Positions 1 through 64,000 of a stretch of 64,000 bases of DNA are shown piece after piece (the first letter of the stretch is position 1; every line of letters begins with the position of its first letter). This DNA comes from Citrobacter sp. MGH106 (lineage in GTDB: Bacteria > Pseudomonadota > Gammaproteobacteria > Enterobacterales > Enterobacteriaceae). The stretch lies in assembly GCF_001037495.1 (NCBI RefSeq), contig NZ_KQ089823.1:496001-560000 (forward strand), written 5' to 3'. The notes under the pieces were generated by a model. That model was given only the letters and a program-made list of their open reading frames with translations, was not told the origin of the DNA and did not search any database. A program made the translations under genes and the position numbers.

Positions 1-1039
1 CGGAGAACTGATTGCCCATCACTTTGTTAACAAAACACAGTATAAAGATTACGCGATCCTCTATCGCGGTAATCATCAGTCGCGGGTGTTCGAAAAATTC
101 CTGATGCAGAACCGCATTCCGTACAAAATTTCCGGCGGAACGTCGTTTTTCTCGCGCCCGGAGATCAAAGATTTGCTGGCCTATCTGCGGGTATTGAGCA
201 ATCCGGATGATGACAGTGCATTTCTGCGCATAGTGAATACCCCGAAACGTGAAATCGGCCCTGCCACGCTGCAAAAATTGGGCGAGTGGGCAATGACGCG
301 TAATAAAAGTTTGTTTACTGCCAGCTTTGATATGGGGCTTAGCCAGACGCTTACCGGGCGTGGTTATGACTCTCTGACTCGTTTTACTCACTGGCTGGGT
401 GAAATTCAGCGCCTGGCAGAGCGCGAACCGATTGCAGCAGTACGTGACCTGATCCACGGCATTGATTACGAATCCTGGCTGTATGAAACCTCGCCCAGTC
501 CGAAAGCTGCAGAAATGCGCATGAAAAACGTCAATACGCTGTTCAGTTGGATGACGGAGATGCTGGAAGGCAGCGAGCTGGAAGAGCCGATGACGTTGAC
601 CCAGGTGGTGACGCGCTTTACGTTACGCGACATGATGGAGCGCGGGGAGAGCGAAGAAGAGTTGGATCAGGTGCAGTTAATGACGCTACACGCCTCAAAA
701 GGGCTGGAGTTTCCGTATGTGTTTATGGTGGGCATGGAAGAGGGATTCCTGCCGCACCAGAGCAGCATTGACGAAGACAACATAGATGAAGAGCGTCGCC
801 TGGCCTATGTAGGGATCACCCGTGCACAGAAAGAGCTTATCTTCACGCTGTGTAAAGAGCGTCGCCAGTACGGCGAACTGGTGCGCCCGGAACCGAGCCG
901 TTTTCTGCTGGAATTACCGCAGGATGACGTTATCTGGGAACAGGAACGTAAAGTGGTGAGTGCTGAAGAACGGATGCAAAAAGGACAGAGTCACCTGGCG
1001 AATCTGAAAGCAATGATGGCTGCAAAGAAAGCGAAATAG
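1..1039 (+). CDS. rep: ATP-dependent DNA helicase Rep, C-terminal part (5' end outside window)
   Basis: This is the C-terminal half of the superfamily 1A 3'-5' helicase Rep, which helps replication forks pass nucleoprotein blocks. The reading frame is already open at base 2, so the gene starts before the window. The visible part holds the 2B-2A region and the late helicase motifs: [16 protein letters not shown] (motif V area) and [17 protein letters not shown] (motif VI). The C-terminus ends [13 protein letters not shown], the tail type known in Rep to contact DnaB. It is distinguished from UvrD, also in this window at 30899, by neighbours (gppA, rhlB) and by lacking UvrD's long C-terminal Tudor-like extension. 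The gene is convergent with gppA. Confidence 0.96.
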
Positions 1040-1050
1040 TCGATCGGGGC

Positions 1051-1107
1051 GGGTCTGAAATGTGCTGACAGACCCGATAAGATGCGCTGGCATCACCATC
1101 CGGCATG
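1051..1107. repeat. Hairpin plus REP-like palindrome between convergent rep and gppA
   Basis: A 7-bp stem (GGGTCTG at 1051-1057, CAGACCC at 1069-1075) is followed by a REP-like sequence (GATAAGATGCGCTGGCATC then CATCCGGC). The location between two convergent genes is typical of REP elements, which can act in mRNA 3'-end protection and termination. No strong U-run follows, so termination is only inferred. Confidence 0.55.
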
Positions 1108-1114
1108 TGAAACG

Positions 1115-2599
1115 TTACTGTACTTCCAGTGGCCAGTGGACGTAACTTTGCCACTGGCTTTCCTGATCGATAAGCTCTTTACCCAGCGGATGATGCGCCA
1201 GCCAGCCTTCTGGCAATCTTACCGTAAGGTGCTCATTCTTTGCGTCCAGATGAATTTCTGGCACTAAGTCGTCACGGCGACGACTGGCGAAAATAATCGC
1301 CAGGCGTAGCAAGCGGCAAAGATGTTCTGCGATGCGAGGCGGCACGGCATTTTGCTGGTGGAGTGAGGAGAGATCGACCGGATTGGTCTGGTTTAATAAT
1401 AGCGTCGCTAACAGTTTTTTCTGTGCCGGGGTAAATCCTGGAAGATCAAGGTTTCGCACCAGCCAGGCGGCATGTAGTGGTGCCTGCTTATATTCCACAC
1501 TCAAGCCTATTTCATGCAACTGACAGGCACTTTGCAGCAGTTCGCTACTGATAGCTTCAAGATGCCACTCATTTTTCACTTGATCGAATAAATGTACTGC
1601 CAACTTTGCAACGCGGTTTGCCTGATCGGTATCGACCATAAACCGACGCTGAATATTGCGTAACGTACGACTGCGAATGTCCTGATCCACCGGCAAGTGC
1701 AGCATGCCGTACACCAGGCCTTCACGTAATGCACCGCCCGCGAGAGTCATACACTGAATGTTCAGTTCGGTAAAAATGGCGATCAGAATCGCCAGCCCGC
1801 TGGGGAACACCAGTGCGCGCTCCAGTGTTAGCCCTTCGATTTCCAGCTCTTCCAGACGTCCGCAATGAATGGCGCGTTGTTTTAACTGCTGGAGTTTTGC
1901 CAGAGTAATGCGTTCATCCATGCCCTGCGCCATCATAATTTCCTGCAAAGCCTGTACGGTGCCAGAAGCACCTACGCAGACTTTCCAGCCATGAAAGCGC
2001 AGCTTGTCAGCGACCGGGCGCAGAACGTCACGTGCTGCTTTCTCGGCTTCGTCAAAGTTTTCTTGTGCCAGATTTCGATCGGTGAAATACCGTTCGAGCC
2101 ACGTAACACAGCCCATTGACAGACTAAACAGTGAGGTTGTTTGCGCACCAGAGCCAGTTACCAGCTCTGTACTGGCTCCACCAATATCAACGACCAGACG
2201 CTGATCAGCGCCGCCGGTGGTGTGGGCAACGCCCTGATAGATAAGACGCGCTTCTTCTTCGCCGCTAATAACCTGAACAGCACAGCCGAGGATCTCTTGC
2301 GCTTTCGCAATAAAAACATCGGCATTGACGGCGATACGCAATGTCGCTGTGGCGACCACCCGGATTTGCGGCTGAGGGATATCCTGCAGACGCTCAGCAA
2401 ACAGGCGCAGGCATTGCCAGCCGCGCTCCATTGCTTCTGCGGAGAGAATATTTTCGCTGTTCAGCCCAGCAGCCAGACGCACTTTGCGCTTAATTCGCGT
2501 GAGTGTCTGAATACTCCCTGCTACTTCGCGCACTACCAGCATATGAAAACTATTGGATCCGAGATCTATTGCTGCATAGAGCGAAGTAGAGTTGAGCAT
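1115..2599 (-). CDS. gppA: Guanosine pentaphosphate phosphatase / exopolyphosphatase GppA
   Basis: GppA hydrolyses pppGpp to ppGpp and also degrades polyphosphate, linking it to the stringent response. The 494-residue product matches the usual length. It starts with the actin-like (ASKHA) phosphate-binding loop [14 protein letters not shown], has a second nucleotide motif [12 protein letters not shown] near residue 145, and a C-terminal HD-like helical domain with [16 protein letters not shown]. The N-terminus [11 protein letters not shown] differs in the first residues from the K-12 form I recall, but the downstream match is continuous. It starts 7 bases after the rhlB stop, so the two genes are probably cotranscribed from a promoter upstream of rhlB. 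Confidence 0.95.
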
Positions 2600-2606
2600 G
2601 ACTTAG

Positions 2607-3875
2607 TTAACCTGAACGACGACGATTACGTGGAGCACCACCAGTACGACGTGGGCCATTGCCAGGGCGCGAGCGCGTCAGGCGCAGCGGTTTTGGCAGA
2701 TCGGTCATCAGCGCGTCTGGGTTGTACTTGCTAACCGGAATCGAGTGGCCGATATAGGTCTCGATTGCAGGTAAATTCAACGCGTACTCTTCACAGGCGA
2801 GGCTAATAGAGTGACCGCTTGCTCCAGCGCGACCCGTACGACCAATACGGTGAACGTAATCTTCACAGTCATCTGGCAGGTCATAGTTGAACACGTGTGT
2901 TACGGCCGGAATATGCAGACCACGCGCGGCAACATCAGTCGCAACAAGAATGTCGAGATCGCCACGGGTGAACTCTTCCAGAATACGCAGGCGTTTTTTC
3001 TGTGCCACGTCGCCAGTTAGCAGACCTACGCGATGACCGTCGGCAGCAAGACTGCCCCAGATATCTTCACAGCGGTGCTTGGTATTGGCAAAAACAATGG
3101 CGCGATCCGGCCACTCTTCTTCAATCAGCGTTTGCAGCAAACGCATTTTCTCTTCATTTGAAGGATAGAAGAGCTCTTCTTTAATACGGTGACCTGTCTT
3201 CTGTTCCGGTTCGACTTCAACGTATTCGGCATTGTTCATCTGTTCGAACGCCAGTTCGCGAACGCGGTAAGAGAGGGTTGCGGAAAACAGCATGTTCAGA
3301 CGCTGGTTGGTTGGCGGCATACGACGGAACAACCAACGGATATCTTTAATAAAGCCCAGATCGTACATGCGATCGGCTTCATCCAGTACGACGACCTGAA
3401 TCGCGCCCAGGTTAATGTGGTTCTGCTTTGCGTAGTCAATTAGACGGCCAGTGGTGCCGATAAGAATATCGACCCCGCTCTCCAGCACTTTTAACTGCTT
3501 GTCGTAACCGTCGCCGCCATATGCCAGGCCTAATTTCAGTCCTGTTGTCTGCGCGAGTGGCTCGGCGTCTGCGTGGATCTGCACGGCTAACTCACGCGTT
3601 GGCGCCATAATTAACGCACGCGGTTGGTTCACCTTGCGATCGGCAATCGCGGGATGAGAGAGAAGGTAATGAAACGTTGACGTAAGAAACGCCATCGTTT
3701 TTCCGGTACCGGTTTGCGCCTGCCCTGCTACATCACGACCAGCCAGCGTAAGCGGGAGGGCCAGTGCCTGAATGGGCGTACAATTATGAAACCCTTTGTT
3801 TTCAAGGGCTTCTATCACCTTTGGGTGCAGGGCGAAGTCGGAAAACTTCTGTTCTGTTAAATGTGTTTTGCTCAT
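2607..3875 (-). CDS. rhlB: DEAD-box ATP-dependent RNA helicase RhlB
   Basis: RhlB unwinds structured RNA inside the RNA degradosome, where it binds RNase E. The 422-residue protein shows the DEAD-box motifs in order: Q-motif region ([13 protein letters not shown]), Walker A AQTGTGKT near residue 54, PTREL, the DEAD box ([15 protein letters not shown], near 165), SAT (LFSATLS), and motif [13 protein letters not shown] basic, arginine-rich tail ([16 protein letters not shown]) closes the protein, as in known RhlB. It is divergent from trxA and is followed at 7 bases by gppA. Confidence 0.97.
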
Positions 3876-3981
3876 AGTGTGGTAGAATATCAGCTTACTA
3901 TTGCTTTACGAAAGCGTATCCGGTGAAATAAAGTCAACCTTTAGTTGGTTAATGCAGTACATAAAGCATTCATGATGCGTC

Positions 3982-4048
3982 GAGGCGGCAAGTGAATGAG
4001 TCACTGGAGCGTACAATAGTACGTGACTGGGACACAGAGCGCAGCCAA
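3982..4048 (-). repeat. Dispersed ~67-bp repeat, copy A (upstream of trxA)
   Basis: Read on the minus strand this begins TTGGCTGCG and ends CACTTGCCGCCT, with a central inverted pair (GTCACGTACTATTGTACGCTC). The same arrangement is seen at 19726-19792 and at 45163-45232. It lies in the rhlB-trxA divergent gap. The function is unknown to me; see findings. Confidence 0.5.
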
Positions 4049-4114
4049 CAATGAGGCAGCTTGAAGGATGATGTGTATACACCAACACACCAGGCTTATT
4101 CCTGTGGAGTTATT

Positions 4115-4444
4115 ATGAGCGATAAAATTATTCACCTGACTGACGACAGTTTTGACACGGATGTACTCAAAGCGGACGGAGCTATCCTCGTTGATTTCTG
4201 GGCAGAGTGGTGCGGTCCGTGCAAAATGATCGCTCCGATTCTGGATGAAATCGCTGACGAATATCAGGGCAAATTGACGGTTGCTAAACTGAATATTGAC
4301 CAAAACCCAGGCACCGCGCCGAAGTATGGTATCCGTGGCATCCCGACCCTGCTGCTGTTTAAAAACGGCGAAGTTGCGGCGACGAAAGTCGGCGCGCTGT
4401 CCAAAGGTCAGTTGAAAGAGTTCCTCGACGCCAACCTGGCGTAA
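4115..4444 (+). CDS. trxA: Thioredoxin 1
   Basis: Thioredoxin 1 is the main cytoplasmic dithiol reductant, serving ribonucleotide reductase, PAPS reductase and others. The 109-residue protein carries the classic active site WCGPC (Cys33 and Cys36 counting Met1) and the cis-proline segment [12 protein letters not shown] chose the ATG at 4115 ([13 protein letters not shown]) over an upstream in-frame ATG at 4061. This gives the family length, and GTGGAGT (4104-4110) precedes it as a ribosome site. The upstream region contains the dispersed repeat copy A. A GC-rich imperfect hairpin (CGGGCG / CGCCCG, about 4459-4502) follows the gene. Confidence 0.97.
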
Positions 4445-4598
4445 GGAAGTATCATGATCGGGCGCCCATACTCCAAAATGATTCGGATGACTGGACGCCC
4501 GACTTGAGTCGTGCTAAGTTAGTGTTGACTTCGTATTAAACATACCTTATTAAGTTTGAATCTTGTTTTATCCACTGCTTCCCGTTGTTTCTCGTGCG

Positions 4599-4703
4599 AG
4601 AAGTGGACAGATTCCTGGCTTGTCACTCAATCCGTCTTGTCGTTTCAGTTCTGCGTACTTTCCTGTGACCAGACAGCGAACAGACATGAGTCGAAGGCCG
4701 TAA
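4599..4703 (+). pseudogene. rhoL: rho leader peptide rhoL, apparently without a start codon
   Basis: The 337-base trxA-rho gap holds the rho leader. The frame from 4599 reads RSGQIPGLSLNPSCRFSSAY then continues to a TAA at 4701-4703. This closely resembles the 33-residue RhoL leader peptide I recall from K-12 (MRSEQISGSSLNPSCRF...). Here the codon preceding RSGQ, where K-12 has ATG, is GCG (4596-4598). No in-frame ATG or GTG occurs just upstream; CTG (4575) and TTG (4563) are the only weak options. The 3' end also reads through to TAA after two extra codons (MSRRP). The DNA leader is conserved while the start is not, so the RNA rather than the peptide may be under selection. Confidence 0.5.
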
Positions 4704-4781
4704 ACAGGCATGGATGACCCTGCCATACCATTCACAACATTAAGTTCGAGATTTACCCCAAGTTTAAGAACTCACACCATT

Positions 4782-6041
4782 ATGAATCTTACCGAATTAA
4801 AGAATACGCCGGTTTCTGAGCTGATCACTCTCGGCGAAAATATGGGTCTGGAAAACCTGGCTCGTATGCGCAAGCAGGACATTATTTTTGCCATCCTGAA
4901 GCAGCACGCAAAGAGTGGCGAAGATATCTTTGGTGACGGTGTGCTGGAGATATTGCAGGATGGATTTGGTTTCCTCCGCTCTGCAGACAGCTCCTACCTC
5001 GCCGGTCCTGATGACATCTACGTTTCTCCCAGCCAAATCCGCCGTTTCAACCTCCGCACTGGTGATACCATCTCCGGTAAGATTCGCCCGCCGAAAGAAG
5101 GTGAACGCTATTTTGCGCTGTTGAAAGTTAACGAAGTTAACTACGACAAACCGGAAAACGCCCGTAATAAAATTCTCTTTGAGAACTTAACGCCGCTGCA
5201 CGCAAACTCTCGTCTGCGTATGGAGCGTGGTAACGGTTCTACTGAGGACTTAACGGCTCGCGTACTGGACCTGGCTTCTCCGATTGGCCGTGGCCAACGT
5301 GGTCTGATTGTGGCACCGCCGAAAGCGGGTAAAACCATGCTGTTGCAGAACATCGCACAGAGCATTGCCTACAATCACCCAGACTGCGTGCTGATGGTTC
5401 TGTTAATTGATGAACGCCCGGAAGAAGTGACCGAGATGCAGCGTCTGGTGAAAGGTGAAGTAGTTGCTTCTACCTTTGACGAGCCGGCATCCCGTCACGT
5501 TCAGGTTGCGGAAATGGTTATCGAGAAAGCGAAACGTCTGGTTGAACACAAGAAAGACGTTATCATCCTGCTCGACTCCATCACTCGTCTGGCGCGTGCA
5601 TACAACACCGTGGTTCCTGCTTCCGGTAAAGTGCTGACGGGTGGTGTGGATGCTAACGCTCTGCACCGTCCGAAGCGTTTCTTCGGTGCCGCGCGTAATG
5701 TGGAAGAGGGCGGTAGCCTGACCATCATTGCAACCGCGCTTATCGATACCGGCTCTAAAATGGATGAAGTTATCTACGAAGAGTTTAAAGGCACCGGTAA
5801 CATGGAACTGCATCTCTCGCGTAAAATTGCTGAAAAACGCGTCTTCCCGGCTATCGACTACAACCGTTCTGGTACCCGTAAAGAAGAACTGCTCACGACT
5901 CAGGAAGAGCTGCAGAAAATGTGGATCCTGCGCAAAATTATCCATCCGATGGGTGAAATTGATGCGATGGAATTCCTCATTAATAAGCTGGCGATGACCA
6001 AGACCAATGACGACTTCTTCGATATGATGAAACGTTCGTAA
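4782..6041 (+). CDS. rho: Transcription termination factor Rho
   Basis: Rho is the hexameric RNA-dependent ATPase that ends transcription at Rho-dependent sites. From the ATG at 4782 the product is 419 residues, exactly the family length, beginning [15 protein letters not shown]. The N-terminal helical and cold-shock-like RNA-binding domain contains DGFGFLRS near residue 60. Next come Walker A PPKAGKT near 180, Walker [11 protein letters not shown], the Q-loop region [16 protein letters not shown], and the R-loop. An upstream in-frame ATG at 4710 would add 24 non-family residues and was rejected. The leader at 4445-4781 is the likely site of autoregulation by Rho. A strong intrinsic terminator follows at 6057. 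Confidence 0.98.
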
Positions 6042-6056
6042 CTCTGGCATCATCCG

Positions 6057-6088
6057 AAAACGCCACGTTTTTACGTGGCGTTTTGCTT
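6057..6088 (+). terminator. Rho-independent terminator of rho
   Basis: Perfect 11-bp stem AAAACGCCACG / CGTGGCGTTTT with a short loop, followed by TTTTGCTTTT, starting 16 bases after the rho stop codon. Confidence 0.85.
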
Positions 6089-6271
6089 TTGCGATTCATC
6101 CTAATGTCTGGTCGGATAAACTAGTCATTATTGTCGGCGTCGAAGAGATGTCACAATGTGCGGCATGAACGACAAGAGGTCAGAAGTGTAATGTTTTAGT
6201 TGGTCTCTTCAAGGAGACCTCGTAACGCATTATACTTTAAGGAAATGATATATGCTGAGAGCACATACACT

Positions 6272-7375
6272 GTGAATTTACTCGCTGCTTTATCTGAGCT
6301 AATCAGTATTTTCTTATTCACTACCATTTTTATTTTTTTTGCGCGAAAAGTAGCCATAAAAATAGGTTTAGTGGATAAGCCTAATTTCCGCAAACGACAC
6401 CAGGGGATCATTCCTTTAGTTGGTGGGATTTCTGTGTTTGCAGGAATTAATTTTATGTTTGGCCTCTCGGATTATTACATCCCGCATGCCTCGTTATACC
6501 TCTTTTGTGCTGGTGTGCTGGTGTTGATTGGCGCACTTGACGACCGTTTTGACATAAGCGTAAAGATACGAGCCGTTGTTCAGGCTGCGATTGCTATTGT
6601 TATGATGGTAAAAGGAAATCTTTATTTGAGTAGCCTGGGATATATCTTTGGTTCCTGGGAGTTGATACTCGGTCCCTTTGGTTATTTCCTCACCCTTTTT
6701 GCCGTTTGGGCAGCAATTAACGCCTTTAATATGGTAGATGGCATAGATGGATTATTAGGCGGATTGTCGAGCGTCTCATTCGCAGCGATGGGATTTATTC
6801 TGTGGTTTGATGGTCAGACTAGCCTGGCTATCTGGTGCTTTGCCATGATCGCCGCAATTCTACCTTATATCCTGCTGAACCTGGGGGTTCTTGGACGCCG
6901 TTATAAAGTCTTTATGGGCGATGCTGGTAGCACGCTGATTGGTTTTACCGTTATTTGGATCCTGCTGGAAACTACGCAGGGTAAAACGCATCCTATCAGC
7001 CCGGTTACCGCACTGTGGATTATCGCCATTCCGTTGATGGATATGGTGGCAATCATGTACCGTCGTTTGCGTAAAGGCATGAGTCCTTTCTCTGCTGATC
7101 GCCAGCACATTCATCATTTGGTGATGCGTGCGGGGTTTACTTCACGACAGGCATTTGTTCTGATTACGCTGGCCGCCGCGATTCTGGCCTCCATCGGTGT
7201 GCTGGCTGAATATTTTCGTTTGGTCCCTGAATGGGGCATGCTGGTGCTCTTTTTACTGGCATTTGGCCTTTATGGTTACTGCATTAAGCGAGCCTGGAAG
7301 GTGGCGAGATTTATCAAACGAGTGAAGCGCAGATTGCGAAGAATCCGTGAAAGCAAACCAAACTTAACCAAGTGA
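6272..7375 (+). CDS. wecA: Undecaprenyl-phosphate GlcNAc-1-phosphate transferase WecA
   Basis: WecA transfers GlcNAc-1-P from UDP-GlcNAc to undecaprenyl phosphate at the inner membrane, making lipid I of ECA and priming many O-antigens. The protein is 367 residues from the GTG at 6272 and is polytopic, with about 11 hydrophobic segments. Family motifs are visible: the Asp-Asp pair in GALDDRFDI, NAFNMVDGIDGLLGG, VFMGDAGST, and the HIHH motif in ADRQHIHHLVMRAG. An upstream in-frame ATG at 6200 would add a 24-residue soluble leader absent from the family, so GTG is preferred. It is the first gene of the wec operon, 13 bases before wzzE. Confidence 0.95.
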   Translation: MNLLAALSELISIFLFTTIFIFFARKVAIKIGLVDKPNFRKRHQGIIPLVGGISVFAGINFMFGLSDYYIPHASLYLFCAGVLVLIGALDDRFDISVKIRAVVQAAIAIVMMVKGNLYLSSLGYIFGSWELILGPFGYFLTLFAVWAAINAFNMVDGIDGLLGGLSSVSFAAMGFILWFDGQTSLAIWCFAMIAAILPYILLNLGVLGRRYKVFMGDAGSTLIGFTVIWILLETTQGKTHPISPVTALWIIAIPLMDMVAIMYRRLRKGMSPFSADRQHIHHLVMRAGFTSRQAFVLITLAAAILASIGVLAEYFRLVPEWGMLVLFLLAFGLYGYCIKRAWKVARFIKRVKRRLRRIRESKPNLTK

Positions 7376-7387
7376 ACTGAGGATGCG

Positions 7388-8434
7388 ATGACACAACCAT
7401 TACCGGGGGAAGACGCCGTGAGCGCTGAAAATGAACTGGATATTCGTGGCTTGTTTCGTACCTTGTGGGCAGGAAAGGTGTGGATTGTCGGTATAGCTCT
7501 CGCCTTTGCGCTCATTGCGCTCGCCTATACTTTTTTTGCCCGCCAGGAGTGGAGTGCAACGGCCATTTCGGACAAGCCTACGGTTAATATGTTGGGCGGA
7601 TATTATTCCCAACAACAGTTTTTGCGTAATCTGGATATTAAGGCCAGCCTCGCGTCAACGGATCAACCGTCGGTAATGGATGAGGCCTATAAAGAATTTG
7701 TCATGCAACTTGCTTCCTGGGATACGCGCCGCGATTTCTGGCTGCAGACCGATTATTACAAGCAACGTATGGTCGGTAACAGTAAAGCCGACGCGGCAAT
7801 GCTGGATGAACTGATTAATAACATTCAGTTTATGGCTGGCGATGCAGTGCGCAATACCAATGACAGCGTGAAGCTGATTGCGGAAACGGCTCCTGACGCC
7901 AATAACCTGCTACGCCAGTATGTGGCGTTTGCCAGCCAGCGTGCGGCGGGTCATCTGAACGATGAGTTAAAAGGGGCGTGGGCTGCGCGCACTGTGCAAA
8001 TGAAGGCGCAGGTTAAACGTCAGGAAGAAGTGGCAAAAGCTATTTTCTCTCGCGGTGTTCATAATATTGAGCAGGCGCTTAAAATTGCAGAACAAAATAA
8101 CATTTCTCGCACATCAACCGATGTCCCTGCTGATGAATTACCTGATTCTGAACTGTTTTTACTCGGACGCCCGATGCTGCAGGCGCGACTCGAAAACCTG
8201 CAGGCTGTTGGCCCGGACTTCGATCTGGACTATTTTCAAAATCGGGCCATGCTGAACACGCTGAACGTGGGGCCAACTCTGGATTCGCGTTTTCAGACCT
8301 ATCGTTATTTGCGAACGCCGGAAGAACCGGTAAAACGTGATAGCCCACGTCGTGCCTTCCTGATGATTATGTGGGGCATCGTTGGGGCTCTGATCGGTGC
8401 CGGTGTCGCGTTAACCCGTCGTCGCTCGATTTAG
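7388..8434 (+). CDS. wzzE: ECA polysaccharide chain length modulator WzzE
   Basis: WzzE is an inner-membrane polysaccharide co-polymerase that sets ECA chain length and the size of cyclic ECA. The 348-residue protein has the Wzz layout: a first membrane segment near residues 32-52 ([20 protein letters not shown]), a long periplasmic helical domain (about 55-315), and a second membrane segment near the C-terminus ([20 protein letters not shown]) preceded by the proline-rich [14 protein letters not shown]. It lies second in the operon. The 55-base gap to wecB holds a strong hairpin (8445-8470). Confidence 0.95.
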
Positions 8435-8444
8435 CAACTCCGTT

Positions 8445-8470
8445 GCAGTGAGGGGCTGGGCCCTCACTGC
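8445..8470 (+). other. Strong intra-operon RNA hairpin between wzzE and wecB
   Basis: GCAGTGAGGG (8445-8454) and CCCTCACTGC (8461-8470) form a perfect 10-bp stem with a 6-base loop. It begins 11 bases after the wzzE stop and ends 19 bases before the wecB GTG start. No U-run follows, so it is not a plain terminator. Possible roles are mRNA stability or partial attenuation. Confidence 0.6.
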
Positions 8471-8489
8471 CAATCCTAAGAGAATCGAT

Positions 8490-9620
8490 GTGAAAGTACT
8501 GACTGTATTTGGCACGCGACCAGAGGCTATTAAAATGGCACCTCTGGTTCATGCGCTGGCAAAAGATCCTGATTTTGAAGCGAAAGTTTGCGTCACTGCG
8601 CAGCATCGGGAGATGCTCGATCAGGTGTTAAACCTCTTTTCTATTGTACCTGACTACGATCTCAATATTATGCAGCCAGGCCAGGGACTCACAGAAATTA
8701 CCTGCCGAATTCTGGAAGGATTAAAACCCATTCTGGCTGAGTTCAAACCCGATGTCGTATTGGTGCACGGTGATACCACAACGACAATAGCCACCAGTCT
8801 GGCCGCCTTTTACCAGCGTATTCCGGTGGGGCATGTTGAGGCTGGATTGCGAACTGGCGATCTCTACTCACCCTGGCCGGAAGAGGCAAACCGCACGCTG
8901 ACAGGGCGTCTGGCAATGTATCATTTTGCTCCAACCGAAAATTCACGCCAAAATTTATTACGCGAAACAATTCCCGATGACCGTATTTTTGTCACGGGCA
9001 ATACGGTTATTGATGCGTTGATCTGGGTTCGGGATCGCGTACTCGAGAATGAAACGCTGCGCGCTGAACTGGCTGAACACTATCCTTTCCTTCGTTCTGA
9101 TAAAAAGATGATCCTGGTGACCGGTCATCGTCGGGAAAGCTTCGGTCGCGGTTTTGAGCAAATTTGCCATGCGCTGGCGGAAATTGCTGCAGCAAATCAG
9201 AATGTGCAAATTGTCTATCCGGTACACCTGAACCCTAATGTCAGCGAGCCGGTTAATCGCATCCTGGGCCACGTTGAAAACGTGATTCTGATTGAACCTC
9301 AGGACTACTTGCCGTTCGTCTGGTTGATGAACCATGCCTGGCTGATCCTTACCGATTCCGGCGGGATTCAGGAAGAAGCCCCCTCTCTGGGCAAACCTGT
9401 GTTGGTGATGCGTGAAACGACTGAACGCCCGGAGGCCATCACTGCAGGTACTGTTCGTCTGGTGGGAACAGACTCGCAGCGAATTGTGGAAGAAGTCACC
9501 CGTTTGCTGCATGACGAAAATGAATATCAGACCATGAGCCGCGCCCATAATCCGTATGGTGACGGGCAGGCGTGTGGCCGCATTTTACACGCGTTAAAAA
9601 ATAATCGGATATCGCTATGA
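8490..9620 (+). CDS. wecB: UDP-N-acetylglucosamine 2-epimerase (non-hydrolysing) WecB
   Basis: WecB interconverts UDP-GlcNAc and UDP-ManNAc, the first step toward UDP-ManNAcA for ECA. From the GTG at 8490 the product is 376 residues and begins [18 protein letters not shown], the typical GT-B start. Other landmarks are [19 protein letters not shown] near residue 113, [13 protein letters not shown] near 211 and [20 protein letters not shown] near 290. The longer in-frame ATG at 8448 lies inside the upstream hairpin and adds non-family sequence, so it was rejected. AAGAGAA before the GTG is a plausible ribosome site. It overlaps wecC by 4 bases (ATGA). Confidence 0.95.
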
Positions 9621-10879
9621 GTTTTACGACCATTTCTGTCATCGGGCTGGGTTATATCGGGCTGCCAACGGCAGCCGCCTTTGCTTCCCGTCAAAAACAT
9701 GTCATTGGCGTAGATGTAAATCAACATGCGGTAGATACCATTAACCGTGGTGAAATCCATATTGTTGAACCGGATCTGGGTATCGCGGTGAAAACAGCAG
9801 TCGAAGATGGATATCTTCGCGCTACCACAACACCCGTAGAAGCTGATGCGTATTTAATTGCCGTACCAACACCGTTTAAAGGGGAACATGAACCCGATAT
9901 GGTGTACGTCGAGGCTGCCGCGAAGTCTCTTGCACCAGTGCTAAAAAAAGGGGCATTGGTGATCCTCGAATCGACTTCACCTGTAGGATCAACGGAACAG
10001 ATGGCTGCGTGGCTTGCAGAAATGCGGCCCGACCTGACTTTTCCACAGCAGGTAGGGGAACAGGCAGACGTAAATATTGCGTACTGTCCAGAACGTGTTC
10101 TGCCAGGCCAGGTGATGGTTGAGCTAATTAAAAACGATCGCGTGATTGGCGGGATGACCCCCGTCTGTTCCGCGCGTGCCAGCGAGCTGTACAACATCTT
10201 CCTTGAAGGTGAGTGTGTGGTGACCAATTCCCGTACGGCGGAAATGTGCAAGCTGACTGAGAATAGCTTCCGCGATGTCAATATTGCTTTTGCCAATGAA
10301 CTGTCACTGATTTGTGCCGATCAGGGGATTAACGTCTGGGAACTGATCCGTCTGGCGAACCGCCATCCACGCGTGAATATTCTGCAGCCTGGACCGGGGG
10401 TTGGTGGGCACTGTATTGCGGTCGATCCGTGGTTTATCGTGGCACAGAACCCAGAGCAGGCGAAATTAATCCGCATCGCGCGTGAAGTGAATGATGGCAA
10501 ACCTCACTGGGTCGTTGATCGGGTAAAAGCCGCCGTGGCGGACTGCCTCACGGAGAGTAACAAACTTGCCAGCGAAGTGAAAATTGCCTGTTTTGGTCTG
10601 GCATTTAAACCGAATATCGACGATTTACGTGAAAGCCCGGCGATGGGAATTGCGCAAAGTATTGCGCATTGGCATAGCGGCGAAACGTTGGTGGTGGAAC
10701 CGAATATTCATCAATTGCCGAAAAAACTGGATGGTCTTTGCACGCTGGCGAAACTGGATGATGCGCTGGCAAGCGCAGATGTGCTGGTAATGCTGGTTGA
10801 CCATAATGAATTTAAAGCCATTAAGGGCGATGCGGTTCAACAGCAGTATGTGGTTGATACCAAGGGAGTCTGGCGGTGA
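9617..10879 (+). CDS. wecC: UDP-N-acetyl-D-mannosamine dehydrogenase WecC
   Basis: WecC oxidises UDP-ManNAc to UDP-ManNAcA with NAD+. The 420-residue protein starts with a Rossmann motif ([16 protein letters not shown]). It has the central helical domain with [19 protein letters not shown] and the catalytic cysteine at residue 266 ([14 protein letters not shown]), and the C-terminal UDP-binding domain contains [19 protein letters not shown]. The ATG start overlaps the wecB stop. The stop codon TGA overlaps the GTG start of wecD (GTGA at 10876-10879). In K-12 the next gene is rffG; here rffG and rffH are missing (see findings). Confidence 0.95.
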
Positions 10880-11553
10880 CAATCCGTGCCAGTATTGAGC
10901 CCCTTATCTGGGAAAATACGTTCTTTGGCGTTAATAGCGCCATCGTACGTTTTGACCCGCACGGGGCGGTCCTGACTGCGGAAGCATTGCAGTCCTGGGG
11001 ACGGGTACAGGCAAAAATTCCCGCCGCGAACACTCACGAATTAGACGTTTTGCAGCAACTGGGTTTCTCGCTGGTAGAAGGCGAAGTGGATTTTGTGTTG
11101 CCGGTAACGCGCGTCTGCGATAATTCCGGCGTGCAGGTGGCGCAACCCGCAGATATCCCGGCACTACGCCAGCTCGCGGGCCAGGCGTTCGCACAAAGCC
11201 GCTTTCGTGCTCCATGGTATGCGCCGGATGCCAGCGCCCGTTTCTACGCGCAATGGATTGAAAATGCGGTGTTGGGCACATTCGATCATCAATGCCTTGT
11301 TTTTCGCACAGCGACAGACGAGATCCGCGGGTATGTCTCGCTGCGTGAGCTGAATAACACTGACGTGCGAATTGGCCTGTTGGCAGGTCGCGGTGTGGGT
11401 GCAGAATTAATGCAGGCGGCGCTTTTCTGGGCGCAGGCTCGCGGTAAAACAACATTGCGGGTGGCGACCCAGATGGGCAACACCGCCGCGCTTAAACGTT
11501 ATATACAGAGTGGTGCGAATGTGGAAAGCACCGCGTACTGGTTATACAGGTGA
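10876..11553 (+). CDS. wecD: dTDP-4-amino-4,6-dideoxy-D-galactose acyltransferase WecD (RffC)
   Basis: WecD acetylates dTDP-4-amino-4,6-dideoxygalactose with acetyl-CoA to give dTDP-Fuc4NAc, the third ECA sugar. The 225-residue product fits the family. The N-terminal half is variable, and the GNAT acetyl-CoA site is seen in the C-terminal half ([20 protein letters not shown] near residues 165-184), followed by the [24 protein letters not shown] end conserved in the family. The GTG start is fixed by its 4-base overlap with wecC. It is one of the least conserved proteins of the window compared with K-12. Its substrate depends on RffH/RffG-type activities not encoded here. Confidence 0.93.
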
Positions 11554-11557
11554 CAAA

Positions 11558-12688
11558 ATGATTCCATTTAACGCACCGCCGGTGGTGGGAACCGAGCTTG
11601 AGTATATGCAGTCTGCGATGAGCAGCGGCAAACTGTGTGGCGATGGCGGTTTTACCCGTCGTTGCCAGCAGTGGCTGGAACAGCATTTTGGCAGTGAGAA
11701 AGTGCTGCTGACGCCGTCCTGTACTGCATCACTTGAGATGGCAGCATTGTTGCTGGATATCCAGCCTGGTGATGAAGTTATCATGCCAAGCTACACCTTC
11801 GTCTCCACCGCTAATGCCTTCGTGTTGCGCGGGGCAAAAATCGTCTTTGTTGATGTCCGACCAGATACCATGAACATTGACGAAACGCTGATTGAAGCGG
11901 CGATCACCGACAAAACCCGCGCTATCGTACCGGTGCATTACGCGGGCGTCGCCTGCGAAATGGATACCATTATGGCGCTGGCGACACGGTACAATCTGTT
12001 TGTAGTGGAGGATGCTGCGCAGGGCGTAATGTCTACCTACAAGGGACGTGCGCTGGGAACGATTGGTCACATTGGGTGTTTCAGCTTCCACGAAACCAAA
12101 AACTACACCGCAGGTGGTGAAGGTGGCGCAACGCTGATTAACGACCGTAAATTAGTCGAACGTGCTGAGATCATCCGTGAAAAAGGCACCAACCGCAGTC
12201 AGTTTTTCCGCGGCCAGGTGGATAAATATACTTGGCGGGATATCGGCTCCAGCTATCTGATGTCCGATCTGCAGGCTGCCTATCTGTGGGCGCAACTGGA
12301 AGTGGCCGATCGTATCAATCAGCAGCGTCTGGCATTGTGGCAAAACTACTACGATGCACTTGAGCCGCTGGCGAAAGCCGGGCGGATTGACCTGCCTTCC
12401 ATACCGGATGGTTGCGTGCAAAACGCCCATATGTTTTACATCAAGCTGCGTGATATTGATGATCGCACGGCGTTGATTAACTTCCTCAAAGAAGCCGAAA
12501 TTATGGCGGTATTCCATTATATCCCGCTGCATGATTGCCCGGCTGGCGATAAATTTGGTGAGTTCGCGGGTGTCGATCGTTACACCACCAAAGAAAGCGA
12601 GCGCCTGCTGCGCCTGCCGCTGTTTTACAATCTGTCGCCGGTGAACCAGCGCACAGTAATTACGACCCTGTTGAACTACTTCGCCTGA
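11558..12688 (+). CDS. wecE: dTDP-4-amino-4,6-dideoxygalactose transaminase WecE (RffA)
   Basis: WecE is the PLP-dependent aminotransferase converting dTDP-4-keto-6-deoxy-D-glucose to dTDP-4-amino-4,6-dideoxy-D-galactose with glutamate. The 376-residue sequence from ATG 11558 (MIPFNAPPVVGTELEYM) is of DegT/DnrJ/EryC1 type. It has SCTASLEMAALLL for phosphate binding, VVEDAAQGV with the ring-nitrogen Asp, and the Schiff-base lysine at residue 181 in SFHETKNYTAGGEGG. The ATG follows the wecD stop by 4 bases; an in-frame ATG at 11510 inside wecD was rejected. Its substrate is normally made by RffG, which is absent from this operon. Confidence 0.96.
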   Translation: MIPFNAPPVVGTELEYMQSAMSSGKLCGDGGFTRRCQQWLEQHFGSEKVLLTPSCTASLEMAALLLDIQPGDEVIMPSYTFVSTANAFVLRGAKIVFVDVRPDTMNIDETLIEAAITDKTRAIVPVHYAGVACEMDTIMALATRYNLFVVEDAAQGVMSTYKGRALGTIGHIGCFSFHETKNYTAGGEGGATLINDRKLVERAEIIREKGTNRSQFFRGQVDKYTWRDIGSSYLMSDLQAAYLWAQLEVADRINQQRLALWQNYYDALEPLAKAGRIDLPSIPDGCVQNAHMFYIKLRDIDDRTALINFLKEAEIMAVFHYIPLHDCPAGDKFGEFAGVDRYTTKESERLLRLPLFYNLSPVNQRTVITTLLNYFA

Positions 12689-12689
12689 G

Positions 12690-13940
12690 ATGTCGCTTGC
12701 TAAAGCGTCCCTTTGGACGGCAGCCAGTACGCTGGTAAAAATCGGTGCAGGCTTGTTGGTGGTAAAACTGCTGGCGGTGTCGTTTGGCCCTGCGGGAGTC
12801 GGGCAGGCGGGTAACTTTCGTCAGATGGTCACTGTGCTGGGCGTGCTGGCAGGAGCCGGAATTTTCAACGGTGTCACAAAGTATGTGGCACAGCATCGTG
12901 ATGATCCGGCGCGGCTACGCAACGTGGTTGGCACATCTTCCGCCATGGTGTTGGGATTCTCCACACTGATGGCCGTGATCTTTTTGTTGGCGGCTGCGCC
13001 CATAAGCCAGGGATTGTTTGGTCATACGCATTACCAGGGGCTGGTGCGTCTGGTTGCGCTGGTACAGATGGGTATTGCCTGGGCGAATCTCTTACTGGCG
13101 TTAATGAAAGGCTTCCGTGATGCCGCAGGCAATGCACTGTCGCTGATTGTTGGCAGTCTGGTCGGTGTGGTGGCTTATTATGGCTGCTATCGACTGGGGG
13201 GCTATGAAGGTGCTTTACTGGGCCTGGCGCTGGTGCCTGCGCTGGTGGTTGTGCCAGCCAGTTTTATGCTGATCAAGCGTGGAACCATTCCACTGCACTA
13301 CCTGAAACCCTCATGGGATAACGGTCTGGCAGGGCAGTTAAGCAAGTTTACGCTGATGGCGCTGATCACCTCTGTGACGCTGCCAGTGGCATATGTAATG
13401 ATGCGAAACCTTCTGGCTGCGCATTACAGCTGGGATGATGTTGGGATCTGGCAAGGGGTAAGCAGTATCTCCGATGCCTATCTGCAATTTATCACCGCCT
13501 CATTCAGCGTTTATTTGCTGCCGACGTTGTCGCGCCTGAGCGAAAAGCGTGACATTACGCGTGAAGTGGTGAAGTCGCTGAAGTTTGTGTTACCGGCGGT
13601 TGCCGCCGCGAGTTTTACCGTTTGGTTACTGCGTGATTTTGCTATCTGGCTGCTCTTTTCCGCTAAATTTACTGCCATGCGAGACCTGTTTGCCTGGCAA
13701 CTGGTGGGCGATGTACTGAAGGTCGGTGCTTACGTTTTCGGGTATCTGGTGATCGCGAAGGCGTCGCTGCGGTTTTATATTTTGGCTGAAATTAGCCAGT
13801 TCATTTTGTTGACGGCATTTGCCCACTGGCTGATCCCCGCGCATGGCGCTCTGGGGGCAGCGCAGGCTTATATGGCAACCTATGTGGTCTATTTTTCTCT
13901 TTGCTGTGGCGTATTTTTACTCTGGTGTAGGCGGGCATGA
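12690..13940 (+). CDS. wzxE: ECA lipid III flippase WzxE
   Basis: WzxE moves undecaprenyl-PP-linked ECA trisaccharide across the inner membrane. The 416-residue protein is almost wholly hydrophobic, with about 12 predicted membrane segments of the MATE/polysaccharide-exporter type. It starts [20 protein letters not shown] and has basic cytoplasmic loops such as [20 protein letters not shown]. It begins one base after the wecE stop and overlaps wecF by 4 bases, so it is translationally coupled on both sides. Confidence 0.95.
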
Positions 13941-15016
13941 CAGTACTGGTTCACGTTCTGGGATCGGATATCCCTCACCATAATCAAACCGTACTGCGGT
14001 TTTTTAATGATTCGCTGGCCGCGACGAGCGAGCACGCGCGCGTATTTATGGTTGCAGGTCAGGATGCGGGATTCAGTGCAAGCTGCCCGGCGTTATCGCT
14101 GAGCTTCTATGGCGGAAAAAAGGCACTGGCGGAAGCGGTAATCGCGAAAGCGAAAGCAGATCGCCAGCAGCGTTTCTTCTTCCATGGTCAGTTCAACACC
14201 AGCCTGTGGCTGGCGCTGTTGAGCGGAGGAATTAAACCAGAGCAGTTTTACTGGCATATCTGGGGCGCAGATTTGTATGAAGTCTCCAGTGGGTTGAAAT
14301 TCCGCCTGTTTTATCCGATTCGCCGCATGGCGCAAAACCGTGTGGGCTGCGTGTTTGCCACTCGAGGTGATTTGAGCTATTTCGCACAGCAGCATCCCCG
14401 TGTGCGCGGTGAACTGCTCTATTTCCCTACGCGTATGGATCCGTCGCTGAATAATATGGGCAGCGAGTGCGAACGCAGCGGGAAAATGACGATTCTTGTA
14501 GGTAATTCTGGCGATCGCAGCAATGAACATATCACAGCGTTACGCGCCGTACATCAGCAGTTCGGTGATACGGTGAACGTGATTGTGCCAATGGGCTATC
14601 CGGCTAATAACGGGGCGTATATTGATGAAGTACGCCAGGCTGGCCAGGAATTATTTAGTGCAGGAAATCTGCAAATTCTAAGTGAAAAACTGGAATTTGA
14701 TGCCTATCTGGCATTACTGCGTCAGTGCGATCTCGGTTACTTTATTTTTGCACGTCAGCAAGGGATTGGTACATTGTGTTTGCTGATCCAGGCCGGTATT
14801 CCGTGCGTGCTAAACCGCGAAAACCCTTTCTGGCAGGATATGGCAGAGCAGCACCTCCCGGTACTGTTTACCACCGATGAACTCAATGCCGATGTTGTGC
14901 GTGAAGCGCAGCGTCAGTTGGCCTCGGTTGATAAAAGCACGATTACCTTTTTTAGCCCGAATTACCTGCAACCGTGGCATAACGCGCTGAGCATTGCCTC
15001 CGGAGAAACCCTATGA
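13937..15016 (+). CDS. wecF: dTDP-Fuc4NAc:lipid II Fuc4NAc transferase WecF (RffT)
   Basis: WecF adds Fuc4NAc to lipid II, completing the ECA trisaccharide lipid III. The 359 residues match the TDP-Fuc4NAc transferase family (GT56) in length and content, starting [20 protein letters not shown]. Recognisable stretches are [54 protein letters not shown] and [20 protein letters not shown], a GT-B-like fold. It overlaps wzxE by 4 bases and wzyE by 4 bases. It has no clear membrane segment and is expected at the inner face of the inner membrane. Confidence 0.95.
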
Positions 15017-16368
15017 GTCTGATGCAATTCAGCGGTCTGCTGGTAGTATGGCTACTCTCTACCTTATTTATCGCTACGCTGACCTGGTTTGAGTTTCGGC
15101 GTGTGCGCTTTAACTTCAATGTGTTCTTCTCATTGCTGTTTTTGCTGACGTTTTTCTTCGGATTTCCCCTGACCAGCGTACTGGTGTTCCGTTTCGACGT
15201 CGCGGTCGCCCCACCGGAAATTCTGTTACAGGCACTGCTTTCCGCCGCCTGTTTCTATGCCGTCTACTACGTGACCTATAAAACGCGTTTACGTAAGCGA
15301 ATACCAGAAAAGTCACGCAAACCGTTGTTTACCATCAATCGCGTTGAGGCCCATCTGACATGGATTATCCTGATGGCGATTGCGCTGGTGAGTGTAGGCA
15401 TTTTCTTTATGCACAACGGTTTCCTGTTATTCAGATTGCAGTCCTATAGCCAGATCTTCTCCAGTGAAGTTTCTGGTGTGGCCCTGAAACGCTTCTTCTA
15501 CTTCTTCATTCCGGCAATGCTGGTGGTGTATTTCCTGCGCCAGGATAGTAAAGCGTGGCTGTTCTTCCTGGTGAGCACCGTCGCGTTTGGTCTTCTGACT
15601 TATATGATTGTTGGCGGCACGCGCGCCAATATCATTATCGCGTTTGCCATCTTCTTGTTTATCGGCATTATTCGCGGCTGGATTTCACTGTGGATGATGG
15701 CTGCGGCCGGTGTGCTGGGAATTGTCGGCATGTTCTGGCTGGCATTGAAGCGCTACGGGATGAACGTGAGCGGCGATGAGGCATTCTATACTTTCCTGTA
15801 TCTCACGAGGGATACCTTCTCACCGTGGGAGAATCTGGCGCTGTTACTGCAGAATTACCACAATATTGAGTTCCAGGGACTGGCACCGATTGTCCGTGAT
15901 TTCTACGTTTTTATTCCCTCCTGGCTGTGGCCTGGACGGCCGAGTATCGTACTCAACTCTGCGAACTATTTTACCTGGGAAGTGCTGAACAACCACTCGG
16001 GCCTGGCTATCTCTCCAACGTTGATTGGTTCGCTGATGGTTATGGGGGGAGCGTTGTTTATCCCGTTAGGCGCGATCGTGGTCGGGTTGATAATCAAATG
16101 GTTCGACTGGCTGTATGAGTTAGGCAATCAGGAAAAAAACCGTTATAAGGCGGCGATTTTGCACAGCTTCTGTTTTGGTGCCATTTTCAATATGATCGTT
16201 TTGGCACGAGAAGGGTTGGATTCGTTTGTCTCGCGAGTGGTCTTTTTCCTCGTGATTTTTGGTGTCTGTTTGCTGGTAGCAAAATTATTGTTCTGGCTGT
16301 TTGATAGTGCAGGACTTGTCCATAGACGAATAAAGACGCTGCCCCGGACACAGGTTGAAGGATCGTAA
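15013..16368 (+). CDS. wzyE: ECA polymerase WzyE
   Basis: WzyE polymerises ECA trisaccharide repeats on the periplasmic side of the inner membrane. The 451-residue protein is polytopic, with about 11 hydrophobic segments and a larger periplasmic loop ([20 protein letters not shown] to [13 protein letters not shown], about residues 258-330), as usual for the Wzy polymerase family. The ATG overlaps the wecF stop by 4 bases, and the TAA shares one base with the wecG ATG. It works with WzzE on the lipid III delivered by WzxE. Confidence 0.94.
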
Positions 16369-17108
16369 TGACAGATAATACAACTGCGCCGCTATATTCG
16401 CTGCGCGGATTAAAACTTATTGGCTGGCGTGATATGCAGCATGCGCTGAATTACCTGTTTGCTGAGGGGCATCTCAGACAGGGGACGCTGGTGGCTATTA
16501 ACGCCGAGAAAATGCTAACGGCGGAAGATAACCCGGAGGTTCGGGCTTTGATTGATGCCGCCGAGTTCAAGTATGCAGATGGAATTAGCGTGGTGCGTTC
16601 CGTGCGTAAAAAATACCCACAAGCACAGGTTTCACGCGTGGCCGGAGCCGATCTCTGGGAAGCCTTGATGGCGCGCGCTGGGCGGGAGAGCACACCCGTA
16701 TTCCTGGTTGGTGGTAAGCCAGAGGTACTGGCGCAAACAGAAGCAAAACTGCGAGCACAGTGGCGCGTCAATATTGTTGGTAGCCAGGACGGATATTTCA
16801 CGCCAGAGCAGCGGCAGGCATTGTTTGAACGTATTCATGCCAGCGGTGCGCAGATTGTTACGGTGGCAATGGGTTCGCCTAAACAAGAGATTTTTATGCG
16901 CGATTGCCGCCTGGTACATCCGAATGCGCTGTATATGGGGGTGGGTGGCACCTATGATGTGTTTACCGGACACGTAAAGCGAGCGCCTAAATTCTGGCAG
17001 AATTTGGGGCTGGAGTGGCTGTACCGCTTACTGTCACAGCCGAGCCGTATTACCCGTCAACTTCGTTTATTGCGCTATCTCCGCTGGCACTATACCGGCA
17101 ATCTCTAA
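16368..17108 (+). CDS. wecG: UDP-ManNAcA transferase WecG (RffM)
   Basis: WecG adds ManNAcA to lipid I, forming ECA lipid II. The 246-residue protein belongs to the WecG/TagA/CpsF glycosyltransferase family (GT26). It has the family segments [55 protein letters not shown] and [20 protein letters not shown], and a basic C-terminal tail ([19 protein letters not shown]) suited to membrane association. It is the last gene of the operon. A weak inverted repeat (ATAAGTAG / CTACTTAT, 17125-17158) follows and may be a terminator, though its loop is long. Confidence 0.95.
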
Positions 17109-17370
17109 CATTTTCTCTCCTCTGATAAGTAGTGTGTTCTGCTAAATGCGCTACTTATTCACAACATAATCGCTGCTTTCTCGCACAATCTATTTATTTT
17201 TTGAATGCTTTAATTGCCATTTAGACGATTTTAAGAAACCATTCGCAACAATCATTTCAGTGTCGTGGTGTTTTTGGCGCCAACCGTAAAGCGGTCGGCG
17301 CTGGATGGCCTGTTATGGCATAAGAAGATGTACCCATAACGATAACCGGTAATACCGGAAACAATACAAA

Positions 17371-17377
17371 CACAACA
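17371..17377 (+). promoter_or_regulatory. CA-rich element (CACAACA) just before yifK, GcvB-type sRNA target
   Basis: CACAACA lies 9 bases upstream of the yifK ATG next to the AAGAGG ribosome site. This is the CA-rich type of sequence paired by the R1 region of the sRNA GcvB in amino-acid transporter mRNAs. Assignment is by motif and by the kind of gene, so it is an inference. Confidence 0.4.
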
Positions 17378-17386
17378 AGAGGATTT

Positions 17387-18772
17387 ATGGCAGAGAACAA
17401 ACCAGAGCTACAGCGTGGGCTGGAGGCTCGTCATATCGAATTGATTGCCCTTGGGGGCACCATTGGCGTCGGATTGTTTATGGGCGCCGCCAGTACCCTG
17501 AAATGGGCGGGGCCATCGGTCCTGTTGGCGTATATCGTTGCCGGACTATTTGTCTTCTTTATCATGCGTTCCATGGGCGAGATGTTGTTCCTGGAGCCGG
17601 TTGCCGGTTCGTTCGCCGTTTACGCTCACCGCTATATGAGCCCTTTCTTTGGTTATCTCACCGCCTGGTCATACTGGTTTATGTGGATGGCTGTGGGGAT
17701 CTCGGAGATTACCGCCATTGGGGTCTACGTGCAGTTCTGGTTCCCGGAAATGGCGCAGTGGATACCCGCGCTGATTGCCGTAGGCCTGGTGGCGCTGGCA
17801 AATCTGGCTGCGGTTCGCCTGTATGGTGAAATTGAATTCTGGTTTGCCATGATCAAAGTGACAACCATCATTGTGATGATTGTTATAGGAGTGGGTGTCA
17901 TTTTCTTCGGCTTTGGTAATGGTGGTCAGGCGATTGGCTTCAGCAACCTGACTGAACACGGCGGCTTCTTTGCCGGCGGCTGGAAAGGCTTTCTGACTGC
18001 ATTGTGTATTGTGGTAGCCTCCTACCAGGGCGTGGAGCTAATCGGTATCACGGCGGGCGAAGCCAAAAACCCACAGGTCACGTTGCGTAGCGCGGTAGGT
18101 AAGGTGCTGTGGCGTATCCTGATTTTCTATGTAGGCGCGATCTTCGTTATCGTCACCATCTTCCCGTGGAATGAGATCGGTAGCAACGGTAGCCCGTTTG
18201 TTCTCACGTTTGCCAAAATTGGTATTACCGCTGCGGCCGGGATTATCAACTTTGTGGTCCTGACGGCAGCGCTTTCTGGTTGCAACAGTGGGATGTATAG
18301 CTGCGGCCGCATGCTCTACGCCCTGGCGAAGAATCGTCAGTTGCCTGCGGTTGTCGGAAAAGTCTCTCGTCATGGCGTGCCAGTTGCCGGCGTTGCGATT
18401 TCTATCGCCATCTTGCTGATTGGCTCATGCCTGAACTACATCATTCCGAATCCGCAGCGCGTATTTGTCTATGTCTATAGCGCCAGCGTGTTGCCGGGCA
18501 TGGTGCCGTGGTTTGTGATCCTGATAAGCCAGCTGCGTTTTCGCAAAGCGCACAAAGACGCGATTGCCAGCCATCCCTTCCGTTCCATTTTGTTCCCGTG
18601 GGCGAATTATTTGACGATGGCGTTCCTGGTTTGCGTATTAATCGGTATGTACTTTAATGAAGATACCCGTATGTCGCTTTTTGTCGGTATCGCCTTCCTG
18701 CTGGGTGTGACGCTCATTTATAAGGTTTTTGGCCTGAATCGTCATGGTGTGGCCCAAAAACTGGAGGAATAA
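17387..18772 (+). CDS. yifK: Amino-acid permease YifK (ThrP), APC superfamily
   Basis: YifK is an inner-membrane amino-acid:proton symporter of the APC superfamily (AAT family); the E. coli homologue has been linked to threonine/serine uptake. The 461-residue product has 12 hydrophobic segments and the AAT family signature in TM1-2 ([20 protein letters not shown]) and near TM3 ([21 protein letters not shown]). The 278-base upstream region carries no other gene. It ends with AAGAGG and the CACAACA element. The gene is followed by the tRNA operon, whose promoter lies 52 bases downstream of the stop. Confidence 0.93.
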
Positions 18773-18824
18773 GCGACAAAACGCACAAAGCATGACCAAA
18801 CGATAATTTATTTTAAAAAAGCAC

Positions 18825-18853
18825 TAGACAGCAGACCGAGACCTCCGTAATAT
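18825..18853 (+). promoter_or_regulatory. Sigma-70 promoter of the argX-hisR-leuT-proM tRNA operon
   Basis: A -35 box TAGACA (18825-18830) and -10 box TAATAT (18848-18853) are spaced by exactly 17 bp. The following CCAGCCCCGC is a GC-rich discriminator, the hallmark of stringently controlled stable-RNA promoters. The first tRNA begins 21 bases after the -10. Confidence 0.75.
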
Positions 18854-18874
18854 CCAGCCCCGCAACGGCGCTAA

Positions 18875-18951
<77 letters not shown>

Positions 18952-19006
18952 TTTAGTAAGGTGCCGGAGCTGCGGTGGTTTTAATACCGCGTAAAAGATT
19001 TGCAGT

Positions 19007-19083
19007 GGTGGCTATAGCTCAGTTGGTAGAGCCCTGGATTGTGATTCCAGTTGTCGTGGGTTCGAATCCCATTAGCCACCCCA
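19007..19083 (+). tRNA. hisR: tRNA-His (anticodon GTG)
   Basis: The 77-nt sequence has acceptor stem GTGGCTA / TAGCCAC with the extra G(-1) opposite C73 typical of tRNA-His. The anticodon loop reads TTGTGAT with GTG, and the 3' CCA is encoded. It is second in the operon, 55 bases after argX. Confidence 0.97.
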
Positions 19084-19103
19084 TTAATTTAAAGTTGTGA
19101 AAT

Positions 19104-19190
19104 GCGAAGGTGGCGGAATTGGTAGACGCGCTAGCTTCAGGTGTTAGTGTTCTTACGGACGTGGGGGTTCAAGTCCCCCCCCTCGCACCA
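19104..19190 (+). tRNA. leuT: tRNA-Leu (anticodon CAG)
   Basis: The 87-nt type II tRNA has a long variable arm (TGTTCTTACGGACGT), anticodon CAG in GCTTCAGGT, T-loop GGTTCAAGTCC and encoded CCA. Third in the operon. Confidence 0.97.
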
Positions 19191-19231
19191 CGACTTAAAG
19201 AATTGAACTAAAAATTCAAAAAGCAGTAAAA

Positions 19232-19308
19232 CGGCGAGTAGCGCAGCTTGGTAGCGCAACTGGTTTGGGACCAGTGGGTCGGAGGTTCGAATCCTCTCTC
19301 GCCGACCA
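19232..19308 (+). tRNA. proM: tRNA-Pro (anticodon TGG)
   Basis: The 77-nt sequence has acceptor CGGCGAG / CTCGCCG, anticodon TGG in GTTTGGGAC, T-loop GGTTCGAATCC and encoded CCA. Last in the operon, directly followed by a terminator. Confidence 0.97.
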
Positions 19309-19314
19309 ATTTTG

Positions 19315-19340
19315 AACCCCGCTTCGGCGGGGTTTTTTGT
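19315..19340 (+). terminator. Rho-independent terminator of the tRNA operon
   Basis: Stem CCCCGC / GCGGGG closed by a TTCG loop and followed by TTTTTT, 8 bases after proM. Confidence 0.88.
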
Positions 19341-19487
19341 TTTCTGATTTCCCTTTCTCTCTGCTCTTGTGCCAGTCAATACCGGCGTTACGCCACCAAT
19401 CTGATCTGAATTACCTGATGTCCTAAAAATCCCGAAGACCTGGTTTTTGCAGTGCAATCATGCCATGTGTTGTGCGATAATATTGGG

Positions 19488-19692
19488 GTAGATGCTCATT
19501 CCATCTCTTATGTTCGCCATCAGGCCTCATAAACTCAGGAATGACGCAGAGCCGTTTACGGTGCTTATCGTCCACTGACAGATGTCGCTTAGCCTCATCG
19601 AACACCATGGACATAACGTTGAGTGAAGCACCCATTTATGTTGTCATACAGACCTGTTTAACGCCTGCTCTTAACCGAGCGGGCGTTTTTTT
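19488..19692 (+). ncRNA. glmZ: Small RNA GlmZ
   Basis: GlmZ is an Hfq-binding sRNA that activates translation of glmS (glucosamine-6-phosphate synthase). It is cleaved by RNase E guided by RapZ, with GlmY as decoy. The sequence starts GTAGATGCTCATTCCATC and keeps long blocks of the known RNA, such as AATGACGCAGAGCCGTTTAC and GTCCACTGACAGATGTCGCTT, and the terminator GCCTGCTC/GAGCGGGC followed by a T-run ends it. A GATAAT -10 box (19476-19481) sits 7 bases before the start. It lies between the tRNA operon and hemY; K-12 has aslB-aslA between proM and glmZ and they are absent here. Confidence 0.92.
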
Positions 19693-19725
19693 ATGCATAC
19701 ACTTCACTCTTCAGACGCCTCTTTA

Positions 19726-19792
19726 TTGGCGGCGTCCTCTCACCCTGCTACTTACTTATGTAAGTGCTCTGAGTTTGTCTCAATGTGTTTCG
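19726..19792 (+). repeat. Dispersed ~67-bp repeat, copy B (glmZ-hemY gap)
   Basis: It begins TTGGCGGCGTCCTCTCACCC with the central palindromic ACTTACTTATGTAAGTGCTC and a less conserved 3' third. It resembles copies A (3982-4048, minus) and C (45163-45232). Confidence 0.45.
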
Positions 19793-19812
19793 AATGATTC
19801 TGTGTATTGGTG

Positions 19813-19842
19813 TAAGCCCGGTAAGCATTTCGCTACCGGGCT
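19813..19842. terminator. Hairpin at the 3' end of hemY
   Basis: AAGCCCGGTA (19813-19822) and TACCGGGCTT (19833-19842) form a perfect 10-bp stem 8 bases beyond the hemY stop. It lacks a clear U-run on either strand, so it may be a REP-like 3' barrier or a weak terminator for hemCDXY. Confidence 0.5.
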
Positions 19843-19849
19843 TAAAGGA

Positions 19850-21046
19850 TTACTGCGGGGGATTGTTCTGTAGTGTCAGCATTAAGCCATCACGGCGCAT
19901 GGTAGCGGCCTCTTCCGGCTGATGCAGTCTGTCCAGCGCATCAGCAAGCCACGCGTAGTCGTATGCATCCGGGCGTTGTTTGAGCGCCGCACGGAAGGCG
20001 AGAGTGGCTTCCTGCCATTCGCCGTGCTTCATCAACGACTGACCAAGCGTACTCCACAACAGCGGACGATCGCCCACGGCTTTAATCTGCTGGCGCAGAA
20101 CTTTTTCAATCTGCTCTGGGTTGTTTGTTTTCAGACGCGGGATTGGCAGCACCAGACGGTCATCATACTGACGTTTCAGGCCGTCGATGATGATCTGTTG
20201 TGCTGTATCGTGATCGTCGCACTCAATCAGATGTTCCGCCATTGCCACCTGCAGAGCGATCTGATGACGGGTCTTACGGTTTTGATTTTTCCACCAGGCA
20301 CGTAGCCCCTCACTGCCCTGATCGGCACGAACCTGATCCATCAGGCCAACCCATGCCTGCTGTTCCAGCATGGCGCGGTGCTCTTCATCACCAACGTGCG
20401 CTTTTGCCATGGATGGAATGATATCCAGCAGGGAACTCCATGCGCCAGTGCGAATGTAAGCCTGCTCAGCCAGACGCAATACTTCCGGGTGACGTGGAGT
20501 CACCTCCAGCAGTTTATCTACACTATGGCGCGCGGCGTGATTTTCATTCCGGGCCAGTTGCAGGCGAACGCGAGCGATCTCTACCGGAATCGTGTCATTT
20601 CCGGCGAGCTCGGCTGCGCGCTCAAGGTGTTGATTGGCCCGAGCCTCGTCACCACGTTGTTGAGCCGCTTCTGCCGCCAGAAGGTAATTCACCACCGGCT
20701 GTTCTGCGTGATCGGCATTTTTCGACATTAGTTTTTCGACTTGCTGATAATCGCCTTCTGCCAGCTTGAGCAGCGCCTGTTCGGTCTGTTTGCGGGCGCG
20801 GCGGCGCTTGCGACCGACGAACCAGCCACGCGTGTGTGCGCCGGTACGGAAAATACGACGCAGCAACCACTCAATCGCAAACAGGACCACCATGGTGACG
20901 ATCAGAATGATCACCAGGCCAGTTACGCTGGTCTCGATATTGTAGTTATCCGTCTGGATCAGTACGTAGCCTTGATGACCGGCTATCATCGGACCGATGA
21001 CGATCCCGGCGATCAACAGCACAAAGAGCAATAATACTTTTAGCAT
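19850..21046 (-). CDS. hemY: HemY, inner-membrane TPR protein of the heme operon
   Basis: HemY is an inner-membrane protein of the enterobacterial hemCDXY operon with a role in late heme/porphyrin metabolism that is not fully defined. The 398-residue protein opens with two hydrophobic segments (MLKVLLLFVLLIAGIVIGPM and TGLVIILIVTMVVLFAIEWLL). A basic linker (RTGAHTRGWFVGRKRRRARK) follows, then a helical TPR-like domain with paired repeats (YLLAAEAAQQRGDEARANQH, LAEQAYIRTGAWSSLLDIIP, LAFRAALKQRPDAYDYAWLA). It should not be confused with protoporphyrinogen oxidase HemY of Gram-positives. It begins 2 bases after the hemX stop and is last in the operon. Confidence 0.93.
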   Translation of the reverse strand: MLKVLLLFVLLIAGIVIGPMIAGHQGYVLIQTDNYNIETSVTGLVIILIVTMVVLFAIEWLLRRIFRTGAHTRGWFVGRKRRRARKQTEQALLKLAEGDYQQVEKLMSKNADHAEQPVVNYLLAAEAAQQRGDEARANQHLERAAELAGNDTIPVEIARVRLQLARNENHAARHSVDKLLEVTPRHPEVLRLAEQAYIRTGAWSSLLDIIPSMAKAHVGDEEHRAMLEQQAWVGLMDQVRADQGSEGLRAWWKNQNRKTRHQIALQVAMAEHLIECDDHDTAQQIIIDGLKRQYDDRLVLPIPRLKTNNPEQIEKVLRQQIKAVGDRPLLWSTLGQSLMKHGEWQEATLAFRAALKQRPDAYDYAWLADALDRLHQPEEAATMRRDGLMLTLQNNPPQ

Positions 21047-21048
21047 CG

Positions 21049-22230
21049 TTACTCTCCTTGCGGCGCGGTTGCCGGGGTTTCTGCCTGAGGCGCTGGCGCA
21101 GGAGCTGCTTCAACCGGAGATGTTGCTGGCTGGGCCAGTAAATTACGCACACGGGTCTGCATTAATTTCTCAAGAATGGTCTGGCTTTGAAGCGTTTCTG
21201 GTACATCCATACTGATGCTTTGTTGGCTCAGTTGGTCCACTTCTTCAAGGAAGGCTTTCGTCGCTGCATCGTCGGTATCGTAGTACGCGCGCACCCAGGT
21301 GGAGACATTTTCCAGCGCCTGCCGGTATGTCTCTTCTTGATGGCGTGGTACGGCCTGCGCGGCCACTAACAGACGGGAGCGGATGTTCTCACGTAAGTAC
21401 ACGTCCTGATTTGGTGCTAACAGCGGTACGGCGGTTTCATCGCGACGTCGAATGGTAATAAAGCTGTCCATAAAATTTTGCCAGCTTTTTTGCAGATTGA
21501 CGCGCCATTCGCTAATGGAGCTGGAAAGCTCGCTGCTGTCGGAGTCCATCGGCGAATCATCAGTATCATTGTCGGCCAGACGTAGGTTATCAATCTGATT
21601 AGACAACTGATTTATCTTGAGAATGATGCCGTCATAATCAACCTGAGAGACAGAAGAGAGGCTGGCGATATCATCAGTAATCGCTCGACGGGCGGTGATT
21701 AAACTTGGATCGTTCATATCGGCCAGGCTGGCATCGGCGCTTTTCAATAGCGCCGCTGCGGTGGTAACGTCCTGATCGCTCCATAATTTACGACCGGCCA
21801 GTTTCACCAGAAAATCAGCCTGCGCCAGCAGCCACGTTTTAGCATCGCTGCCAGAGATTGTGGCAACCTTTTGCTGCACTTCATCAAGCTGTTTAGCCAG
21901 TGCTGCTTGCTGACGGTTTGCTTCATCCAGCAGTGTTGCCTGCTGTTTAATAATACCTTCCAGCTCAGTTTTCTGGTTTTCCTGCGCTTTTTGCAGCGCC
22001 GTGAGCTGATTAGCCAACGCATCGCTGGTTGCAGTCTGTGTTGTTGCCTGTTGTTTCCCCCAGCCATACAGTCCGACGCCTGCCGCCAGTGCAATAGCGA
22101 TCGCTACTGCACTTAGTATCAGTGCGGTGCTGCCCTTGCTCTTTTTTTCAGCATTGACTGACTGTGACGTGGTTTCCACGGCCTCCCTGGTCTCTTTAAC
22201 CACGGCGGAGGATTTTTCTTGTTCCGTCAT
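21049..22230 (-). CDS. hemX: HemX, membrane-anchored coiled-coil protein of the heme operon
   Basis: HemX was once proposed to be a uroporphyrinogen III methylase, but the sequence has no methyltransferase motif. The 393-residue protein has a charged, disordered N-terminus and one membrane segment near residues 32-54 ([20 protein letters not shown]). A long coiled coil follows ([20 protein letters not shown] then [19 protein letters not shown]), then a periplasmic helical domain. The C-terminal tail is rich in Ala, Pro and Thr ([20 protein letters not shown]). It is third in hemCDXY, 21 bases after hemD. Confidence 0.92.
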
Positions 22231-22251
22231 TATGGCATCCCATTATGAGAG

Positions 22252-22992
22252 TTATTGTAATGCGCGTAGCAGCGCATCGTTGTCGGCGTTATCAGCGACC
22301 TTAATATCTTGCCAGCCCAGTTCCCGGGCGAGGTGCGCCAGACGCTCACTGACGACCAGCAGCCGACAGCGTAGTAACCAGTGCTCACGATACCACTGCG
22401 GAATGAGCGACCAGAGCTGTTGTAGCATCTCTCCGCTGGTGACAACCACCGTCGTCACGCCGCGAGATTGCCATCGCATCGCTTCTTCTGCACCATCGTA
22501 ATACTTTGCACTGCGTTGATAACATTCACAAAAATCTACATTGGCCCCACGTGCTTTCAGCGTTTCGCCTATCAACTCCCGACCGCCGTTGCCGCGTAAA
22601 ATAAGCGCTTTTTTTCCCGCAATATTTTGTAATTCAGGTAATTGTAGCAAGACTTCGCTAATTTCCCGATCCAGAGGATAGTGAATATTGCATCCATTAA
22701 CGGTATGGAGCGCCAATGCCGTGGTGCGGCCAATGGCAAAATAGCGCGGGAGGGAGGGCCAGCGCTCTCCTTGCTGCTGAAGCTGAGCATCAGCAAAAGT
22801 GACCGCGTGCTGCGAGAGAGCTAAAACCAGATCGTTTTCCGTCAGTGTCGACAGGCGGGAGGCTAGTGTTGCCAGTTCCCTGCCTGGCGAAAACTCAATG
22901 AGCGGAAAGCTCCAGGCCACCTGCCCCAGTGTGCGCAGACGGCTCACTAACTCTTCCCCTGCGGGAGATGGGCGGGTGACCAGAATACTCAT
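22252..22992 (-). CDS. hemD: Uroporphyrinogen-III synthase HemD
   Basis: HemD closes hydroxymethylbilane to uroporphyrinogen III with inversion of ring D. The 246 residues match the family. Domain 1 starts [20 protein letters not shown] with SFPLIEF. Domain 2 contains [27 protein letters not shown] and [16 protein letters not shown]. Sequence conservation in this family is low, so the operon position is important support. Its ATG overlaps the hemC stop by 4 bases (ATGA on the minus strand), implying coupled translation. Confidence 0.95.
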
Positions 22993-23930
22993 GCGGGTGC
23001 TTCTCCGTTATAAACATCAGCCAGAATGGCGCGTGCACCGTTTTCCAACAGTTCTTCCGCCAGAGAAATGCCCATTTGTTCGGCATTATTTGGTGTGCCG
23101 CGACGTTCCCCGCAAACCATCTGTGAGCCGTCAGGAGCACCGACCAGCGCACGTAGCCAAATCTCACCGTTAATGAGCTCAGCATAGCTGCCGATGGGCA
23201 CCTGACAACCCCCTTCCAGGCGGGTGTTCATTGCGCGTTCGGCTTTTACACGCAGAGCGGTTTCTTCATGGTTGAGCGGTGCTAACAGTGCTTGAGTACG
23301 CAGATCATCGAGTCGACATTCTATGCCTACTGCGCCCTGTCCGACAGCTGGAAGAGAGACTTCCGGCGACAGCGCTGTGCGGATCCGCGACTCCAGCCCT
23401 AAGCGTTTTAACCCGGCTACGGCCAGAATAATCGCATCATAGTCGCCGTTATCCAGTTTGCTCAGGCGTGTTCCCACGTTGCCGCGTAGCGAACGGATAA
23501 CGAGATCCGGGCGACGTTTAGCCAACTGGCACTGGCGACGTAAGCTGGATGTTCCAACGATGCTGCCTGCAGGAAGTTCATCCAGCGTGTTGTACTTATT
23601 CGAGACAAAAGCATCGCGTGGATCTTCGCGTTCGCAAATAGTGACCAGTCCGAGTCCCTCAGGGAATTCGACCGGCACATCCTTCATGGAATGCACGGCG
23701 ATATCGGCACGTTTTTCCAGCAGCGCGACTTCCAACTCTTTAACAAACAAACCCTTACCCCCCACTTTTGCCAGTGGAGTATCCAGAATCACATCGCCAC
23801 GGGTCACCATAGGTACCAGTTCTACGATCAGACCGGGGTGGTTTGCCATTAAGGCGTCTTTGACATAATGTGCCTGCCAGAGCGCAAGGGGGCTTTGGCG
23901 TGTGGCAATTCTCAAAACATTGTCTAACAT
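22989..23930 (-). CDS. hemC: Hydroxymethylbilane synthase (porphobilinogen deaminase) HemC
   Basis: HemC links four porphobilinogens into hydroxymethylbilane using a covalently bound dipyrromethane cofactor. With the ATG at 23930 ([20 protein letters not shown]) the protein is 313 residues, the family length. An ATG 7 codons upstream is possible but adds IMTVTS not seen in the family. Key features are the Asp loop ([16 protein letters not shown]), the arginine-rich [17 protein letters not shown] and [14 protein letters not shown], and the cofactor cysteine in [12 protein letters not shown]. It is the first gene of hemCDXY and is divergent from cyaA. Confidence 0.97.
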
Positions 23931-24147
23931 GCTTGTTACCGTCATTATCAATCATTGACCATCCTAACATCCTTATCAAAGGGATGTCAGCGTTACGCTC
24001 AAACGTTAGTGAGAGGAAAAAGGCGCTGCATCATCACTGGCAGTGATTAATGACGAGAAACCTCCCGACCGTATGAAGGAATTTACACGTAACGAACGGT
24101 GCTACACTTGTATGTAGCGCATCTTTCTTTACGGTCAATGAGCAAGG

Positions 24148-24163
24148 TGTTAAATTGATCACG
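24148..24163 (+). promoter_or_regulatory. CRP binding site in the cyaA promoter region
   Basis: TGTTA-AATTGA-TCACG matches the CRP consensus TGTGA-N6-TCACA at 8 of 10 half-site positions. It sits about 165 bases before the cyaA start in the 396-base hemC-cyaA divergent gap. In E. coli a CRP-cAMP site in this region represses cyaA, giving feedback on cAMP. The rest of the gap holds promoters for both genes that I did not resolve. Confidence 0.7.
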
Positions 24164-24326
24164 TTTTAGACCATTTTTTCGGCTGTACTCCATAAAAAAA
24201 GAGGGGCGAAAAAAAGGTAACGGTTATTTTTGACATACGGTTTATCCGAATGGATGAAGATTATTTGCGGGCGTATATGCCGCAACGATCGACAACATGA
24301 CGGATAGCAACATCAGGCGATACGTC

Positions 24327-26873
24327 TTGTACCTCTATATTGAGACTCTGAAACAGAGACTGGATGCCATAAATCAACTGCGTGTGGATCGCGCGCTTGC
24401 TGCCATGGGACCTGCCTTCCAGCAGGTATACAGTCTGCTGCCGACATTATTGCACTACCACCATCCGCTGATGCCGGGTTACCTCGATGGTAACGTTCCC
24501 AAAGGCATATGCTTTTACACGCCTGATGAAACCCAACGCCACTACCTGAATGAACTGGAACTGTACCGTGGTATGTCACCGCAGGACCCTCCCAAGGGCG
24601 AACTGCCTATTACCGGCGTTTACTCGATGGGCAGTACCTCTTCAGTAGGGCAAAGTTGTTCCTCTGACCTGGATATTTGGGTCTGCCATCAATCCTGGCT
24701 GGATAGCGAAGAGCGTCAGTTGCTGCAGCGTAAATGTAGCCTGTTAGAAAGCTGGGCTGCCTCGCTGGGCGTGGAAGTCAGTTTCTTCCTGATTGATGAA
24801 AACCGTTTCCGTCACAATGAAAGCGGCAGCCTGGGTGGTGAAGACTGTGGCTCGACGCAGCATATTCTGTTGCTTGATGAATTCTATCGCACCGCCGTGC
24901 GCCTCGCGGGCAAACGTATTCTGTGGAATATGGTGCCGGGCGATGAAGAAGAGCATTACGACGATTACGTCATGACGCTCTACGCGCAGGGGGTGTTAAC
25001 ACCAAACGAATGGCTGGATCTGGGCGGACTCAGCTCGCTCTCTGCTGAAGAGTACTTTGGTGCCAGCCTCTGGCAGTTGTACAAGAGTATCGACTCCCCG
25101 TACAAAGCGGTGTTGAAAACGCTGCTGCTGGAAGCTTATTCCTGGGAATACCCGAACCCACGCCTGTTGGCGAAAGACATTAAACAGCGCCTGCACGACG
25201 GCGAAATCGTTTCTTTTGGTCTTGATCCGTATTGCATGATGCTGGAGCGCGTCACCGAATACCTCACGGCGATTGAAGATCCGACTCGTCTGGATTTAGT
25301 GCGTCGATGTTTCTACTTAAAAGTCTGCGAGAAACTGAGCCGCGAGCGCGCGTGCGTTGGCTGGCGTCGTGAAGTGTTAAGTCAGTTAGTGCAAGAGTGG
25401 GGGTGGGATGACGCCCGTCTGACGATGCTTGATAACCGCGCCAACTGGAAGATTGACCAGGTGCGCGAGGCACATAACGAACTGCTCGACGCGATGATGC
25501 AGAGCTATCGTAATCTGATCCGCTTTGCGCGCCGCAATAACCTTAGCGTCAGCGCCAGCCCGCAGGATATCGGCGTACTGACCCGTAAGTTGTATGCTGC
25601 GTTCGAAGCCCTGCCGGGTAAAGTGACGCTGGTGAACCCACAGATCTCACCGGATCTCTCGGAACCGAATCTGACCTTTATCCATGTGCCGCCTGGGCGT
25701 GCCAACCGTTCAGGTTGGTATCTCTACAACCGTGCGCCCAATATGGATTCCATCGTCAGCCATCAGCCGCTTGAATATAACCGCTACCTGAACAAGCTGG
25801 TGGCGTGGGCGTGGTTTAACGGTCTTCTGACGTCGCGTACGCATCTGTTTATTAAGGGTAACGGCATTGTCGATTTGCCGAAGCTGCAGGAGATGGTGGC
25901 TGATGTGTCGCACCACTTCCCGCTGCGTTTACCTGCGCCCACACCAAAAGCGCTCTATAGCCCGTGCGAAATTCGCCATCTGGCGATTATCGTTAACCTT
26001 GAATACGACCCGACAGCAGCGTTCCGTAATCAGGTCGTGCATTTTGATTTTCGTAAGCTGGATGTCTTCAGCTTTGGCGAAGAACAAAATTGTCTGGTGG
26101 GTAGTGTAGATCTGCTGTACCGCAACTCGTGGAACGAAGTGCGTACGCTGCACTTCAACGGCGAGCAGGCGATGATTGAAGCGTTAAAAACGATTTTGGG
26201 CAAAATGCACCAGGACGCGGCGCCGCCAGATAGTGTTGAAGTCTTCTGCTACAGTCAGCATCTGCGTGGCCTGATCCGTACCCGCGTCCAGCAACTGGTG
26301 TCTGAATGCATTGAACTGCGCCTTTCCAGTACGCGCCATGAAACCGGACGCTTCAAAGCGCTGCGCGTTTCCGGTCAGACGTGGGGACTGTTCTTCGAAC
26401 GCCTGAACGTATCAGTACAGAAACTGGAAAACGCCATTGAGTTTTATGGCGCGATTTCGCACAACAAACTGCACGGTCTTTCCGTACAGGTTGAGACTAA
26501 CCATGTGAAATTGCCGTCTGTGGTGGATGGTTTTGCCAGTGAAGGGATCATCCAGTTCTTTTTTGAAGAAACGGGCGATGAACAGGGCTTTAATATTTAT
26601 ATTCTGGATGAAAGTAACCGGGTTGAAGTGTATCACCACTGCGAAGGCAGCAAAGAGGAGCTGGTACGTGATGTCAGTCGCTTCTATTCATCGTCGCACG
26701 ATCGCTTTACCTACGGCTCCAGCTTTATCAACTTTAACCTGCCGCAGTTTTATCAGATCGTGAAAACCGACGGGCGCGCGCAGGTAATCCCGTTCCGTAC
26801 TCAGCCGATTAATCCTATTCCTCCGGCTAATCAGGATAACGACACACCGATGTTGCAGCAGTATTTCTCGTAA
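24327..26873 (+). CDS. cyaA: Adenylate cyclase CyaA (class I)
   Basis: CyaA makes cAMP from ATP and is activated by phosphorylated EIIA-Glc, driving catabolite control with CRP. With the TTG at 24327 the protein is 848 residues, the E. coli length, beginning [20 protein letters not shown]. The N-terminal catalytic domain has the nucleotidyltransferase core [20 protein letters not shown] near residues 102-121, with the metal-binding Asp pair in SDLDIW. The C-terminal half is the glucose-sensing regulatory domain. An in-frame ATG at 24297 adds 10 residues ([10 protein letters not shown]). TTG is preferred because E. coli cyaA is known to use an inefficient UUG start, but the ATG cannot be excluded here. 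Confidence 0.95.
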
Positions 26874-26880
26874 TTGCGCT

Positions 26881-26961
26881 TACCCGGAGGCGCTATGCTT
26901 GCCGGGCCTGGATGCACAGCGCTGCTTGTAAGCCGGATAAGGCGAGGCTCCTATCCGGCAA
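26881..26961. repeat. REP pair (BIME-like) between convergent cyaA and cyaY
   Basis: Two adjacent palindromes: TACCCGGAGGCGCTATGCTT with GCCGGGC (26881-26906), and AGCCGGATAAGGCGAGGCTC with TATCCGGC (26931-26959). Both are of enterobacterial REP type and lie between convergent 3' ends, filling the whole gap. Confidence 0.75.
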
Positions 26962-26968
26962 AAAGACA

Positions 26969-27289
26969 TTAACGGAACCGAACGTCTTCACCTGCCTGCA
27001 GCGTTGCTGCCTGTTCCAGCAGATCCCAGAACGTTTCGCCGCTACGATCGCAAATCCACTCATCACCCTTCAGATCAAAATGGTAGCCGCCTTGTTTAGT
27101 TGCCAGCCATACCTGATGCAGCGGCTCCTGACGGTTAATGATAATTTTGCTGCCGTTTTCAAAACTGATGGTCAATACGCCGCCGTTGATCTCACAATCA
27201 ATATCGCTGTCGCCATCCCAGTCATCCAGACGCTCTTCAATAGTCATCCACAGGGTGTCGGCAAGGCGATGAAATTCACTGTCGTTCAT
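26969..27289 (-). CDS. cyaY: Bacterial frataxin homologue CyaY
   Basis: CyaY binds iron and IscS and modulates Fe-S cluster assembly. The start at 27289 ([20 protein letters not shown]) gives 106 residues, the family length; an ATG 53 codons upstream reads into non-family sequence. The frataxin fold is evident: an acidic first helix and ridge ([19 protein letters not shown]) for iron binding, strands [20 protein letters not shown], the conserved [14 protein letters not shown] and a C-terminal helix with [17 protein letters not shown]. The gene is convergent with cyaA and divergent from yifL. Confidence 0.95.
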
Positions 27290-27426
27290 TTTTTTATCCT
27301 GTTTTTCGTGATGGTCGCAGTATAACGCGAAATAAATCACGTTGCAGTTTGCAGGCAAACTCTTGCTTTTACGCCTTCTCCTGCGATGATAGAAAACAGA
27401 AAGTATGAACTTACAGGCAATCCATA

Positions 27427-27630
27427 ATGAAAAACGTGTTTCAGGCACTCGCTGTACTTTTTACTCTGTTCAGCCTGACGGGCTGTGGTCTGAAAGGTCC
27501 ACTCTATTTTCCGCCAGCAGATAAAACCGCGCCGCCTCCGACAAAGAGCATTGAGCCACAAACGCAATCCACGGTGCCCGAGAAAAACGATCGGGCAACG
27601 GGAGATGGCCCTTCTCAGGTGAATTACTGA
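27427..27630 (+). CDS. yifL: Small outer-membrane lipoprotein YifL (LptM-like)
   Basis: The 67-residue precursor has a lipoprotein signal ([20 protein letters not shown]) with lipobox LTGC and Cys20 as the lipidation site, followed by [10 protein letters not shown]. In E. coli this small lipoprotein (renamed LptM) has been reported to help LptD maturation in LPS transport. The mature part is short, proline-rich and probably unstructured ([20 protein letters not shown]). It lies 36 bases upstream of dapF on the same strand and is probably cotranscribed. Confidence 0.9.
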
Positions 27631-27666
27631 CGGTAAGTCTCTGTACCCGCGTAAACGGAGTGAACA

Positions 27667-28491
27667 ATGCAATTCTCTAAAATGCATGGCCTTGGCAACG
27701 ATTTTATGGTCGTCGACGCGGTAACGCAGAATGTCTTTTTCTCACCGGAGCTGATCCGCCGCCTGGCAGACAGGCATCTTGGCGTTGGGTTTGATCAACT
27801 GCTGGTGGTTGAGCCTCCGTATGATCCGGAGCTGGATTTCCATTACCGCATCTTCAATGCCGACGGCAGTGAAGTGTCACAGTGTGGTAATGGCGCTCGT
27901 TGCTTTGCCCGGTTTGTTCGCCTGAAAGGGCTAACGAACAAACGTGATATTCGAGTCAGCACCGCCAATGGTCGCATGGTATTGAGCGTAACGGATGACG
28001 AGCTGGTGCGGGTGAATATGGGAGAACCCAACTTTGAACCTTCGCAGGTCCCTTTTCGCGCCAATAAAGCAGAGAAGACCTATATTATGCGAGTGGCTGA
28101 GCAGACAGTATTGTGCGGCGTAGTCTCAATGGGGAATCCGCATTGCGTGATTCAGGTTGATGATGTTGAAACTGCCACGGTGGAAACGCTGGGGCCAGTT
28201 CTGGAAAGCCATGAACGCTTTCCTGAACGCGCAAATATCGGGTTTATGCAAGTAGTGAAACGCGAGCATATCCGACTGCGCGTCTATGAACGCGGGGCGG
28301 GTGAAACACAAGCCTGCGGCAGCGGCGCGTGCGCAGCTGTTGCTGTTGGTATTCAGCAGGGCCTGCTGGCAGAAGAAGTGCGCGTGGAATTACCGGGTGG
28401 TCGACTTGATATCGCCTGGAAAGGTCCGGGTCATCCGTTGTATATGACTGGCCCGGCGGCACATGTCTACGACGGATTTATTCACTTATGA
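27667..28491 (+). CDS. dapF: Diaminopimelate epimerase DapF
   Basis: DapF interconverts LL- and meso-diaminopimelate for lysine and peptidoglycan synthesis. The 274-residue enzyme has the two catalytic cysteines in conserved contexts: Cys73 in [11 protein letters not shown] and the second in [16 protein letters not shown] (near residue 217). The N-terminus [17 protein letters not shown] is characteristic. Its stop overlaps the yigA start by 4 bases, placing it in the dapF-yigA-xerC-yigB operon. Confidence 0.97.
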
Positions 28492-29195
28492 AGCAACCAG
28501 GGGAAGAACTACAGGAAACGCTCATGGATCTGGACGATCGGGCGGTCGTCGATTATCTGCAACGTAATCCTGAGTTTTTTATCCGTAATGCCCAGGCAGT
28601 TGAAGCGATGCGTGTCCCGCACCCGGTGCGAGGCACGATCTCTTTAGTTGAATGGCATATGGCAAGGGCGCGTAATCACATCAACGTGCTTGAAGAGAAC
28701 ATGGCGTTATTGATGGAACAAGCAAACGCCAATGAAAGTCTGTTCTATCGTCTGTTAAATCTGCAAGGGCGCCTGGTGGCAGCCAACAGTCTCGACGATA
28801 TGCTGATGCGATTGCATCGCTGGGCGCGAGACCTGGGGCTGGCAGGCGCTACGGTTCGCTTGTTTCCGGATCGCTGGCGACTCGGCGCACCGTCGAAATT
28901 CACCCATCTGGCATTAAGTCGTCAGGCGTTCGAACCGTTGCGTATTCAGCGTCTGGGTCAGTCGCAGCATTACCTTGGCCCACTTCACGGCCCGGAACTG
29001 CTGGTCATGATGCCGGAAGCGAAAGCTATCGGTTCTGTGGCCATGTCGCTGCTGGGGCAGGATGGCTCTCTTGGTGTCATGCTGTTTAGCAGTCGTGATG
29101 CCAATCATTACCAGCAAGGGCAGGGAACGCAGCTATTACAGGAAATTTCGCTGATGTTGCCGGAGCTGCTGGAGCGCTGGATTGAACGCGTATGA
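28488..29195 (+). CDS. yigA: DUF484 family protein YigA
   Basis: YigA is a 235-residue protein of the DUF484 (GAF-like) family, with no established biochemical role. The N-terminus contains the family stretch [19 protein letters not shown] and [21 protein letters not shown] predicted coiled-coil helix and a GAF-like C-terminal region follow, ending [20 protein letters not shown]. It overlaps dapF by 4 bases and xerC by 4 bases. The tight linkage to xerC is widely conserved, but I cannot infer a function from it. Confidence 0.9.
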
Positions 29196-30094
29196 CCGAC
29201 TCACCGCTTTCTCAGGACGTTGCACGCTTCTTACGCTATCTGGGCGTTGAGCGTCAACTTAGCCCGATAACGCTACTCAATTATCAGCGTCAGCTTGATG
29301 CCATCATCGCGTTAGCCGGAGAAACCGGCCTGCAAAGCTGGCAACAATGTGATGCTGCGATGGTTCGTAGTTTTGCCGTGCGTAGCCGGCGCAAAGGTTT
29401 GGGACCTGCGAGCCTGGCATTGCGCCTCTCTGCGTTGCGCAGTTTCTTTGACTGGCTGGTTAATCAGGGCGAGCTGAAAGCCAACCCGGCAAAAGGTGTA
29501 TCCGCACCGAAAGCACCGCGTCATCTGCCAAAAAATATTGATGTGGATGACGTTAACCGTCTGCTGGATATCGATCTCAACGATCCCCTCGCCGTTCGTG
29601 ACCGGGCGATGCTGGAGGTTATGTACGGCGCAGGATTGCGTCTATCAGAACTGGTTGGGCTGGATATTAAACATCTCGATCTCGACACAGGCGAAGTCTG
29701 GGTGATGGGAAAAGGTAGCAAAGAACGCCGTCTGCCCATTGGTCGCAACGCGGTGGCGTGGATTGAACACTGGCTGGATCTGCGTGGATTGTTTGGTGGT
29801 GATGACGATGCTCTTTTCCTGTCAAAACTGGGTAAACGCATCTCGGCGCGTAACGTGCAGAAACGTTTTGCTGAATGGGGTATTAAGCAGGGGCTGAACA
29901 GCCACGTGCACCCACATAAATTACGCCACTCATTTGCGACACATATGCTGGAGTCGAGTGGCGACCTTCGCGGTGTACAAGAGCTGTTGGGACATGCCAA
30001 CCTTTCTACCACCCAAATCTACACCCATCTTGATTTTCAACACCTGGCTTCAGTGTACGATGCGGCGCATCCGCGCGCCAAACGGGGGAAATAA
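29192..30094 (+). CDS. xerC: Site-specific tyrosine recombinase XerC
   Basis: XerC acts with XerD at dif to resolve chromosome dimers at division. The 300-residue protein has the N-terminal SAM-like core-binding domain (about 1-95) and the catalytic domain with all six active-site residues: Arg150 (GAGLRLSE), Lys174 (GKGSKERR), His242 and Arg245 ([10 protein letters not shown]), His268 (LGHANLS) and Tyr277 (TTQIYTHL). K-12 XerC is 298 residues; the extra two lie at the N-terminus ([17 protein letters not shown]). It overlaps yigA by 4 bases and yigB by 1 base. Confidence 0.97.
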
Positions 30095-30810
30095 TGCGTT
30101 TTTACCGGCCGTTGGGGCGCATTTCTGCGCTCACCTTTGACCTTGATGATACCCTTTACGATAACCGTCCCGTGATCCTGCGCACCGAGCAGGAAGCGCT
30201 TGCCTTTGTACAAAATTATCACCCGGCGCTGAGTACGCTAAAAAATAGCGATCTACAGCGTCTGCGTCAGGCTGTACGCGACGCCGAACCGGAGATCTAC
30301 CATGATGTTACCCAGTGGCGTCATCGTGCTGTAGAGCGTGCCATGCTGGAGGCTGGCCTGTCGGCGGCAGAGGCAAAAATGGGGGCGAACGCCGCGATGA
30401 TGAATTTCGCGAAATGGCGCAGCCGCATCGACGTCCCGCAGTCTACACATGACACATTGAAGGCTCTGGCCCGCAAGTGGCCACTGGTTGCTATCACCAA
30501 CGGTAATGCGCAGCCGGAACTGTTTGGTCTGGGCGATTACTTTGAGTTTGTGCTGCGTGCCGGACCGGATGGACGATCCAAACCGTTCAGCGACATGTAC
30601 TCACTGGCGGCGGAAAAACTGAATATGCCAATTGGTGAAATCCTGCATGTGGGCGACGACCTGACAACAGACGTCGCTGGCGCGATTCGCTGTGGTATGC
30701 AGGCTTGCTGGATCAAACCGGAAAATGCCGACCTGATGCAAACATCTGACAGTCGTTTACTGCCGCATATCGAAATTTCACGGTTGGCATCTCTGACCTC
30801 GCTGATATAA
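30094..30810 (+). CDS. yigB: HAD-family phosphatase YigB
   Basis: YigB is a haloacid dehalogenase-like hydrolase; in E. coli it dephosphorylates FMN and 5-amino-6-(5-phosphoribitylamino)uracil, serving riboflavin synthesis. The 238-residue protein shows HAD motif I ([13 protein letters not shown], with the nucleophile and acid Asp), motif II ([10 protein letters not shown]), the motif III lysine ([10 protein letters not shown]) and motif IV ([14 protein letters not shown]). The ATG overlaps the last base of the xerC stop, and it is last in the dapF operon. Confidence 0.92.
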
Positions 30811-30824
30811 TCACCAACAGAACT

Positions 30825-30840
30825 CTGTATATATACCCAG
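30825..30840 (+). promoter_or_regulatory. LexA operator (SOS box) of uvrD
   Basis: CTGTATATATACCCAG is a full 16-bp LexA box (CTG-N10-CAG) and is the same operator known for uvrD. It ends 58 bases before the uvrD start and implies SOS induction. Confidence 0.93.
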
Positions 30841-30846
30841 CTTTTT

Positions 30847-30872
30847 GGCGGATGGCGTTGCGCTTATCCGCC
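30847..30872. repeat. REP-like palindrome between yigB and uvrD
   Basis: GGCGGATGGCGTTGCGCTTA followed by TCCGCC forms an imperfect palindrome of REP type. It lies between the SOS box and the uvrD ATG, so it is inside the uvrD 5' UTR if transcription starts near the LexA box. Confidence 0.6.
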
Positions 30873-30898
30873 CTACATACTTTTACGCGGCGGTGCCA

Positions 30899-33061
30899 AT
30901 GGACGTTTCTTACCTGCTCGACAGCCTCAATGATAAACAGCGCGAAGCGGTGGCCGCGCCACGCAGCAATATGCTGGTATTAGCGGGGGCGGGGAGTGGT
31001 AAGACCCGCGTGCTGGTGCACCGCATCGCCTGGCTGTTGACCGTAGAGAATAACTCACCGTACTCCATTATGGCTGTGACCTTTACCAATAAGGCCGCGG
31101 CGGAAATGCGCCATCGTATTGGTCAGATTATGGGGACCAGTCAGGGCGGTATGTGGGTGGGGACTTTCCATGGTCTGGCGCATCGTTTGCTGCGCGCACA
31201 CCATATGGACGCTAATCTGCCGCAGGATTTTCAGATCCTCGACAGCGAAGACCAACTGCGTCTGCTTAAGCGTCTTATTAAAGCGATGAACCTTGATGAG
31301 AAGCAGTGGCCACCGCGTCAGGCAATGTGGTTTATCAACAGCCAGAAAGATGAAGGCCTGCGTCCGCACCATTTACAGAGCTACGGCAATCCGGTTGAAC
31401 AAACCTGGCAGAAAGTCTATCAGGCTTACCAGGAAGCGTGTGACCGTGCGGGGTTGGTGGATTTCGCTGAGCTGCTGCTGCGCGCCCACGAACTGTGGCT
31501 CAACAAACCACACATCCTGCAGCACTATCGTGAACGCTTTACCAACATCCTGGTGGATGAATTCCAGGATACCAACAATATCCAGTACGCGTGGATCCGC
31601 TTGCTGGCAGGTGATACCGGTAAGGTGATGATCGTTGGTGATGACGACCAGTCGATTTACGGCTGGCGCGGAGCACAGGTGGAAAATATCCAGCGCTTCC
31701 TCACCGACTTCCCTGGTGCAGAGACTATTCGCCTGGAGCAGAACTACCGTTCGACCAATAATATCCTCAGCGCTGCCAACGCCCTGATTGAGAATAACAA
31801 CGGGCGTCTGGGCAAGAAACTGTGGACTGACGGTGTCGATGGTGAACCGATTTCGCTTTACTGTGCGTTCAACGAACTCGATGAAGCGCGCTTTGTGGTT
31901 AACCGTATCAAGACCTGGCAGGACAACGGCGGTGCGCTGGAACAGTGCGCCATTCTGTACCGTAGTAACGCCCAGTCGCGTGTGCTTGAAGAGGCTTTAT
32001 TACAGGCCAGTATGCCGTACCGTATTTACGGTGGTATGCGCTTCTTCGAGCGCCAGGAAATCAAAGATGCACTCTCTTACCTGCGCCTGATCGCTAACCG
32101 TAACGACGATGCGGCCTTTGAACGTGTGGTGAATACGCCCACGCGTGGTATTGGTGATCGTACCTTAGATGTGGTGCGCCAGACGTCGCGTGACCGCCAA
32201 CTGACGCTGTGGCAAGCGTGTCGTGAACTGTTGCAGGAGAAAGCCCTGGCCGGTAGAGCCGCCAGCGCATTGCAGCGCTTTATGGAGCTGATTGACGCGC
32301 TGGCCCAGGAAACGGCCGATATGCCGCTGCACGTGCAGACCGACAGGGTGGTAAAAGACTCCGGTCTGCGCATGATGTACGAGCAGGAAAAAGGCGAGAA
32401 GGGCCAGACGCGTATCGAAAACTTAGACGAACTGGTGACGGCAACGCGCCAGTTCAGCTACAACGAAGAAGATGAAGATTTAATGCCATTGCAGGCATTC
32501 CTCTCCCATGCGGCGCTGGAAGCTGGTGAAGGGCAGGCGGATACCTGGCAGGACGCGGTACAACTGATGACTTTGCACTCGGCAAAAGGCCTCGAGTTCC
32601 CGCAGGTGTTTATCGTCGGTATGGAAGAGGGTATGTTCCCCAGCCAGATGTCACTCGACGAAGGTGGACGACTTGAAGAGGAACGTCGTCTGGCCTACGT
32701 TGGCGTCACCCGCGCTATGCAGAAACTGACGCTGACCTATGCGGAAACGCGCCGTCTGTACGGTAAAGAGGTTTACCACCGACCATCGCGCTTTATTGGT
32801 GAATTACCCGAAGCGTGCGTGGAAGAAGTTCGTTTACGTGCAACGGTCAGCCGCCCTGTGAGCCATCAACGGATGGGCACTCCGATGGCGGAAAATGACA
32901 CCGGCTACAAGCTGGGACAGCGTGTTCGGCATGCGAAGTTCGGCGAAGGTACTATTGTCAATCTGGAAGGGAGTGGCGAACATAGCCGTTTGCAGGTTGC
33001 ATTCCAGGGCCAGGGGATAAAATGGCTGGTAGCCGCCTACGCAAGGCTAGAAACGGTGTGA
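30899..33061 (+). CDS. uvrD: DNA helicase II UvrD
   Basis: UvrD is the SF1A 3'-5' helicase of nucleotide-excision and mismatch repair. The ATG at 30899 (MDVSYLLDSLNDKQREAVAA) gives 720 residues, the family length; an in-frame ATG at 30845 would translate the REP element and was rejected. Motifs are complete: Q-motif, Walker A LAGAGSGKTRVL, Ia TFTNKAAAEM, II LVDEFQDTNN, III GDDDQSIYGWRGA, IV LEQNYRST, V QLMTLHSAKGLEFPQVF and [19 protein letters not shown]. The C-terminal Tudor-like domain (GYKLGQRVRHAKFGEGTIVN) that binds RNA polymerase is present. The gene is controlled by the LexA box at 30825. Confidence 0.97.
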   Translation: MDVSYLLDSLNDKQREAVAAPRSNMLVLAGAGSGKTRVLVHRIAWLLTVENNSPYSIMAVTFTNKAAAEMRHRIGQIMGTSQGGMWVGTFHGLAHRLLRAHHMDANLPQDFQILDSEDQLRLLKRLIKAMNLDEKQWPPRQAMWFINSQKDEGLRPHHLQSYGNPVEQTWQKVYQAYQEACDRAGLVDFAELLLRAHELWLNKPHILQHYRERFTNILVDEFQDTNNIQYAWIRLLAGDTGKVMIVGDDDQSIYGWRGAQVENIQRFLTDFPGAETIRLEQNYRSTNNILSAANALIENNNGRLGKKLWTDGVDGEPISLYCAFNELDEARFVVNRIKTWQDNGGALEQCAILYRSNAQSRVLEEALLQASMPYRIYGGMRFFERQEIKDALSYLRLIANRNDDAAFERVVNTPTRGIGDRTLDVVRQTSRDRQLTLWQACRELLQEKALAGRAASALQRFMELIDALAQETADMPLHVQTDRVVKDSGLRMMYEQEKGEKGQTRIENLDELVTATRQFSYNEEDEDLMPLQAFLSHAALEAGEGQADTWQDAVQLMTLHSAKGLEFPQVFIVGMEEGMFPSQMSLDEGGRLEEERRLAYVGVTRAMQKLTLTYAETRRLYGKEVYHRPSRFIGELPEACVEEVRLRATVSRPVSHQRMGTPMAENDTGYKLGQRVRHAKFGEGTIVNLEGSGEHSRLQVAFQGQGIKWLVAAYARLETV

Positions 33062-33080
33062 AGGTGCTAACGCTCTGATT

Positions 33081-33114
33081 TGTAGGCCGGATAGGATGCA
33101 GCCGCTATCCGGCA
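33081..33114. repeat. REP element downstream of uvrD
   Basis: TGTAGGCCGGATAGGATGCA followed by GCCGCTATCCGGC is a typical REP unit (GCCGGATA / TATCCGGC stem), 20 bases after the uvrD stop. Confidence 0.8.
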
Positions 33115-33174
33115 ATCTGTCGCTTAATCTTCTGAAATCATAGATAAATACCCTTATTCTGCTAACCTTGGTGC

Positions 33175-33261
33175 ATGAGGGGAAATTATTACTTTTTCGC
33201 CATCTGTTGCGTGTTGACGTCAAAATTTTGCTGGCGTAACATGCGCGCACGATTACGCTAA
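33175..33261 (+). CDS. corL: Probable corA leader peptide (CorL-like), 28 residues
   Basis: In the 424-base uvrD-corA gap an ORF of 28 codons reads MRGNYYFFAICCVLTSKFCW then RNMRARLR and stop. It sits in the corA 5' leader, where Salmonella has the short ORF corL whose translation controls Rho-dependent termination ahead of corA. I assign it by position and character, not from a remembered sequence match. The ribosome site is weak (TTGGTGC). After the ORF, AAGGCTATC (33331-33339) and GATAGCCTT (33349-33357) form a stable hairpin, possibly part of the switch. Confidence 0.55.
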   Translation: MRGNYYFFAICCVLTSKFCWRNMRARLR

Positions 33262-33330
33262 GAGGACATTCGCCTTGGACACACCCAGTAGATACTGGCT
33301 CATTATCCTGTCATCCAGGATCAACTCCTA

Positions 33331-33357
33331 AGGCTATCCCTTTTTGCTGATAGCCTT
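33331..33357 (+). other. Stem-loop in the corA leader
   Basis: AAGGCTATC / GATAGCCTT, a 9-bp perfect stem with a 9-base loop containing CCTTTTTGCT, lies between the leader ORF and corA. It could be an alternative structure in Mg2+-responsive corA control. The evidence is structural only. Confidence 0.5.
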
Positions 33358-33485
33358 CGCGGTTGTCAGCGACCTTCTGTTTTTTCCCGTCGCGCTGAGT
33401 CAGGCTGTTTAATGGTCTGAAACCCAATTTGTTTCTGTGTGCCCACCGAACTGTCCGATAATTTTTTGCATTGGGAGTCCCGGTC

Positions 33486-34436
33486 ATGCTGAGCGCATTT
33501 CAACTGGAAAACAATCGTTTAACTCGCCTTGAGGCAGACGAGATCGAGCACCTGGCCAGTTCGGTTTGGGTCGATTTAGTCGAGCCGGATGACGAAGAAC
33601 GAAACCGTGTGCAAAAGGACTTGGGCCAGAATCTGGCTACGCGCCCTGAACTGGAAGACATCGAAGCATCCGCACGTTTTTTCGAAGACGAAGACGGTCT
33701 GCATATTCACTCCTTCTTCTTCTATGAAGATGCCGACGATCACGCGGGCAACTCAACTGTCGCATTTACCATTCGCGAAGGGCGCCTGTTTACCCTGCGT
33801 GAGCGCGAACTGCCGGCATTCCGTTTGTACCGTATGCGTGCGCGAAGCCAAGCGATGGTAGATGGCAACGCTTACGAGCTGTTGCTCGACCTGTTCGAAA
33901 CCAAAATCGAACAACTGGCAGATGAAATAGAAAACATCTACAGCGATCTGGAAAAGCTCAGTCGCGTGATTATGGAAGGACGTCAGGGCGATGAATATGA
34001 CGAGGCGCTCTCTACGCTGGCGGAACTGGAAGATATCGGCTGGAAAGTTCGCCTGTGTCTGATGGATACCCAGCGCGCACTGAACTTCCTTGTGCGCAAG
34101 GCGCGTCTGCCAGGCGGTCAGTTGGAGCAGGCGCGTGAGATCCTGCGAGATATCGAATCCCTGCTGCCGCACAACGAATCACTGTTTCAGAAAGTTAACT
34201 TCCTGATGCAGGCGGCGATGGGCTTTATCAATATCGAGCAGAACCGTATCATCAAGATCTTCTCGGTGGTATCTGTGGTATTCCTGCCGCCAACACTGGT
34301 GGCTTCAAGCTACGGGATGAACTTTGAGTTTATGCCTGAGCTGCACTGGAGTTTTGGTTACCCAGGGGCGATTGTCTTTATGATGCTCGCAGGGCTGGCG
34401 CCATATCTGTACTTTAAGCGCAAGAACTGGTTGTAA
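33486..34436 (+). CDS. corA: Magnesium/nickel/cobalt transporter CorA
   Basis: CorA is the main constitutive Mg2+ channel of the inner membrane, a homopentamer. The ATG at 33486 ([19 protein letters not shown]) gives 316 residues, the family length; an in-frame start 5 codons earlier was rejected. A long acidic cytoplasmic domain is followed by the stalk helix ([20 protein letters not shown]) and two C-terminal membrane segments. The signature [10 protein letters not shown] follows TM1, and the basic end is YFKRKNWL. The N-terminal 25 residues differ from K-12 more than the rest. The long leader with CorL suggests leader-based regulation. Confidence 0.96.
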
Positions 34437-34444
34437 TTTTTATG

Positions 34445-34510
34445 CCTGATGGCGACTTAGCTTTTCCCGGCCTACGTAATCTGTAGACCAGATAAGCCCG
34501 CGCCATCAGG
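34445..34510. repeat. BIME-type inverted repeat between corA and rarD
   Basis: CCTGATGGCG (34445-34454) and CGCCATCAGG (34501-34510) are perfect inverted 10-mers. They enclose REP-like sequence (CCCGGCCTACGTAATCTGTA). It fills the gap between convergent corA and rarD. Confidence 0.7.
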
Positions 34511-34519
34511 TAAACGATA

Positions 34520-35416
34520 TTAAAGCCCTTTGCGCGTCCTGTGCTGGGTGTAAATCGCATCCGCAACAAAAATCGCCAATGCTACCCAGATAAAGGCGAA
34601 CGTTACCATTTTATCCGCACCCGGAACCTCGCCGTAGAATGTCACTGCCAGCAGGAACATCAGCGTTGGGCCGATGTACTGGAAAAAGCCCAGCGTGGAC
34701 AGACGTAGACGCGTGGCTGCGCCGGTAAAACAGAGCAGGGGAATAGTGGTTACGATCCCCGCAGCAATCAGCAGCAGATTCAGCGACATAGGGTTCTGAG
34801 CCATGTGGCTGGTTGGACTATCTGCAATACCAAACAGATAAATTGCCGCAACGGGTAATAACCACAGGGTTTCAATCAGCATGCCAGTTTGCGCCTCGAC
34901 GGCAATCTTCTTACGTACCAGACCATAAAAAGCAAAGCTGAAAGCCAGCCCCAGCGCAATGATGGGCAGTGAACCGAATGTCCACAGTTGTACCAGTACA
35001 CCGCAGGCGGCTAACAGTACGGCCAGCCACTGCATGCGGCGAAAGCGCTCGCCGAGGAAAATCATCCCCAGCACAATATTTACCAGCGGGTTAATAAAAT
35101 AGCCCAGGCTCGCTTCCAGCATATGGTGGTTATTGACCGCCCAGATAAAAAGCAGCCAGTTTCCGCCGATGAGCACCGCTGATAGCGCCAGCAGGAAAAT
35201 CTTCTTTGGTGTTTGCAGCAGCGTTTTGATGCCCGACCATTGGCGGCTGACGCTCATCAACACCACCATAAAGAAAAACGACCAGATGACGCGGTGCGTC
35301 AGGATTTCGTCGGCGGGGACATAGTAAATCAGCTTGAAGTACGCGGGTGCGATGCCCCAAATAAAATAGGCAGCAAGAGCGAGTAACACGCCCTGCCGCG
35401 TTTGTTTAGCATCCAT
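34520..35416 (-). CDS. rarD: EamA-family permease RarD
   Basis: RarD is a ten-segment inner-membrane protein of the drug/metabolite transporter superfamily (RarD subfamily), with unproven substrate; early work linked it to chloramphenicol sensitivity. The 298-residue product starts MDAKQTRQGVLLALAAYFIW and has family motifs AYFKLIYYVPADEILTHRVI, NWLLFIWAVNNHHMLEASLG and FFQYIGPTLMFLLAV. It is convergent with corA and lies 51 bases from the yigI stop on the same strand, so cotranscription with yigI is likely. Confidence 0.92.
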   Translation of the reverse strand: MDAKQTRQGVLLALAAYFIWGIAPAYFKLIYYVPADEILTHRVIWSFFFMVVLMSVSRQWSGIKTLLQTPKKIFLLALSAVLIGGNWLLFIWAVNNHHMLEASLGYFINPLVNIVLGMIFLGERFRRMQWLAVLLAACGVLVQLWTFGSLPIIALGLAFSFAFYGLVRKKIAVEAQTGMLIETLWLLPVAAIYLFGIADSPTSHMAQNPMSLNLLLIAAGIVTTIPLLCFTGAATRLRLSTLGFFQYIGPTLMFLLAVTFYGEVPGADKMVTFAFIWVALAIFVADAIYTQHRTRKGL

Positions 35417-35467
35417 CGGGAAAACTCGGTTCAGAAATGTAACAGCAGTTTACCTGTTTTTACGCGC

Positions 35468-35935
35468 TTACCCCACCATATAAGTGGCGGTTGCGCTGGC
35501 GATATAAAGTTGTTCCTCGTTATGCAGTTCCACACGAGCAACAGCAACTTTGTTGCCCGCTCTCAGCAGACTACTGGTCGCCGTGAAGCGATTGCCCCTG
35601 CCCGGGCGCAGGTAATCAACACGTAGATCGATAGTCCCCATACGAGACATCCGTTGGCGCAGTTCGTCCTCGCTGATGGTTTCGTGGCGGGTCAGCGTAC
35701 TGCCAACGCATACCAGTCCGGCGGCAACGTCCAATGCTGAGGCGATTACGCCTCCATGCAGGATACTTTGCGCCCAGTTGCCGACCATCATGGGTTGGTT
35801 ATTAAACGCTAATTGCGCAAACTCTTTTTCATAGCGTTCCAGTTCCAGCCCCAGAGCCCGGTTAAACGGCATATGGTAGACAAACATTTCACCCACTAAT
35901 TTCAGCGCTTGCTCAGCAGTAAGTACGGCAGACAT
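35468..35935 (-). CDS. yigI: Hot-dog fold thioesterase YigI
   Basis: YigI belongs to the PaaI-like 4HBT hot-dog superfamily; the E. coli protein has been described as a medium/long-chain acyl-CoA thioesterase. The start at 35935 ([20 protein letters not shown]) gives 155 residues, matching the homologue; the upstream ATG adds MGYQDR. The hot-dog signature [20 protein letters not shown] around residues 65-84 contains the expected acidic residue. The [12 protein letters not shown] segment is the typical strand of the family. Confidence 0.88.
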
Positions 35936-36098
35936 ACGATCCTGATACCCCATTGGTTAATGAAATGTTGATATTATGCTTATTATTTGTTGTTTTCTAC
36001 TTTAAGACGGGATAACTAACGAGAAGCCAGCTAAGTATGTAGAATACTTGCCAGATAATTATACAATTCATCAATATTTGGTCTGGAGAACACTAAAA

Positions 36099-36968
36099 AT
36101 GCGGGCGATTCTGGGTTGGTTATTACCAGCAGTCATGCTGCCGTTGACCGCGTATGCGCAGGAAGCGACAGTGAAAGAGATTCATGATGCACCAGCGGTG
36201 CGCGGCAGTGTTATCGCCAATATGCTGCAGGAGCATGATAACCCCTTCACGCTTTACCCTTATGACACCAACTATCTCATCTACACCAATACCAGCGACA
36301 TGAATAAAGAGGCTATCAGTAGCTATAGCTGGTCTGATAATGCGCGTAAAGATGAGGTTAAGTTCCAGCTGAGCCTGGCGTTTCCGCTCTGGCGCGGGAT
36401 TTTAGGCCCGAACTCTGTGCTCGGTGGCTCCTATACCCAGAAATCATGGTGGCAGCTTTCCAATAGTGAAGAGTCCTCACCGTTTCGCGAAACCAACTAC
36501 GAGCCGCAACTTTTCCTCGGTTTTGCCACCGACTATCGCTTTGCCGGCTGGACGCTGCGTGATGTCGAAATGGGGTACAACCATGACTCTAACGGTCGTT
36601 CCGATCCGACCTCGCGTAGCTGGAACCGCCTGTATACCCGCCTGATGGCAGAACAGGGTAACTGGCTGGTGGAAGTGAAACCGTGGTACGTCATCGGTAG
36701 CACAGATGACAACCCCGATATCACCAAATACATGGGTTACTATCAGCTCAAAATTGGTTATCACCTGGGGGATGCCGTATTAAGCGCCAAAGGTCAGTAC
36801 AACTGGAATACGGGCTATGGCGGCGCGGAGCTGGGTTTAAGTTACCCCATCACGAAGCATGTTCGTCTTTATACCCAGGTCTACAGTGGCTATGGCGAAT
36901 CGTTGATCGACTACAACTTTAATCAGACGCGCGTGGGTGTGGGCGTGATGCTCAATGACATTTTCTGA
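36099..36968 (+). CDS. pldA: Outer-membrane phospholipase A (OMPLA) PldA
   Basis: PldA is a 12-strand outer-membrane beta-barrel that hydrolyses phospholipids in the outer leaflet when it dimerises with Ca2+. The ATG at 36099 gives 289 residues with a Sec signal peptide (MRAILGWLLPAVMLPLTAYA) cleaved before Gln21. The catalytic triad is in YNHDSNGRSDPTSRSWNRLY: His162, Ser164 and Asn176 of the precursor. The last residue is Phe (VGVGVMLNDIF), the barrel-assembly signal. The upstream in-frame ATG at 36048 would disrupt the signal peptide. Confidence 0.96.
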   Translation: MRAILGWLLPAVMLPLTAYAQEATVKEIHDAPAVRGSVIANMLQEHDNPFTLYPYDTNYLIYTNTSDMNKEAISSYSWSDNARKDEVKFQLSLAFPLWRGILGPNSVLGGSYTQKSWWQLSNSEESSPFRETNYEPQLFLGFATDYRFAGWTLRDVEMGYNHDSNGRSDPTSRSWNRLYTRLMAEQGNWLVEVKPWYVIGSTDDNPDITKYMGYYQLKIGYHLGDAVLSAKGQYNWNTGYGGAELGLSYPITKHVRLYTQVYSGYGESLIDYNFNQTRVGVGVMLNDIF

Positions 36969-37058
36969 TCTGCGCAATGATTGTGTTTTAAACATTGCAG
37001 TTTCTCTCTCAGGCGCTGAAAATAGCGCCTGTTTTTATTTATAGCTAATGGGGTTAAT

Positions 37059-38888
37059 GTGGCGCAGGCGGAAGTGTTGAATCTGGAAATGGGCGCTAAA
37101 CAGGTTTTACAGGAAACCTTTGGCTACCAACAGTTTCGCCCTGGTCAGGAAGAAATCATCGACACCGTGCTCTCTGGCCGCGACTGCCTGGTCGTCATGC
37201 CGACCGGTGGCGGTAAATCCCTCTGCTATCAAATTCCCGCATTATTGCTGAACGGGCTAACCGTTGTCGTTTCACCGCTGATTTCCCTGATGAAAGACCA
37301 GGTTGATCAACTGCTGGCAAATGGCGTAGCGGCTGCGTGTCTGAACTCCACCCAGAGTCGCGAGCAGCAGCTTGAGGTGATGGCCGGTTGCCGCAGCGGG
37401 CAAATCCGCTTGCTATACATTGCGCCCGAACGTCTGATGCTGGATAACTTTCTTGAACATCTGGCGCACTGGAATCCGGTGCTGTTGGCTGTTGATGAAG
37501 CGCACTGTATTTCTCAGTGGGGGCATGATTTTCGTCCGGAATACGCCGCACTGGGCCAGCTGCGTCAACGTTTTCCTGCTCTGCCGTTTGTCGCACTGAC
37601 GGCAACCGCTGATGAAACAACCCGACTGGATATTGTTCGTCTGCTGGGGCTGAATGATCCGTTAATTCAGATCAGCAGCTTTGACCGACCGAACATTCGC
37701 TACATGTTGATGGAGAAGTTTAAGCCTCTCGATCAACTGATGCGTTACGTGCAAGAACAGCGCGGCAAGTCCGGTATTATTTACTGTAATAGCCGTGCGA
37801 AAGTAGAAGATACCGCCGCACGTCTGCAAAGTCGTGGGATCAGCGCAGGGGCCTATCATGCCGGGCTGGAAAACAGCATTCGTGCTGAGGTGCAGGAGAA
37901 ATTCCAGCGCGATGACCTGCAAATCGTCGTGGCAACCGTGGCGTTTGGTATGGGAATTAATAAACCTAACGTACGCTTTGTGGTGCACTTTGATATCCCA
38001 CGTAACATCGAGTCGTATTACCAGGAAACGGGGCGCGCCGGGCGTGACGGCCTGCCTGCAGAAGCGATGCTGTTTTATGATCCAGCCGATATGGCGTGGT
38101 TACGCCGCTGCCTTGAAGAGAAACCCGCCGGGCAATTGCTTGATATTGAGCGACATAAGCTGAATGCGATGGGGGCGTTTGCCGAGGCGCAAACCTGCCG
38201 TCGTCTGGTCCTGCTGAATTATTTTGGTGAAGGGCGTCAGGAGCCGTGCGGCAACTGCGATATTTGTCTCGATCCGCCGAAACAGTACGATGGTTTAATG
38301 GATGCGCGTAAAGCGCTGTCGACGATATATCGCGTTAACCAACGTTTTGGGATGGGCTATGTCGTCGAAGTGCTGCGCGGAGCAAATAACCAGCGTATTC
38401 GTGAGCTGGCTCATGACAAACTGCCAGTCTACGGTATTGGACGTGAGCAGAGCCACGAGCACTGGGTGAGCGTGATCCGCCAGTTGATCCATCTTGGCCT
38501 GGTCACGCAGAATATTGCCCATCACTCCGCGTTACAGTTAACCGAAGCGGCGCGTCCGGTACTGCGCGGCGATGTCCCGCTACAGCTTGCCGTGCCGCGT
38601 ATTGTGGCGCTAAAACCGCGTGCGATGCAGAAATCCTTTGGCGGCAACTACGATCGCAAGCTGTTTGCCAAATTGCGTAAGCTGCGCAAAGCCATTGCAG
38701 ATGAAGAGAATATTCCACCGTATGTGGTCTTCAACGATGCCACGCTGATTGAAATGGCGGAACAGATGCCAGTTTCACCGAGCGAAATGCTGAGCGTCAA
38801 TGGCGTAGGGATGCGTAAACTTGAGCGATTCGGCAAAGAGTTTATGGCGCTTATTCGTGCGCACGTTGATGGTGACGACGAAGAGTAG
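37059..38888 (+). CDS. recQ: ATP-dependent DNA helicase RecQ
   Basis: RecQ is the 3'-5' helicase of the RecF recombination pathway and of illegitimate-recombination suppression. The 609-residue protein starts at GTG 37059 (VAQAEVLNLEMGAKQ). It has motif I TGGGKSLCYQ, DEAH box AVDEAHCISQWGHDFRPEY, SAT-like VALTATAD, and motif VI QETGRAGRDG. The zinc-binding RQC domain shows cysteines CRRLVLLNYF and CGNCDICLD, and a C-terminal HRDC domain (residues about 530-605) follows. Length and domains match E. coli RecQ. Confidence 0.97.
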   Translation: MAQAEVLNLEMGAKQVLQETFGYQQFRPGQEEIIDTVLSGRDCLVVMPTGGGKSLCYQIPALLLNGLTVVVSPLISLMKDQVDQLLANGVAAACLNSTQSREQQLEVMAGCRSGQIRLLYIAPERLMLDNFLEHLAHWNPVLLAVDEAHCISQWGHDFRPEYAALGQLRQRFPALPFVALTATADETTRLDIVRLLGLNDPLIQISSFDRPNIRYMLMEKFKPLDQLMRYVQEQRGKSGIIYCNSRAKVEDTAARLQSRGISAGAYHAGLENSIRAEVQEKFQRDDLQIVVATVAFGMGINKPNVRFVVHFDIPRNIESYYQETGRAGRDGLPAEAMLFYDPADMAWLRRCLEEKPAGQLLDIERHKLNAMGAFAEAQTCRRLVLLNYFGEGRQEPCGNCDICLDPPKQYDGLMDARKALSTIYRVNQRFGMGYVVEVLRGANNQRIRELAHDKLPVYGIGREQSHEHWVSVIRQLIHLGLVTQNIAHHSALQLTEAARPVLRGDVPLQLAVPRIVALKPRAMQKSFGGNYDRKLFAKLRKLRKAIADEENIPPYVVFNDATLIEMAEQMPVSPSEMLSVNGVGMRKLERFGKEFMALIRAHVDGDDEE

Positions 38889-38951
38889 TCAGCCAGGCAA
38901 AAAAGTGCCAGGATGGTGACTCACTGAACTATTCCCCCGCGAGTCAATTTT

Positions 38952-39572
38952 ATGTTAACGCTATTTTTTACCGTTGCGTTGGTACACATCGTTGCGCTGA
39001 TGAGCCCTGGCCCCGATTTTTTCTTTGTTTCTCAAACGGCCGTCAGCCGTTCGCGTAAAGAAGCGATGATGGGCGTGCTGGGCATCACCTGTGGTGTCAT
39101 GGTCTGGGCAGGTGTGGCGCTGCTCGGTCTGCATCTGATCATCGAAAAAATGGCCTGGCTGCACACTATTATTATGGTGGGTGGCGGTCTGTATCTGTGC
39201 TGGATGGGCTACCAGATGCTGCGTGGCGCGTTTAAAAAACAGGATGTCGCTGCTCCCGCACCGCAGGTTGAGCTGGCACAGAGTGGACGCAGCTTTATCA
39301 AAGGCCTGCTGACCAACCTGGCGAATCCTAAAGCCATTATCTATTTTGGCTCTGTATTCTCGCTGTTTGTAGGTGATAGCGTAGGTACCGGCGCGCGCTG
39401 GGGCATTTTTGCCCTGATAATCGTAGAAACGCTGGCCTGGTTTACCGTGGTCGCCAGCCTGTTTGCGCTACCGAAAATGCGTCGTGGCTATCAGCGTCTG
39501 GCGAAGTGGATTGATGGATTTGCTGGCGCGTTGTTCGCTGGTTTTGGTATCCATTTGATTATTTCGCGTTAA
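38952..39572 (+). CDS. rhtC: Threonine efflux protein RhtC
   Basis: RhtC exports threonine, and belongs to the LysE/RhtB family. The 206-residue protein has six hydrophobic segments, the family start with VALVHIVALMSPGPDFFFV (the SPGPD motif), and GLLTNLANPKAIIYFGSVFS with NPK near the middle. It lies 63 bases after recQ. A perfect 10-bp hairpin follows (39582-39603). In K-12 it faces rhtB directly; here an Rpn-family gene separates them. Confidence 0.94.
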   Translation: MLTLFFTVALVHIVALMSPGPDFFFVSQTAVSRSRKEAMMGVLGITCGVMVWAGVALLGLHLIIEKMAWLHTIIMVGGGLYLCWMGYQMLRGAFKKQDVAAPAPQVELAQSGRSFIKGLLTNLANPKAIIYFGSVFSLFVGDSVGTGARWGIFALIIVETLAWFTVVASLFALPKMRRGYQRLAKWIDGFAGALFAGFGIHLIISR

Positions 39573-39581
39573 TTCGGTTAC

Positions 39582-39603
39582 CCGCCTGGGTAGACCCAGG
39601 CGG
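39582..39603. terminator. Hairpin between convergent rhtC and the Rpn-family gene
   Basis: CCGCCTGGGT / ACCCAGGCGG is a perfect 10-bp stem with a 2-base loop. The rhtC-side U-run is weak, so it is a likely but not certain terminator. It is also one edge of the inserted segment. Confidence 0.6.
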
Positions 39604-39611
39604 AGAGCTGT

Positions 39612-40496
39612 TTATTGCGCAAGTTTCTGTAATTCATCCTTCGAAAGGCCGGTCATTTCCATAATTGCATCAATATCCAGACCTCGCTTAAGCATTGCTT
39701 TTGCAATGTCCAGTATGGCAATACGTTTGCCCTCTTCGCGACCAATTTGCTTTAGCTGATCCGCCATTGTCATCAGTTTGTCTCCATGCTGCGGCACGCG
39801 CTGTGCCAGCTTATACAGTAATGTCTGAACATCTTGTGTATTCCCTGCTTGCACCATGTAGTTTATCAGCACGATTATTTGTTGTCCGCTCATCTTCTCC
39901 AGCATAAACAGGCGGGTAAGTTTATCCAGCAACTGCGCCATGTCACGCTGGCGAATATGTTTTTGCACTAATGTCAGTGCTGCCATACTGCGATGCTGCA
40001 TGATTTCATCATCGGGGATTATCGTCACATCCACCAGTGGAAATGGCGTGCTGTAAAGCTGACGGGCGGTACCCGGATCCTCAAAGTGATCCAGCCAGTT
40101 CATTGAACCTTGCCAGGGCGTTTGCTTCCCATGGTAAAAGAGAACAGGAATAACCAGCGGTAGAGTATCGTTTCCTGCCTCCAGATGACGTTGCATGGCT
40201 GCGATTGCATAGCGCATCAGTCGAAACGACATATATTTATCCGGTGAGCTTTGATGCTCAATAAGCACATGTACGTAGCCATGGCCGCTGGTGGTTTCCA
40301 GTGAATAGAGGATGTCACTGAAATAGGGACGCAGATCGTCCTCCACAAAGCTACCTGATTCAAGTTGCAGCGTTTCCAGTTTGCAAATTTTGAGTAATGA
40401 GGGAGGAAGATGAAGTTCGATGAAGTCCCGCGCGGTTTCCACGCGGGAGAGGAAGGTCTTAAATACAGCATCGTGTGGTGTCGTTGCTTCCGCCAT
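39612..40496 (-). CDS. Rpn family recombination-promoting nuclease / putative transposase (YhgA-like)
   Basis: This 294-residue protein belongs to the Rpn (YhgA-like, PD-(D/E)XK) family, whose E. coli members RpnA-E have DNase activity and promote RecA-independent recombination. The family N-terminus TTPHDAVFKTFLSRVETARDF is present. The nuclease core is seen as Asp61 (FSDILYSLE) and the ExQ motif Glu80-x-Gln82 (VHVLIEHQSSPDKYMSFRLM). The C-terminus carries EEGKRIAILDIAKAMLKRGL and DIDAIMEMTGLSKDELQKLA, the usual short helical tail. The key residues look intact, so it may be active. In K-12 nothing lies between rhtC and rhtB. I saw no inverted repeats or target duplication of an IS. Confidence 0.88.
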   Translation of the reverse strand: MAEATTPHDAVFKTFLSRVETARDFIELHLPPSLLKICKLETLQLESGSFVEDDLRPYFSDILYSLETTSGHGYVHVLIEHQSSPDKYMSFRLMRYAIAAMQRHLEAGNDTLPLVIPVLFYHGKQTPWQGSMNWLDHFEDPGTARQLYSTPFPLVDVTIIPDDEIMQHRSMAALTLVQKHIRQRDMAQLLDKLTRLFMLEKMSGQQIIVLINYMVQAGNTQDVQTLLYKLAQRVPQHGDKLMTMADQLKQIGREEGKRIAILDIAKAMLKRGLDIDAIMEMTGLSKDELQKLAQ

Positions 40497-40659
40497 CGTC
40501 CATCATCCGTGAAAGGTGAATGTGGCTGAATTCTGGCATGAGCAATTAACCCCCTGATAGCGCAGAATAAAAGACTTTTATCCCTTTGCGGCGAGGCCCG
40601 AAAAGCCATGTACAGATGTTCTGACTGTCAGTATTTCAGTGCGAGCACTGTTCCATTTG

Positions 40660-41280
40660 CTACGCATGCCGAGCTGATGCCAACAGGGCGCCTATCAGCA
40701 TAAACAGTGACCCAAACACTTTGTTTAGCGCCTTCATTTGCTTTGGCCCTTTAATCCAGCCTGCAATGCGCGTGGCCAGTGTCGCGTAACCGATCATCAC
40801 TATCACATCGACCACAATGGTCGTGATGCCAAGCACGACATACTGCATTAACTGAGGCTCCTGCGGCATAATGAACTGGGGGAACAGTGCGGCGAGAAAC
40901 ACAATACTCTTCGGGTTAGTCAGATTGACAAAAACGGCCCGTTTGAACAGGCGACTGCGTGATTGTGAATTCGCCATGGTGTTCAGGTCGATAGCGCCCG
41001 CAGCGCGCCATTGTTGAATTCCCAGCCAAATCAGATAAGCCGCTCCCGCCCATTTCAACACCTCAAATGCGATAACCGAACGTGAGAATAACGTTCCCAG
41101 TCCAACGCCAACCAGCACGATATGGATACCCAGCCCGGTTTGCAAACCAGCAATCGATGCACTTGCTCCCCGATAGCCGTGGCTGATGGCGGTAGTCATG
41201 GTATTGATTGCACCTGAGCCCGGAGACAAGCTCAAAATAATAGAGGTCAGCAGGTAGGCGAACCACCATTCAAAGGTCAT
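40660..41280 (-). CDS. rhtB: Homoserine/homoserine lactone efflux protein RhtB
   Basis: RhtB exports homoserine and homoserine lactones; it is a LysE-family paralogue of RhtC. The 206-residue protein has six membrane segments, starting [20 protein letters not shown] with the [10 protein letters not shown] variant of the family motif, and [20 protein letters not shown]. It is divergent from pldB with a 110-base gap, and is separated from the Rpn gene by 163 bases, in which I see no other gene. Confidence 0.93.
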
Positions 41281-41390
41281 GAGAAACTCCCGGATTGTCT
41301 ATTTTTATGCCACAATACGCTACTGTCGCTGCGTTGTGTCAGACACGGCGAAAAAAACGATTTTACTTGGTCAGCGAGGCTGGATACCTG

Positions 41391-42407
41391 ATGTTTCAGC
41401 AGCAAAAAGACTGGGAAACAAGAGAAAACGCGTTTGCCGCTTTTTCCATGGGGCCACTGACAGATTTCTGGCATCAGCGGGAGGAAGCGGAGTTTACAGG
41501 CGTAGATGATGTCCCTGTTCGTTTCGTCCGCTTTCGTGCAGAAAAAAACGATCGTGTGATCGTTATCTGTCCTGGGCGCATTGAAAGCTACGTGAAGTAC
41601 GCTGAACTGGCGTATGACCTGTTTTATTCTGGTTTTGACATACTCATTATCGATCACCGCGGGCAAGGGCGTTCCGGGCGGATGTTATCGGACCCGCATC
41701 GTGGTCATGTGGATAACTTTAATGACTATGTTGACGATTTAGCCGCCTTCTGGCAGCAGGAAGTACAGCCAGGTCCATGGAGAAAACGTTACATACTGGC
41801 GCATTCCATGGGCGGTGCGATTGCAACGCTGTTCCTGCAGCGCCATCCTAATCAGTGTGATGCCATCGCGCTCTGCGCCCCAATGTTTGGTATTGTGATG
41901 CGCTTTCCTGACTGGATGGTGCGCCATATTCTTGACTGGGCCGAGGGGCACCCGCGCATTCGCGAAGGCTATGCTATGGGAACCGGTCGCTGGCGGGCAC
42001 TGCCGTTTGGGATGAATTCGCTAACCCATAGCCGACAGCGCTATCGGCGTAATTTGCGCTTCTATGCTGATGATCCGCAACTGCGTGTCGGCGGTCCCAC
42101 TTATCACTGGGTGCGTGAAGGCATTCTGGCTGGTGAGCAGGTCCTGGCCGGAGCTGGAGATGACGCTACCCCAATGCTGCTAATTCAGGCTGAAGAAGAA
42201 CGTGTGGTGGATAACCGCATGCACGATCGTTTTTGTGAACTCCGCGCCGCAGCGGACCATCCTGTAGAAGGAGGTCAGCCGCTTGTCATAAAAGGCGCGT
42301 ACCATGAGATCCTTTTTGAAAAGGACGCAATGCGCTCAGTCGCGCTCAACGCCATTGTTGAATTTTTCAACAGGCATAACTCATCCAGCGGAAATCGCTT
42401 TGCTTAG
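41391..42407 (+). CDS. pldB: Lysophospholipase L2 PldB
   Basis: PldB is an inner-membrane-associated lysophospholipase L2 of the alpha/beta hydrolase fold. The start at 41391 (MFQQQKDWETRENAFAAFSM) gives 338 residues, close to the E. coli 340; the longer frame from 41295 runs into the rhtB promoter region and was rejected. The oxyanion/strand segment IIDHRGQGRSGRM, the nucleophile elbow LAHSMGGAIATLF (serine near residue 147), the acid loop LIQAEEERVVDN and the catalytic His in KGAYHEILFEKD are present. Confidence 0.94.
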   Translation: MFQQQKDWETRENAFAAFSMGPLTDFWHQREEAEFTGVDDVPVRFVRFRAEKNDRVIVICPGRIESYVKYAELAYDLFYSGFDILIIDHRGQGRSGRMLSDPHRGHVDNFNDYVDDLAAFWQQEVQPGPWRKRYILAHSMGGAIATLFLQRHPNQCDAIALCAPMFGIVMRFPDWMVRHILDWAEGHPRIREGYAMGTGRWRALPFGMNSLTHSRQRYRRNLRFYADDPQLRVGGPTYHWVREGILAGEQVLAGAGDDATPMLLIQAEEERVVDNRMHDRFCELRAAADHPVEGGQPLVIKGAYHEILFEKDAMRSVALNAIVEFFNRHNSSSGNRFA

Positions 42408-42422
42408 AGGTTTAATTTTCTT

Positions 42423-43223
42423 ATGTATCAGGTTGTTGCGTCTGATTTAGATGGTACATTGCTTTCCCCCGACCATACCCTGTCCCCTTATGCCAAAGAG
42501 ACACTGAAATTGCTGACTGCTCGTGGTGTCAACTTTGTGTTCGCAACCGGTCGGCATCATGTTGATGTGGGGCAAATTCGCGATAACCTGGGGATTAAAT
42601 CCTACATGATCACCTCCAACGGCGCGCGTGTGCATGATCCTGATGGAAAGCTGGTGTTCTCGCATAACTTGGATCGTGACATTGCCAGTGACCTGTTTGG
42701 TGTGGTGAATGCAAATCCGGACATCGTGACTAACGTTTATCGCGATGATGAGTGGTTTATGAACCGCCATCGCCCGGATGAAATGCGTTTTTTCAAAGAA
42801 GCGGTATTTAACTACTCGCTGTTTGAACCTGCGCTACTGGAGCCGGAAGGCATCAGCAAAGTGTTTTTCACCACCGACTCACACGAAAGGCTGCTACCGC
42901 TGGAGCAGGCGATTAATGCCCGCTGGGGCGATCGCGTGAACGTCAGTTTCTCCACTCTCACTTGCCTGGAAGTGATGGCTGGCGGCGTCTCGAAAGGCCA
43001 TGCACTGGAAGCGGTAGCGAAAGCGATGGGTTACAGCCTTCAGGACTGCATTGCCTTCGGCGACGGTATGAATGATGCAGAGATGCTCTCCATGGCAGGA
43101 AAAGGCTGCATTATGGGGAATGCGCATCAGCGCCTGAAAGATCTGCATCCGGAACTGGATGTGATTGGTCTCAATGCCGACGATGCTGTGCCACATTATT
43201 TGCGTGAGCTTTTTTTACAGTAA
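42423..43223 (+). CDS. yigL: HAD-family sugar/pyridoxal phosphatase YigL
   Basis: YigL is a Cof-type HAD hydrolase. The E. coli enzyme dephosphorylates pyridoxal phosphate and sugar phosphates such as glucose-6-P, and is raised by the sRNA SgrS during sugar-phosphate stress. The 266-residue protein has motif I ASDLDGTLLSPDHTLS, motif II FATGRHH, the lysine in GGVSKGHALEA and motif IV AFGDGMNDAEML. It starts 15 bases after the pldB stop and is likely cotranscribed, consistent with SgrS targeting of the pldB-yigL mRNA in Salmonella/E. coli. Confidence 0.93.
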   Translation: MYQVVASDLDGTLLSPDHTLSPYAKETLKLLTARGVNFVFATGRHHVDVGQIRDNLGIKSYMITSNGARVHDPDGKLVFSHNLDRDIASDLFGVVNANPDIVTNVYRDDEWFMNRHRPDEMRFFKEAVFNYSLFEPALLEPEGISKVFFTTDSHERLLPLEQAINARWGDRVNVSFSTLTCLEVMAGGVSKGHALEAVAKAMGYSLQDCIAFGDGMNDAEMLSMAGKGCIMGNAHQRLKDLHPELDVIGLNADDAVPHYLRELFLQ

Positions 43224-43303
43224 TGTTGTTGTTTGTTAATTGACCAGTTGTCAACTCTGTTCTTCGCTACAATGGGTGTACCTTTTGTTAAGAGACATCC
43301 ATT

Positions 43304-44203
43304 GTGGCGTTACTCATCATTACCACGATTCTGTGGGCCTTTTCTTTTAGCCTGTTTGGCGAGTACCTTGCCGGTCATGTTGATAGCTATTTTGCGGTAC
43401 TGGTTCGTGTTGGGCTTGCGGCGCTGGTATTCCTGCCGTTTCTGCGTACCCGTGGGCACAGCGTAAAAACAATCGGTCTGTACATGTTGGTGGGAGCCAT
43501 GCAGCTTGGCATCATGTATATGCTGAGTTTCCGTGCCTATCTCTATCTGACGGTTTCAGAGTTACTGTTGTTTACTGTCCTGACGCCGCTCTACATTACG
43601 CTAATTTATGACCTGATGAGCCGACGCCGCTTACGCTGGAGTTACGCGTTCAGCGCGTTACTGGCGGTGATTGGTGCAGGGATTATTCGTTACGATCAGG
43701 TGACCAGTCATTTCTGGACCGGTCTGCTTCTGGTGCAGCTTTCCAACATTAGCTTTGCCATCGGTATGGTGGGTTACAAGCGTCTAATGGAAACTCGTCC
43801 AATGCCACAACACAACGCCTTTGCCTGGTTTTATATGGGGGCGTTGCTGGTGGCGATTGTTGCCTGGTTCATGTTGGGGAATGCCCAAAAAATGCCTGAA
43901 ACCACGTTGCAGTGGGGGATCCTGGTGTTTCTTGGGGTGGCGGCATCTGGCATTGGTTACTTTATGTGGAACTATGGCGCGACGCAGGTGGACGCGGGTA
44001 CGCTGGGCATTATGAATAATATGCATGTGCCTGCGGGACTGTTGGTTAACCTGGCAATCTGGCATCAACAGCCTCACTGGCCGAGCTTTATCACTGGTGC
44101 GGCTGTGATAGTGGCCTCACTGTGGGTACATCGGCATTGGGTCGCTCCGCACTCCGCACAAACGGTAAGTGATCGCAGGCGTGATTCCGCGCTGAACGAA
44201 TAA
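43304..44203 (+). CDS. yigM: EamA-family transporter YigM (biotin importer)
   Basis: YigM is a ten-segment inner-membrane protein of the drug/metabolite transporter superfamily, reported as the biotin transporter of E. coli. The 299-residue protein starts with GTG at 43304 ([20 protein letters not shown]) and has two EamA halves. Its 3' end overlaps the metR 3' end by 113 bases on opposite strands (44091-44203), so the cytoplasmic tail ([20 protein letters not shown]) is encoded antisense to the metR C-terminus. Confidence 0.92.
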
Positions 44204-45044
44204 ACGCTTCAGTGACTGGCTGGCGCTGCTCACCGTCGCGTACAGCGGCGTACAGTCGACTCCACAATCCATTGCCCAGGGTTTTGGTCACCACCAGACC
44301 CTGGCGTTCAAAACTCTCCACTACCCAGTGCGGCAAGGCGGCGATACCCATTCTGGCGGCAACCATTTGAATCAACAGCAGGGTGTTATCCACGCTCTTC
44401 AACGACGGGCTAATGCCAGCAGGCTGCAGGAAATGACGCCAGACATCCAGTCGACTGCGCTGTACCGGATAAATGAGAAGAGTCTCACTGGCTAAATCTT
44501 CCGGCGTGATCTGCGTTTTGCTGGCCAGCGGATGATCGGGTGCCAGGATCAGACGCACTTCAAAATCGAACATCGGTGAGTAGTGCAGGCCACTACGCGG
44601 CAGAATGTCGGACGTCATTACCAGATCCAGCTCATCCTGCTGTAATGCCGGCTGCGGATCGAACGTCACGCCGGATTTAAAATCCATCTCTACTTGCGGC
44701 CAATTTGCGCGGAAATTCTCCAGCGCGGGGGTCAACCACTGAATACAGCTATGACACTCAATGGCGATACGCAGCCGGGTTTGCTGCGGCTCATTACATG
44801 CCTGCAGCGCACGACCAATTTGTGGCAGCACCTGGTTTGCCAGTTGCAGCAAAATTTCGCCCTGCGGCGTAAAGCGCAAAGGCTGACTTTTACGGACAAA
44901 TAGTCGAAAGCCAAGACGCTGCTCCAGATCGCTGAACTGGTGAGACAGGGCGGATTGAGTCTGATGCAGCGTCGCTGCTGCGGCTGCCAGCGAACCACTA
45001 TTCCGCAACGCTTGCAGCGTTTTCAGATGTTTAATCTCGATCAT
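44091..45044 (-). CDS. metR: LysR-type regulator MetR
   Basis: MetR activates metE, metH, glyA and others, using homocysteine as co-regulator. The 317-residue protein has the LysR helix-turn-helix at the N-terminus ([20 protein letters not shown] then [20 protein letters not shown]) and a periplasmic-binding-like effector domain. It is divergent from metE. The metR start codon itself overlaps a perfect MetR box (45044-45056), fitting its known autorepression. Confidence 0.96.
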
Positions 45045-45056
45045 GAAAGTCCTTCA
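45044..45056. promoter_or_regulatory. MetR binding site (TGAA-N5-TTCA)
   Basis: TGAAAGTCCTTCA is an exact match to the MetR consensus TGAANNNNNTTCA. It overlaps the metR start codon in the metR-metE divergent region. Confidence 0.8.
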
Positions 45057-45107
45057 CCTCGGCATGAACAAATTGCGCTTGAGGAATACACAGTACCTTT
45101 ACATTAT

Positions 45108-45131
45108 GGATGTGTAAACATCTGGATGGCT
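45108..45131. promoter_or_regulatory. Tandem MetJ boxes (metbox) in the metR-metE region
   Basis: Three adjacent 8-mers, GGATGTGT, AAACATCT and GGATGGCT, match the MetJ unit AGACGTCT at 5, 6 and 5 of 8 positions. Tandem imperfect metboxes at this location agree with the known MetJ-SAM repression of metR and metE. Confidence 0.6.
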
Positions 45132-45162
45132 AAAATCCTTCGTCTTTTAAATTTATGGTGTG

Positions 45163-45232
45163 TTGGCTGCGTTTTTCCACCCCGGTCACTTACTTCAGTA
45201 AGCTCTCAGGGATGAATAAACTTGCCTCCTTC
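45163..45232 (+). repeat. Dispersed ~67-bp repeat, copy C (upstream of metE)
   Basis: It begins TTGGCTGCGTTTTTCCACCC, has the centre GTCACTTACTTCAGTAAGCTC and ends AACTTGCCTCCTTCC. It shares start, centre and end with copy A at 3982-4048 (minus) and partly with copy B at 19726-19792. It lies between the MetJ boxes and the metE start codon. Confidence 0.5.
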
Positions 45233-45279
45233 CCTAAATTCAAAATCTATAGGATTTACATATAATTAGAGGAAGAAAA

Positions 45280-47541
45280 ATGACAATACTTAATCACACC
45301 CTCGGTTTCCCTCGTGTTGGCCTGCGCCGCGAGCTGAAAAAAGCACAAGAAAGCTACTGGGCGGGAAATTCCTCTCGTGAAGAGTTGCTGGTAGTAGGCC
45401 GTGAGCTGCGTGCCCGCCACTGGGATCAACAAAAGCAAGCGGGTATTGACCTGCTGCCGGTGGGGGACTTTGCCTGGTACGATCACGTCCTGACCACCAG
45501 TTTGCTGTTGGGTAACGTCCCGGCCCGCCATCAGAACAAAGACGGCTCTGTCGACATCGACACCTTATTCCGCATTGGCCGTGGCCGTGCACCGACCGGT
45601 CAACCGGCGGCGGCGGCAGAAATGACCAAATGGTTTAATACCAACTATCACTACATGGTGCCGGAGTTCACTAAAGGTCAGGAGTTCAAACTGACCTGGA
45701 CCCAACTGCTGGACGAAGTTGACGAAGCGCAGGCGCTGGGTCACAAAGTGAAACCGGTGCTGCTGGGTCCTGTGACTTACCTGTGGCTGGGCAAAGTGAA
45801 GGGCGAGCAGTTTGACCGTCTGAGCCTGCTGAAAGACATTCTGCCAGTTTACCAGCAGGTGCTGACTGAGCTGGCGCAACGTGGCATTGAGTGGGTGCAG
45901 ATTGATGAACCGGCACTGGTGCTGGAACTGCCGCTGGAGTGGCTGGATGCTTACAAATCAGCGTATGACGCGCTTACAGGACAAGTGAAGCTGCTGTTGA
46001 CCACCTATTTCGAAGGAGTAACCCCGAATCTCGACACCATCACCGCACTGTCGGTACAGGGTCTGCATGTTGACCTGGTCCATGGTAAAGATGACGTGGC
46101 AGAACTGCACAAACGTTTGCCAACTGACTGGCTGTTCTCTGCGGGTCTGGTGAATGGCCGCAACGTCTGGCGTGCCGATTTAACCGAGAAATATGCGCAG
46201 ATTAAAGACATTGTCGGCAAACGTGCGCTGTGGGTAGCCTCTTCGTGTTCCCTGCTGCACAGCCCAATTGATCTGAGTGTCGAGACTCGCCTTGATGCTG
46301 AAGTGAAGAGCTGGTTTTCTTTCGCTCTGCAAAAATGCGGTGAGCTGGCGCTGCTGCGTGATGCGCTGAACAGCGGTGATACTGCCGCGCTGGAGGAGTG
46401 GAGCGCGCCGATTCAGGCTCGTCGCCATTCAACCCGTGTACATAATGCAGCCGTTGAAAAACGTCTGGCTGCGATCACTGCACAGGACAGCCAGCGTACC
46501 AATGCTTATCCGGTACGTGCCGAAGCGCAGCGTGCGCGCTTTAACCTGCCGGCATGGCCGACCACGACCATTGGTTCCTTCCCGCAAACCACGGAAATTC
46601 GCGGCCTGCGTCTGGACTTCAAGAAAGGCAATCTTGACGCCAACAACTACCGCACCGGCATTGCGGAGCACATTAAACAGGCCATTGTAGAACAGGAGCG
46701 TTTAGGCCTCGACGTGCTGGTACACGGTGAAGCCGAGCGTAACGACATGGTGGAGTATTTCGGTGAGCATCTGGATGGCTTTGTCTTCACCCAGAACGGT
46801 TGGGTACAGAGTTACGGCTCTCGCTGCGTGAAGCCGCCAGTGGTAATTGGTGATGTCAGCCGTCCGGAAGCGATTACCGTTGAGTGGGCGAAGTACGCAC
46901 AGTCACTGACTGATAAACCGGTTAAAGGCATGCTGACTGGCCCTGTGACTATTCTCTGCTGGTCATTCCCACGTGAAGATGTGACTCGTGAAACTATCGC
47001 TAAACAGATTGCGCTGGCGCTGCGTGATGAAGTCGCGGATCTGGAAGCCGCTGGCATTGGCATCATCCAGATTGACGAACCGGCATTGCGCGAAGGTCTG
47101 CCACTGCGTCGCAGCGACTGGGCAGCATACCTGGAGTGGGGCGTGGAAGCTTTCCGCATTAATGCTGCGGTGGCGAAGGACGAAACCCAAATCCACACTC
47201 ATATGTGTTATTGCGAGTTTAACGACATCATGGATTCGATTGCGGCGCTGGACGCAGACGTGATCACTATTGAAACCTCACGTTCTGACATGGAGCTGCT
47301 GGAGTCATTCGAAGAATTTGACTATCCGAATGAAATCGGACCGGGCGTGTACGACATCCACTCACCGAACGTTCCAAGTGTCGAGTGGATTGAAGCCCTG
47401 CTGAAGAAAGCTGAGCAACGTATCCCCGCAGAGCGTCTATGGGTGAACCCGGACTGTGGTCTGAAAACCCGCGGCTGGCCGGAAACCCGTGCCGCACTGG
47501 CAAACATGGTCAAAGCCGCGCAGAACCTGCGTCAGGCGTAA
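45280..47541 (+). CDS. metE: Cobalamin-independent methionine synthase MetE
   Basis: MetE transfers a methyl group from 5-methyltetrahydropteroyl-triglutamate to homocysteine. The 753-residue protein is the full two-barrel enzyme: an N-terminal folate-related barrel ([20 protein letters not shown]) and a C-terminal catalytic barrel with zinc ligands His and Cys in [12 protein letters not shown] (residues about 641 and 643), Glu in [14 protein letters not shown] and Cys in [21 protein letters not shown] precedes the ATG. Divergent metR and the MetR/MetJ sites upstream give its regulation. A short GC hairpin (47552-47567) and a REP element follow. Confidence 0.97.
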
Positions 47542-47585
47542 GATTAAAAACGGAGGCGCAAGCCTCTGTTCTGATGAGATGTTTT

Positions 47586-47619
47586 GTAAGCCGGGTAAGG
47601 CGTAGCCACTACCCGGCAA
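47586..47619. repeat. REP element between convergent metE and dlhH
   Basis: GTAAGCCGGGTAAGGCGTAG then CCACTACCCGGC is a REP-type palindrome (GCCGGGTA / TACCCGGC) with the usual asymmetric centre. Confidence 0.8.
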
Positions 47620-47625
47620 AATACG

Positions 47626-48435
47626 TTATTTCTTCCCGCCATAAAGTGCGAACCACTCCAGCATTCTTTGCCAGCCGTCTTTTGCAGACTCTTCGTGATA
47701 GCTCGGGCGATAATCGGCGTTAAACGCGTGTCCGGCATCGGGATAGACCACGATTTCCGCTTTGGCATTCGCGGCGCGCAGTGCCTGACGCATCGTTTCG
47801 ATAGTCTCTTGTGGAATGCTGTGGTCCTGACCGCCGTAAAGCCCCAATACCGGTGCATTCAGGTCGGTAGCGATATCGACAGGGTGTTTAGGTGAGTTCA
47901 GGGTTTTGTCGCCAATCAGTTTTCCGTACCACGCCACAGCCGCTTTGAGCTGTGGATTGTGAGCGGCATACAGCCAGGCGATACGACCGCCCCAGCAAAA
48001 ACCGGTGATCATCAGTTGATGTGCATCACCGCCGTTGCGGGAGGCCCAACTGGCAACGTGGTCCAGATCGGCCAGCACCTGGGAGTCAGGCACTTTAGCT
48101 ACCAGGCCACTCAGTAGCGTAGGGATATCTGCAAAATCATTTGGATCGCCCTCGCGAAAATAGAGTTCCGGGGCGATAGCCAGATACCCTTCCAGCGCAA
48201 GTCGGCGGCAAACATCACGGATATGTTCATGAATGCCAAATATTTCCTGCACGACAATGACTACGGGCAGCGGGCCATCAGCCTGTTTTGGCCGCGCGTG
48301 ATACGCCGGCATATCATCGCCTTGAGAAGGTATTGACGTTACACCTGCGATAATCGCGTTATCCGGTGTGTGAACTGTTGTTGATGCGGGTGGGGATGCA
48401 GCAGGTGCAAAGCCAGATTGTCGTATTGTTGTCAT
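47626..48435 (-). CDS. dlhH: Dienelactone hydrolase family protein DlhH (YsgA)
   Basis: This 269-residue protein belongs to the dienelactone hydrolase family (alpha/beta hydrolase). The physiological substrate in enterobacteria is not established. Conserved elements are [20 protein letters not shown], the nucleophile elbow [14 protein letters not shown] with catalytic Cys, the acid region [12 protein letters not shown] and the His in [16 protein letters not shown]. The N-terminal ~30 residues are low-complexity. It is convergent with metE and divergent from udp. Confidence 0.9.
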
Positions 48436-48560
48436 GGTATTCTCCGTACCCTTAAATAATCAGCAAAAAAGCGCATTGTTAACTATAGACACATGCAACG
48501 AATCACATTGCCTTAAACGGTCTATCTTTTGTGCAAGGCTTCCCGATGATGAGTAGTTAA

Positions 48561-48576
48561 TGTGATGTGTGTCACT
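48561..48576 (+). promoter_or_regulatory. CRP site 1 of the udp promoter
   Basis: TGTGA-TGTGTG-TCACT matches 9 of 10 CRP half-site positions. It is the upstream of two CRP sites 52 bp apart, the arrangement seen at CytR-controlled promoters, with CytR expected to bind between. Confidence 0.8.
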
Positions 48577-48612
48577 TTTTCACGGTAAATTAATGCAATT
48601 GATTTACATCAT

Positions 48613-48628
48613 GGTGATGGCTGTCACG
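48613..48628 (+). promoter_or_regulatory. CRP site 2 of the udp promoter
   Basis: GGTGA-TGGCTG-TCACG matches 8 of 10 CRP half-site positions and lies 74 bases before the udp start. Together with site 1 it indicates cAMP-CRP activation and CytR anti-activation. Confidence 0.75.
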
Positions 48629-48701
48629 AAAATATGTTTATGCCTTCGGTAAAGTGTCTTTTTGCTTCTTCTGACAAAACCGATTCACAGAGGAGTTTTT
48701 T

Positions 48702-49463
48702 ATGTCTAAGTCTGATGTTTTTCATCTCGGCCTCACTAAGAACGATTTACAAGGGGCCCAGCTCGCTATCGTCCCTGGCGACCCGGAGCGTGTGGAAAAG
48801 ATCGCCGCGCTGATGGATAAGCCGGTCAAGCTGGCATCTCATCGCGAATTCACTACCTGGCGTGCAGAACTGGATGGTAAAGCAGTGATCGTCTGCTCCA
48901 CCGGTATCGGCGGCCCATCTACTTCTATCGCTGTAGAAGAACTGGCTCAACTGGGCATTCGTACCTTCCTGCGTATCGGCACTACTGGTGCTATTCAGCC
49001 GCATATCAATGTTGGTGATGTGCTGGTAACCACGGCATCAGTTCGCCTGGACGGTGCAAGCCTGCACTTTGCGCCAATGGAATTCCCGGCTGTTGCGGAC
49101 TTCGAATGCACCACCGCGCTGGTTGAAGCAGCGAAATCTATCGGTGCAACTACTCACGTGGGCGTTACTGCCTCTTCTGATACCTTCTACCCAGGCCAGG
49201 AGCGTTACGACACCTTCTCTGGTCGTGTGGTGAGCCGTTTCAAAGGTTCTATGGAAGAGTGGCAGTCCATGGGCGTTATGAACTATGAAATGGAATCCGC
49301 TACGCTGCTGACTATGTGCGCAAGTCAGGGTCTGCGTGCAGGTATGGTTGCTGGTGTTATCGTCAACCGTACTCAGCAAGAGATCCCGAATGCAGAAACC
49401 ATGAAGCAAACGGAAAGCCACGCGGTGAAAATCGTGGTAGAAGCAGCGCGTCGCCTGCTGTAA
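48702..49463 (+). CDS. udp: Uridine phosphorylase Udp
   Basis: Udp splits uridine with phosphate to uracil and ribose-1-phosphate in pyrimidine salvage. The 253-residue protein matches the NP-I hexameric phosphorylase family: N-terminus [20 protein letters not shown], phosphate site [11 protein letters not shown] and [30 protein letters not shown] and the sugar-binding [13 protein letters not shown]. Strong CRP sites upstream and a good AGAGGAG ribosome site are present. A strong terminator follows at 49479. Confidence 0.97.
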
Positions 49464-49478
49464 TACACCCTTCTTTGT

Positions 49479-49510
49479 AAAAAGGCCGACGTGTTCGGCC
49501 TTTTTATTTT
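49479..49510 (+). terminator. Rho-independent terminator of udp
   Basis: AAAAAGGCCGA / TCGGCCTTTTT forms an 11-bp stem with a 5-base loop and a following T-rich tract, 16 bases after the udp stop. Confidence 0.9.
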
Positions 49511-49603
49511 GCGTAGTGCCTCGCAGGAAATTCCTTTTAAACTGGACGTTTATACAGCACAATTCTATTTTGTGCAGGTAAGTCGTTGCTGTAAGGGGGC
49601 GTT

Positions 49604-51034
49604 GTGGATATTTCAATTATGATGAGTGCTGTGGTGGCGTTGGCTGCAGGGCTGCTTGTGGGTTGGCTGGCGACCAAAGCGCGTGCCGATCAGATCCGAG
49701 CAGATCTCATCGAAGAACGGCGTGAGTTGGATATTGCGCTGAGCGCCGCCCGGCAACAGCTTTCGCAGGAAGCCCACTGGCGAGAAGAGTGTGAGCTACT
49801 CAATAACGAGTTACGCAGCTTACACAGCATCAACATCTCTCTGGAAGCCGATCTCCGGGAAGTCACCACCCGTCTGGAAGCGACGCAGCAGCACGCTGAA
49901 GATAAAATTCGCCAGATGATCAACAGTGAACAGCGTCTGAGCGAGCAGTTCGAAAACCTTGCGAACCGTATTTTTGAGCACAGCAACCGCCGCGTTGACG
50001 AGCAAAACCGGCAAAGCCTGAATAGTCTGCTTACGCCATTGCGTGAACAGCTGGACGGTTTTCGCCGTCAGGTTCAGGATAGCTTTGGTAAAGAGGCGCA
50101 GGAAAGGCACACTCTGGCGCACGAAATTCGTAATCTCCAGCAATTGAACGCGCAGATGGCGCAGGAAGCCGTTAACCTGACGCGGGCGTTGAAAGGGGAT
50201 AACAAGACCCAGGGGAACTGGGGAGAAGTGGTGCTCACGCGAGTACTGGAGGCTTCCGGTCTGCGTGAAGGCTATGAATATGAAACCCAGGTCAGCATTG
50301 AAAATGACGCGCGTTCACGGATGCAACCGGATGTTATTGTCAGACTACCACAGGGAAAAGACGTGGTTATCGACGCTAAAATGACGCTGGTCGCCTACGA
50401 GCGCTATTTTAATGCAGAAGATGACTACACCCGGGAGAGCGCGTTGCAGGAGCATATTGCCTCTGTGCGTAACCATATTCGTCTGTTGGGACGCAAAGAT
50501 TACCAACAGCTCCCAGGGTTACGCACGCTTGATTATGTACTGATGTTTATTCCCGTTGAACCTGCTTTTTTGCTTGCGCTGGACAGACAGCCCGAACTGA
50601 TAACCGAAGCACTCAAAAATAACATTATGCTGGTTAGCCCTACTACGTTGTTGGTGGCATTGCGCACTATCGCGAATCTGTGGCGTTATGAACACCAGAG
50701 CCGTAACGCGCAGCAGATTGCAGATCGGGCCAGCAAGCTTTATGACAAAATGCGGTTGTTTATCGATGATATGTCGGCGATCGGCCAGAGTCTGGACAAA
50801 GCGCAGGACAACTACCGACAGGCGATGAAAAAACTCTCCTCAGGGCGTGGAAACGTCCTGTCGCAGGCAGAAGCGTTTCGTGGATTAGGTGTAGAAATTA
50901 AGCGCGAGATTAATCCTGAACTGGCTGAACAAGCCACAACTCAGGATGAAGAATACCGCTTACGCTCGGTCCCGGAGGCGCAGCTGGATGAGGCTTATCC
51001 CGATAATGTGGCGGCAAATCAGCAATCGAACTAG
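49604..51034 (+). CDS. rmuC: DNA recombination protein RmuC
   Basis: RmuC limits recombination between short inverted repeats and is related to restriction-endonuclease folds. The 476-residue protein begins at GTG 49604. It has an N-terminal membrane segment (MMSAVVALAAGLLVGWLATK), a long coiled coil (about residues 30-165, with NNELRSLHSINISLEADLRE) and the conserved RmuC domain (GDNKTQGNWGEVVLTRVLEA, MQPDVIVRLPQGKDVVIDAK, LDYVLMFIPVEPAFLLAL). The first 50 residues and the C-terminal tail differ most from K-12. Confidence 0.94.
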   Translation: MDISIMMSAVVALAAGLLVGWLATKARADQIRADLIEERRELDIALSAARQQLSQEAHWREECELLNNELRSLHSINISLEADLREVTTRLEATQQHAEDKIRQMINSEQRLSEQFENLANRIFEHSNRRVDEQNRQSLNSLLTPLREQLDGFRRQVQDSFGKEAQERHTLAHEIRNLQQLNAQMAQEAVNLTRALKGDNKTQGNWGEVVLTRVLEASGLREGYEYETQVSIENDARSRMQPDVIVRLPQGKDVVIDAKMTLVAYERYFNAEDDYTRESALQEHIASVRNHIRLLGRKDYQQLPGLRTLDYVLMFIPVEPAFLLALDRQPELITEALKNNIMLVSPTTLLVALRTIANLWRYEHQSRNAQQIADRASKLYDKMRLFIDDMSAIGQSLDKAQDNYRQAMKKLSSGRGNVLSQAEAFRGLGVEIKREINPELAEQATTQDEEYRLRSVPEAQLDEAYPDNVAANQQSN

Positions 51035-51128
51035 CCCGTTTGGGGTAGTTGAACCCGGCAGAAGGGTAGGGCAAATTGGCCCAATCTGTTACACTTCTCG
51101 AACATTTTATTGATGAGTAGGCACTGAG

Positions 51129-51884
51129 ATGGTGGAAGATTCACAAGAAACGACGCACTTTGGCTTTCAGACCGTCGCTAAAGAGCAGAAAGCTGACATG
51201 GTGGCCCACGTTTTTCATTCTGTGGCGTCTAAATATGACGTTATGAATGATTTAATGTCATTTGGCATTCATCGTTTGTGGAAGCGCTTCACCATTGACT
51301 GTAGTGGCGTGCGTCGCGGACAAACCGTTCTGGATTTGGCGGGTGGTACGGGAGATCTGACGGCGAAATTTTCTCGCATGGTTGGTGAAACCGGTCAAGT
51401 CGTCCTGGCGGATATCAATGACTCAATGCTCAAAATGGGTCGCGAAAAGCTGCGCAATATCGGTGTGATTGGTAACGTCGAGTATGTCCAGGCAAATGCT
51501 GAGGCACTGCCTTTCCCTGACAATACCTTCGACTGCATCACGATTTCGTTTGGTCTGCGTAACGTAACGGAAAAAGAGAAAGCATTACGATCCATGTATC
51601 GGGTATTGAAGCCCGGTGGACGCTTGCTGGTGCTGGAGTTTTCCAAACCGATTATCGAACCTCTGAGCAAAGCGTATGATGCTTACTCTTTCCATATTCT
51701 GCCACGTATTGGTTCAATGGTGGCCAACGATGCAGAAAGCTACCGTTATCTGGCGGAGTCCATCCGCATGCATCCCGATCAGGACACCTTAAAAGCGATG
51801 ATGCAAGATGCCGGGTTTGAAAGCGTGGATTACTACAACCTGACAGCAGGTGTGGTTGCGCTGCACCGTGGCTATAAGTTCTGA
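51129..51884 (+). CDS. ubiE: Ubiquinone/menaquinone C-methyltransferase UbiE
   Basis: UbiE is the SAM-dependent C-methyltransferase of both ubiquinone and menaquinone synthesis. The 251-residue enzyme has the SAM motif [32 protein letters not shown], post-[21 protein letters not shown] and the family signature [20 protein letters not shown]. It is the first of ubiE-ubiJ-ubiB; ubiJ starts 13 bases after its stop. Confidence 0.97.
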
Positions 51885-51897
51885 CAGGAGATCGGGG

Positions 51898-54140
<2,243 letters not shown>

Positions 54141-54218
54141 ATTTTTCATCGCTCAAGGCAGGTCGTGTAACGTATACTACGGCCTTATTAATTCATCATC
54201 TATGACAGAGGAACATGT

Positions 54219-54473
54219 ATGGGTGGTATCAGTATCTGGCAGTTGTTGATCATTGCCGTCATCGTTGTGCTGCTATTCGGCACCAAGAAACTCGGCTCCA
54301 TCGGTTCCGATCTTGGTGCGTCTATTAAAGGCTTCAAGAAAGCGATGGGAGATGATGAACCCAAGCAGGATAAATCCAGTCAGGACGCTGATTTTACTGC
54401 TAAATCCATCACCGATAAGCAGGGCGAAGTGAAAAAAGAAGACGCCAAAAGCCACGATAAAGAGCAGGTATAA
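54219..54473 (+). CDS. tatA: Twin-arginine translocase subunit TatA
   Basis: TatA forms the protein-conducting oligomer of the Tat pathway. It is 84 residues: a short N-terminal membrane helix ([20 protein letters not shown]), the [14 protein letters not shown] hinge and amphipathic helix, and a charged, disordered tail. K-12 TatA is 89 residues; the tail here ([20 protein letters not shown]) is shorter and closer to the Salmonella type I recall. A TATACT -10-like box lies at 54173-54178, 40 bases upstream of the ATG. It is the first gene of tatABC(D). Confidence 0.95.
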
Positions 54474-54476
54474 TCC

Positions 54477-55025
54477 GTGTTTGATATCGGTTTTAGCGAA
54501 CTGTTATTGGTGTTCGTGATAGGCCTCATCGTATTGGGGCCACAACGATTGCCGGTTGCGGTAAAAACGGTCGCGGGCTGGGTTCGTGCGTTGCGTTCCC
54601 TTGCAACTACTGTTCAGAATGAACTGACCCAGGAGCTTAAGCTTCAGGAGTTTCAGGACAGCCTGAAGAAGGTTGAGAAAGCGAGCCTGACAAATCTGAC
54701 GCCGGAGCTGAAAGCATCGATGGATGAATTGCGTGAAGCTGCAGAGTCGATGAAGCGTTCTTACAGCGTTAACGAGCCTGAGAAAGCGAGCGATGAAGCG
54801 CACACTATCCATAATCCGGTGGTGAAAGATAGCGAAGCGCAGCATGAAGGGGTTACTCCTGCTTCCGCTGAAACGCAGGCCAGCTCGCCGGAGCAAAAAC
54901 CGCAATCCACGGGTACCAGGACATCTGAATCGACGGAAACCGCGTCCGAAACAGTGATGGACGCTGAAAAGAAAACCGCCGCGCCTGTTGTCGAATCCTC
55001 CCCATCGTCGAGTGATAAACCGTAA
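54477..55025 (+). CDS. tatB: Twin-arginine translocase subunit TatB
   Basis: TatB partners TatC in binding twin-arginine signal peptides. The 182-residue protein starts with GTG at 54477 and has the membrane helix [20 protein letters not shown], the [15 protein letters not shown] hinge, an amphipathic helix, and a long acidic Ser/Thr/Ala-rich tail. K-12 TatB is 171 residues; the extra length is in the low-complexity tail ([20 protein letters not shown]). It starts 3 bases after the tatA stop. Confidence 0.95.
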
Positions 55026-55027
55026 AC

Positions 55028-55819
55028 ATGGCTGTAGAAGATACTCAACCGCTCATCACGCATCTTATTGAGCTGCGTAAGCGACTCCTGAACTGCATTA
55101 TTGCCGTAATGGTAATCTTTTTGGCGTTGGTTTATTTTGCCAACGACATTTACCATATGGTTGCGGCACCGCTGATAAAACAGATGCCGCAGGGTGCGAC
55201 GATGATCGCCACGGATGTGGCCTCGCCGTTTTTTACCCCGATAAAACTCACTTTCATGGTGTCGCTGATCCTTTCAGCGCCAGTGATCCTGTATCAGGTA
55301 TGGGCGTTTATTGCTCCTGCTTTGTATAAGCATGAGCGTCGCCTTGTTGTGCCGTTACTGGTTTCCAGTTCGTTGCTGTTCTATATCGGTATGGCATTTG
55401 CCTACTTTGTCGTCTTCCCGTTAGCCTTTGGTTTCCTTGCTAATACGGCACCGCAAGGCGTACAAGTATCGACAGATATTGCCAGTTACCTTAGCTTCGT
55501 GATGGCGCTATTTATGGCTTTTGGGGTCTCTTTTGAGGTTCCTGTTGCCATTGTGCTGCTGTGCTGGATGGGTATTACGACGCCTGATGACTTGCGTAAG
55601 AAACGTCCATACGTTGTTGTCGGTGCATTTGTCGTGGGGATGTTACTGACCCCGCCAGATGTCTTCTCGCAAACGCTGTTGGCAATACCAATGTACTGCC
55701 TGTTTGAAGTGGGCGTTTTCTTCTCCCGTTTCTATGTCGGTAAGCGACGTACGCGAGACGAAGATAACGAGGCTGAGAATGCAAAAGAAGCTGAAGCCAC
55801 CGAGAAAACCGAAGAATAA
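55028..55819 (+). CDS. tatC: Twin-arginine translocase subunit TatC
   Basis: TatC is the polytopic receptor core of the Tat translocon. The 263-residue protein has six membrane segments, the N-terminal signal-binding motif [16 protein letters not shown], the periplasmic [11 protein letters not shown]-like segment ([19 protein letters not shown]) and [18 protein letters not shown]. The C-terminal tail is acidic ([20 protein letters not shown]) and slightly longer than in K-12. It starts 2 bases after the tatB stop. Confidence 0.96.
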
Positions 55820-55822
55820 ATT

Positions 55823-55844
55823 CAACCGCCCGTCAGGGCGGTTG
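55823..55844 (+). terminator. Hairpin between tatC and tatD
   Basis: CAACCGCCC / GGGCGGTTG forms a 9-bp stem with a GTCA loop, followed by TCATAT rather than a U-run. It separates tatC from tatD by 41 bases and could be a partial terminator or mRNA end that lowers tatD expression. Confidence 0.5.
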
Positions 55845-55860
55845 TCATATGGGAGGAAGC

Positions 55861-56643
55861 ATGTTTGATATTGGCGTTAATTTAACCAGTTCACAATTTG
55901 CGAAAGACAGGGATGAGGTTGTAGCGCGCGCCTTTGCGGCCGGTGTTCACGGTATGCTTCTGACCGGAACGAACCTGCATGAAAGCCAGCAGGCGCTAAA
56001 GCTGGCGCAGCATTACCCGAATTGTTGGTCCACAGCCGGCGTCCATCCGCATGATAGTAGCCAGTGGCAATCCTCAACCGAAGAAGCGATAGTCGCTCTG
56101 GCAAACCAGTCTGAAGTGGTCGCCATTGGTGAATGCGGTCTGGATTTCAATCGTAATTTCTCCACGCCACAAGAGCAGGAGCGGGCTTTTGAGGCACAAC
56201 TGCGCATTGCCGCTGAACTGCAGATGCCAGTTTTCATGCATTGCCGGGATGCGCATGACCGTTTTCTGGCATTGCTGGAGCCCTGGCTGGACAGCATTCC
56301 AGGCGCGGTACTGCATTGCTTCACCGGTTCACGTCAGGAGATGCAGGACTGCGTGGACAGAGGGCTTTATATTGGTATTACCGGATGGGTCTGCGATGAG
56401 CGTCGGGGGATGGAGCTTAGGGAGCTGTTACCTTTTATTCCGGTAGAGAGGCTCCTGATCGAAACTGATGCGCCTTATTTACTGCCCCGCGATTTAACAC
56501 CTAAACCGTCTACACGGCGTAATGAGCCGGCCTACCTGCCGCACATTCTTGAACGGATTGCACACTGGCGCGGGGAAGATCCTCAATGGCTATCAACAAC
56601 AATCGACTCCAACGTGAGAACGCTGTTTGAAGTTACCTTCTAA
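55861..56643 (+). CDS. tatD: TatD-family metal-dependent 3'-5' exonuclease TatD
   Basis: TatD is a Mg2+-dependent 3'-5' DNase/RNase involved in repair of oxidative DNA damage; it is not needed for Tat export. The start at 55861 ([20 protein letters not shown]) gives 260 residues; 4 codons upstream lies an alternative ATG. Metal-binding residues sit in [54 protein letters not shown] and [14 protein letters not shown], all TIM-barrel amidohydrolase motifs. The variable surface regions differ from K-12. Confidence 0.95.
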
Positions 56644-56649
56644 GGTAGA

Positions 56650-57138
56650 TTAAATTTTTCGAAAACCGGTATTTTTCACGCTCTGCTTAACCTCTTTATT
56701 CAACAGGTTAAGCAGAAGCATAGAGCGTGCTTCGCCATCAGGTTCAGTGAAGATCGCTTTCAATCCTTCAAATGCACCTTCAGTGATAATCACATAGTCC
56801 CCTGGATAAGGGGTTTCCGGATCAACAATACCCTCGGGTTTGTAGATGGAAAGCTGGTGAATAACTGCAGAGGGAACCGTCGCTGGTGTTGCTCCAAAGC
56901 GTACAAAATGGCTGACGCCACGCGTGGCATTGATCGTCGTGGTGTGGATCACTTCCGGGTCGAATTCGACAAACATGTAATTAGGGAAAAGTGGCTCACT
57001 GATTGTGGTACGTTTGCCGCGCACCATTTTTTCCAGGGTGATCATAGGCGTCAGGCAGTTCACCGCCTGCCTTTCCAGGTGTTCCTGGGCACGCTGAAGT
57101 TGCCCGCGTTTGCAGTACAGTAAATACCAGGATTGCAT
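56650..57138 (-). CDS. rfaH: Transcription antitermination factor RfaH
   Basis: RfaH is the specialised NusG paralogue recruited by ops elements in long LPS, capsule, hemolysin and conjugation operons. The 162-residue protein has the N-terminal NGN domain ([40 protein letters not shown]). The C-terminal KOW domain, known to switch from alpha to beta fold, contains [18 protein letters not shown] and ends [12 protein letters not shown]. It is convergent with tatD. Its presence is consistent with RfaH-dependent surface polysaccharide operons elsewhere. Confidence 0.96.
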
Positions 57139-57342
57139 AATAACTCTTATCCGCTTGTTCTGAGCGCAAGCATAACAAAAGCCATGCGCTAAGTTAATTA
57201 TACCCGACTTAAAGCAACTCGAAATCCGTTGGGTATATACTCCCGGGGCTTAGATGTACCGCCAGAGTTCACGCTAATTTAACAAAAATACAGCATCGCA
57301 ATGATGAACGCCGTATAATGAAGCGCTTACGAAGAGGCCACA

Positions 57343-58836
57343 ATGGACGCCATGAAATATCACGATTTACGCGACTTCCTGACGCAACTTGAGCAGCAAG
57401 GCGAGCTCAAACGCATCACGCTTCCGGTGGATCCCCATCTGGAAATCACAGAAATAGCCGATCGCACCCTGCGTGCTGGTGGGCCTGCGTTGCTGTTTGA
57501 GAATCCCAAAGGCTATTCAATGCCAGTGCTGTGTAACCTGTTTGGCACGCCGAAGCGTGTTGCCATGGGAATGGGACAAGAAGATGTCTCTGCGTTGCGG
57601 GAAGTGGGTAAGTTGTTGGCGTTTTTGAAAGAGCCTGAGCCGCCAAAAGGATTTCGCGATCTGTTTGATAAGCTGCCGCAGTTCAAGCAGGTACTGAACA
57701 TGCCGACTAAGCGGTTACGCGGTGCGCCTTGTCAGCAAAAAATCTATTCAGGCGATGATGTCGATCTAAACCGTATTCCGATAATGACCTGCTGGCCGGA
57801 AGATGCAGCTCCGCTGATCACCTGGGGACTCACCGTAACGCGGGGCCCCCATAAAGAGCGACAGAATCTGGGTATTTACCGCCAGCAGCTGATTGGCAAA
57901 AATAAACTCATCATGCGCTGGCTTTCTCATCGTGGCGGCGCGCTTGATTATCAGGAGTGGTGTGCGGCTCATCCAGGCGAACGTTTCCCGGTTTCCGTTG
58001 CGCTGGGCGCTGATCCGGCAACGATTCTGGGGGCCGTAACGCCAGTACCTGATACGTTATCGGAATACGCTTTTGCGGGCTTGTTACGTGGTACCAAGAC
58101 CGAAGTGGTTAAATGTATTTCCAACGATCTCGAAGTTCCTGCCAGCGCGGAGATTGTGTTGGAAGGGTATATAGAGCCGGGAGAAATGGCGCCGGAAGGC
58201 CCGTATGGCGACCATACAGGCTACTACAATGAGGTGGATAGCTTCCCTGTTTTCACCGTTACACACATTACTCAGCGTGAAGATGCGATTTATCACTCGA
58301 CTTACACCGGCCGTCCGCCAGATGAGCCTGCGGTACTAGGCGTGGCGCTGAACGAAGTTTTCGTGCCTATTCTGCAAAAACAATTCCCGGAAATCGTCGA
58401 TTTTTACCTGCCGCCGGAAGGCTGCTCTTATCGACTGGCCGTAGTGACGATGAAAAAGCAGTACGCTGGCCATGCTAAACGCGTCATGATGGGTGTTTGG
58501 TCGTTTTTACGTCAGTTTATGTACACCAAATTTGTTATTGTCTGCGATGATGATGTCAACGCACGTGACTGGAACGATGTGATTTGGGCAATTACCACCC
58601 GTATGGACCCGGCAAGGGATACGGTTCTGGTAGAAAATACGCCAATTGATTACCTGGATTTTGCCTCGCCGGTTTCCGGCCTTGGTTCAAAAATGGGACT
58701 GGATGCCACAAATAAATGGCCGGGTGAAACCCAACGTGAGTGGGGACGCCCGATTAAAAAAGATCCTGAAGTGACTGCGCGTATTGACGCAATTTGGGAT
58801 GAATTGGCCATCTTTAATGACGGCAAAAGCGCCTGA
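57343..58836 (+). CDS. ubiD: 3-octaprenyl-4-hydroxybenzoate carboxy-lyase UbiD
   Basis: UbiD decarboxylates 3-octaprenyl-4-hydroxybenzoate using prenylated FMN supplied by UbiX. The 497-residue enzyme matches the E. coli length and starts [20 protein letters not shown]. Family sites include [19 protein letters not shown], the catalytic Glu region [32 protein letters not shown], and [18 protein letters not shown]. The ATG follows GAAGAGGCCACA. It lies 40 bases before fre on the same strand. Confidence 0.97.
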
Positions 58837-58876
58837 GGCGCGATCATTTTGCCTATTGATCCGACAGAGAGAGCGC

Positions 58877-59578
58877 ATGACAACCTTAAGCTGTAAAGTG
58901 ACCTCGGTAGAAGCTATCACTGACACCGTATATCGCGTTCGTTTAGTGCCAGACGCGGCGTTTTCCTTTCGTGCTGGTCAGTATTTAATGGTCGTGATGG
59001 ATGAACGGGATAAGCGTCCGTTTTCCATGGCATCTACACCGGATGAGCACGGATTCATTGAGCTGCACGTTGGCGCCTCTGAGCTAAATCTTTATGCCAT
59101 GGCCGTTATGGATCGAATTCTGAAAGACCGGGAAATTAAGGTCGATATTCCACACGGTGAAGCCTGGCTGCGTGATGATGAAAATCGTCCGCTGATCCTG
59201 ATCGCTGGCGGTACAGGGTTCTCTTATGTGCGCTCAATTCTGCTAACAGCACTGGCGCGTAATCCAGACCGTGATGTCACGATTTACTGGGGCGGGCGAG
59301 AAGAGAAGCATCTTTATGATCTCTCCGAGCTGGAAGCCCTGTCAGTTAATCACCCTAATCTGCGCGTTGAGCCAGTGGTGGAACAACCTGAAGCGGGTTG
59401 GCGTGGTCGCACAGGCACAGTATTAACCGCTGTATTGCAGGATTACGGTACCCTGGCGGAACATGATATCTATATCGCCGGACGTTTTGAGATGGCAAAA
59501 ATCGCACGCGACCTGTTTTGCAATGAACGCAGCGCGCGTGAAGACCGCCTGTTTGGCGACGCTTTCGCATTTATTTAA
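58877..59578 (+). CDS. fre: NAD(P)H-flavin reductase Fre
   Basis: Fre reduces free flavins (FMN, riboflavin) with NAD(P)H; reduced flavin then activates ribonucleotide reductase, reduces Fe(III) or serves other acceptors. The ATG at 58877 ([20 protein letters not shown]) gives 233 residues; the longer frame overlaps ubiD. The flavin-binding RPFSMASTP and the NAD(P)-binding [16 protein letters not shown] plus [17 protein letters not shown] identify the ferredoxin-reductase-like fold. A perfect 9-bp hairpin follows (59585-59607). Confidence 0.95.
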
Positions 59579-59584
59579 GCAGGG

Positions 59585-59607
59585 TGCGCCGGAGCTTTTC
59601 CGGCGCA
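59585..59607 (+). terminator. Hairpin terminator after fre
   Basis: TGCGCCGGA / TCCGGCGCA is a 9-bp perfect stem with loop GCTTT, 7 bases after the fre stop and followed by TTCAGGTCGTT. The U-content is modest. Confidence 0.65.
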
Positions 59608-59709
59608 TTCAGGTCGTTAATGCCCGATCACTCACTCCCTGAATTGCTGAGATTGCTGGTTCGGTCTCTGTGAATCTCCCCGTTCGTGACGAATTACCCT
59701 CATCGTTAT

Positions 59710-59722
59710 TTTTTAGTAAACA
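59710..59722 (+). promoter_or_regulatory. Putative operator O1 of the ROK/LacI operon
   Basis: TTTTTAGTAAACA differs from the perfect palindrome at 59807 by one base (T for G). It lies just upstream of the predicted -35 box. The best candidate ligand is the LacI-family regulator encoded at 60817. Confidence 0.5.
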
Positions 59723-59735
59723 CAGGTGTTCTGCC

Positions 59736-59765
59736 TTGACGCTCTATTTGCCATGTTTTTATATA
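59736..59765 (+). promoter_or_regulatory. Predicted sigma-70 promoter of the ROK kinase-LacI operon
   Basis: A -35 box TTGACG (59736-59741) is followed after 18 bp by TATATA (59760-59765). Transcription would start near 59772, about 100 bases before the kinase ATG. The promoter lies between the two 13-bp palindromes. Confidence 0.6.
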
Positions 59766-59806
59766 AAAACTATCGTCAAAATTCTATTTTGTGATGTCTG
59801 TCTTTG

Positions 59807-59819
59807 TGTTTAGTAAACA
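59807..59819 (+). promoter_or_regulatory. Putative operator O2 (perfect palindrome) of the ROK/LacI operon
   Basis: TGTTTAGTAAACA is a perfect inverted repeat (TGTTTA-G-TAAACA). Its centre is 97 bp from that of the near-identical site at 59710-59722 and about 40 bases downstream of the predicted transcription start. Confidence 0.55.
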
Positions 59820-59870
59820 AAAAAGTCAGTCTGTGCAGAGATAATTCTGCGTCAAGCGAATGGGGGAATC

Positions 59871-60809
59871 ATGAGGCTCGGACTGGATATTGGTGGGACT
59901 AAAATCGAAGCAGTGGTGATTGATAACACGGGTGAGATTATTTACCGCGAACGATGCAGTACACCAAAGCAGAGCTACGGCGATTTTTTCCGGGTCGTCA
60001 CGGACGCTATCGTGAAAGCCATGAAGACCGTTAATCGACCATTATCAGTCGGTGTGGGTGTGCCCGGCGCAGTCGACAGTGATGGGTTAATAAAAAACTC
60101 CAATATTCTGGTGCTCAATCAACAACCCTTCGCACGCGATCTTGAGCAGGCGCTGGGAATACCTGTGCCCGTAACCAACGACGCCAACTGTTTTACGTTG
60201 TCGGAGGCCATGGACGGAAGCGGACGCGGGTATGGAGTAGTGTTTGGAGTGATCCTTGGTACGGGATGCGGTGGTGGATTGTGTGTCGATAACCGTTTGA
60301 TCTCAGGCCCTAATGCCTGTGCGGGAGAGTGGGGACATAATGCGCTACCGCGTTACAATGAAGAGCGGGACGGCGCGGCGGTAACGTGCTATTGCGGGCA
60401 GTTAAACTGTATTGAGAGTTTTATTTCGGGCAGCGGCCTGGAGCGTCAGTACCTGAATCACACCACGCAACATGCCGGTGTTCCTCAAATAATGAAACGG
60501 GTCGAGTCTGGTGACGTAGACGCCTGCCTGCTATGGGAGCGCTACTGCGATCAATTAGCCCGAGCGTTAGCTGGCGTGGTCAATACGCTTGATCCAGATG
60601 TTATCGTGTTGGGCGGCGGAGTATCCAATATTGGCATACTCTATTCAGGCTTACAGGCGCGGGTGGCACAGTACGTATTTGGAAAACAGTGCCGCACGCC
60701 GATTGTCCAGGCTCGTCACGGCGACAGCAGCGGCGTACGTGGTGCCGCCTGGCTGGGTGCACAACAGCCTGCGACCGCAACTACCCGTATGATGACGCAC
60801 GATCAATGA
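59871..60809 (+). CDS. ROK-family sugar kinase (fructokinase Mak-like)
   Basis: This 312-residue protein is a ROK-family kinase, most like the Mak/fructokinase and NagK groups; the sugar is not known. The N-terminal phosphate loop is LGLDIGGTKIEAVVID. The catalytic Asp is residue 104 (VTNDANCFTLSEA). A glycine-rich ATP site ILGTGCGGGL is near 129-137. The ROK zinc motif is His156 (EWGHNAL) with Cys173, Cys175 and Cys180 (CYCGQLNCIE). All key residues are present, so it should be active. The ATG at 59871 follows GGGGGAATC. The downstream LacI-type regulator starts 7 bases after the stop. This pair is absent between fre and fadA in K-12. Confidence 0.9.
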   Translation: MRLGLDIGGTKIEAVVIDNTGEIIYRERCSTPKQSYGDFFRVVTDAIVKAMKTVNRPLSVGVGVPGAVDSDGLIKNSNILVLNQQPFARDLEQALGIPVPVTNDANCFTLSEAMDGSGRGYGVVFGVILGTGCGGGLCVDNRLISGPNACAGEWGHNALPRYNEERDGAAVTCYCGQLNCIESFISGSGLERQYLNHTTQHAGVPQIMKRVESGDVDACLLWERYCDQLARALAGVVNTLDPDVIVLGGGVSNIGILYSGLQARVAQYVFGKQCRTPIVQARHGDSSGVRGAAWLGAQQPATATTRMMTHDQ

Positions 60810-60816
60810 GAGTGAA

Positions 60817-61797
60817 ATGACGAAACCTGTACGAATCAGAGATATTGCCGAAGCCTGCGGTGTGTCGGTTGGCGCTGTTTCCCGCGCACTAAAAGGGCAA
60901 CCGGGACTGCGTGAGGATACCCGATTGCGCATTATTTCCGTGGCGGAACAGCAGGGCTACGATTTCTCCCGTCTGCGTAGCGATAAACTCAGGCGCGTCC
61001 TGTTTTTGTTGCATCGCCAGCACAACATTAGTCGGGCATTACCGTTTTATTCACCGCTGTTGTTGGGCATAGAAGAAGTATGTCGTGATCACAATATTGC
61101 GCTGAGCTTTCTCTCTATTGGCCCTGGTGACGCAGTGGGTGAACAGGTGATGCTGCATCAGCCTGATGCGCTGATCTGTGCCGGATTTTTTGAGCCTGAA
61201 CTGCTTGGGCTACTGCAACAAATGAAGCTGCCAATGGTACTGGTGGATTTGTGGGTGCCTGGTTTGCCATGCGTCAATCCGGATAATACCCAGGGTGGCT
61301 ATCTGGCCACTCGACATCTAATCGAACAAGGGCGCAGTCGCATTGCCTTTCTTGCCAGCACACTCTCTCATTACAGTATTCGCCAGCGTGAGAAGGGCTA
61401 TCGCCAGGCGCTGTATGACGCTCGTCTACTGATGCCGCCAGAGTATGAAGCCATTGCACCACCGCTTCTGGATACTGAACAATCACTGGTCGAGGCGGTC
61501 AACGAATTGTTCAGGTTGCCCGAGCCGCCCGATGCCATTTTTGCTTATAACGATGCGGCAGCGCTGGTGGTTCAGCGAGTGTGTGCGCAGCAAAGTATAC
61601 GTATCCCGGAAGATCTTTCACTGGTAGGGTTTGATGATATTGATGCCGCAGCCTGGTCACATCCACCGCTGACCACCATTGCCGTTGATAAACAGCAACT
61701 GGGGCGTGAAGCACTGCGTTTGTTGTTGGAAGAACAGCAGGAACAGAATTTGTTGCTACCCGTGCAGTTAGTGGTCCGTACCAGTTCTGTGAAATAA
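60817..61797 (+). CDS. LacI-family transcriptional regulator
   Basis: The 326-residue protein has the LacI/GalR layout. The N-terminal helix-turn-helix and hinge are PVRIRDIAEACGVSVGAVSR then ALKGQPGLREDTRLRIISVA (about residues 4-60). The periplasmic-binding-like effector domain follows, with VDLWVPGLPCVNPDNTQGGY, RIAFLASTLSHYSIRQREKG, DAIFAYNDAAALVVQRVCAQ and LVGFDDIDAAAWSHPPLTTI. It lies 7 bases after the ROK kinase gene, so it is translated from the same mRNA and most likely controls that operon through the palindromes at 59710 and 59807. The effector is unknown; a sugar or sugar phosphate handled by the kinase is the natural guess. Confidence 0.9.
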   Translation: MTKPVRIRDIAEACGVSVGAVSRALKGQPGLREDTRLRIISVAEQQGYDFSRLRSDKLRRVLFLLHRQHNISRALPFYSPLLLGIEEVCRDHNIALSFLSIGPGDAVGEQVMLHQPDALICAGFFEPELLGLLQQMKLPMVLVDLWVPGLPCVNPDNTQGGYLATRHLIEQGRSRIAFLASTLSHYSIRQREKGYRQALYDARLLMPPEYEAIAPPLLDTEQSLVEAVNELFRLPEPPDAIFAYNDAAALVVQRVCAQQSIRIPEDLSLVGFDDIDAAAWSHPPLTTIAVDKQQLGREALRLLLEEQQEQNLLLPVQLVVRTSSVK

Positions 61798-61822
61798 AAA
61801 ACCCGCCCCTGACAGGCGGGAA
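61796..61822 (-). terminator. Rho-independent terminator of fadBA
   Basis: CCCGCC (61802-61807) pairs with GGCGGG (61815-61820). Read on the minus strand the stem is followed by TTTTTTA, so it ends transcription coming from fadA. It touches the stop codon of the LacI-type gene, which therefore has no clear terminator of its own. Confidence 0.75.
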
Positions 61823-61863
61823 AAACGGCAACTAATTGTTATACAGTGGCGCTGTCGTTGCAG

Positions 61864-61897
61864 ACCGGATAAGACGATATTGCGTCGCCATCCGGCA
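61864..61897. repeat. REP element between the LacI-type gene and fadA
   Basis: ACCGGATAAGACGATATTGC followed by GTCGCCATCCGGCA is a REP-type palindrome located between convergent genes, inside the fadA 3' UTR. Confidence 0.75.
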
Positions 61898-61949
61898 TGG
61901 TTGCCGGGGCATTTCGCTTACCCGACCTGCAATAGATGACACTCTCTGA

Positions 61950-63122
<1,173 letters not shown>

Positions 63123-64000
63123 TTAAGCCGTTTTCAGGTCGCCAACCGGGCGGGCAGGCTCAACCTGGGGATAATACGGTTCGTTATGACGTGCTTTATT
63201 GCGCAATCCTTCCGGGACGTCATACAGCGGACCGAGGTGCTGATACTGTTGCGCCATATCGAGATATTTCGCGCTGCCGAGTGTATCCAGCCAGCGGAAC
63301 GCACCGCCATGGAACGGAGGGAAGCCCAGGCCGTAAACCAGCGCCATATCTGCCTCTGCTGGACTGGCAATAATGCCTTCTTCCAGGCAGCGGACCACTT
63401 CGTTGACCATCGGGAGCATCATGCGGGCGATAATCTCTTCATCGCTAAAATCGCGCTTCGGCTGACTGACATCTGCCAGCAGACTATCAACAGTGGCATC
63501 CTCTTCTTTCTTCGGTTTACCTTTGTTGTCTTCTTTATAGCGCCAGAAGCCGAGGCCGTTTTTCTGTCCAAAGCGACTGGCGTCAAATAATGCGTCAATC
63601 GCGTCGCGATAATCTTTTTGCATGCGTTGTGGGAAGCCTGCTGACATGACTGCCTGCGCGTGATGGGCGGTATCAATGCCGACGACATCCAGCAGATATG
63701 CCGGACCCATCGGCCAGCCAAACTGTTTCTCCATCACTTTATCGACTTTGCGGAAGTCCGCTCCATCACGCAGTAGCTGGCTGAAACCAGCAAAGTACGG
63801 GAACAGCACACGGTTAACGAAGAAGCCGGGGCAGTCGTTGACCACAATCGGCGTCTTACCCATACGGCTTGCCCAGGCGACAACTTTGGCGATGGTTTCA
63901 TCCGAGCTTTTTTCACCGCGAATGATCTCTACCAGAGGCATACGGTGCACCGGGTTAAAGAAGTGCATGCCGCAGAAGTTTTCCGGACGCTTCAGAACGC
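63123..64000 (-). CDS. fadB: Fatty oxidation complex alpha subunit FadB, C-terminal part (5' end outside window)
   Basis: The multifunctional alpha subunit carries enoyl-CoA hydratase, 3-hydroxyacyl-CoA dehydrogenase and epimerase activities. Only about the last 292 codons are in the window. The frame is open at the right edge and reads [20 protein letters not shown], the dehydrogenase motif with catalytic His. Then come [20 protein letters not shown] and the C-terminal domain with [20 protein letters not shown], ending [11 protein letters not shown]. The hydratase domain lies beyond base 64000. Confidence 0.97.

What the first reader, a model, noticed from the sequence alone, without database searches (positions are those of the whole stretch)
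59710..59819. Twin 13-bp palindromes flank the promoter of the ROK/LacI operon
TTTTTAGTAAACA (59710-59722) and TGTTTAGTAAACA (59807-59819) are the same sequence but for one base. Their centres are 97 bp apart, close to 9 helical turns. They bracket a TTGACG-18-TATATA promoter. This is the geometry of repression by DNA looping, as in lac and gal. The motif has an odd G centre and lacks the central CpG common in LacI-family operators, so the regulator may have a distinct specificity.
Basis: partly seen in the sequence, partly recalled or inferred. Interest (0 to 1): 0.55.

Follow-up and report, generated by a model that had tools for sequence, protein, structure and literature searches.

The report
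Paired operators of an unusual LacI-type repressor

Summary
The two sites are as described (59710-59722, 59807-59819; centres 97 bp apart); only the right one is a perfect palindrome. TTTAGTAAA is the commonest 9-mer upstream of 24 non-redundant relatives of this regulator (19 of 24; shuffles mean 0.14), so these are very probably its operators. In the window's genome the exact 11-mer TTTAGTAAACA occurs only here.

Looping is only partly supported. Two or more sites occur in 36 of 39 enterobacterial loci, and 11 relatives have a conserved site inside the kinase gene. But spacing varies (65-190 bp) without a detectable common helical phase, and seven other Citrobacter loci have 65-69 bp, not 97. 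A better conserved but still unproven candidate is a -10-like element 14 bp past the proximal operator centre, with a CRP-like half-site at -41.5.

'Distinct specificity' is supported: 33 of 33 aligned members lack the A-x-x-L hinge motif, and the operator is odd and CpG-free. Most likely: local autorepression from a proximal operator at about -26, helped by a distal auxiliary site. New variant of a known kind.

The parts
59710..59722 (+). distal (auxiliary) operator TTTTTAGTAAACA, centre 59716, about -123 from the inferred start
   Evidence: (19.0 bits of a possible 22.6), conserved in 8 of 8 Citrobacter loci aligned with up to one base change
59807..59819 (+). proximal operator TGTTTAGTAAACA, perfect odd palindrome, centre 59813, about -26 from the inferred start
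   Evidence: 21.8 bits; invariant in 8 of 8 Citrobacter loci
59787..59805 (+). conserved TTTTGTGA (59787-59794) and the CRP-like TGTGA-N6-TCTTT (59790-59805), centre 59797.5 = -41.5
   Evidence: TTTTGTGA invariant in 8 of 8 Citrobacter; TGTGA at the same distance from the operator in 11 of 24 loci, at most 1 at any other offset. Only 7 of 10 CRP core letters; not reached by the two-mismatch scan
59827..59832 (+). candidate -10 element CAGTCT; inferred transcription start about 59839
   Evidence: [TC]ANN[CA]T at +14 from the operator centre in 14 of 20 representative loci; next best offset 6, then 3. Pattern chosen after seeing the data; CAGTCT itself matches TATAAT at 2 of 6 only
   Evidence: not listed by the scan
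59871..60809 (+). ROK-family sugar kinase, 312 aa, nearest NCBIfam model fructokinase (342 bits, below its cut-off 443)
60817..61797 (+). LacI-family regulator, 326 aa, presumed to bind both sites
60955..61002 (+). codons 47-62 of the regulator: shortened hinge GYDFSRLRSDKLRRVL without A-x-x-L

Best explanation
The ROK-LacI operon is a local, self-controlled sugar-kinase operon. The LacI-type regulator, a member of a clade with a shortened hinge, binds as a dimer to the odd palindrome TGTTTA-G-TAAACA. The proximal site (centre about -26) covers the -35/spacer region of the promoter and abuts a CRP-like half-site at -41.5, so bound repressor would keep out RNA polymerase and/or CRP. The distal site (about -123) is an auxiliary operator that raises repression, either by a short DNA loop formed through dimer-dimer contact or by raising local repressor concentration. 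A sugar or sugar phosphate linked to the kinase would release it. Shown here: sites, their link to this regulator clade, frequent site multiplicity, the hinge change, conserved positions of the -10-like and CRP-like elements. Inferred: binding, the direction of control, CRP action, the effector, any loop.
For: The motif tracks the regulator: 19 of 24 non-redundant upstream regions against shuffle mean 0.14; at least one 12-bit site in 39 of 39 enterobacterial loci and 6 of 6 others, two or more in 36 of 39 (matrix trained on 24 of these loci); exact motif in 1 of 20 remoter relatives with a full-length hinge, relaxed motif in 2 of 20. The window's genome has the 11-mer only here. Tandem pairs in Citrobacter: 7 of 17 genomes, all seven carrying the regulator, one of them (G005) broken. 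The clade's hinge is shortened. Proximal operator, TTTTGTGA and their spacing are invariant in 8 of 8 Citrobacter loci. -10-like element at +14 in 14 of 20.
Against: No binding or expression data. The promoter elements are weak in the window (2 of 6 and 7 of 10 consensus letters), found after looking, and unsupported by the generic scans. Loci outside Enterobacterales have a single site (6 of 6), so a second site is not essential to the regulator. Spacing is not conserved. The genome has no second strong target, and the inducer is unknown.
Confidence: 0.72

Rival explanations
1. Repression by a defined DNA loop: dimers at the two sites join across 97 bp and the loop, set by helical phase, locks a promoter inside it.
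For: Several sites per locus in 36 of 39 enterobacterial loci; sites bracket the conserved TTTTGTGA; operator-like sites inside the kinase gene about 640-660 bp downstream of the proximal site in 11 relatives, recalling lac O2 (from memory).
Confidence: 0.4
2. Two independent operators without contact: the proximal one does the repression, the distal one is a relic of, or serves, another promoter (for instance divergent transcription as in the GH127, GH36 and FAD-oxidoreductase loci).
For: In the GH127, GH36, FAD-oxidoreductase and GH38 loci the sites lie between divergent genes, where two sites are expected; variable spacing; single site outside Enterobacterales.
Against: In Citrobacter the neighbour fre points the same way, so there is no divergent gene to serve, yet the distal site is kept in 8 of 8 loci with at most one base change.
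Confidence: 0.35
3. The sites belong to a different regulator, or are chance A+T-rich palindromes.
For: Single copies of the 11-mer occur in 10 of 13 genomes without a close regulator.
Against: Motif follows this regulator clade through changed gene neighbourhoods into loci only 45-57% identical at the protein; no pair in any of those 13 genomes.
Confidence: 0.05

Closest known systems
LacI/GalR family repressors with canonical hinge (PurR, CcpA, RbsR)
   Same: Helix-turn-helix (PF00356, 36.2 bits over cut-off 27) and sugar-binding core (PF13377, PF00532); best Foldseek matches are RbsR, CelR, CcpA, PurR.
   Different: Query has 4 fewer residues in the hinge in three of the four full-length alignments printed (CcpA, 3h5o, CelR; RbsR gaps placed differently); no A-x-x-L; odd operator without central CG. 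In Ravcheev 2014 (PMC4052901, section 9 read) 1251 of 1303 LacI regulators have even palindromes, 1173 with a central CG.
Odd-palindrome LacI regulators (LacR, GalR, EbgR in Ravcheev 2014)
   Same: Odd centre; about 4% of regulators in that survey.
   Different: Their palindromes are given as 17, 19 or 21 nt; here a 13-15 nt core carries the conservation. That those regulators keep a full hinge is recalled, except for the LacI-like L095 of this genome, whose hinge reads AQQL.
lac and gal looping systems of E. coli
   Same: Several operators, one of them inside a gene in 11 (+595/598) and 3 (+222) relatives; a CRP-like element nearby.
   Different: Spacing not phase-conserved, no LacI-type tetramerisation tail, no intragenic site at 8 bits or more within 1000 bases downstream of the kinase start in the window. 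Features of lac and gal are from memory apart from the titles and passages seen.
CytR (CRP-linked LacI repressor)
   Same: Best NCBIfam score of the regulator (138.5 bits, cut-off 436); operator next to a CRP-like half-site.
   Different: Far below cut-off; compact odd palindrome, whereas CytR sites are spaced octamers (recalled).

Membership tests
LacI/GalR family | N-terminal LacI helix-turn-helix | tested here: met
   PF00356, 36.2 bits, cut-off 27, residues 7-48; the match stops at profile position 43 of 46
LacI/GalR family | periplasmic-binding-protein-like sugar-binding core | tested here: met
   PF13377 and PF00532; fold matches RbsR, CcpA, PurR
LacI/GalR family | hinge helix with A-x-x-L that inserts at a central CG (typical, not universal; Leu in 82% of domains according to Camas 2010, PMC2978694, passages seen) | tested here: not met
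   33 of 33 aligned clade members lack it (by eye); model shows a 4-residue helix 50-53 (block 51-60 pLDDT 68); in the same genome 14 of 21 LacI-type domains match the strict pattern and 6 more have a variant by eye, this one has none
LacI/GalR family | even palindromic operator with central CG (typical, not defining) | tested here: not met
   odd centre, G in 43 of 47 sites, T in 4
lac/gal-type looping | two or more operators per promoter region | tested here: met
   two in the window; two or more in 36 of 39 enterobacterial loci
lac/gal-type looping | helically phased spacing | tested here: inconclusive
   no common phase, n 16 groups, low power; 97 bp in the window, 65-69 in seven congeners
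lac-type looping | C-terminal tetramerisation helix | tested here: not met
   protein ends 7 residues after its last strand 316-319; aligned to LacI 164-328 of 360
lac/gal-type looping | looped complex joining the two sites | not testable with these tools
   needs DNA-binding and looping assays
class II CRP-dependent promoter | CRP site centred at -41.5 and a -10 element | tested here: inconclusive
   positions conserved but 7 of 10 and 2 of 6 consensus letters; generic scans silent

The most novel reading that the evidence does not exclude
A distinct branch of the LacI family, in Enterobacterales and some other bacteria, has lost about four residues of the intercalating hinge helix and reads a short odd CpG-free operator (T[GT]TTTAGTAAACA). 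In Enterobacterales it commonly works with two or three such operators at variable distance, including auxiliary operators written into the coding sequence of its own ROK kinase, whose protein sequence there varies while the DNA motif stays.
Probability: 0.6. Interest if true: 0.55.

Novelty: new variant of a known kind. Interest (0 to 1): 0.42.

Why it matters
If true, the clade is a natural test of how LacI-type repressors read and bend DNA without the usual hinge-helix intercalation at a central CpG, and of how a repressor works with operators at many different spacings. Operators inside a coding sequence are rare in surveys (under 1% of LacI-family sites, Ravcheev 2014). The finding also gives a usable motif for finding targets of this regulator in other genomes.

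Tried and rejected
Window-wide CRP scan with two mismatches: no match at the locus. Helical-phase test: no signal; the 16 groups were drawn up by hand and one of them (GH36_b) rests on second sites of only 8.5-9.6 bits. Other targets in the genome: TKTWTASTAAAMA gave two further places, both inside long open frames, so rejected as operators; other one-mismatch places were not examined one by one. Weak sites at +811 of the kinase gene in two loci were set aside because they fall on the conserved codons of FGKQ (by eye). An insertion signature beside fre was considered: the E. coli match at 61786-61850 is the stretch right after fre, with a terminator-like hairpin, not a duplicated fre end. Literature: the literal motif words gave 124 papers, 20 listed, none about this regulator by title; the searches gave no paper on this clade by title or abstract start. 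That it is unpublished is therefore not claimed.

Rows dropped: of 70 loci, the 26 at about 25-35% identity (L064-L089) were left out of the site counts; 20 of them served as control. L086, which also has a short hinge stretch, and five partial or end-limited matches (L076, L078, L081, L088, L089) were not used. Four loci in the counts have broken reading frames in the regulator (L052, L054, L057, L062).

Intragenic-site test: the first version used 11 loci picked because they have the site, which favours it. Repeated: rank 1 of 293 windows with those 11 and also with L023, which lacks the site, added (third-position identity 0.84, mean 0.41); rank 32 of 293 with all 19 non-Citrobacter kinases and 63 of 293 with 26, though still highest among windows of equally variable protein (1 of 46; 1 of 34).

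Full report
What is there. A ROK kinase gene (59871-60809) and a LacI-type regulator gene (60817-61797) stand between fre (ends 59578) and the convergent fadA. None of 5,426 complete E. coli genomes has a match covering 80% or more of this stretch.

Do the sites belong to the regulator? A scan for relatives of the regulator gave 70 loci; I used the 44 at 45-93% identity plus the window. Without assuming a motif, the commonest 9-mer in 24 non-redundant 400-bp upstream regions is TTTACTAAA/TTTAGTAAA: 19 of 24, shuffles mean 0.14 and maximum 2, random segments 4 of 1526. A matrix built from these (47 sites, centre G in 43) finds at least one site of 12 bits or more in 39 of 39 enterobacterial loci and 6 of 6 others; it was trained on 24 of these loci, so the shuffle test is the independent one. 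The gene next door changes: GH127 with a GPH transporter, a melibiase-type enzyme with a LacY-type transporter, GH38, GH1, or an FAD-oxidoreductase/hydantoinase cluster. The motif stays. Remoter relatives with a full hinge have it in 1 of 20 loci (2 of 20 relaxed).

How many sites, how far apart? Two or more sites lie between -400 and +950 in 36 of 39 enterobacterial loci, and upstream alone in 34 of 39; the 6 loci outside Enterobacterales have one. Neighbouring upstream sites are 65 to 190 bp apart (196-197 if weak second sites in three loci count; one extra weak site in L038 is 22 bp away). Citrobacter: 65, 65, 66, 66, 66, 69, 69 and, only in the window, 97. Over 16 hand-made groups there is no common helical phase (p 0.11-0.82; scan p 0.29). 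This does not exclude looping in any one locus.

Sites inside the kinase gene. In 26 kinase genes, 16 positions of 23,562 reach 12 bits, against 5 of 255,475 elsewhere in the loci, four of those five lying in one region shared by two GH38 loci. Ten of the 16 lie at +595/598, an eleventh (L032) reaches 11.2 bits there; three lie at +222. In the +595 group the protein varies (LFSKH, KFSEH, RFTKH, MFNKH, NYSKH) while the DNA motif stays; the four-codon window is the best conserved at third positions (rank 1 of 293, also with the site-less L023 added; 32 and 63 of 293 in the wider sets, where most genes lack the site). The window's kinase has no such site.

Promoter. Aligned on the proximal operator, [TC]ANN[CA]T stands at +14 in 14 of 20 loci (next 6, then 3), and TGTGA at -23 in 11 of 24 (at most 1 elsewhere); in five others TCACA stands at -31. 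Read as a -10 element this puts the start near 59839, the operator at -26 and the CRP-like half-site at -41.5 (about -60.5 in the other group). This is an inference from position: consensus quality is poor and the generic scans do not report it.

The regulator. 33 aligned members share GYD-x-x-[RK]L and no A-x-x-L. Against CcpA, 3h5o and CelR the query lacks four hinge residues; the RbsR alignment places gaps differently. The model (mean pLDDT 89.1) has a four-residue helix at 50-53, in a block of pLDDT 68. Of 21 LacI-type domains in the genome, 14 match the strict hinge pattern, 6 more have a variant by eye, and this one has none. Relatives below 35% identity whose hinge was displayed have a full-length hinge, except L086. 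In the literature, Leu-54 inserting at a central CG is the rule and exceptions are rare (Camas 2010, passages), and odd palindromes are about 4% of LacI-type regulators (Ravcheev 2014, section 9). The pairing of a shortened hinge with an odd CpG-free operator is thus coherent but untested.

Specificity. The exact 11-mer occurs in the window's genome only at the two sites. In 26 other genomes single copies are common (23 of 26), but pairs within 200 bp occur only in 6, all with the regulator; 13 of the 26 have no close regulator and no pair.

Verdict. The looping geometry and the promoter as first read are not supported in detail. The unusual operator and hinge make this a new variant of a known kind.

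Noticed in passing
L025, L027-L035, L042, kinase gene +595/598: Operator-like site inside the ROK gene in 11 loci, in a stretch where the protein varies but third codon positions are conserved.
   Followed up: partly
L048, L049, L051, kinase gene +222: A second intragenic site (20.6 bits) in Klebsiella/Enterobacter GH127 loci, where the third upstream site of kinase-less GH127 loci such as L045, L046, L050 and L062 is missing.
   Followed up: no
L052 (Citrobacter sp. Cu233): Regulator and kinase only partly match (regulator residues 100-325, kinase 1-202) and the distal operator has a one-base change; looks like a decaying copy.
   Followed up: no
L038 1456 and 1475, L044 1324 and 1342: Pairs of operator-like sites 18-19 bp apart about 3.5 kb from the operon start in GH38 loci, upstream of another gene: a possible second target.
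   Followed up: no
window 61786-61850: Stretch with a terminator-like hairpin right after the regulator gene resembles the stretch just after fre in E. coli (91%), so the operon sits between fre and the following sequence that E. coli has.
   Followed up: partly
L022, L030, L037 (Kluyvera georgiana); L029, L054, L057, L062 (Kluyvera genomosp. 3): Three and four copies of the regulator in one genome; several copies in Kluyvera genomosp. 3 have broken frames, perhaps sequencing indels.
   Followed up: no
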